Source: Candidatus Planktophila sp. (GTDB taxonomy: Bacteria > Actinomycetota > Actinomycetes > Nanopelagicales > Nanopelagicaceae). From it: a stretch of DNA of 34,312 nucleotides. This document shows positions 1 to 34,312 of the stretch, in pieces. The number at the start of each line of letters is the position of its first letter. Within the stretch, counting starts at the first letter, position 1. Where the stretch lies: contig SHUV01000007.1 of NCBI GenBank assembly GCA_009694515.1, positions 1 through 34,312 of the forward strand, read 5' to 3'. A program made the translations under genes and the position numbers. A model generated the notes under the pieces. That model searched no databases, was not told the origin of the DNA, and was given only the letters and a program-made list of their open reading frames with translations.

Positions 1-647
1 TTTTCATCAAGCCAATTTAAAAATGAGGTGGGGTTTAAAACTGCCTTTGTCTCTTGATAGAGGAAGGATTTGTTGGCACTGCCGCCGCCTTTAGCAATAA
101 ACAAGAAGTTGTACTCATCAGGGTGCTCACTATCTGCATAAATCTCAATTTGAGCCGGCAAGTTATTGCCGGTGTTCTTCTCTTCCCAGGTTGTGGTGGG
201 AGCCATTTGTGAATATCGCAGGTTTAACTTGGTAAATGCGTCATAGACCCCTTGGGCAAGTGCGACTTCATCTTTTGAACTAGTTAATACGTATTGCCCC
301 TTCTTGCCCATAATCAGGGCAGTGCCGGTGTCTTGGCACATCGGCAAGATTCCACCGGCTGCAATATTGGCGTTTTTAAGTAAGTCCAGTGCCACGAAGC
401 GATCATTAGCTGAGGCTTCGGGATCGGTGAGAATCTTTGAGAGTTGTTGCAGATGCTCACTGCGTAAGTAATGCGAAATATCGTGCATCGCTGTCTCGGT
501 GAGCAGGGTGAGTGCCTCGGCTGTGATGTGAAGAAATTGCTTATCCCCTATTTTCTCAACGCTCACGCCCTCTTTGGTCAAAAGGCGGTACTTGGTTGTA
601 TCTGGCCCAATTGGAAGCATGTCGGTGTATGAAAAAGTTGGAACCAC
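1..647 (-). CDS. Class I fumarate hydratase, N-terminal part (cut by window edge)
   Basis: This is the first 215 residues of an iron-sulfur (class I) fumarase, which interconverts fumarate and malate in the TCA cycle in the cytoplasm. I read it from a GTG at 645-647, giving [14 protein letters not shown]. The diagnostic stretches are [10 protein letters not shown], whose Cys is a [4Fe-4S] ligand in the family, and [17 protein letters not shown], which lies in the substrate region. The reading frame stays open to position 1, so the rest of this roughly 550-residue family protein lies outside the window. The GTG follows the xseB stop codon directly, with no spacer, and a GGAG-like Shine-Dalgarno sits in the last xseB codons (GAGGAGAAG). 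This implies translational coupling in an xseA-xseB-fumarase operon. Fumarase next to xseAB is familiar in Actinobacteria. Family call is firm; the exact start is likely. Confidence 0.93.
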
Positions 648-869
648 TTACTTCTCCTCAGACTTAGCAGAACTCTTTGCCGCGTCTAACTTCTTCTTGG
701 CGCCATCAAGCCATTGCTGACAGATCTTTGCTAACTCTTCCCCACGCTCCCATAACTTCAGTGACTCTTCCAGGGTTGCACTGCCATCTTCTAGTGATTC
801 AACGATCTCGGCCAGCTCATCACGAGCTGCTTCATAGGAGGGCGGTGCATCTTTAGCGGCCATGAGCAC
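648..869 (-). CDS. xseB: Exodeoxyribonuclease VII small subunit
   Basis: Small subunit of exonuclease VII, which with XseA degrades single-stranded DNA to oligonucleotides. The 73-residue product has the typical size and the family core: YEAARDELAEIVESLEDG followed by LEESLKLWERGEELAKICQQWL, then a Lys/Ala-rich tail. The tail is usual for XseB helical hairpins. The start is either the GTG at 867-869 (MLMAAKD), with AGAGAG about 6 nt upstream, or the ATG at 861-863 (MAAKD), which would be 71 residues. The gene lies 17 nt after xseA and abuts the fumarase start, so the three genes are probably cotranscribed from the xseA promoter. Confidence 0.93.
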   Translation of the reverse strand: MLMAAKDAPPSYEAARDELAEIVESLEDGSATLEESLKLWERGEELAKICQQWLDGAKKKLDAAKSSAKSEEK

Positions 870-886
870 AATCTACTCTCTTGTAG

Positions 887-2092
887 TTATTCGGGAGAAC
901 TAACGGTGGCTGCGGTCTCACCTTTTGCCACGCGAATGCGCAAACGAGTGCCCACCTTCACCTTTGTGGCATCGCGCAGGATTGCGCCATCTGCTAACTG
1001 CACCACCGAATACCCACGGTCCATCGTTGATTGTGGCGAGAGCGAACGTAGGTGGGCGCGCACTCCGGCCAGCTCTTTCTTCTCAATTTCAATAATCGAT
1101 GCAAAGCTGCGAATAGATCTATCTCGCAGCGCCTTTATCTCATCGCGGCGGGAAGTCACCATCAGATGCGGGTCTTTCATCACCGGGCGGTTTCGTAATT
1201 GAGCAATTAGATTGATCTCATAGCCAACAGTGGAGACCAAGGTCCGATACATGCGATCTCGTATCTTTTCGATATCGCTAATTTCTTGCGCAATATCTGG
1301 CACCACGCGCTTGGCGGCATCGGTGGGAGTAGAAGCGCGGTAGTCGGCGACATAATCAAGAAGTGGCGCATCTTTCTCATGGCCGATGGCGCTGACAATT
1401 GGTGTGGTGCACTGCGATGCGAGTCGAACCAGTGACTCATCACTAAAAGGAAGTAGGTCTTCAAAGGAGCCACCACCACGAGTAATGATGATGACATCCA
1501 CATCCGGGTCATCCTCAAGTTCTTTCAGTGCTGCTGACACTTCAACCACAGCGGCGGCGCCTTGAACTGCCACTTCTCGAATTTCAAATTCAACTGCCGG
1601 CCAGCGCCGGCGGGCATTTTCCACCACATCTTTTTCTGCATCGGTATTGCGACCACAGATCAACCCAACTTTTCGTGGCAACCGTGGCAGTGCAATCTTT
1701 CTACTCTCACTAAATAATCCTTCGGCCGCTAACTTCTCTTTTAGCGCCTCTAAACGAGCAAGCAGTTCGCCCACACCCACTTGGCTAATCTCTTTGGCAG
1801 ACATTGTCAGTGAGCCGTTTTTAGTAAACCAGGAAGGCTTGGCATAGATCACAACACGCGCATTAGCAGGCAGTGGTTGCACGCTGGCTAATACTGATTT
1901 GTGACACATCACAGAAAGGCTCATATCTGCACTGGTATCGCGTAGTCGCATAAATGCCATGCCACCACTACGTTCATTGAGTTCTGAAATCTCGCCCTCA
2001 ATCCAGATTGGGCCAAGCCGATCCACATACTCTTTTATAGCTTCTGAGACCACGCGCACTGGCGCCGGGGCTTCTCGTGAAGTTTCGAACAT
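887..2092 (-). CDS. xseA: Exodeoxyribonuclease VII large subunit
   Basis: Catalytic subunit of exonuclease VII, 401 residues, a normal length. The N-terminal OB-fold region ([20 protein letters not shown]) precedes the catalytic domain, where I see [21 protein letters not shown], the Gly-rich loop [14 protein letters not shown] and [20 protein letters not shown], all typical of the family. The C-terminal part is a long helical stretch ending in the conserved [17 protein letters not shown] segment. The ATG at 2090-2092 lies 6 nt from a TAGGCT -10 hexamer on the same strand (2099-2104) with no Shine-Dalgarno, which suggests a leaderless mRNA. The gene is divergent from ispH. Confidence 0.97.
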
Positions 2093-2098
2093 GGGGTG

Positions 2099-2111
2099 AG
2101 CCTATTAGACT
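2099..2111. promoter_or_regulatory. Mirror-image divergent -10 elements for xseA and ispH
   Basis: The minus strand carries TAGGCT (plus-strand AGCCTA, 2099-2104), 6 nt from the xseA ATG. The plus strand carries TAGACT (2106-2111), 7 nt from the ispH ATG at 2119. The two TAnnnT hexamers face away from each other and are separated by one base (2105). Each is placed so that transcription would begin at or next to the start codon. Only 26 nt separate the two genes, so polymerase binding for one must exclude the other. Promoter function is inferred from motif and spacing. Confidence 0.6.
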
Positions 2112-2118
2112 GCCCCTT

Positions 2119-3069
2119 ATGAGTAGAAGAGTTCTCTTAGCCGCGCCTCGTGGCTATTGCGCCGGCGTTGATCGCGCAGTGATTGCCGTTGAAAAATCGC
2201 TGGAACTCTATGGCGCTCCGGTCTATGTCCGAAAAGAAATTGTCCACAACAAGCATGTGGTCTCAACTCTAGAAAAGCGCGGCGTCATTTTTGTTAATGA
2301 AACTGATGAAGTGCCAGAGGGTGCGACAGTTGTTTTTTCTGCCCATGGCGTGTCACCTGCGGTGCACGAGCAAGCGGCTGCCCGAAACCTTAAAACCATC
2401 GATGCCACCTGCCCCTTAGTGACCAAGGTGCATAATGAAGTAAAACGTTTTGCCGATGATGAAACTGAGATTCTTCTGATCGGACATATTGGCCACGAAG
2501 AAGTTGAAGGAACTGCTGGTGAAGCACCGGGCAAAGTGCGCGTTGTCGATGGGCTAGATGAAGCCCGCACCATCATTCCCACACCAGGTAAAAAACTAGT
2601 CTGGCTCACTCAGACCACGCTCTCAGTTGATGAAACTATGCAATCTGTTGCCATCCTTAAAGAACGTTTTCCTGAAATTGCCAACCCACCATCAGATGAC
2701 ATCTGTTATGCCACCCAAAATCGTCAAGAAGCAATTAAGGCAATTGCCCCGCAAGCGGATCTGGTTATCGTTGTGGGCTCGACAAATTCATCGAACTCTG
2801 TGCGCCTAGTTGAAGTGGCTTTGGAATATGGAGCAAAAGCTGCCTATCTCGTTGATTATGCAACTGAGGTAAAAGATGAATGGTTTGAAGGTGTGGAAGT
2901 AATCGGTGTGACAAGTGGTGCATCTGTTCCGGAAATACTGGTCAATGACTTACTCAAGTACTTAGATGAACATGGCTATGGCGATGTGGAAGAAGTGCGA
3001 TCATCTGAGGAGACTTTGCTCTTTGCGCTACCGAAAGAGTTACGCGCTGATTTAAAGGCTGCAAAGTAG
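2119..3069 (+). CDS. ispH: 4-hydroxy-3-methylbut-2-enyl diphosphate reductase
   Basis: IspH (LytB) makes isopentenyl and dimethylallyl diphosphate in the last step of the non-mevalonate (MEP) isoprenoid pathway, using a [4Fe-4S] cluster. The cluster Cys residues are visible in [10 protein letters not shown] (Cys14), [14 protein letters not shown] and [13 protein letters not shown]. The substrate residues follow in [11 protein letters not shown] and [10 protein letters not shown] chose the ATG at 2119 ([14 protein letters not shown], 316 residues) rather than an in-frame start at 2077. The longer form adds 14 residues unlike the family, and the 2119 start has a -10 element at the leaderless distance. 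The gene is divergent from xseA and converges with the secreted protein gene that ends at 3110. Confidence 0.97.
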
Positions 3070-3109
3070 AAACCCTCACCGCCCACGATTTCTTAGCTGT
3101 TACTACTTA

Positions 3110-4204
3110 TTAATAACGTGGAATTCTTGCATATTCATTCATGACATGTGGAATACCTTTGGTTTTGTACCAAGTGTCAACCTCTTCTCCATAAATGTTT
3201 TTAAAGGATTGGCGCCAATCGACTTCAAGCGCAAACGTACGCCAGAACTCCATCATTTTTTCGAAACCACCATCTGCCATTAATACCTCTGAGAGAAGTA
3301 ATCCGGCCCCATAAGCAAATCGATATTTAAAGTCACAACCTCCACTGAAATTACCTTCAAGGCTTTTTAAGTGCGTAAACCATTGGGAATCAGTAAATTT
3401 TCTTATCTCTACACTACCTCCCTGGTATGCATTCATTTCCGATCTCTTAGCTTCGTCGTACACGCGTAGACCATATTTTTCAGTTGTCTGAAAGATTCCA
3501 AATAGATTTGCAGTACCTTCACGCAACCAACATGGCATTTGATCCGTACGATTCTTAGTGAGCTGTTGCTGAACTATATGAACATTTTCGTGAGGAATCA
3601 TTGAATCAGGCACTATTGGACGAGTTGAGCTTCGAAAAAATGAGAGATGGCTAGGACCTTCTTGGGATGGCACAGATCCAGCATTTAATTGACTACCTTC
3701 TCTGTCAAGCCGCCCTTGATATTCGCGTGCTGTATACCCATTTATATCCAAGTCATAAGTTTTCCACCCGTTAACCAACCACTCCAGTTCTTTTTCTGTG
3801 GCATAAAAAATATTGAATAATTCTGTTCCATCATAAACACTTGTCCAATACTCCATAGAGAAATTCAATTCTGACTCTATTTTTTCTTTATAAGCTTGAA
3901 TTGCGTTAGGGGAGTAGTGGTATCTAAAGAGGTTTTTAACGGGCTTAGGTAACATCGCCTTCTTCATATTTGCGATAGAGAGTGATTGAACCGATTGTTT
4001 TGTTGTTGTTTGAACTTTCACACCTTTATTCCAAGCCAATTTCTTTCCAGTTTTTACACATGTATAGGTTTTACCCTTAACCACCTCAGTAATTCCTACT
4101 TTATTGCATTTAGCGCCTGCTTTAGCCGCAGCGTTTGCTGGCATAAGGGGAATTGATAGAAAAAAAGAAAGTATCGATAAGAATGCAATGAGCTTCTTAG
4201 TCAT
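3110..4204 (-). CDS. Secreted gluzincin-like metallopeptidase (peptidase MA-like), uncharacterised
   Basis: I do not recognise a named gene. The 364-residue product begins with a Sec signal peptide (MTKKLIAFLSILSFFLSIPL, likely cut after PANA at residue 26). Next comes a short module, KCNKVGITEVVKGKTYTCVK (residues 32-51), with two Cys residues and the look of a small surface or cell-wall module. The C-terminal half holds an intact zinc-protease motif: HENVH (His205, Glu206, His209), then Glu229 in WLREGTANLF, giving HExxH-x19-E as in gluzincins. The predicted role is an exported metallopeptidase; the substrate is unknown. By eye the coding region is richer in A+T than its neighbours. It appears to have its own promoter (TAGGCT at 4211-4216) and to stand alone. 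Confidence 0.75.
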   Translation of the reverse strand: MTKKLIAFLSILSFFLSIPLMPANAAAKAGAKCNKVGITEVVKGKTYTCVKTGKKLAWNKGVKVQTTTKQSVQSLSIANMKKAMLPKPVKNLFRYHYSPNAIQAYKEKIESELNFSMEYWTSVYDGTELFNIFYATEKELEWLVNGWKTYDLDINGYTAREYQGRLDREGSQLNAGSVPSQEGPSHLSFFRSSTRPIVPDSMIPHENVHIVQQQLTKNRTDQMPCWLREGTANLFGIFQTTEKYGLRVYDEAKRSEMNAYQGGSVEIRKFTDSQWFTHLKSLEGNFSGGCDFKYRFAYGAGLLLSEVLMADGGFEKMMEFWRTFALEVDWRQSFKNIYGEEVDTWYKTKGIPHVMNEYARIPRY

Positions 4205-4210
4205 ATGAAA

Positions 4211-4231
4211 AGCCTATGCGGGAATTAAGTT
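4211..4231 (-). promoter_or_regulatory. Promoter of the secreted metallopeptidase gene, leaderless type
   Basis: On the minus strand TAGGCT (plus-strand 4211-4216) lies 6 nt from the ATG at 4202-4204. There is no Shine-Dalgarno between them, so the mRNA would start at or next to the ATG. An AT-rich stretch with a weak TTGTAA -35-like hexamer lies about 16 nt farther upstream. This is the same TAGGCT hexamer as in front of xseA, ychF and the gene at 25662. Confidence 0.5.
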
Positions 4232-4284
4232 ATTACAAGAGGGTATTGGCCCGTATTTGACCTTTATCCGTTCAGTGCTAAACC

Positions 4285-4704
4285 TTAGGCAGCAGCTGCG
4301 CGCTTAGAAGGGCGGTTCTTCGCCTTCTCGTTTAAGAACATAAACCAGGCATAGAGCGCGCTGATAAGTAGATACGGTGCGACGCTGGCGAGTGAACCAA
4401 TGAAATCGATGCCGACTCTAGATATCGAAAGGCCGTCACTGAGAATTGTCAGCAAGAGAACTGTCGCCCCATAGGCAAGTGGTGGCGTGACCGCTGCAAC
4501 ATAGCGAGTTCCGGTGCGGCCAGAGGCAACACCGCCATAGGTAACTAGGGCGATGATCAGACCAGAGACGATCCCAGGACCAGAGCGAATCCAGACTTCA
4601 AGTGATGTGAAGATAAAGATAAAAAGTGCTTGCAGAAATACCACACCTTGTTTTTTCAGTCCGGGGCCGTTAACGATTGGCTTTCGAATTGGCTGTGTGC
4701 TCAT
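4285..4704 (-). CDS. DUF6542 family membrane protein
   Basis: A 139-residue integral membrane protein with about four predicted transmembrane helices: GVVFLQALFIFIFTSLEVWI, IVSGLIIALVTYGGVA, VAAVTPPLAYGATVLLLTIL and VAPYLLISALYAWFMFL. It ends in a short basic tail, NRPSKRAAAA. It matches the actinobacterial DUF6542 family by length, topology and position next to rmuC and ychF. No function is known to me. It starts 3 nt after the rmuC stop codon, so it is almost certainly cotranscribed with rmuC. Confidence 0.75.
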   Translation of the reverse strand: MSTQPIRKPIVNGPGLKKQGVVFLQALFIFIFTSLEVWIRSGPGIVSGLIIALVTYGGVASGRTGTRYVAAVTPPLAYGATVLLLTILSDGLSISRVGIDFIGSLASVAPYLLISALYAWFMFLNEKAKNRPSKRAAAA

Positions 4705-4707
4705 CTC

Positions 4708-5895
4708 TTACTCCTCTACTACTTCAACATCAATGAAATCATCTTGTGAATCTAAATCTGGGTTATTCAGTGCTCGCACATCTGCCGGAGATTCCGGATA
4801 TTCGATTGCCAGCTTATCTTTATCGCCAGCTACGCCTAGTTTATTGATTCGGCGTGCTGGTGCAAGGACAGTCTTTTCCGCTGTGGGAATGAGATCTTCA
4901 TATGCTTTAGATGTCTGATTAATTGCCTTGCCCACCGCGACAATCTTGGTATGCAAGAGAGTTACATTTTTTAGAAATGTTGCCGCCACCTTGGTGATGT
5001 CATCAGCGTTCTCGGCCAACTTATTACGCGTGAAGATATGTCCCACGGTGCGCAACAGCGCCATCATCGATGTGGGAGTTGCCAGTGTGACACCGACTTT
5101 AAATGCTTTCTCAAGTAGAAGTGGGTCAAGGCGAAGTGATTCTGCCAGTAGCGTCTCAAAGGGAAGGAAGAGCACAACAAAGTCAGGGGAGTTCTGCGAT
5201 TTGTGATAGCCGCGCTTTGCGAGTGCATCGACATGCTTGAGTAAATCCTTAGTATGTAGCAAGAGCAGTTCATCGCGCTGCTCTTGCTCTTCTGTGCCGA
5301 AGGCTTCTAGGAAGCGATCAAAGGGAAACTTAGAGTCGATGAAGAGCTTGGAACCCCCTGGCATTGCCACCGTGATATCGGGAATGCCAGATGAATCTGA
5401 ATCTGTTGTTGAACGCTGTGCCACATACTCATGGCCTTCACGTAACCCTGCTTGTTCCAGAATAAGTTCTAATTGTGCTTCCCCAAATTTTCCACGTGTT
5501 TGCGAACTGGCAAGTGCGCCGGCAATTTTCTTTGTTTCATCAAAGAAGGTGGTCGATGCTTTGCGCATCTCATCGATAGTTCCTACCAATTGCACCTCAG
5601 ATGCAATTCTCTTCTCCGATGCTTCCTGGGCTTGTAAACGCATCCGTTCCACAGTCGCTTTCATCTCTTCCATCTGCGTTGCTATCTTTGTTTCATTCTC
5701 ACTCTTGGCTTCTGCTGCCTTCAGGCGATCATCAGATGCCTTAAGCAGCACCTTCACATCGTTGAGTTCTTGGCTAATCGTTGATGTATTGCCACCGTTT
5801 GCGCCAGATTTAATTCTAGAAATCCACAGCCCAAGTGCGAGCCCAAGTGCGAGGCCGAGAATGAGAGTTATTAAGGTCACCACTGTGCTGGACAT
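4708..5895 (-). CDS. rmuC: DNA recombination protein RmuC
   Basis: RmuC family protein of 395 residues; in E. coli RmuC limits inversions at short inverted repeats, and the fold is nuclease-like. An N-terminal membrane anchor (TLITLILGLALGLALGLWIS) is followed by a coiled coil of about 100 residues rich in Glu, Lys and Ala. The RmuC domain follows, with GKFGEAQLELILEQAGLREG, PDITVAMPGGSKLFIDSKFP, DFVVLFLPFETLLAESL and LATPTSMMALLRTVGHIF. The Cys-free Asp/Glu-rich tail (DSQDDFIDVEVVEE) is ordinary. The gene is divergent from ychF, with 51 nt between the starts, and is followed 3 nt later by the DUF6542 gene. I see no strong Shine-Dalgarno at the ATG. Confidence 0.93.
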   Translation of the reverse strand: MSSTVVTLITLILGLALGLALGLWISRIKSGANGGNTSTISQELNDVKVLLKASDDRLKAAEAKSENETKIATQMEEMKATVERMRLQAQEASEKRIASEVQLVGTIDEMRKASTTFFDETKKIAGALASSQTRGKFGEAQLELILEQAGLREGHEYVAQRSTTDSDSSGIPDITVAMPGGSKLFIDSKFPFDRFLEAFGTEEQEQRDELLLLHTKDLLKHVDALAKRGYHKSQNSPDFVVLFLPFETLLAESLRLDPLLLEKAFKVGVTLATPTSMMALLRTVGHIFTRNKLAENADDITKVAATFLKNVTLLHTKIVAVGKAINQTSKAYEDLIPTAEKTVLAPARRINKLGVAGDKDKLAIEYPESPADVRALNNPDLDSQDDFIDVEVVEE

Positions 5896-5931
5896 GGGGC
5901 AATCGTGGCAGGAGGCACTGACAATCCCCCG

Positions 5932-5937
5932 TAGGCT
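5932..5937 (+). promoter_or_regulatory. Candidate -10 element for ychF-typA
   Basis: TAGGCT lies 9 nt upstream of the ychF ATG at 5947, matching the hexamer found in front of other genes in this window. No Shine-Dalgarno lies between it and the ATG, so the transcript would have a leader of at most a few nucleotides. Confidence 0.45.
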
Positions 5938-5946
5938 GTCCTACTT

Positions 5947-7020
5947 ATGAGCCTCTCAATTGGAATCGTCGGCCTGCCGAATGTCGGAAAGTCGACCCTC
6001 TTTAATGCTCTGACCAAGAACAATGTCTTAGCCGCTAACTATCCCTTTGCCACGATCGAGCCCAATGTTGGCGTCGTGGGCGTTCCGGATGAGCGGTTAG
6101 CAAAGCTGGCCACCATCTTTACTTCGGAAAAGCTACTGCCGGCCGCACTCTCCTTCGTCGATATTGCCGGAATTGTGAAGGGTGCCTCCGTTGGCGCCGG
6201 CCTTGGAAATAAGTTTCTTGCCAATATTCGCGAGACCGATGCCATCTGCCAAGTTATCCGCGTCTTTACCGATGGCGATGTTGTTCACGTCGATGGCCGC
6301 ATCGATCCTGCTAGTGACATGGAAACAATCAACATGGAACTTGCGCTCGCAGATTTACAAACTATTGAGAAAGCGATTCCTCGGCTTGAGAAAGAAGCGC
6401 GAGTTTCAAAGGAGAAAGCCCCGGTTTTAGCGGCGGTCAAGGAAGCCAATGAGTGGCTGCAATCGGGCAAACCACTTTCCCAGTCAAAGATTGATCGCGA
6501 ACTTTTGCATGAACTTCACCTGCTCACTGCCAAACCATTTCTTTATGTCTTTAACGTTGATGCGGCAGAGCTTGCTGACCTTGAACTGCGCACGAAGTTA
6601 TCAGCCCTGGTTGCGCCAGCAGAGGCGATCTTTCTCGATGCCAAGACTGAGGCCGAACTTGCTGAACTCTCCGATGAAGATGCACTCGAACTTTTACAAG
6701 CAATCGGTCTTACTGAACCAGGGCTAGCCACTCTTGCCCGAGTTGGTTTTGCTACCTTAGGACTACAGACTTATTTAACTGCCGGTCCAAAAGAGACGCG
6801 CGCTTGGACCATACATAAAGGTGACACCGCACCGATGGCGGCCGGCGTCATTCACACAGATTTCCAAAAAGGTTTCATTAAAGCTGAAATCGTCTCTTTT
6901 GCCGACTTGGTAGAAGCGGGCACAATGACGGAAGCGAAAGCTAAAGGCAAAGTGCGGATGGAAGGTAAGGAATACATCATGCAAGACGGAGACGTAGTGG
7001 AGTTCAGATTCAATGTCTAA
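5947..7020 (+). CDS. ychF: Redox-responsive ATPase/GTPase YchF (Obg-related)
   Basis: YchF (OLA1 family) is a universally conserved P-loop protein that binds ribosomes and, in other bacteria, prefers ATP. The 357-residue product has the G1 loop [15 protein letters not shown] (residues 8-22), the switch region [14 protein letters not shown], the G3 segment [12 protein letters not shown] and the YchF-type base-recognition stretch FNVDAAEL in place of NKxD. It ends in a TGS domain ([20 protein letters not shown] onwards) with the family signature KGFIKAEIV and the tail [11 protein letters not shown]. Its stop codon lies inside the start of typA (8-nt overlap), so the two are translationally coupled. 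Confidence 0.96.
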
Positions 7021-8941
7021 TAGCCCAGCACTTAATACCGCCAGAGCACGCCTTAATCAGGCTCACCTCAAGGATCTTCCAAAGAAGACCCGTGACAACC
7101 TTCGCAACGTTGCGATCATTGCTCACGTTGACCATGGAAAGACCACACTCGTTGATGCGATGTTGTGGCAATCCGGAGCTTTCGCTGCTTATAAGAAGCA
7201 AGAAGAAGGCCAAGACCGCATGATGGATTCAATGGATCTAGAACGTGAAAAGGGCATCACAATTCTTGCCAAGAACACTTCGGTAAGACGTGGTGACACC
7301 ATCATCAACATCATTGACACACCAGGCCACGCAGATTTCGGTGGCGAGGTTGAACGTGGTCTAGAGATGGTCGATGGCGTTATCTTGCTCGTCGATGCCT
7401 CTGAAGGTCCACTGCCACAAACACGTTTCGTATTGCGCAAAGCGCTGCAGAAGAATCTTCCGGTCATCCTTCTTATTAATAAGGTGGACCGCCCCGATTC
7501 ACGAATTGCCGAAGTTGTTGATGAGGCTTACGCACTCTTTCTTGATCTAGATGCCAATGAAGACCAAATTGAATTTCCGGTTGTCTATGCATCAGCTAAG
7601 GCAGGTCGCGCTTCCCTGACACGTCCCGCAGATGGTGGAATGCCAGTTGAAGAAAACCTTGATGTTCTCTTTGACACCATCTTCGCAACAATTCCAGCTC
7701 CTGTTTATCACGAAGGCGCGCCCCTTCAGGCGCACGTGACAAACCTTGACTCATCACCATTTCTTGGTCGCCTGGCGCTCTGCCGCGTGCACGAAGGTGT
7801 GATCAAAAAAGGCCAAACTGTTTCTTGGATTAAAACAGATGGCAGCATTGAACGGGTAAAGATTTCCGAGTTACTTATGACCGAAGCACTCGAGCGGGTT
7901 CCAGCACTGGAAGCTAATCCCGGAGACATCATTGCCGTGGCCGGTATTGAGACAATTACCTTGGGTGAAACACTGGCAGACCTAGAAAACCCTCATCAAT
8001 TACCACTTATTACAGTGGACGAGCCATCAATTTCTATGACCATCGGTATCAACACCTCACCACTAGCGGGCAAGAGCGGCAAGATGCTTACTGCGCGCCA
8101 GGTTAAAGATCGTCTTGATAAAGAGCTCGTCGGTAACGTCTCACTGCGTGTTCTTACTACCGAACGTCCTGATACGTGGGAAGTTCAAGGCCGCGGTGAA
8201 CTTCAGCTGGCTGTGCTTGTTGAAATCATGAAGCGCGAAAGTTTTGAACTCACAGTGGGTAAGCCACAGGTTGTTACCAAGATGATTGATGGAAAACTTC
8301 ACGAACCAATGGAGCGCTTATCTATTGATGCCCCAGAAGATTACTTGGGTGTGCTCACCCAGCTGATGGCGCTACGTAAGGGTCGCATGGAACAAATGGT
8401 CAATCACGGAACCGGTTGGATTCGACTTGATTACAAAGTTCCATCACGTGGTCTGATTGGTTTCCGTACTGAGTTCCTTACTGAAACTCGCGGTACAGGT
8501 TTGCTTCACCATGTCTTTGATTCATATGAGCCATGGTTTGGTGAACTTCGCACCCGTGGCACAGGATCCCTTGTCTCAGATCGCATCGGCGCCGTGACCT
8601 CATATGCACTAGCTGGAATTCAAGAACGAGGATCTATCTTCGTTGAACCCGGAGATGAAGTCTATGAAGGCATGGTCATCGGTGAGAACTCACGTTCTGA
8701 TGATATGGATGTCAACTGTGTGCGCGAAAAGAAACTTACCAATATGCGTGCTTCCGGTACTGATGATTCAGAGAAGTTGATTCCACCTAAGAAGCTCAAT
8801 ATGGAAGGCGCCCTTGAGTACTGCCGCGAAGATGAATGCGTGGAGGTAACTCCAGCTGTTGTTCGTATTCGTAAAGTGGTGCTCGACGGGCCAGAGCGCG
8901 CTCGAGCCACATCTCGAGCAAAGAAGAATAATCAGAGCTAA
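7013..8941 (+). CDS. typA: Ribosome-associated GTPase TypA/BipA
   Basis: TypA/BipA is an EF-G-like translational GTPase that acts on the ribosome and supports growth in cold or stress. The 642-residue product has all the GTPase motifs: AHVDHGKTTL (G1), the switch MDLEREKGITILAK, DTPGHADFGGEVERGL (G3) and NKVDRPD (G4). The EF-G-like domains II, III and V follow, then the TypA-specific C-terminal domain (RGTGLLHHVFDSYEPWFGE, NMRASGTDDSEKL and the CREDECVEVTP region). It overlaps ychF by 8 nt. The first 30 residues before RDNLRNVAIIAHVDHG are a little longer than in many homologues, but no better start is visible. Confidence 0.96.
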   Translation: MSNSPALNTARARLNQAHLKDLPKKTRDNLRNVAIIAHVDHGKTTLVDAMLWQSGAFAAYKKQEEGQDRMMDSMDLEREKGITILAKNTSVRRGDTIINIIDTPGHADFGGEVERGLEMVDGVILLVDASEGPLPQTRFVLRKALQKNLPVILLINKVDRPDSRIAEVVDEAYALFLDLDANEDQIEFPVVYASAKAGRASLTRPADGGMPVEENLDVLFDTIFATIPAPVYHEGAPLQAHVTNLDSSPFLGRLALCRVHEGVIKKGQTVSWIKTDGSIERVKISELLMTEALERVPALEANPGDIIAVAGIETITLGETLADLENPHQLPLITVDEPSISMTIGINTSPLAGKSGKMLTARQVKDRLDKELVGNVSLRVLTTERPDTWEVQGRGELQLAVLVEIMKRESFELTVGKPQVVTKMIDGKLHEPMERLSIDAPEDYLGVLTQLMALRKGRMEQMVNHGTGWIRLDYKVPSRGLIGFRTEFLTETRGTGLLHHVFDSYEPWFGELRTRGTGSLVSDRIGAVTSYALAGIQERGSIFVEPGDEVYEGMVIGENSRSDDMDVNCVREKKLTNMRASGTDDSEKLIPPKKLNMEGALEYCREDECVEVTPAVVRIRKVVLDGPERARATSRAKKNNQS

Positions 8942-9006
8942 TTGACCAGGGCTAATTCATCTTGGGCTCACGTGACTTGTCACCGCCGTAGGGTTAAATA
9001 GCAACT

Positions 9007-12000
9007 ATGAGTAAGCAGAACCCTTCATCATCACTTCGCCTGGTGCGCAGTAGTGATGGTGGGTTTCTGCCTTTCTCCAAGCCTCATCAACTCAGCGCCG
9101 AACAGATTGATTCGATAGCCCACCGCGGGAGCCCACTAATTATCACTGGCGCAACCGGCACTGGAAAAACAACAGTAGTTATTGAATGCGCGCTAGCGCG
9201 TATTGCAGCAGGTCAAAGCCCCGATTCAATTTTGATTATTGCTTACGGGCGCGAACGCGCATCTGAAATTCGCGATGCCATTGTTACTCGCTCAGCAAAG
9301 ACTGCACATGAACCACTAGCACGCACATTTCACTCTCTCGCTTATTCAATTCTTAAGATGCGCACAGCAGAACACGCGCGCGAGATTATTCTGTTATCGG
9401 GCGCCGAACAAGAGACATTTATCGCACAGTTACTAGCAGGTGATATCGAAGATGGTTATCAACAATGGCATGCCGACTTACAGCGCACCGAGCAATCACT
9501 AGGTGAGCCACTGCAGACACAAGGCTTTGTGCGCGAACTTCGCGATCTAATTATGCGGGCCAATGAACGTGGAATAACTCCAGATGAGTTAGAGCTCCGC
9601 GGCAAACAACTTGGTGAGAAGTATTGGCCAGGGGCCGCGCAATTCTGGAAGCGCTATTTAGGTGCCATGACGCTGCAAGAAGTGCTGGCCGGTGATGCCA
9701 AGGTGCGCATTGATCCATCAGAAATTATTAACACTGCAATTAATTATCTTCGCAGTAACTCAGAACTTCTGACAGAGCTGCGCGCACGATTTAGCACCAT
9801 CATTGTTGATGAATTCCAAGAAAGTGATCCAGCTCAGCGAAACTTATTGCACCTACTTGCTGGACAAGACCTGGTGATAGTCACCGATGTGGCAAGTGCG
9901 GTGGGAAGATTTCGTGGGGCTGATCCGGAAGGTGTTGGCGCCGTGCTTGATGCTTATGTGGCAAAGGGTGCGCAGAAGATTGAACTCACCACAAATTTCC
10001 GAGGTATACCTGCGGCGCAAGCAGTGCGACTCTTTTCTGAATCCGAGGAAGCGCAATACATTGCTTACCAATTTAAGCGGGCTCATCTCATGGGCGGGGT
10101 TGCCTATTCGCAGATGGCAGTCATTGTGCGCTCACATGGGCAGAGCGCAGCAGCTATTCGTAGAGCCTTTGCCCAAGTCGCTATTCCTACCGCCGGTGAT
10201 GTAGAAGCGATTGCCAATAACGCTGCCATTGCACCATTTCTACTGCTTGCACGAGTAGCAACTGGCACGCAACCACTAAACCTGGAAACGGCAGAGAAGT
10301 TACTCACCAGCGAATTTGGTGGAGCAACTTCGGTTTCACTGCGGCGCACGCGTGCGGCGCTACTCGCTGCGCGCGATGAATTGCTAGATAAGCGCTCTGG
10401 CACGCAACTAATTCTGGATGCCATCACTACTGGTGATGTTGCGATCGAAGATTCAGCCGAGCTATTGCGCATTCACACGCTCTTAGTGGCAGCAAAGAAA
10501 TCAATTGCCAAGAAGAGTGCCACGATTCACGATCTTTTATGGGCAATCTGGAATAACGCGGTTACCAGCGAGAATGTGAAGATTTCCGAATCATGGCGCA
10601 CTGCAGCACTTAAAGGTGGCTCCCGTGGAGCCGCAGCTGATCGAGATCTCGATGCCATGATTCAACTCTTTGATTCTGCAGCCCGCCACATTGAACGTTT
10701 TCCAGGTGCAAGGCCGGAACTCTTCTTGCAAGAGATTGAGAATGAAACAATTGTTTCTGACCTCATAACTTCGCGTGGAGTGCGCCCTGATGTTGTTGAG
10801 ATACTAACCGTGCATTCGGCAAAGGGACGACAGTGGAGCCAGGTTGCAGTTGCAGGTGTGCAAGAGGGCACCTGGCCGAATTTGAAGCAACGAAGTTCTT
10901 TACTGGGCGCTGAACGATTGGTCGAGCGCGTGCGACATGGTGATGAGCTTGCCCAAACTACGCTGGATATGATTGCTGCAGATTCGCTAGCCCAAGATGA
11001 AGCACGTTTATTTCACGTGGCAATTACTCGTGCTTCAGGCTCACTACTTGTCACAGCAGTTGCGCGCGAAGATCTCACGCCATCAATTTTCTTTGAAGAT
11101 TTTGCGCACTTATGTGGCGCCTCCGATGCTGCTATTGAAATTCCGCGACCACTGACGGCGCCGGCACTTGTTGCCACGTTGCGCCGGGAGGTAACTCTTA
11201 CTGGGAACACCGGTGCGGCTGCGCTTCTTAAGACTTTGAGCGCTAATGGAATACATCTAGCTGCGCCATCGCAATGGCTGGGAGCAGTGCCCATCACCAC
11301 CACTGCACCTGTCATCGATGCAAACGCACCAGTGCCAGTTTCACCATCAGGGGCAGAGAACTTTACTGAGTGCGGACTGAAATGGTTTTTGGAAAAGAGT
11401 GGTGGCACCGATGGCGATTCCACAGCGCAGTTACTCGGCTCTGTCATCCATGAGTTTGCTCGCCTCAAGGTCGATGAACCGGCAATTACTGATGAACAAC
11501 TGCAGCACAAACTCCTTGAGTCATGGCCGCTGATTGATGATAGTCAGGGCTGGATAAGCCATGCCGCCCTGGCGCGCGCACAAAAGATGCTGGAGCGATT
11601 TTCAATCTTTCACAGTAAGTCATTGGCTGATAACAACCGAAGCGTTGCAGGGGTAGAGCAGAGTTTTGAAATCACGGTAGGGCGAGCGGTCATTCGAGGA
11701 AACGTAGATCGAATTGAAGTCGATAGCGATGGCAAGCATTACATCATTGATTTTAAGACTGGTAAGAAAGAGATTTCGGCAGATGATGCCAAGACCAACC
11801 TGCAGCTTGCTTGTTACCAACTTGGTGTTGTTCTAGATGGCTTTGCTATGAAGTTAACGTCAACTGCTGTCTCTGGCGCGCAGCTTGTCTATCTGTCAAG
11901 TAAAAATAAGAGCTACAGCACCCGCGAACAGGATGCGCTAGTTGATGTTGCTGCCACCCAAACTATTCTGGAAGAGATTGCCGTTGGTATGGGCGGTGCC

Positions 12001-12093
12001 ACATTTACTGCACGCAAGAACGATATGTGTAAGGGTTGCAAGGTCAAACCTTCATGTCCGCTCTATCTTGAAGGTGCGGCGGTGCATCAATGA
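9007..12093 (+). CDS. adnA: Helicase-nuclease subunit AdnA
   Basis: First subunit of the actinobacterial AdnAB enzyme, which resects double-strand breaks for recombination. The 1028 residues hold an N-terminal UvrD-like motor with Walker A GATGTGKTT (48-56) and DExx motif VDEFQESD (Asp268-Glu269), then motif V TVHSAKGRQW and motif VI ARLFHVAITRA. A C-terminal RecB-type nuclease follows with GNVDRIE, IIDFKTGKK (Asp915, Lys917) and LQLACYQLG. Four Cys residues suit a [4Fe-4S] staple: Cys789 and Cys1008, 1011 and 1017 (CKGCKVKPSC). The usual motif III (GDxxQxIY..RGA) is degenerate here (DVASAVGRFRGAD, near 294), consistent with AdnA being the weaker motor in mycobacteria. The stop overlaps adnB by 4 nt (ATGA). 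A TAGGGT -10 candidate lies at 8989-8994. Confidence 0.92.
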   Translation: MSKQNPSSSLRLVRSSDGGFLPFSKPHQLSAEQIDSIAHRGSPLIITGATGTGKTTVVIECALARIAAGQSPDSILIIAYGRERASEIRDAIVTRSAKTAHEPLARTFHSLAYSILKMRTAEHAREIILLSGAEQETFIAQLLAGDIEDGYQQWHADLQRTEQSLGEPLQTQGFVRELRDLIMRANERGITPDELELRGKQLGEKYWPGAAQFWKRYLGAMTLQEVLAGDAKVRIDPSEIINTAINYLRSNSELLTELRARFSTIIVDEFQESDPAQRNLLHLLAGQDLVIVTDVASAVGRFRGADPEGVGAVLDAYVAKGAQKIELTTNFRGIPAAQAVRLFSESEEAQYIAYQFKRAHLMGGVAYSQMAVIVRSHGQSAAAIRRAFAQVAIPTAGDVEAIANNAAIAPFLLLARVATGTQPLNLETAEKLLTSEFGGATSVSLRRTRAALLAARDELLDKRSGTQLILDAITTGDVAIEDSAELLRIHTLLVAAKKSIAKKSATIHDLLWAIWNNAVTSENVKISESWRTAALKGGSRGAAADRDLDAMIQLFDSAARHIERFPGARPELFLQEIENETIVSDLITSRGVRPDVVEILTVHSAKGRQWSQVAVAGVQEGTWPNLKQRSSLLGAERLVERVRHGDELAQTTLDMIAADSLAQDEARLFHVAITRASGSLLVTAVAREDLTPSIFFEDFAHLCGASDAAIEIPRPLTAPALVATLRREVTLTGNTGAAALLKTLSANGIHLAAPSQWLGAVPITTTAPVIDANAPVPVSPSGAENFTECGLKWFLEKSGGTDGDSTAQLLGSVIHEFARLKVDEPAITDEQLQHKLLESWPLIDDSQGWISHAALARAQKMLERFSIFHSKSLADNNRSVAGVEQSFEITVGRAVIRGNVDRIEVDSDGKHYIIDFKTGKKEISADDAKTNLQLACYQLGVVLDGFAMKLTSTAVSGAQLVYLSSKNKSYSTREQDALVDVAATQTILEEIAVGMGGATFTARKNDMCKGCKVKPSCPLYLEGAAVHQ

Positions 12094-15000
12094 TTGAAAA
12101 ATACACACCTGATCAGGTCGCACAGATGATTATCTCTATCGATCCGACATTTCATCTTCCATCTGATGAGCAGCGCCCCATCATCTCTATCTTCGATAAT
12201 CCACTTGAGCCAGCTGTTGTCATTGCTGGCGCCGGCTCTGGCAAGACTGAGACCATGGCCGCGCGCGTTGTGTATTTAGTGGCCAATGGTTTCGCCCGCC
12301 CTGATCAAATTCTTGGACTTACCTTCACCCGCAAGGCCGCTGGCGAACTCAATACCCGAATTCGTAAACGCCTACGCCAATTTCAGCAGGCCGCTGATAA
12401 GCAAGGAATAGAGCGCACTTTTAGCAGCCTTGAGAGCGCAGTTACTACCTATCACTCCTATGCCGGGCGGTTACTGAGTGAACATGCAATTCGTTATGGC
12501 ATCGATGCCGATGTGCAGCCTTTGGGTGAGGCAGCGCTCTGGATGTCTGCCAATAAATTAGTACGCGAGTGGGATGACGGCAGCTTTAATTCAAATGATG
12601 CAGCAAGTACCGTTGTAAAGGATTTGCTCGGACTTACATCTATGGTCTTAGAACATCGAGTCAGTGTGGATCAAATACGAAGCGCCGATGAGAAAGTCCT
12701 TGAAGAACTTGCACAGATGACGGGTGCAACTAACGAAGAGACACGTAAAGTGGCAAAAGTACTTAACCAGCGCATTGCGATGTTGCCTATGATGCAAGCA
12801 TTTTTGGAGGAACGCAGAAAATCAGGTGAACTCTCATTTGATGATCAGATAGCACTGGCTGCAGATATTGCAGTCAACTTTGCCGATGTCGGTGTACTTG
12901 AACGTGCTAAGTATCCGGTTGTGCTTCTGGATGAATATCAAGATACATCGCAATCACAGGTGCGTTTACTTTCAGCGCTCTTCGGTGGCGGCCATCCAGT
13001 TACCGCCGTCGGTGACCCTTGCCAATCTATCTATACCTGGCGCGGTGCTTCATCTGGAACAATTAGCGCGTTTAATGCAAACTTTCCAAAGGGCGACGGT
13101 ACTACCGGTAAGCAGGTCTATGAATTACCGACTACTTATCGAAACGATAGATCAATTCTTGCTCTGGCAAATGAAATCTCGGCTGGCGTGCGAGAACTTG
13201 AGGGAATTGACGTTGCGCCTCTTAAGCCTCGCACCGATGCCGGTGCCGGCGATCTCACCTGCGGAATCTTTGAAAATCTTGAGGCAGAGGCAACAGCAAT
13301 CGCTGAATATTTCGCACCGCTTTGGAATAACCCAAGTCGCTTACAACCGCACCTAAAAGTTCCACGAACCTTCGCTGTTCTGGTGCGAAAGCGAGCACAG
13401 ATAGCGCTGATTCAAGAGGCGCTAGCAAAGGCTGGAATACCGGCTGAAGTCCTTGGTTTAGGCGGACTTGTGCATGTTCCTGAAATTGCAGATCTAGTTG
13501 CAATGCTTAAGGTTATTAACAACCCCAGCGCTGGTGCATCACTGATGCGTCATTTAACCGGGCCACGCATTAACTTAGGTCCGCGCGATATTGCAGCTCT
13601 GGGTAGGTTTGCACGCTCGCGCTCGGAATCTCTCTCATCTGATAGTCGCAGTATTGTGAAGAATATTGTTGCCGGCAACCCAGCATCGGCGGAAGCCGAT
13701 GATCAATTTATTGGAAGTGTCATTGACGCACTTGATGAAATTGAGAAGTGTGATAAATCTAAGTTCAGTAGCGCTGGCTACCAACGACTTGCAACTTTTG
13801 CCTCCGACCTACGTCGCTTGCGTTCTCGAGCCTCAGCACCCATTACCGATCTCATCGTTGAAATCGAACGCTATCTGAACTTAGAAACCGAAGTCATGTT
13901 ACGAGATGGTGGCACACATGGCCGTCGTCACCTTGATCGCTTTATGGATGAAGCAGCTAAGTTTGCTCGCAGCGGTGGCTCACTTTCTGCCTTCTTGCAA
14001 TGGCTCGATGTTGCAAGTGAAGAAGAAGGCGGACTCAAAGCCGGGGCGCCGGAGGCCGATGCCAGTGTTGTTCAGATTCTCACCGTGCACATGGCAAAAG
14101 GCGCCGAATGGGATGTTGTTGCAGTTCCAGGGTTAGCACAGGGCACATTTCCTGGAGCCAATGCAAGTGATCCTGATAATTGGATTACCAATGAACGCCA
14201 TATTCCTTTTTTACTGCGCGGAGATGCCGACATCCTGCCAACGTTTTCATGGAATGCATCAACAACTAATGCGCAAGCTAAAAAAGCGATAGATGCTTTT
14301 GCCCAAGAGTGCGTTGATTTTAAGTTGCGGGAAGAGATTCGTCTTGGCTATGTTGCCATCACACGTGCCCGCACACACTTATTCTGTTCGACTTCGTTCT
14401 GGCGCGATGGTGCAAAACCCGTTCCACCATCTGTGCTCTATGAGAAGGTGCAACAGGTAGCAAGTCAGTGCGGCACAGTGCTCAGCGCCCCAACCGCACC
14501 AGAGAGCACAGATCGAAACCCGGCCAAAGATATTGAGATCACAGCGCAGTGGCCACAAGATCCACTCGGAAATCGGCGCGCAGCTTTTGATCGCACGGTG
14601 GCACTTGTTGAATCAGCTGCGCCGTTAAACCTGGACGCACCTGCAACTGGAGAATTGGCGGAGTTGGTTGAAGATGCTCGAGCAATCATTGCTGAATTTG
14701 AAGAGTTTAAGTTAGGTGCGCGCGATGTTGTGTTGCCACCGCGCCTTTCTACCTCCACCCTCATTGCACTGCATGAAGATCCAGTAGAGCTTGCTCGAAA
14801 CATTCGCCGCCCAATGCCGCGAGCCATGGATGAATATTCACATCGCGGAACAGCATTTCACTTATGGATTGAGAACCATTTCAATGCCAAAACGCTCTTT
14901 GATGATGAAGATTTTGATCTGATCACACCTTTTGAGCAAGACCAGAAACTTGAAGATCTCAAAACGAAGTGGCTGGCATCTGAGTGGGCGAAGTTGCAAC

Positions 15001-15302
15001 CGCATGCAGTAGAAGTTCCTTTTGAGACTGTTATTGCTGGCGTGCTTGTGCGCGGTCGCATCGACGCTGTGTATAAGACCAGTAACGGTTTTGAAGTAGT
15101 TGACTGGAAGACTGGCTCGAAGACTTTAGGTGAATCATCAGCGGTGCAGCTAGCGGTCTATCGCCTGGCCTGGGCTAAGTTGCAGGCGATTGCAGTTGAG
15201 CACGTCTCGGCCGCTTTTTATTATGTTCCTATAAATAAAACAGATCGGCGCGCAAATCTTTTGAGTGAAGATGCGCTCACCGACCTGTTATTACTTAAGT
15301 AA
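12090..15302 (+). CDS. adnB: Helicase-nuclease subunit AdnB
   Basis: Second AdnAB subunit, 1070 residues, with an intact superfamily 1 motor: Walker A GAGSGKTE (47-54), FTRKAAGEL (motif Ia), LLDEYQDTSQSQ (Asp281-Glu282), GDPCQSIYTWRGAS (motif III), TTYRNDRSI (motif IV), TVHMAKGAEWDVV (motif V) and GYVAITRARTH (motif VI). The C-terminal nuclease has GRIDAVYK, VVDWKTGSK (Asp1005, Lys1007) and AVQLAVYRLAW. There is no Cys cluster, in contrast to AdnA. The ATGA overlap with adnA implies coupled translation and equal amounts. It ends one base before the convergent katG stop, with no terminator between, so the two mRNAs probably overlap at their 3' ends. Confidence 0.92.
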   Translation: MIEKYTPDQVAQMIISIDPTFHLPSDEQRPIISIFDNPLEPAVVIAGAGSGKTETMAARVVYLVANGFARPDQILGLTFTRKAAGELNTRIRKRLRQFQQAADKQGIERTFSSLESAVTTYHSYAGRLLSEHAIRYGIDADVQPLGEAALWMSANKLVREWDDGSFNSNDAASTVVKDLLGLTSMVLEHRVSVDQIRSADEKVLEELAQMTGATNEETRKVAKVLNQRIAMLPMMQAFLEERRKSGELSFDDQIALAADIAVNFADVGVLERAKYPVVLLDEYQDTSQSQVRLLSALFGGGHPVTAVGDPCQSIYTWRGASSGTISAFNANFPKGDGTTGKQVYELPTTYRNDRSILALANEISAGVRELEGIDVAPLKPRTDAGAGDLTCGIFENLEAEATAIAEYFAPLWNNPSRLQPHLKVPRTFAVLVRKRAQIALIQEALAKAGIPAEVLGLGGLVHVPEIADLVAMLKVINNPSAGASLMRHLTGPRINLGPRDIAALGRFARSRSESLSSDSRSIVKNIVAGNPASAEADDQFIGSVIDALDEIEKCDKSKFSSAGYQRLATFASDLRRLRSRASAPITDLIVEIERYLNLETEVMLRDGGTHGRRHLDRFMDEAAKFARSGGSLSAFLQWLDVASEEEGGLKAGAPEADASVVQILTVHMAKGAEWDVVAVPGLAQGTFPGANASDPDNWITNERHIPFLLRGDADILPTFSWNASTTNAQAKKAIDAFAQECVDFKLREEIRLGYVAITRARTHLFCSTSFWRDGAKPVPPSVLYEKVQQVASQCGTVLSAPTAPESTDRNPAKDIEITAQWPQDPLGNRRAAFDRTVALVESAAPLNLDAPATGELAELVEDARAIIAEFEEFKLGARDVVLPPRLSTSTLIALHEDPVELARNIRRPMPRAMDEYSHRGTAFHLWIENHFNAKTLFDDEDFDLITPFEQDQKLEDLKTKWLASEWAKLQPHAVEVPFETVIAGVLVRGRIDAVYKTSNGFEVVDWKTGSKTLGESSAVQLAVYRLAWAKLQAIAVEHVSAAFYYVPINKTDRRANLLSEDALTDLLLLK

Positions 15303-15303
15303 T

Positions 15304-17529
<2,226 letters not shown>

Positions 17530-17536
17530 CTAAAAA

Positions 17537-17547
17537 TAGACTGTCTA
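17537..17547. promoter_or_regulatory. Palindromic operator candidate for katG
   Basis: TAGACTGTCTA is a perfect inverted repeat of two 5-bp arms around one central base. It lies between the predicted katG start point (about 17552, minus strand) and the GGAGG at 17513-17517, that is about +5 to +15. This position suits a repressor that blocks transcription start or clearance, for example a peroxide- or metal-sensing Fur-type protein. The regulator itself is not in the window, so this is inference from position and symmetry. Confidence 0.5.
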
Positions 17548-17558
17548 GGTACGAGCAC

Positions 17559-17587
17559 AGGCTAGCCGAAGTGAGAAAAATTGTTAA
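17559..17587 (-). promoter_or_regulatory. katG promoter
   Basis: On the minus strand TTAACA (17582-17587, five of six consensus -35 bases) is followed after exactly 17 nt by TAGCCT (17559-17564, TAnnnT type). The predicted start lies near 17552, leaving a leader of about 45 nt that carries the palindrome and the GGAGG. The -35 overlaps the stop codon of the preceding gene (17584-17586), so katG can be transcribed on its own although it follows that gene on the same strand. Confidence 0.6.
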
Positions 17588-18411
17588 TTCGAAAGCTGGA
17601 TACCGATAGGCAGATGGTCACTTATCCCGGTGCGTGAGATGTCCATCACCGAAAATTCACCTGGATGTAAATCTTTGGCGAGTAGATAATCGAACTTAAT
17701 CGAAGCTCCCCAGCTGGGGTAGGTGTTGCCTGGCACCAGGGATTTCCAGGGTGATGCCACGGTGGGTATGTTCATCGGCAGATTGAGATCGCCCATGACA
17801 AGTGCGCGGGTATTAGATTCTTCTGCAATGTGTAGCGCCCATTTTTTGATTCTACGCAGTTGTCGCAAATTCAATCCTGGCACAAAAGAGAGATGGGTAT
17901 TCACAATTGTCCAACCATTTTCCAGGACAGCTGCAATTGCAAGACGTGGTTCATCTTTGACGTAAATAAAACGTGGTCTTCCTTTTCCAGTTTCATCACC
18001 AGGAACAATCAGCGGAAGTCCAAGTAGGGAGCGACCGAGATTTAATCTGTGCCATGACTTCACTGCAATCTTTGAGACTATTCCAATTCCATAACACTCG
18101 TGCATGAGTTCTGGATGAGAACTCTTATCTGTAATTAACTCAGGTTCATGCTCGTTTAATTTTCGCCACGATTCACCGGGTGTTCCAATCACGCTGGGAC
18201 CCATTGCCCAGTTGCGAGCACCAACGCTCTCTGCGATATCTCGAATCTGCGGGCGAGACTGTGAACGTGGCAGGAAGTGATCGACTTCCTGAAAGCCCAT
18301 CACATCTGAGTTCAATGACCGCACGGCAGCGGCAAGTTCGGCGGCCGTATCGGGTGAATTCCTAGGTGGGATTGAGATTCCATGCAGGATATTCCACGAG
18401 GTGATTCTCAC
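17584..18411 (-). CDS. Endonuclease/exonuclease/phosphatase (EEP) family protein
   Basis: A 275-residue EEP-fold hydrolase of unknown substrate (DNA, RNA cap, phosphoinositide and sphingomyelin hydrolases share this fold). Family motifs occur in the right order: the N-terminal SWNILHG, the metal-binding Glu in GFQEVDHF, NTHLSF, MGDLNLP and the C-terminal SDHLPIGIQ with its Asp-His pair. There is no signal peptide, so it is cytosolic. Two starts are possible: GTG at 18415-18417, or GTG at 18409-18411. I prefer 18411 (MRITSWNILHG), because a TAGTGT -10 element then lies 6 nt upstream, the distance seen for other apparently leaderless genes here. It is divergent from nudC. Confidence 0.82.
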   Translation of the reverse strand: MRITSWNILHGISIPPRNSPDTAAELAAAVRSLNSDVMGFQEVDHFLPRSQSRPQIRDIAESVGARNWAMGPSVIGTPGESWRKLNEHEPELITDKSSHPELMHECYGIGIVSKIAVKSWHRLNLGRSLLGLPLIVPGDETGKGRPRFIYVKDEPRLAIAAVLENGWTIVNTHLSFVPGLNLRQLRRIKKWALHIAEESNTRALVMGDLNLPMNIPTVASPWKSLVPGNTYPSWGASIKFDYLLAKDLHPGEFSVMDISRTGISDHLPIGIQLSN

Positions 18412-18417
18412 CCCCAC

Positions 18418-18430
18418 ACACTAGTAACCT
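18418..18430. promoter_or_regulatory. Mirror-image divergent -10 elements for the EEP gene and nudC
   Basis: Minus-strand TAGTGT (18418-18423) lies 6 nt from the GTG at 18411. Plus-strand TAACCT (18425-18430) lies 6 nt from the nudC GTG at 18437. One base (18424) separates them, exactly as in the xseA/ispH pair at 2099-2111. Neither gene shows a Shine-Dalgarno. The arrangement implies two mutually exclusive, leaderless divergent transcripts. Confidence 0.55.
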
Positions 18431-18436
18431 GCACCC

Positions 18437-19366
18437 GTGAGCGCGATAAATCAACACACCTCCCGCATTGATCGTGCCGGTGAACTTCGGGTGAAGCAGG
18501 AATCACTTGATCAATTGTGGCAACGCGCACAAATCTTGCAGATTGCAGAAGGTCGCATTGCAGCAGCTGATTCAAAATTGAGCCTGATCAGAGCCGAACA
18601 AGTGGCCGCACACATTTCAGCACACACATTTACTGAAGGAAGTCGCTACTTTTTAGGTTTAGATCTGCAAACCAAAGTACCTTTTTTTGCATGGGATACC
18701 GAGTGGGTTGGCACAATCCCGGATGAGGTCAAAGAAGTCGGATTCTCCACTGTTCGTGAGATTGGCTCGCTGCTGAGTGAACAAGAGTTAGAGATTTCAT
18801 TACATGCCATGGGGTTAAGTAATTGGCATCGGGCACATCCACGATGTCCGCGCTGCGGTGGCGCAACTCGAGTGGATCTAGGTGGAGCGGCGCGGGTGTG
18901 TGATGCTGATGGAAGCCAACATCATCCGCGTACCGATTCTGCGGTGATTGTTCTTGTCAAAGATCGAAGTGATCGCATTTTGCTTGGACATCAACCAATC
19001 TGGCCAGAAGGTCGCTTCTCTACCTTTGCTGGTTTTCTTGAACCCGGTGAAACATTTGAACAGTGCGTTGCGCGCGAGGTGCTAGAAGAGTCAGCAGTTG
19101 CGGTAACAGAGCTCAAGTATTTGGGATCACAACCGTGGCCATTTCCGGCCAGCATCATGATTGCATTTGAAGCGACGACAGATAATCCAGAGCGCGCACA
19201 AGGTGATGGGCAAGAAATCACGGAAGTGAAATGGTTTAGCCGCGCCGAGTTAAAGGCTGCGGCCGAAGATGGTTCACTCTTGCTCCCACCATCAATTTCA
19301 GTTGCCCGCAAGATGATTGAACGCTGGTTGGGTGAGAGCGCACCCGGCGGCCAGACATGGCGATAG
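18437..19366 (+). CDS. nudC: NAD(+) diphosphatase NudC (Nudix hydrolase)
   Basis: NudC cleaves NADH or NAD to the nucleotide halves and in other bacteria removes NAD caps from RNA. The 309-residue product has the family layout: an N-terminal domain, a zinc ribbon (Cys137, Cys140 and Cys155 in CPRCGG...VCDADGSQHHPRTD), the Nudix box GFLEPGETFEQCVAREVLEE (199-218) and the NudC signature SQPWPFPASIM (231 onward), which separates it from other Nudix enzymes. The fourth zinc Cys is absent, with Asp/His residues there, a pattern I recall from other actinobacterial NudC proteins. The GTG start follows a -10 element by 6 nt. It overlaps uvrD2 by 10 nt, an order also known from mycobacteria. Confidence 0.92.
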   Translation: MSAINQHTSRIDRAGELRVKQESLDQLWQRAQILQIAEGRIAAADSKLSLIRAEQVAAHISAHTFTEGSRYFLGLDLQTKVPFFAWDTEWVGTIPDEVKEVGFSTVREIGSLLSEQELEISLHAMGLSNWHRAHPRCPRCGGATRVDLGGAARVCDADGSQHHPRTDSAVIVLVKDRSDRILLGHQPIWPEGRFSTFAGFLEPGETFEQCVAREVLEESAVAVTELKYLGSQPWPFPASIMIAFEATTDNPERAQGDGQEITEVKWFSRAELKAAAEDGSLLLPPSISVARKMIERWLGESAPGGQTWR

Positions 19367-21009
19367 AAGATTCAATACTGGCAGCACTTGATGCTGATCA
19401 AAGGGCGGTAGCACTTGCTACACGTGGTCCGGTTTGTGTCATTGCAGGTGCCGGCACCGGAAAAACTCGCGCAATCACACATCGCATTGCATATGCAGCA
19501 GCGATTGGCACGATGGATCCGCAGAAAGTATTGGCGCTGACATTTACTGCAAAAGCTGCTGGTGAAATGCGTGCCCGGCTTCGCACCCTTGGTGTGCCGA
19601 CCGTTGCCGCTCGCACTATTCACTCTGCCGCCCTTAAGCAACTGCTCTACTTTTGGCCCTCAGTATTTGGTGGGCGCACACCAGATCTAATGACAACTAA
19701 GACCGGATTTCTCACCGAAGCAATTAATCGTGCGGGTCTAAGTGGCTCGCTGCGCGCTACCAACCGCGAACTGATGCGCGATATTGCCGCTGAGATTGAA
19801 TGGGCAAAGGTTTCTCAAGTGGGCCCCACTGATTACATCGATGAAGTAAGTAAGCGAATGCAGAAACCTCGCCTTACGCCAGAGCAGATGGTTCAGGTCT
19901 ATACCGCCTATGAATCAATTAAAAAGCAAGAGCTTGCTATTGATTTCGAAGATGTACTTCTCTTATGTTCTGCGATGTTAGAAGAAGAGCGCGATGTGCG
20001 CGAGCGGGTGCAAGACCAATATCGGTATTTCACTATCGATGAGTACCAAGATATTTCTCCCATTCAACAGCGACTGATTAATGCCTGGCTTGGAACGCGC
20101 ACAGATATCTGTGTCGTTGGTGACCCCGCCCAAACTATTTACTCATTTGCTGGCGCCACCCCGGTATTTCTCAATACATTTACCCAACGTTTTCCGGAGG
20201 CCGAAGTTATCCGTTTAACAACTGGATACCGCTCCACTCCGGAAATCACATTTGCCGCCAATGCGCTCTTGCGTCACGGAACTATGGGTCAAGAACTTGT
20301 TGCCTTTAATAGCCATGGCTCAAAACCAATTGTCACCGGCTATGGCGATGAGCCGGCCGAGATTGGCGGAGTCATGGCGCAAATCAACGCCCTGTTGGTA
20401 AATGGCACCCAGCCACAAGAGGTTGCAATCTTGGCTAGAACTAATGCACAACTTAAGGGTGCAGAGAAAGCGATGCTGGCGCAGAAGATTCCATATCAAG
20501 TGCGCAATACGGAAAGATTCTTTGAACGCCGGGAAGTGCGTGATTTCCTCAAGCAAGTGCGGCAAGCATCGGTTATTCCGGCTGAAGGCCAAGGATGGAT
20601 CGATGAACTACGCTCCCTTGCCCAGCCCTACTTAACGGGTGAAGCAATTGATGGAATTGCTGCGCTGCTGCATTTAGCGCGCGAACTTGATGACGATGAT
20701 AATTTTTCTCCGAAAACTCTGCGCACATATCTGCGTGAAGTAGAAGATCGAGTGCAACAGAACAATCCACCGACCATGCCGGTTGTCACACTGGCAACGC
20801 TGCATGCAGCTAAAGGCCTGGAATGGGAACGGGTATTTCTGATCGGTGCATCAGATGGCCAATTGCCGTTGACCAATAGTTCTGGGCAGGCTGTGATTGA
20901 GGAGGAGCGGAGGCTCTTTTATGTGGGGATCACCCGCGCCAAGGCTGATCTGCATATCTCCTATCGGGGTAATCCAAGCCAATTCCTGCGTGAATCAGGC
21001 CTTATTTAA
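19357..21009 (+). CDS. uvrD2: ATP-dependent DNA helicase UvrD2, short form
   Basis: A superfamily 1A 3'-5' DNA helicase of 550 residues. Motifs run in order: GAGTGKTRAI (Walker A, 31-37), FTAKAAGEMRARL, FTIDEYQDISPIQQ (II), GDPAQTIYSFAGA (III), TGYRSTPEI (IV), TLHAAKGLEWERVFLIG (V) and RLFYVGITRAKADLH (VI). It ends with NPSQFLRESGLI shortly after motif VI. Mycobacterial UvrD2 is about 700 residues and continues into a tetracysteine segment and an HRDC domain; both are missing. The position after nudC (10-nt overlap) and before whiB7 supports the UvrD2 assignment over UvrD1/PcrA. Confidence 0.88.
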   Translation: MAIEDSILAALDADQRAVALATRGPVCVIAGAGTGKTRAITHRIAYAAAIGTMDPQKVLALTFTAKAAGEMRARLRTLGVPTVAARTIHSAALKQLLYFWPSVFGGRTPDLMTTKTGFLTEAINRAGLSGSLRATNRELMRDIAAEIEWAKVSQVGPTDYIDEVSKRMQKPRLTPEQMVQVYTAYESIKKQELAIDFEDVLLLCSAMLEEERDVRERVQDQYRYFTIDEYQDISPIQQRLINAWLGTRTDICVVGDPAQTIYSFAGATPVFLNTFTQRFPEAEVIRLTTGYRSTPEITFAANALLRHGTMGQELVAFNSHGSKPIVTGYGDEPAEIGGVMAQINALLVNGTQPQEVAILARTNAQLKGAEKAMLAQKIPYQVRNTERFFERREVRDFLKQVRQASVIPAEGQGWIDELRSLAQPYLTGEAIDGIAALLHLARELDDDDNFSPKTLRTYLREVEDRVQQNNPPTMPVVTLATLHAAKGLEWERVFLIGASDGQLPLTNSSGQAVIEEERRLFYVGITRAKADLHISYRGNPSQFLRESGLI

Positions 21010-21044
21010 TTGCCTTGCACGAAGCAATGACCATCTTGTACCCT
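21003..21044 (+). promoter_or_regulatory. Predicted whiB7 promoter with an AT tract next to the -35
   Basis: A -35-like TTGCAC (21015-21020) and a -10 TACCCT (21039-21044) are separated by 18 nt. An uninterrupted A/T run (21003-21011, TATTTAATT) ends three bases before the -35. In mycobacteria WhiB7 activates its own and other promoters by binding SigA while its AT-hook contacts an AT-rich stretch just upstream of the -35. This layout fits that mode. The AT run overlaps the last uvrD2 codons. The transcript should start near 21051. Confidence 0.5.
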
Positions 21045-21095
21045 TTATCTTCGGGTTCTAGAACTACTAGAGCACGAAGTAGAAAGGGATTGAAA

Positions 21096-21287
21096 ATGGC
21101 AAATGTCATGACTTCAATCATCACAGCAGGCGCATGCGCTGCTGCACCTTCTGCTGCTTTCACACATTCAACAGCTTCTGCAACCAAGCGTTCACATAAG
21201 CGAACAGTTTGGCCCACAGCTACAAAGTCAGCGTTTTACGCCAACTTTTATGCAGTGGATGAGGCTACTGGAGTACTAATCGGATAA
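21096..21287 (+). CDS. whiB7 leader peptide ORF (63 codons)
   Basis: A small ORF between uvrD2 and whiB7, starting MANVMTSIITAGACAAAPSA and ending FYAVDEATGVLIG. The ATG has AAAGGGA upstream at 6 nt. An in-frame start at 21015 would overlap the predicted promoter, so 21096 is preferred. The peptide has an Ala/Ser/Thr-rich first half and a basic middle (TKRSHKRTVWP), with no recognised domain. Its importance is probably its translation: codons 54-57 contain the segment that can pair with the 5' arm of the terminator that follows, and the stop lies 17 nt before that terminator. I infer a regulatory leader ORF, as described upstream of mycobacterial whiB7 and streptomycete wblC. A stand-alone function is possible but has no support here. 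Confidence 0.65.
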   Translation: MANVMTSIITAGACAAAPSAAFTHSTASATKRSHKRTVWPTATKSAFYANFYAVDEATGVLIG

Positions 21288-21345
21288 AACCGAACAGTCC
21301 CACAAGGGCCTCAAATCCACTCGATGGATTTGGAGGTCCTTTTTT
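21254..21345 (+). promoter_or_regulatory. Predicted terminator/antiterminator attenuator of whiB7
   Basis: The terminator is a stem of about 16 bp (21305-21319 with 21325-21340; one bulged G, one G-U pair; loop CTCGA) followed by six Ts (21340-21345). The antiterminator arm is 21254-21265 (A then GTGGAT and GAGGC), inside the leader ORF. It can pair with 21308-21321 over about 12 bp with a 2-nt bulge, which would use up most of the terminator's 5' arm. The two structures are mutually exclusive. A ribosome moving through codons 54-63 would mask the arm and let the terminator form; a ribosome stalled earlier would leave it free and allow read-through into whiB7. Confidence 0.65.
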
Positions 21346-21406
21346 ATTACCTAAACAAAAAATATAGGAGCAAGACCAACTAGAGAGATAACAGGGGGTG
21401 AGAACG

Positions 21407-21778
21407 ATGAGCGTTCTCTTCAGCGAACTACAGGTACCAGGCTGGGCAGAGACCGGCGAAAAGATTGGCCTAAACGATGTGACATTCACATACGACAACG
21501 CCAAGGCTTTCACCCTGCCATGCCATCAAGCTGACCCTGAACTCTTCTACTCAGAGACAGATCAGGGAATTGCAGAGGCGAAGGCGCTCTGTGGCACATG
21601 TCCGGTGCGCAACAAGTGTCTGGATGGCGCGCTCTCACGCCAAGAACCGTGCGGGGTGTGGGGTGGTCAGCTCATCGAAGATGGCGTGATCATTGAACGT
21701 AAGCGTCGGGCAGGTAGACCACCACGTCAGGTGATTGCAGCTGCGCGCATTGTTCAGAACGAGCAAGCACTGGCTTAA
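21407..21778 (+). CDS. whiB7: WhiB7-type redox-sensitive transcription factor
   Basis: A WhiB-family [4Fe-4S] regulator of 123 residues. Cluster Cys residues are Cys39, 62, 65 and 71 (C-x22-C-x2-C-x5-C), followed by the family turn GVWGG (83-87), which in WhiB7 contributes to contact with the primary sigma factor. After it comes a basic AT-hook-like tail, RKRRAGRPPRQ (98-108), which distinguishes WhiB7 from other WhiB proteins. In mycobacteria WhiB7 induces intrinsic antibiotic resistance genes. The start is the ATG at 21407, with GGGGGTGAG 4 nt upstream; a GTG at 21398 is less likely. The gene follows the leader ORF and terminator and sits after uvrD2, as in mycobacteria. It converges with the next gene (19 nt apart). 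Confidence 0.9.
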   Translation: MSVLFSELQVPGWAETGEKIGLNDVTFTYDNAKAFTLPCHQADPELFYSETDQGIAEAKALCGTCPVRNKCLDGALSRQEPCGVWGGQLIEDGVIIERKRRAGRPPRQVIAAARIVQNEQALA

Positions 21779-21797
21779 GTCGGGTAATTGGCTTAAC

Positions 21798-22919
21798 TTA
21801 AAAGGCACACCCACAGAGTGGGTGGCGAGGGATCGCCACCACCTGTGGGTAGGCAAGTAATTGATAGTCAATTGAAATGGCTATTCCGAGCAGCGCTGAG
21901 AAGTCTGCCGCCGTATCTGTCTGATTAGCGACAGTGGTGGCATCACAAAATTGCACAATCAATGAAGCCGCCATCGCCGCAATAAAATGAGCGGCAATTT
22001 GTGGGTATTCCTTTGCAACATCTGGCGTGAAATCAAGTAGATCTACCACACCACGTTGTTCCCTGGATGAAAGCTCATAGCAACGCAGGCAGGGACTCAC
22101 TCCCGGAATTACGAGTGGACCAATCAGTGCGCTGTCTGCGCGTGGAGAAGGAATGATGAGAAATTTCTCGCCAGAGCTCATCCAGAGTGAAAGAGTTTCG
22201 GGATTGATATCACCGCAATGAATACGTAAATCAGGAGTTGATGCCTCGTCTAGATAATTCTCTTCGCGATCAAGTGGAAATAACGCAAGTTCTCTTCTCA
22301 TCATCTCGCAATGGCTCTTAAAGGCCGTCCCAGTATCTGATTGCCGGAATGTCGAAAGTGCCATATCGATATCACCAATCAGCGGATATCGCCCACGAGA
22401 AGTCGGGGTAAAGCGCACCTGGGAAAACCCACTTGCGAGTAGAAGTGAATAGAGAAGTGTGGCAACTCGATTGTTTCCAGAAATTTCGCAGAGGTAATTT
22501 TGCCGGGAACTTAATGTTTCAACGCCGCCATCGATAACACCAGCAATCCAATTAGTTTGGTTTAACTCAGGTGCGCACCGGCGTTGTAGTTGTTGGACTC
22601 CAGCATCAACTGCGGGTCTACTATTTTTCTTCACTCGGTTATCTAACTTCGAGACAAAACGTTGGGAAACTCTGAGCACACCTTGCTTGTGGTTGATTAA
22701 TTCTTCTACTTCGAGTTGAGCTAAGAGCGCGCTCACTGTTGCACTAAGTACGTTGGGTGTTTGCAGGATCTCTTTCTCAGACTTTCCGGCAACGAGTGCC
22801 AGAGCGATCACCTTCTCTTCCGGGGTGTAGATCCGAATGACTCGCTTAAGAGTTCCTAGGAAGTATTGGCCGGGTGTAGTGCTCTGACTTAGCGCAACAC
22901 CGCCCTTGAGTTCTCTCAT
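21798..22919 (-). CDS. TOMM cyclodehydratase-like / ThiF-family protein
   Basis: A 373-residue protein resembling the E1/ThiF-like part of azoline-forming cyclodehydratases and of actinobacterial TOMM-leader-binding proteins. An N-terminal winged-helix-like part (YTPEEKVIALALVAGKSEKE, LLAQLEVEELINH) resembles a peptide-clamp region. The middle has GNNRVATLLYSLLLASGFSQ, a Rossmann-like segment. The C-terminal part has GPLVIPGVSPCLRCYELSSR and the terminal HPLCGCAF; CxxC plus CxC is the structural zinc site of this family. No YcaO partner, dehydrogenase or precursor peptide lies nearby. I prefer the ATG at 22919 (MRELKGGVALS) to a GTG at 22937. A similar gene (Rv3196 type) occurs at this place in mycobacteria. 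Function unknown; no catalytic role is claimed. Confidence 0.7.
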   Translation of the reverse strand: MRELKGGVALSQSTTPGQYFLGTLKRVIRIYTPEEKVIALALVAGKSEKEILQTPNVLSATVSALLAQLEVEELINHKQGVLRVSQRFVSKLDNRVKKNSRPAVDAGVQQLQRRCAPELNQTNWIAGVIDGGVETLSSRQNYLCEISGNNRVATLLYSLLLASGFSQVRFTPTSRGRYPLIGDIDMALSTFRQSDTGTAFKSHCEMMRRELALFPLDREENYLDEASTPDLRIHCGDINPETLSLWMSSGEKFLIIPSPRADSALIGPLVIPGVSPCLRCYELSSREQRGVVDLLDFTPDVAKEYPQIAAHFIAAMAASLIVQFCDATTVANQTDTAADFSALLGIAISIDYQLLAYPQVVAIPRHPLCGCAF

Positions 22920-22996
22920 GTGGCAAAGGATGCGCACTTGCCTCGGCCTGAACTTGCCAGCGCCGCCGCCGCTGTGTGCAAGGCGAGTGTTTTCTC

Positions 22997-23002
22997 ACCC
23001 TA
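22997..23002 (-). promoter_or_regulatory. Candidate -10 element for the ThiF/TOMM-like gene
   Basis: Minus-strand TAGGGT (plus-strand ACCCTA) lies upstream of the gene beginning at 22919, which would give a leader of about 70 nt. I do not find a clear -35 or a strong Shine-Dalgarno, so this is weak. Confidence 0.25.
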
Positions 23003-23023
23003 TGAGTGCAGGGGAGTACTGCG

Positions 23024-23063
23024 CGTAAAAAAATAACCCCCGCTCAGTGAGCGAGGGTTATTT
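23024..23063 (-). terminator. Intrinsic terminator after the DUF5679 gene
   Basis: AAATAACCC (23031-23039) pairs with GGGTTATTT (23055-23063), and the inner CGCT/AGCG continues the stem around a CAGTG loop, with one mismatch. Read on the minus strand the hairpin is followed by a T tract (complement of the A run at 23027-23033). It ends the DUF5679 transcript (stop at 23082) and separates it from the ThiF-like gene. Confidence 0.8.
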
Positions 23064-23081
23064 CTACGTATAAGCGGTGAC

Positions 23082-23252
23082 TTATTCTGCCTTCTTGCCG
23101 AGAATGCGATTTACCTTGGTGCCACACACTGGGCAAATACCCTGTGCCATGCGACGACCAGACTCAGAGATCTTTACTGTTCCTTCAAAATCACGCTTCG
23201 CTTTGCACTTAACGCAGTAAGCGTCACCCTTGTATGTCTCTACCTCTGCCAT
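23082..23252 (-). CDS. DUF5679 zinc-ribbon protein
   Basis: A 56-residue protein with two Cys pairs, YCVKCKAKRDF and GICPVCGTKVNRILGK, forming a small zinc ribbon. The first pair and its flanks (KGDAYCVKCKAKR) match the actinobacterial DUF5679 family, whose role is unknown. The start is set by GGAGG (plus-strand cctcc near 23259), which lies about 5 nt before the ATG at 23250-23252. An in-frame ATG 21 nt further upstream precedes the Shine-Dalgarno and is rejected. It is followed by a strong terminator and seems to be its own unit. Confidence 0.85.
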   Translation of the reverse strand: MAEVETYKGDAYCVKCKAKRDFEGTVKISESGRRMAQGICPVCGTKVNRILGKKAE

Positions 23253-23371
23253 TTTTGCCTCCGTTCGACTCATGAGCTAGGCGCCATGCGTACTGGTTAA
23301 AACAGTACTCTGCGCCACGCTCAAAATCGGGGAAATCACGCGTAGATTCCCTTACATCTTTATTCCAAGGT

Positions 23372-23392
23372 TTATCGAAGGCTTATCGAAGG
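23372..23392. repeat. Short direct repeat TTATCGAAGG x2
   Basis: TTATCGAAGG occurs at 23372-23381 and 23383-23392 with a period of 11 nt, just past the stop codon of the YgjP-like gene. The period is near one helical turn, but two copies may arise by chance or slippage. No role is assigned. Confidence 0.5.
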
Positions 23393-23395
23393 AAG

Positions 23396-23980
23396 TCAGG
23401 GCAGTTTTGAGAGTTCGGTGGGGGCCAGAAGGGCGCGTTCGGCCGCCTCATAGCCATCCAGATAAGCAGTTGCCAACTCAGAGTCCTCAAAACGGGATAA
23501 AACTTCGGTGAATCCTTGTCCGTGGTCGAAGTATTGAAGGTGGATGGCTTCATGGAAGAGCACATAGTCCCGGGCGTATTCAGGAGCTAGCTTCAAACGG
23601 TCTGAGATTCTGATGGTGCGATCAACGCTGGTACATGAGCCCCAGCGCTCGCGCATCGGCCTGAACGTGACAGAAACGGGGCGAATAGTGATTTCGGGAG
23701 CCAACTCGGTGAGTAATTCATCGATACGCCGGGCCAAATCTGCCTCACCAGGGGTCTGGGACTGCTCTTGGCTGCGAATCTTGGCAATCATCTCGGGCAC
23801 GATCACTCGTTCGTCAGCTTTACTCAAGCGCGCTGGAATGGAGATGACAATTCTTCCACCCTGTCGATAGGCAGAGATACTTTTCTTTCGCCGAGCAGAG
23901 CGAATGACGATGATTTCGCCTTCGCCGAGCCCGGGCAGAGTCTCTTCCTCGAATTCGCCCGGAAAGTCTGAAGTACTCAT
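23396..23980 (-). CDS. YgjP/DUF45-type metallopeptidase (M48-like)
   Basis: A 194-residue protein of the YgjP-like (DUF45) family. The signature is complete: MRERWGSCTSVDRTIRISDR, then LFHEAIHLQYFDHGQGF, with the HExxH zinc motif and a third His downstream (family pattern HEl.H......H...F). There is no signal peptide or membrane helix, so it is cytosolic. The physiological substrate is unknown. I chose the ATG at 23978-23980 (MSTSDFPGEFEEE). An upstream in-frame start at 24013 adds an unlikely hydrophobic stretch (MIEIFFYYISS) and lies beyond a -10 element (TACATT, minus strand, 23987-23992) that is 6 nt from 23980. Confidence 0.87.
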   Translation of the reverse strand: MSTSDFPGEFEEETLPGLGEGEIIVIRSARRKKSISAYRQGGRIVISIPARLSKADERVIVPEMIAKIRSQEQSQTPGEADLARRIDELLTELAPEITIRPVSVTFRPMRERWGSCTSVDRTIRISDRLKLAPEYARDYVLFHEAIHLQYFDHGQGFTEVLSRFEDSELATAYLDGYEAAERALLAPTELSKLP

Positions 23981-23986
23981 TGAGGA

Positions 23987-23992
23987 AATGTA
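23987..23992 (-). promoter_or_regulatory. -10 element of the YgjP-like gene, leaderless type
   Basis: Minus-strand TACATT lies 6 nt from the ATG at 23980 with no Shine-Dalgarno, so the mRNA would begin at the start codon. A TTCTTG -35-like hexamer lies 18 nt upstream (24011-24016). This promoter placement helps decide the start codon. Confidence 0.45.
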
Positions 23993-24032
23993 ATAGAAAA
24001 AGATTTCAATCAAGAAGAATTCAGAATATTTG

Positions 24033-24050
24033 ACAAGAAATTTTTCTTGT
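24033..24050. repeat. Perfect inverted repeat in the YgjP upstream region
   Basis: ACAAGAAA and TTTCTTGT are perfect 8-bp complements separated by two T bases. The repeat sits between the YgjP-like gene's promoter and the predicted promoter of the small RNA at 24103. It could be an operator for either. No regulator can be named. Confidence 0.5.
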
Positions 24051-24067
24051 GTCTTCGCGATTTACAT

Positions 24068-24096
24068 TTGATTCCAGCAAAAAACTCTCGTACTTT
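24068..24096 (+). promoter_or_regulatory. Predicted promoter of a small RNA
   Basis: TTGATT (24068-24073) and TACTTT (24091-24096) are separated by exactly 17 nt, a good primary-sigma promoter. The expected start, about 7 nt after the -10, is 24103. That is the base before the outer helix of the structured RNA described next. Confidence 0.5.
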
Positions 24097-24102
24097 GCTC
24101 AT

Positions 24103-24185
24103 ACGAAGTCCTCGGATAACCGTTTGATATCTGCAAGGGGAAGGCAGATATTAAAATGTGCGCCCGGGGACTTCGCTTTTCTTTT
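24103..24185 (+). ncRNA. Candidate structured small RNA (about 83 nt), unknown family
   Basis: The 5' and 3' ends form a 12-bp helix (24104-24115 with 24164-24175, one G-U pair). Inside it a second hairpin of about 12 bp (24123-24134 with 24144-24155) closes a purine-only 9-nt loop, AAGGGGAAG. Single-stranded linkers are 24116-24122 and 24156-24163. The outer helix is followed by CTTTTCTTTT, a terminator-like tract on the plus strand only. A promoter predicts a start at the first base of the fold. There is no ORF. It does not look like tRNA, SRP RNA, tmRNA, 6S or a riboswitch I know. The alternative is merely a terminator structure in the 3' region of the neighbouring minus-strand gene, but the T tract is on the wrong side for that. 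Confidence 0.45.
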
Positions 24186-24193
24186 AGGGCAAT

Positions 24194-25507
24194 TTAGAGC
24201 AGGCCGCTGAGGTCATCTGGAATCTGGGCAGATTTCATGAATTTTTCAGGATCGAGTAGCTCTTGTGCACTTGGCAAAATCCCACTCCAGATCTGATCAC
24301 GAGCTGCAATATCTTTGACTTCGCGAATCTTCTGCCAGAAGGCGCTCGCTTCTCGTGCCAGTCGAGGAGTTACTTGCAATCCAAGAAGTGAAGAGAAGAG
24401 TTGTTGTGATGGTGCGCTCGTTGCACGTTGGCGCCGGTAGATCTCGCGAAGTTGGGCAAGTGCTGGCAAGCGATTACCCGCAGCTTGTGTGGTCACTTCA
24501 TCTGCCCAACCATCGACAAGTGCAAGAACTGTTTCAAGTTTAGAAAGTGCAGCGCGTTGTGCTGGTGTTTCCTCCGGTGTAAAGATCCCTTTATTAAGCG
24601 CAATCGAGAATGAATTCTCGCCAGATTCCGGATTCATCTGGGAAGGATCAAAGTTCTGCATTGCATCTTCGGCTTGGCGTTGAATTGCATCCATATCGAT
24701 ATGAATTCCGCGACCATAATCAACAATGGCGCTGCGAATATAGGCAACGATCCAAGGATTATGTTCGAATAATCTTGCTACCGCGGCTTCCCGAAGTGCG
24801 TGAAAGATATAGACCTCACTCTTTGGGATCTCAAGATCAGTGCTCCACTTTTCAATATTTTCCGGAATCAATACTGGGTGCGCCGGGGTAAGTAAGGGCA
24901 GCCCCACATCGTGCACACCTGTGGCCGAGGCCGAGATTGAGCCAATGGCTTGGCCCAATTGGGTGGCGATCATGGAGCCAATAAATGTGCGCAATAGACC
25001 GGTGATGGCGCCCATGGAGTTGGCCATCTCTTCTGAACTTCCCGATGCATCATCTAGTAGCCCTGAGATTGCAGTGGAGAGTCCAGTAGCAAGTGGCTCC
25101 ATTGTCTGGTGCCAGCCATCGAGTGTGAGATCCACCCAATCGAGTCGACTCACGGCGCGTGGGGAAGAGGAGGATTGCGTTGCTGGAAAATGTGTTGCCT
25201 CATTGAGCCAGAGATCAGAAATTTCAAAGGCGCTAGCAACCACACTGACATCTTTAGTGCCGATTGGTTCTGACCCTTGCGCTTGCACAAATTTCTTTGC
25301 CGTATCTCGCACGACGTTCTTGGGAAGTGCGTCTGTGCTACCACTAGCAAAGGCGGCAAATGGATTGATAAAACCTGCTGGATTTATTCCCATCTGTTCA
25401 AATTGTTTCTGAATTTGTTCCTGCATTTGGCGCATCATCGCTGAAAAATCTTCCGGCTTCTTACCTTCTTCATCTCCATCATCTGGAGTAAATCCAAAAG
25501 GTGACAT
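24194..25507 (-). CDS. TIGR03624/DUF2342-type putative hydrolase (zinc-metalloprotease-like family)
   Basis: A 437-residue actinobacterial protein resembling the TIGR03624 / DUF2342 family (Rv3195 type). Features are an acidic, Gln/Met-rich N-terminus (MSPFGFTPDDGDEEGKKPED, MMRQMQEQIQKQFEQMG), the segment MGAITGLLRTFIGSMIATQL and SASATGVHDVGLPLLTP, and the conserved LREAAVARLFEHNPWIVAYI region. I see no canonical HExxH, so enzymatic activity is uncertain. An upstream in-frame start at 25600 is rejected. AGAGGG lies 6 nt before the ATG at 25505-25507, and a -10 element (TAGACT, minus strand, 25554-25559) lies between the two candidates. In mycobacteria the homologue lies, as here, beside the Lon-like gene. 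Confidence 0.78.
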   Translation of the reverse strand: MSPFGFTPDDGDEEGKKPEDFSAMMRQMQEQIQKQFEQMGINPAGFINPFAAFASGSTDALPKNVVRDTAKKFVQAQGSEPIGTKDVSVVASAFEISDLWLNEATHFPATQSSSSPRAVSRLDWVDLTLDGWHQTMEPLATGLSTAISGLLDDASGSSEEMANSMGAITGLLRTFIGSMIATQLGQAIGSISASATGVHDVGLPLLTPAHPVLIPENIEKWSTDLEIPKSEVYIFHALREAAVARLFEHNPWIVAYIRSAIVDYGRGIHIDMDAIQRQAEDAMQNFDPSQMNPESGENSFSIALNKGIFTPEETPAQRAALSKLETVLALVDGWADEVTTQAAGNRLPALAQLREIYRRQRATSAPSQQLFSSLLGLQVTPRLAREASAFWQKIREVKDIAARDQIWSGILPSAQELLDPEKFMKSAQIPDDLSGLL

Positions 25508-25553
25508 GTGTAACCCTCTTTTCTCTTTCCGCACCGCGCTGTCTTCTGGTTCG

Positions 25554-25601
25554 AGTCTATTCAGATGCATCGAAATAGGCAGTGCCAAAATTCGATACAT
25601 C
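25554..25601. promoter_or_regulatory. TAGACT -10 (minus) and long inverted repeat between divergent genes
   Basis: GATGCATCGAA (25564-25574) and TTCGATACATC (25591-25601) match in 10 of 11 positions as an inverted repeat. The inside contains a further GGCA-G-TGCC. The repeat begins 5 bp upstream of the minus-strand TAGACT at 25554-25559 that would serve the gene starting at 25507, so it covers that promoter's -35 region. It is a plausible operator for the divergent pair 25507/25662. Function unproven. Confidence 0.4.
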
Positions 25602-25648
25602 TAGATCTATTGCAACCATAAGGGTCAGCACTTTCTTCCCAGAACGGG

Positions 25649-25654
25649 TAGGCT
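25649..25654 (+). promoter_or_regulatory. -10 element for the 25662 operon, leaderless type
   Basis: TAGGCT lies 7 nt before the ATG at 25662, with no Shine-Dalgarno. It is the same hexamer and spacing as in front of other genes here. It would drive the membrane protein, Lon-like and UPF0182 genes. Confidence 0.5.
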
Positions 25655-25661
25655 CTTTTCT

Positions 25662-25970
25662 ATGATCCTTCTTGACTCTAGCTCTGCAATAGTCGCGGGC
25701 AGTAGCACTTTTGCCGCCTTAATTTGGTGGGTAGTACCGATAAGTGCACTCATCGGAGGAATTGGCTACGTCCTGTGGATCTCAAAATTTAAAGGAAAAT
25801 TCGAATCCGAAACAACGAGATCGGTAGGAAACTTCCAGCGTTTTCAAGACTCTTTTCGCACCGAAACTCAAGCACCGGTAACCCAGGTGCCAGAGGCCCA
25901 AGTGCCAGAGGAACAAGTGCCAGAGGAACAAGTGCCAGAGGAACAAGTGCCAGAACATCGAGATAACTAG
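25662..25970 (+). CDS. Small membrane protein with PEEQV repeats
   Basis: I do not recognise a family. The 102 residues contain a membrane segment (FAALIWWVVPISALIGGIGYVLWI, about 19-42), a basic stretch (SKFKGKFES), a region that may be helical (RSVGNFQRFQDSFRTE) and an acidic tail of five-residue repeats (VPEAQ, then VPEEQ three times). Topology is probably a single-pass membrane protein with a cytosolic tail, by the positive-inside rule. It is followed 10 nt later by the Lon-like protease gene and appears to be the first gene of that operon, so it may be a partner or substrate of the protease; this is inference. Confidence 0.65.
   Translation: MILLDSSSAIVAGSSTFAALIWWVVPISALIGGIGYVLWISKFKGKFESETTRSVGNFQRFQDSFRTETQAPVTQVPEAQVPEEQVPEEQVPEEQVPEHRDN
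25888..25962 (+). repeat. 15-bp in-frame tandem repeat
   Basis: GTGCCAGAGGAACAA is repeated perfectly at 25903, 25918 and 25933. A variant copy starts at 25888 and a partial copy at 25948. The unit is in frame and encodes VPEEQ. Copy number is likely to vary between strains by slippage. Confidence 0.9.
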
Positions 25971-25980
25971 TTCGTAATTT

Positions 25981-26823
25981 ATGCACAGTCCTCGAATTCC
26001 ACTTCTTCGAGCGCCGCACGCGCTTGCCAGAACAGGTTATAGACAGACTTCTAGAATCACCAGAGTCTTAATCTCGTTATTTCTTATCGCCCCCCTCGTT
26101 CTCCCGGTAAATTTCGTTTTGATTAATCCTGGCGAAGGAAATCCACTTTTTCCAAAGATGCTCAAAGTTAATTCAGTAAAAACTTATCCCGTCGATGGTC
26201 AGATGTTTCTTCTATCTATCTGGGTCACTAACCCCCAAACGCTGGTGCTGGGATTTCAAGTTCTTCACTGTTGGGTTAAGCCGACATGTGTTGTCACCCC
26301 ACGTTCGGTTATCTATCCCAAAGCAACTGATGACAAGGCTCAATTAGCCGAAGGTGCTAAAGAGATGAAGCAATCGCAAAATTCGGCGATTGTGGCAACG
26401 AAGAAACTCTTTGCCAAGAAATATCCTGAGCTAAACCTTGCTGGGCTTACCGATGCCTCCCTAAAAGTTTCCTTGAAAAATACTGGCGGTCCAAGTGGAG
26501 GGCTTATTTTCTCACTCGGTCTAGTAGAACTCTTATCACCTGAAAATCTTTTGCAAGGAAGAAAGATTGCAGCCACCGGAACAATCTCAAAGTCAGGTGC
26601 GGTGGGGGCAATCGGTGGCGTCCAGGAGAAGATTGTGGCGGCCCGCGCAGCTGGCGTCGAGCTACTTTTCATCTCCCGACAAAACTGCGATGAGATCTCG
26701 GGTGAGGTAGAGGGATTGAAAGTAATTGCCGTTTCAACCCTAGAGCAGGCTTATACGGCTCTTAAAGATGGGGGAAATTCCGATTTTCGAGGCGTCCAGG
26801 GGTGCACTAATCTATCGGCATGA
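25981..26823 (+). CDS. Lon-like (S16) serine protease, membrane-anchored, without PDZ domain
   Basis: A 280-residue protein with an N-terminal membrane segment (VLISLFLIAPLVLPVNFVLI, about 29-48) and a C-terminal Lon-type Ser/Lys protease domain. The catalytic dyad is Ser172 in GGPSGGLIFSLGL and Lys217 in GGVQEKIVAARAAG; the 45-residue spacing suits the family. It corresponds to the YlbL type (Rv3194c in M. tuberculosis), whose members are usually about 340-350 residues with a PDZ domain between anchor and protease. Here only about 40 residues separate the AEGAKEMKQSQNSA helix from the catalytic Ser, so the PDZ domain is missing. The stop overlaps the next start by 4 nt (ATGA). Confidence 0.85.
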   Translation: MHSPRIPLLRAPHALARTGYRQTSRITRVLISLFLIAPLVLPVNFVLINPGEGNPLFPKMLKVNSVKTYPVDGQMFLLSIWVTNPQTLVLGFQVLHCWVKPTCVVTPRSVIYPKATDDKAQLAEGAKEMKQSQNSAIVATKKLFAKKYPELNLAGLTDASLKVSLKNTGGPSGGLIFSLGLVELLSPENLLQGRKIAATGTISKSGAVGAIGGVQEKIVAARAAGVELLFISRQNCDEISGEVEGLKVIAVSTLEQAYTALKDGGNSDFRGVQGCTNLSA

Positions 26824-29624
26824 ATAGAAATCGTAGCTCGCTTGTCATCACTGTCGGAATATTGGTTGCACTAGCAGCTGCAACGCTTTACTTCAGCAGC
26901 TTTTATATCGACTGGCTCTGGTTTAAATCTGTAGATTTCACATCCGTATGGACAACAGTTCTTGTCACAAAGATTCAGCTCTTTTTTCTGATCGGGTTAA
27001 TTACCTCCTTCGTAATCTCACTCAATATCTGTATTGCATATAGAACTCGTCCGCTCTATGTTCCAACAAGCATTGAAGTTAACGGCCTTGAGCGTTTGCG
27101 CGCACAGATTGAACCGATTCGACTCTTAGTCTTTGCCGGAATTTGTCTAGTCCTTACCTATTTTGCCGGATCTTCCGGAATGGCGTTCTGGCGCCAGTGG
27201 TTACTCTTTAGAAACTCAACTGAATTTGGCGTCAAGGATCCCCAGTTCAATCTTGATATCTCCTTCTTTGCCTTTAGACTCCCAATTTTCCAGGCTCTGA
27301 TTGGTTGGGGGATTTCAACTCTCATCTTGGCAGCACTTGCGAGTGCATTTGTCCATTACATGTATGGCGGAATTCGCACCGCTGTGCAAACTGACCGAAC
27401 AACAGTTGCAGCCAGAGTTCAGATTTCGATCCTGCTCGGACTCATTGTTCTACTCAAAGCTGTTGCTTACTGGTTTGATCGCTTTGCCCTCGCACTTAAA
27501 GAGAGTGCTCTCATCACTGGACTGAAATTTTCTGATGTTAACGCGCTTTTGCCGGCAAAGGCGATTCTTGCCGCCATTGCCGTTGTGTGTTCGCTTCTTT
27601 TCTTTGCCAACATCGTCCGTCGCTCATGGCTATTGCCAGCAGCAGGTACGGCGCTGCTTGTTATCTCTTCAGTTCTCATCGCTGGTATTTATCCAACTGC
27701 GATTCAGCAATTTCAGGTGAAACCATCTGAGTCATCTAAGGAAGCTCCCTATATTGAGCGCAATATTGCAGCTACCCGCGCTGCCTATGACCTCAACGGC
27801 GTTGAGATTCAAGATTACGACGCCACGCTATCTACCAGTGCTGGGCAACTTGCAAAGGATGCGTCCACTATAGCCAACATCCGATTGATGGATCCGAATG
27901 TAATTTCTTCAACCTTCCGCCAGCTTCAGCAGATTAAGCCGTATTACTCATTCCCGCAGTCACTTGATATTGATCGCTACACAATCGATGGAGTTTCTCG
28001 TGATGCTGTTGTAGCTGTTCGCGAACTTAATATCGAAGGTAACCCAAGTCGAAATTGGATTAATGATCACTTGGTATACACACATGGCTTTGGTTATGTC
28101 GCTGCGTTTGCAAATACCGTGGATGCAGATGGAAAGCCAAGTTTTGCAGTCGGCGATCTGCCACCGACTAAAGGCTTAGGTGAGTTCCAGCCCCGTATCT
28201 ACTTTGGTGAGAATGTTCCTGACTACTCAATTATTGGTGGAAAGAAGACTGAATCTCCAGTTGAATTCGACTATCCAGATGATAGTTCTGCAAATGGTCA
28301 GAAGAATTACACATACACAGGAACTGGTGGAGTTGCCGTTGGTAGCACCATTAATAAGTTGCTCTTTGCAATTAGGTATCAAGAGCAGCGAATCTTGCTA
28401 TCTAACCTCATTAATGCGGATTCTAAGATTCTTTACAACCGTTCACCTCGGGAACGTGTAGCAAAGGTTGCTCCATGGCTAACACTCGATGGTGATCCAT
28501 ACCCATCAATTGTCGATGGCAAAGTCACATGGATTATCGATGGTTACACAACAAGTGCTGGCTATCCGTACTCTCAAACCACATCACTTTCCACAGCAAC
28601 TGCTGATGCGCTGACAGCGAATTCAACATCAATTACTGCTCAGACAAATACGAAGGTGAACTACATTCGAAACTCTGTCAAAGCAACTGTCGATGCCTAC
28701 AACGGAACCGTCACGCTCTACCAGTGGGATGAGAAAGACCCTGTCCTTAAGACCTGGATGAAGGCATTTCCAAATACGGTAAAGGCGAAGAGCACCATGT
28801 CTAAGGGACTACTGGAGCATGTTCGCTACCCAGAAGATATGTTCCGTGTTCAACGCGAAATCCTAAGTTCGTATCACGTGAACAACGCAGCTGCCTTCTA
28901 CGGTGGACAAGATTTCTGGCGGGTACCGCGCGATCCTTCTACTTTCGGAGCAAATGCTGGTGCGCAGCCGCCGTACTACATGACTGTGCAGATGCCAGGT
29001 TCAAAGACACCGGCGTACTCGCTAACGACTCCATTTGTGCCACGAGGTGGACGTGAAAACCTTTCTGCATTTGCTGCCGTGAATTCAACAGCGGGTCCGG
29101 ATTATGGAAAAATTACTGTCCTGCAATTACCGCGCAGTACAGCTATCGCAGGACCATCTCAGGTTGCATCAAACTTCGAAGCCAAGCCAGAAGTCGCAAA
29201 TGCACTCTCACTACTGCGACAAGGTGGATCTGATGTTGTACTCGGTAACTTACTTACACTTCCAGTCGGAAATGGTTTGCTCTACGTGCAACCTGTCTAT
29301 GTGTTAGCGACTGCTAACTCGGCTGCATATCCACTACTTCAGAAAGTGTTGGTCTCATTTGGAGATGTGATTGGTTTTGATAGTTCGCTCAAGGGTGCAC
29401 TGGATCAAGTATTCGGTGGCAACTCTGGAACGTCTTCATCAACGGCAAATCCAACAACGAGCAACAGTTCTGCTGATCTTGCAAGTGCGCTACAAAGTGC
29501 TAAGCAAGCAATTGCAGATGGACAAGCCGCACTTGCTAAGGGCGACTTCTCAGCTTATGGTCGCGCACAAGATCGACTTAAATCAGCTATCGCTGCTGCA
29601 CTCGCTGCACAATCGCGCAAGTAG
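26820..29624 (+). CDS. UPF0182 family membrane protein
   Basis: A 934-residue protein of the UPF0182 family, widespread in Actinobacteria and of unknown function. The N-terminal third has seven predicted transmembrane helices: starting near LVITVGILVALAAATLYF, QLFFLIGLITSFVISLNI, LLVFAGICLVLTYFAG, LIGWGISTLILAALASAF, ISILLGLIVLLKAVAYW, AILAAIAVVCSLLFFA and AAGTALLVISSVLIAG. A large, probably extracytoplasmic domain follows, with family stretches such as YIERNIAATRAAYDL, THGFGYVAAFAN and YFGENVPDYSIIGG. The C-terminus is a Ser/Thr-rich linker plus an Ala-rich helix. The 4-nt overlap with the Lon-like gene and the same pairing in mycobacteria suggest a joint envelope role. Confidence 0.93.
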   Translation: MNRNRSSLVITVGILVALAAATLYFSSFYIDWLWFKSVDFTSVWTTVLVTKIQLFFLIGLITSFVISLNICIAYRTRPLYVPTSIEVNGLERLRAQIEPIRLLVFAGICLVLTYFAGSSGMAFWRQWLLFRNSTEFGVKDPQFNLDISFFAFRLPIFQALIGWGISTLILAALASAFVHYMYGGIRTAVQTDRTTVAARVQISILLGLIVLLKAVAYWFDRFALALKESALITGLKFSDVNALLPAKAILAAIAVVCSLLFFANIVRRSWLLPAAGTALLVISSVLIAGIYPTAIQQFQVKPSESSKEAPYIERNIAATRAAYDLNGVEIQDYDATLSTSAGQLAKDASTIANIRLMDPNVISSTFRQLQQIKPYYSFPQSLDIDRYTIDGVSRDAVVAVRELNIEGNPSRNWINDHLVYTHGFGYVAAFANTVDADGKPSFAVGDLPPTKGLGEFQPRIYFGENVPDYSIIGGKKTESPVEFDYPDDSSANGQKNYTYTGTGGVAVGSTINKLLFAIRYQEQRILLSNLINADSKILYNRSPRERVAKVAPWLTLDGDPYPSIVDGKVTWIIDGYTTSAGYPYSQTTSLSTATADALTANSTSITAQTNTKVNYIRNSVKATVDAYNGTVTLYQWDEKDPVLKTWMKAFPNTVKAKSTMSKGLLEHVRYPEDMFRVQREILSSYHVNNAAAFYGGQDFWRVPRDPSTFGANAGAQPPYYMTVQMPGSKTPAYSLTTPFVPRGGRENLSAFAAVNSTAGPDYGKITVLQLPRSTAIAGPSQVASNFEAKPEVANALSLLRQGGSDVVLGNLLTLPVGNGLLYVQPVYVLATANSAAYPLLQKVLVSFGDVIGFDSSLKGALDQVFGGNSGTSSSTANPTTSNSSADLASALQSAKQAIADGQAALAKGDFSAYGRAQDRLKSAIAAALAAQSRK

Positions 29625-29638
29625 TCATTTACACCTGC

Positions 29639-29663
29639 ACACATCACCGATTTGGTGATGTGT
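29639..29663 (+). terminator. Hairpin after the UPF0182 gene, possible terminator
   Basis: ACACATCACC pairs perfectly with GGTGATGTGT (10 bp) around a GATTT loop, 14 nt after the stop codon. The following sequence (TGTAGTT) is only weakly T-rich, so termination may be partial or the hairpin may be an mRNA 3' end. It overlaps the predicted -35 of the tRNA promoter. Confidence 0.5.
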
Positions 29664-29681
29664 TGTAGTTGCGCTTATGAT
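29652..29681 (+). promoter_or_regulatory. Predicted promoter of the initiator tRNA
   Basis: TTGGTG (29652-29657) and TATGAT (29676-29681) are separated by 18 nt, followed 11 nt later by the mature tRNA 5' end. The predicted leader is about 5 nt. Confidence 0.45.
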
Positions 29682-29692
29682 TGCGCTTCCGA

Positions 29693-29769
<77 letters not shown>

Positions 29770-29810
29770 ATGAAGTATCGAAGAGATGAAATATCTGGGT
29801 TTTGTGCTTG

Positions 29811-32102
29811 TTATCTAATTCTCAGTGAGTGCGTAACAACAAATAGGCTGCTGATAGCCATGGCAGCTGCGGCATACATAGGTGAAGCAAAACCAACTGC
29901 GGCAATTGGAATTCCAATCACGTTATAGGCAAATGCCCAGGTGAGGTTTCCTTTGATGGTTGAAAGTGTGCGCTTTGATAAATCAAGGGCATCAACGACA
30001 CTCATCAGCGCTGGTCGCATCACCGTAATGTCAGCGGTGGAAATTGCAACGTCAGTTCCGGTACCCATGGCAATACTGAGATCTGCAGCAGCCAAAGCTG
30101 CGGCATCGTTAACGCCATCACCAATCATCAACACTCGGTGACCATCTCTTTGTAGTGAAGAAACCTTTGCCAATTTATCTTCCGGCAGCACCTGGGCAAG
30201 AACTCGATCAGGACTAATTCCAACTTGCTGGGCAACCGATGCCGCACTTTCAGCATTGTCGCCTGTGAGTAACCAGGTAGTGATTCCGCGCGATTCAAGT
30301 GCTGCAATAGTTGCGGCCGAATCGAGCTTAATCTGATCTCCTGATGCAAAGACGGCAAGTGCAACGCCGTCCCATGCAAGTACTGAGACTGCCTGTGAAT
30401 TACTCTCAGCGCGAGATATTGCCTCAGATATCTGTCGATCAAATTCAACACAGCTATGTGAAATTGAAGCTGGCGAACCAATCAGTACAACTGGTGACTT
30501 CAGGCCCACATTGACGCGAGCAGCAACGCCGGCCCCAGGTGTTTGGGTAAATTCGGTAACAGGTAACTGTGTTGCTTGATGTGTAAGTGCGTAAGCGGTG
30601 ATTGCTTGCGCAGTCGGATGTTCGCTCTGGCTTTCCAGGGTTAAGGCAGTTGAGAGAATGTTGCTTTCGGTCAATAAGCCTGCAAACTCACTTCCCAGAA
30701 CTTTCTGTGCTGATACCGGAATAACTACCTCGCGAATATGCATGGATCCATCGGTGAGAGTTCCGGTCTTATCAAGCACTGCCACATCAATGCTTTGAGA
30801 AATCTCAAGTGCTTGTGGGTTACGAATAACGATGCCTCGTAGCGCTCCGCGGCCCGATGCCACCAAGAGCGCAACGGGAGTGGCTAATCCGAGTGCGCAT
30901 GGGCAAGCGATCACCAGGACCGTGATTGCCGTAGATATTGAGAACGAGAGGGATTTATCTGCGATGAAATACCAATATCCAAATGTTGCCAATGAAAGGG
31001 CGGTAACGACCGGAACGAAGATTGATGCAATCTTATCTGCGAGTTTTTGAATGGGTGCTTTACTTCCCTGCGCAGTGACAACCATTGCAGTGATGCGTGC
31101 TAATTCGGTATCGCTACCAATGCGGGTAGCGCGAACGATGATTCGTCCGTTGTTATTCATCGCAGAACCAATTACGCGAGATCCTGGTGAAACTTCAACT
31201 GGGGCAGATTCGCCGGTAATAAGTGAATTATCTACCGAACTTTGCCCTGAAATGATTATTCCATCGGTTGCAATACGCCCACCTGGCTTCACCACAAATT
31301 CATCGCCTATGACCAGATGAGATATTGGGATGAGAACTTCAACTCCAGCTCGTACAACAGAAACTTCTTTCGCACTGAGTGCCAAGAGGGAAGAGAGAGC
31401 GCTGCTGGCGTTGCGCTTAGCGCGTGATTCAAGATAGCGCCCGAGAATGACAAAGAAGAGAACGCCTGCAGCAACTTCGGTATAGACATCGCCCTCATTC
31501 GTATACGTTGCATAGATTGACCACGCATATGCACTAATTGATCCCAGTGAAATCAAAGTATCCATAGTGGGATGAATGATGTTGCGAATAGCTGCTCTAT
31601 GAATAGGCCATGCAACGAAGAGTATGAGTGGGGTAGTAATAGCAAGAACTAACCAAGATGCAAATAGATGATCGGCGTGTGGTGGTTGCGCAATCCCGTA
31701 ATCTTCAAAGAGTGAAATGAGCCAATCATTGATGGGTTGGTGCCAGCTCATCACCATCGAAATTACCACTGCAGGAATCGCAAATACTGTTGCAAAGAAG
31801 AGAGCTCGGGCGGCGCCTTTGCGATGTAAAGCAGGGTCAGAGTTATCTGCGAGCAGGGTTGCCGAATAACCAGCAGATTTCACTTGTCTTATGATTTCAT
31901 CCGGTGATAAATCAGATGGTCCAAGAACGTGCACTGTCTCTGAAGCGAAATTAACGGAGGCAGATACTCCAGGCAGCTCATTGAGTTTGCTCTCAATGGT
32001 GTTGACACATGAAGAACATGTCATCCCACTGATAGCGAAAGTTTGCGCTACCAGAGCGCTCTTCTGAAGCCCGCTAGCTTCGTTTGGCATTTTCTGGCTC
32101 AT
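29811..32102 (-). CDS. copA: Copper-translocating P1B-type ATPase
   Basis: A heavy-metal P-type ATPase of 763 residues that exports Cu(I). It has one N-terminal HMA domain with the metal motif GMTCSSC (26-32), the actuator motif LITGES (294-299), the membrane metal site CPC (Cys400, Cys402) in the helix IACPCALGLATPV, the phosphorylation site DKTGTLT (Asp444), the HP motif SEHPTAQA and the hinge GDGVNDAAALAAAD. CPC with HMA and the HP loop marks the Cu(I) subclass (CopA/CtpV type). No copper chaperone or CsoR repressor is adjacent. It is the last gene of aroA-rsgA-hisN-copA, 12 nt after hisN, which is an unusual place for copA. Confidence 0.93.
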   Translation of the reverse strand: MSQKMPNEASGLQKSALVAQTFAISGMTCSSCVNTIESKLNELPGVSASVNFASETVHVLGPSDLSPDEIIRQVKSAGYSATLLADNSDPALHRKGAARALFFATVFAIPAVVISMVMSWHQPINDWLISLFEDYGIAQPPHADHLFASWLVLAITTPLILFVAWPIHRAAIRNIIHPTMDTLISLGSISAYAWSIYATYTNEGDVYTEVAAGVLFFVILGRYLESRAKRNASSALSSLLALSAKEVSVVRAGVEVLIPISHLVIGDEFVVKPGGRIATDGIIISGQSSVDNSLITGESAPVEVSPGSRVIGSAMNNNGRIIVRATRIGSDTELARITAMVVTAQGSKAPIQKLADKIASIFVPVVTALSLATFGYWYFIADKSLSFSISTAITVLVIACPCALGLATPVALLVASGRGALRGIVIRNPQALEISQSIDVAVLDKTGTLTDGSMHIREVVIPVSAQKVLGSEFAGLLTESNILSTALTLESQSEHPTAQAITAYALTHQATQLPVTEFTQTPGAGVAARVNVGLKSPVVLIGSPASISHSCVEFDRQISEAISRAESNSQAVSVLAWDGVALAVFASGDQIKLDSAATIAALESRGITTWLLTGDNAESAASVAQQVGISPDRVLAQVLPEDKLAKVSSLQRDGHRVLMIGDGVNDAAALAAADLSIAMGTGTDVAISTADITVMRPALMSVVDALDLSKRTLSTIKGNLTWAFAYNVIGIPIAAVGFASPMYAAAAMAISSLFVVTHSLRIR

Positions 32103-32114
32103 CTTGCTACTACC

Positions 32115-32921
32115 TTATGCGTTCTTCGGACGAAGAGATTGAACTGCATAGTCGTGTAGGGCTGAATTTGTGGAAAGCCCGTTACCACCGTGAGATCCAT
32201 TTTTTCCATCCAGATTGCTAAATCGCCCACCAGCTTCACGAACAATAATGTCGAGTGCTGCCATATCCCATAGCGCTAGTGATGGCTCAGCAGCAATATC
32301 TACTGCACCTTCTGCCACCAACATATGTGACCAGAAATCACCATGCGCTCTGGTGCGCCAAGCACTTTGTAGTAAGTGTTGGAAATTCTCTAATCGATTT
32401 CCCCAGCCAATCAAGTCAGAGTAGGAAATTGAGGCATCTTCAATCTTTGCAACTTGTGAAACCGAGATTTTTTTTGGTCTTTGGCCATTAACAATGACGA
32501 AGGCTCCGCCGCCGACAGTTGCATACCAACGGCGAAAGAGTGCGGGTGCACTGACTACTCCTGCTACGACGACTTCACTTCCATCGTCCTGTTTCGCAAC
32601 TAATGCGATGAGTGTTGCCCATGTGGGCACACCACGCATGAAATTCTTTGTGCCATCGATGGGATCAATAACCCAGTAACGATCTCTTTCTAGCCCTTGG
32701 GTTCCGAACTCTTCACCGACAATTCCATCATCCGGCTGATCTCTATCAAGCATCGCGCGAATTGCAGATTCGGCAGATTTATCGGCATCAGTAACCGGAG
32801 TGTTATCCGGCTTAGTTGTAATTGTTAAATCAAGTGCTTGATATCTAGCCAGTGTGATGGCATCTGCGGCATCTGCTAAACGGTGTGCAAGTGCTAAATC
32901 TTCACCGTAATGAGTACTCAT
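32115..32921 (-). CDS. hisN: Histidinol-phosphatase of the inositol monophosphatase family
   Basis: A 268-residue Mg2+-dependent phosphatase with IMPase motifs: GEEFG (Glu70, Glu71), WVIDPIDGTKNFMRGVP (Asp86, Asp89 as metal ligands) and LWDMAALDIIVREAGG near the C-terminus. In Actinobacteria this subgroup, typically beside rsgA and aroA, is histidinol-phosphatase HisN, the penultimate step of histidine synthesis. By sequence alone it could act on other sugar phosphates, so the HisN name relies on context. It lies 9 nt after rsgA and 12 nt before copA. Confidence 0.86.
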   Translation of the reverse strand: MSTHYGEDLALAHRLADAADAITLARYQALDLTITTKPDNTPVTDADKSAESAIRAMLDRDQPDDGIVGEEFGTQGLERDRYWVIDPIDGTKNFMRGVPTWATLIALVAKQDDGSEVVVAGVVSAPALFRRWYATVGGGAFVIVNGQRPKKISVSQVAKIEDASISYSDLIGWGNRLENFQHLLQSAWRTRAHGDFWSHMLVAEGAVDIAAEPSLALWDMAALDIIVREAGGRFSNLDGKNGSHGGNGLSTNSALHDYAVQSLRPKNA

Positions 32922-32930
32922 ATTCCCAGT

Positions 32931-33941
32931 CTAACCCTCGTCCTCGGCGAGCTTGACTTCAAGCAACGAGCGAAGACTGGTGACTCTCCTTAAACGCTCG
33001 ACCTGTAACGAAGGATCAGATTCAATCCAAGGATTAAGCGAACAGGAAATTTCATGGTGTGAGCAGTTAGGCATGCAGGTTTGCGTGACTTGGTAAACAT
33101 CTGGGAATGATTCAATGATGCGATCTTTATTCAGGTGAGATAGTCCAAAGGCGCGAATACCTGGAGTATCAATAATCCATCCGCCATTTTCAAGAGGAAG
33201 TGCAATCGCACTTGATGAGGTGTGGCGCCCGCGCCCAGTGACATCGTTAACATCACCAGTCATTCGATCTGCATCGGGTACTAGATCATTGATGAGTGTG
33301 GATTTTCCAACACCAGAATGTCCAACAAGAACCGAAATCTTATCATCGAGAATTTCCAAAATAGTTGTGATGTCTCGTGTGCGAGCATCGGTCTTTGATG
33401 ACGTTGTAATAATATCAACGCCCAGTGCCTTGTACTCTTGAATGAATTCAGGAACAGGAGACACATCAACTTTTGTTACGATTATGATGGGCTTAATCGA
33501 TTCGTGGAAAGCGCTGACAAGGAAGCGATCAATGAGCCCACGACGAGGCTCCGGATTAGCCGATGCCACAACAATTAATAACTGATCGATATTTGCAACA
33601 ATCGTGCGCTCAACACGTGCGACATCATCGACAGTTCTGCTGAGCGAATTTGTGCGCTCGTTAACAACAACTATGCGAGCAAGTGAGCCTTCGCTACCGG
33701 TGACATCTCCAACGATTTCAACGAGATCACCGACAACCACTGATTTAGGGCCAAGTTCGCGAGCTTTCATGGCGGTGATGATTACTCCTTCATCAGTCAC
33801 GCAGGTGGTGCGACCACGATCAACTGTGGTGACAAATGCTGTGATTGAATCTGAATGAGAAGGTCGATCTTTTGTGCGCCTGCGAGTAGTTCGAGATGGC
33901 CGAATGCGAGCATCGGATTCGTCGTATTCGCGAGGACTCAT
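32931..33941 (-). CDS. rsgA: Ribosome small-subunit-dependent GTPase RsgA
   Basis: RsgA (YjeQ/EngC) is a circularly permuted GTPase that helps mature the 30S subunit. The 336 residues have an N-terminal OB fold ([17 protein letters not shown]...VGDLVEI), then the permuted motif order G4 (IIVTKVDV), G1 (GHSGVGKST) and G3 (DTPGIRAFG), and a C-terminal zinc-binding element [12 protein letters not shown]. The first 30 residues are basic, with many Arg ([14 protein letters not shown]). The ATG overlaps the aroA stop by 4 nt (ATGA), so translation is coupled. Confidence 0.95.
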
Positions 33942-34312
33942 AGAACCAAACTCTTCCAGAGCCCTGGGAAATCGGGCAGCGTCTTACGTGTTGTGGCGAC
34001 ATTTTCAATCATGACATCCAGCGTAACAAGGCCAATGACAGCGCCAGCCGTTGCTAATCGATGATCATCATAGGTATGAAATGTTCCACCATGAAGCGGG
34101 GCCGGTGTGATGTGTAGTGCGGTCTCTTCTTCAACAACGCTTCCACCGAATGCGTTAATTTCTCGGGTAAGGGCTGCCAAACGATCAGTTTCGTGCAAAC
34201 GAAGGTGACCGATACCGCGCAGATGAGAAGGTGAATCTGCAAGGGCGGCAAGGGCGGCAATAGATGGAGTGAGCTCACCAACGTCATGGAGATCTATATC
34301 AATTCCATGAAT
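33938..34312 (-). CDS. aroA: 3-phosphoshikimate 1-carboxyvinyltransferase (EPSP synthase), C-terminal part
   Basis: The last 124 residues of EPSP synthase, the shikimate pathway enzyme that joins phosphoenolpyruvate to shikimate-3-phosphate. The frame is open to the end of the window. Visible signatures are [52 protein letters not shown] and the C-terminal [15 protein letters not shown]. The N-terminal part lies beyond the window. It is first in an aroA-rsgA-hisN-copA cluster. Confidence 0.95.

Follow-up and report, generated by a model that had tools for sequence, protein, structure and literature searches.

The whiB7 locus and its leader ORF

The window, a stretch of 34,312 nucleotides from a Candidatus Planktophila genome whose sequence places it in acI, contains the gene whiB7 preceded by a promoter, a leader ORF and an array of potential RNA structures (Table 1). 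The gene product aligns with the WhiB7 of structure 7kif (E 7.7e-23) through the GRP of the AT hook, and is identical to the WhiB7 of Ca. Planktophila versatilis. For comparison, upstream regions were taken from 138 loci of the acI family Nanopelagicaceae, six more being too short; four gave no terminator and upstream ORF (uORF) pick (L028, L032, L108 and L143), and the rest yielded 116 distinct leaders with homologous uORFs. Outside the family, 55 of 66 loci of the class had a uORF and a terminator by the rule used.

Table 1. Features of the whiB7 upstream region; positions are those of the window
Feature	Position	Strand	Details	Basis
AT-rich run, candidate WhiB7 autoregulation box	21002-21011	+	directly 5' of -35; overlaps uvrD2 stop codon	
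-35 element	21015-21020	+	TTGCAC	sequence, family comparison
-10 element	21039-21044	+	TACCCT; 18-nt spacer from -35	family comparison
Ribosome-binding site of leader ORF	21084-21089	+	AAGGGA; 6 nt 5' of ATG	sequence
Leader ORF (uORF)	21096-21287	+	63 codons, ATG start	sequence reading, homologous uORFs
F-Y-A-N-F-Y-A codons, proposed sensing gate	21234-21254	+	codons 47-53	conservation in family leaders
Antiterminator 5' strand	21254-21265	+	within leader ORF	folding, shuffle test, ribosome model
Stop-codon hairpin	21280-21293	+	TCGG-ATAAAA-CCGA; stop codon 21285-21287 in loop	family comparison
Intrinsic terminator	21306-21345	+	14-pair stem and six T	folding, covariation
Antiterminator 3' strand	21308-21321	+	overlaps terminator 5' arm and loop	folding, shuffle test
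whiB7	21407-21778	+	123 aa	Pfam Whib; WhiB7 of solved structure 7kif

A sigma-70 consensus scan returned no promoters, and the promoter elements emerged through comparison only. The pattern W4-N2-5-TTG[CA]-N17-21-TANNNT is found in 113 of the 114 relatives whose upstream DNA is long enough, where shuffles would give 2.7. Of 114 family leaders, 77 have the -10 sequence TACCCT, against an expectation of 7.2. That this hexamer might extend to promoters of the whole class was considered and rejected, since it occurs in 5 of 55 leaders outside the family against 3.2 expected; TACCCT itself is thus a feature of the family. The start site is predicted at approximately 21051. An AT box upstream of the -35 element is presumably a WhiB7 binding site, making this a candidate promoter of the autoregulatory type. 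When a strict promoter pattern was used to look for further WhiB7 targets in the same genome, it matched twice, at whiB7 and inside an ORF on the opposite strand.

The leader ORF encodes a peptide with 15 alanines and the C-terminal end ...KSAFYANFYAVDEATGVLIG. Its acI homologues range from about 50 to 65 codons, and 93 of the 116 leaders have a 3-nt Shine-Dalgarno core 5' of the start codon selected (raw count). In the family, pN/pS is below 1 in all five segments of the ORF, which is putatively translated. Could the ORF instead code for a small trans-acting protein? The conserved peptide motif and C-terminus would suit one, but no match to Pfam or NCBIfam was found, the body is low-complexity Ala/Thr/Ser of variable length, and what is conserved goes with the antiterminator and the stop-codon hairpin, and so we regard such a protein as highly improbable. 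It is scarcely credible, too, that the hairpin before whiB7 merely terminates uvrD2 transcription and that the ORF arose by chance: UvrD2 is encoded immediately upstream on the same strand at 126 of 132 family loci (class-wide, uvrD2 was found beside whiB7 at 6 of 66 loci at the sensitivity used), but a conserved promoter separates uvrD2 from the ORF, and conservation extends to the ORF, its antiterminator strand and its distance from the terminator. A preliminary description of this DNA had recognized whiB7, the 63-codon ORF and a strong intrinsic terminator just before the gene, and had proposed a promoter in the interval without giving coordinates; each of these is confirmed here, the promoter now being located.

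Two mutually exclusive pairings

The terminator stem pairs 21306-21319 with 21325-21339 in 14 pairs, with one bulged G at 21333 and the loop CTCGA, and is followed by six T at 21340-21345. It folds with -20.4 kcal/mol (z -4.4), which none of 200 shuffles equalled, and ends 61 nt (21346-21406) before the whiB7 ATG. Among the family leaders, both sides have changed in 8 of 13 stem pairs, and the distance from leader stop to terminator stem has a median of 19 (interquartile 19-21). RNAalifold, applied to an alignment of 60 leaders, recovered the terminator and did not call the stop-codon hairpin on its own; the two together have 90.3% of cells paired, a value reached by 0 of 500 shuffles.

A stop-codon hairpin of at least 4 pairs is present in 114 of 116 family leaders, where 48.8 would be expected with permuted spacers and 94.5 with synonymous codons. 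For at least 5 pairs the figures are 87 of 116, 15.8 and 62.2; beyond the family, 42 of 55 class leaders reach this length against 15.0. The gain over synonymous codons is modest.

When 21250-21324 is folded, that is, before the 3' arm of the terminator has been made, the antiterminator helix results (-28.8, z -4.0, 0 of 200 shuffles). In it 21254-21265 pairs with 21315-21321 and 21308-21312, giving 12 pairs with an AA bulge. Positions 21308-21319 are common to both pairings, and the terminator and antiterminator are mutually exclusive, as the preliminary description had proposed. The antiterminator was scored in 114 of the 116 leaders, L135 and L136 being omitted. It lies below the mean of synonymous-codon shuffles in all 114 and at or below 0.05 in 83, with a mean energy of -23.6 kcal/mol versus -15.9 kcal/mol for the shuffles, and the native partner outdoes the average swapped partner in 107 of 114. 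In all 62 leaders with the Trp codon, a C/T switch at a third codon position is matched by G/A; the tree requires only 2 changes for this, too few independent ones for a phylogenetic sign test. Compensatory change across relatives, the check named in the preliminary description, is seen in the terminator stem, and in the antiterminator to the extent that two changes underlie it. Outside the family the antiterminator signal is weaker, with 39 of 55 class leaders below the shuffle mean and 18 at or below 0.05, numbers that lean in its favour because the class rule selects whichever frame gives the best antiterminator; several class leaders, L188, L190 and L192 among them, have antiterminators worse than their shuffles.

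At the gathering score, Rfam 15 contains no attenuator family that matches in the window, a tRNA being the sole match. An RNA model (R1) built from 60 of the 116 leaders finds a match in 119 of the order's 121 genomes, a weak one in 5, and the two genomes without a match are also without whiB7. In the eight genomes outside the model, all eight matches lie approximately 47-83 nt upstream of WhiB7. The locus in its own genome is matched at 3.5e-14, a near-identical relative of the window being included in the model. That these parts constitute the core of an attenuator is, in our judgement, very probable.

The aromatic/alanine cluster and ribosome position

Where would a translating ribosome decide between the two structures? 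If the ribosome footprint extends approximately 15 nt 3' of the P site, the modelled probability of the antiterminator is 0.93, 0.74, 0.42, 0.31 and 0 with the P site at codons 48 to 52, respectively. The FYANFYA codons thus coincide with the positions at which the modelled ribosome edge begins to cover the antiterminator. The preliminary description had translation to the end of the leader masking 21254-21265; in the model the antiterminator is already lost at P-site codons 49-52, before the leader end. In equilibrium folding to 21345 the terminator is favoured at nearly every ribosome position (probability 0.82-0.94), the exception being codon 44, where the antiterminator has 0.65. Because the terminator wins at equilibrium, the antiterminator would have to win kinetically.

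The FYAxFYA type is present in 49 of 116 family leaders, with a pN/pS of 0.10 compared with 0.55-0.64 in the adjacent segments. Other acI genera also exhibit an aromatic peak, without the FYAxFYA sequence itself, and the aromatic fraction at codons -18 to -10 is 0.28-0.37 versus 0.07; the cluster was not seen in the 55 class leaders outside the family. Aromatic residues at the start of the helix are partly to be expected because U/A-rich codons end the helix. Neither these codons nor the stop-codon hairpin appeared in the preliminary description. We propose that the cluster is a sensing gate, acting through control codons or a nascent-peptide pause, and are evenly divided as to whether it functions as one. 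Loss of aromatic biosynthesis was rejected as a reason for sensing aromatic residues: pheA and tyrA are each present in 25 of 26 genomes of the genus, and aromatic starvation is thus not obviously frequent.

It is likely that the whiB7 leader is a ribosome-controlled transcription attenuator in which the FYA cluster is a working part that sets the decision point. RNA would start at the predicted WhiB7-type promoter, and a ribosome would trail RNA polymerase through the leader ORF. If codons 47-53 were passed in time, the front edge of the ribosome would cover 21254-21265, no antiterminator would form, and the terminator would end transcription at approximately 21345. A ribosome held at or before FYANFYA, by a ribosome-targeting drug or a shortage of charged tRNA, would leave 21254-21265 free to pair with 21308-21321 once this had emerged, enclosing the folded stop-codon hairpin, and polymerase would continue into whiB7. 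WhiB7 would then probably activate its own promoter. Sensing of antibiotics is suggested by analogy with Mycobacterium and Streptomyces; given which codons are conserved at the cut-off, the supply of aminoacyl-tRNA, or a pause caused by the nascent peptide, may count as much.

Two other readings keep the attenuator and change the role of the cluster. A tentative one is that FYAxFYA is a nascent-chain pause that, in unstressed cells, holds the ribosome on the antiterminator strand and keeps whiB7 off, with no readout of tRNA charging. The exact order F-Y-A-x-F-Y-A, kept with its low pN/pS while synonymous sites vary, suits a peptide more than a set of codons, and a stop a few codons past the motif would put the ribosome on 21254-21265; however, that other acI genera retain the aromatic peak and not the sequence suits codons or general chemistry. 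Rather unlikely is that the leader responds only to general drug-caused slowing of ribosomes, as in Streptomyces and Mycobacterium, and that the aromatic cluster itself plays no part in regulation. Relatives in the class lack the aromatic peak, yet are reported to work like this, but the low pN/pS of the motif and the raised aromatic fraction would be left unexplained. More speculative, and in our view unlikely, is the idea that in acI an ancient form of the whiB7 attenuator was rebuilt as a gate of aromatic and alanine codons that chiefly reads the supply of Phe-, Tyr- and Ala-tRNA, with the stop-codon hairpin pausing RNA polymerase until the ribosome comes. On this idea strong purifying selection would keep FYAxFYA at a place where a ribosome advancing by a single codon turns the RNA from antiterminator to terminator.

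Significance and relation to known leaders

WhiB7 is known from work on pathogens and antibiotic producers, where it has been treated as a regulator of drug resistance. The presence of the predicted switch in 119 of 121 genomes of an order of streamlined, free-living freshwater bacteria argues that sensing of slowed translation is an old and general task of whiB7. The acI leaders could be viewed as a natural experiment: they retain the two competing structures and the stop hairpin, but their proposed sensing segment is unlike that of the class, which makes it possible to swap the signal-setting portion of the leader. If the rebuilt gate were real, what is regarded as a general 'antibiotic-resistance' regulator would, in the freshwater actinobacteria of greatest abundance, mainly report starvation under oligotrophic conditions, and drugs would be a secondary trigger.

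The arrangement is reminiscent of leaders that encode arrest peptides ahead of drug-resistance genes, those of erm for example, in that a conserved part of the peptide might halt the ribosome at a defined position, but the predicted output here is transcriptional read-through. With amino-acid attenuators of the trp/phe type it may share control codons just 5' of the antiterminator strand, a decision made by ribosome position, and a stop-codon hairpin that could serve as a pause hairpin. Unlike those leaders, which control synthesis or uptake of the amino acid that is sensed, it mixes aromatic and alanine codons and stands before a stress regulator, whiB7, rather than an amino-acid pathway.

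The closest likeness is to the whiB7/wblC uORF attenuator of Mycobacterium and Streptomyces (Lee, Lee and Roe 2022, as cited in other work; Dinan et al. 2014), for which control by drugs and by amino-acid starvation is reported, in keeping with general slowing. The elements shared with it, as reported, are a promoter, a uORF, a terminator and an antiterminator made from uORF sequence that overlaps the terminator, all before whiB7. The acI leader is very probably this known attenuator, now in a streamlined freshwater lineage, and differs in the aromatic/alanine cluster at the modelled decision point. Beyond the preliminary description, what is new is the candidate autoregulatory-type promoter, the stop-codon hairpin, which is also enriched across the class, and the acI-specific aromatic/alanine cluster.

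Two exclusive folds in the whiB7 leader

The best reading of the whiB7 leader is ribosome-controlled attenuation in which a cluster of phenylalanine, tyrosine and alanine codons serves as the gate, the proposed sensing element, which would act as control codons or as a pausing peptide. The source organism is an acI actinobacterium that shares an identical WhiB7 with Candidatus Planktophila versatilis MMS-IA-79, and the locus runs from uvrD2 through a promoter, the leader ORF and a terminator to the whiB7 start. The whiB7 product matches the M. tuberculosis WhiB7 of entry 7kif (7.7e-23), in an alignment reaching through the AT-hook GRP, and three further WhiB proteins are encoded away from this locus. 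Between whiB7 and the convergent downstream gene lie two inverted repeats (21798-21860), one of them terminator-like on the minus strand, and a 102-aa ORF at 25662-25970 carries a C-terminal short tandem repeat (VPEEQ, several copies).

Features of the whiB7 locus (window positions, forward strand)
Feature	Position	Remark
uvrD2	end at 21009	upstream neighbour of the whiB7 leader
Leader ORF	21096-21287	63 codons
FYANFYA	21234-21254	leader codons 47-53
Antiterminator	21254-21265 with 21308-21321	12 pairs, AA bulge
Stop-codon hairpin	21280-21283 with 21290-21293	leader stop codon in loop; -4.1 kcal/mol, 1/200 shuffles as good
Terminator	21306-21345	14-pair stem, six-T tail; -20.4 kcal/mol, z -4.4
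whiB7	21407-21778	

The preliminary description had proposed that a segment within the leader ORF pairs with the 5' arm of the terminator, and the antiterminator pairing was borne out. When RNA 21250-21324 is folded, with the terminator 3' arm not yet made, the antiterminator helix forms and encloses a small hairpin (-28.8 kcal/mol, z -4.0). As drawn, the energies are nearly equal, -23.0 for antiterminator plus stop hairpin and -23.6 for terminator plus stop hairpin. In the complete RNA the terminator (T) dominates at nearly every ribosome position (T 0.82-0.94), except at codon 44, where the antiterminator (AT) reaches 0.65; this modelled dominance counts against a simple thermodynamic switch, and antitermination would therefore need the antiterminator, being made first, to persist until polymerase has passed. 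In its minimum-energy fold, the complete leader has the antiterminator 5' strand paired with itself (21253-21258 with 21265-21270, CAGTGG/CTACTG), a possible anti-antiterminator. Within the leader ORF, the stretch 21096-21235 and its counterparts in relatives are C-rich and G-poor (family means 0.31 and 0.19; window genes, 0.24 and 0.25). Rho-binding RNA can have this composition, and a leader RNA free of ribosomes might draw in Rho as well.

Conservation in Nanopelagicaceae and beyond

From 138 regions upstream of family WhiB7 genes, 116 distinct leaders were kept, and synonymous shuffling of leader codons provided a control with the leader peptide unchanged. The native antiterminator beats the synonymous-shuffle mean in all 114 leaders tested (at the 0.05 level in 83), and its partner beats the mean of partners swapped among leaders in 107 of 114. 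A Thr/Ser-Trp codon pair pairs with bases preceding the terminator in 62/116 leaders, with G opposite xCCTGG (29 leaders) and A opposite xYTTGG or similar (33), consistently in 62/62; these represent two events, not 62, because the WhiB7 tree requires only two changes for this C/T-G/A covariation. The window's own subclade has lost the Trp codon, and the inner part carries the helix. Compensatory change, the check proposed beforehand, appears in the terminator stem as both-side changes in 8 of 13 pairs among 60 aligned leaders. The stop hairpin has such changes in 3 of 5 pairs; none of 500 shuffles matches the native percentage paired or covariation score.

A hairpin of at least four pairs surrounds the stop codon in 114/116 leaders (permuted-spacer control 48.8, synonymous-codon control 94.5), and one of at least five pairs in 87/116 (15.8 and 62.2) and, in Actinomycetes outside the family, in 42/55 (15.0 and 22.0). 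The excess over the synonymous-codon control is modest, and RNAalifold by itself does not call the stop hairpin. The median distance from its 3' end to the terminator stem downstream is 10 nt (interquartile 9-11, n=114). Pause hairpins act on polymerase over about 10 nt, and our guess by analogy is that this could be one. Class leaders (e.g. L165, L178 and L221) often terminate in WSPPV-stop, with CCGGTC/GACCGG flanking the stop; the Pro-Pro pair could delay termination, or its presence may simply follow from the hairpin.

R1, a covariance model of stop hairpin and terminator, matches 119 of 121 genomes of Nanopelagicales, though in five the match is weak (best E 4e-5 to 4e-4). The remaining two, G193 and G008, give no WhiB7 hit at 1e-15 either. 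All eight previously unused genomes have a match some 47-83 nt upstream of WhiB7 on the same strand. The window's own genome (G000) has one strong match, at the whiB7 leader, and a weak one elsewhere (contig C4:43515-43573, 26.5 bits, E 8.8e-4), which may be an ordinary terminator.

The promoter pattern W4-N2-5-TTG[CA]-N17-21-TANNNT occurs in 113 of the 114 leaders with enough upstream DNA (2.7 by shuffling). TACCCT itself occurs in 77/114 family leaders versus 7.2 expected, and is not enriched in the class (5/55 versus 3.2). The AT run directly upstream of -35 occupies the position at which, in mycobacteria, WhiB7 acts with sigma-A at its own promoter.

The aromatic/alanine codon cluster

F-Y-A-x-F-Y-A precedes the antiterminator strand in 49/116 leaders. 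Its pN/pS is 0.10, against 0.64, 0.60, 0.55 and 0.55 in four neighbouring segments (1176 pairs), and its synonymous sites vary freely (pS 0.62). Other acI genera lack the exact peptide, yet their aromatic fraction at codons -15 to -10 is still 0.36 and 0.25, against 0.07 in the window's proteins; for the 55 class leaders outside the family it is 0.07-0.08. With a ribosome modelled as covering 15 nt ahead of the P site and RNA made up to 21324, the antiterminator stands at about 0.9 through codon 48 and drops to 0.74, 0.42, 0.31 and 0 at codons 49-52, which places the boundary inside FYANFYA. The family-wide aromatic peak lies within about three codons of the modelled boundary, even with FYAxFYA leaders removed, and may be partly expected there because U/A-rich codons end a helix. 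The genus retains pheA and tyrA (25/26 genomes each).

Relation to known whiB7 attenuators

Lee 2022 is reportedly the primary paper on the whiB7/wblC attenuator, and Poulton 2024 that on alanine starvation. Our literature search found nothing on Planktophila with whiB7 or Nanopelagicales with WhiB7, and neither the acI case nor its gate was found in the literature searched. The kind of attenuator is already known, since published passages describe the uORF, terminator and antiterminator of actinobacterial whiB7. In the passages available from these sources, a uORF and terminator typically lie upstream and work as an attenuator, stalled ribosomes lead to an antiterminator built of uORF and terminator sequence, and amino-acid starvation is a further trigger (PMC10727445, PMC13393426, PMC11550727, PMC13236596, PMC4128351, PMC12421871).
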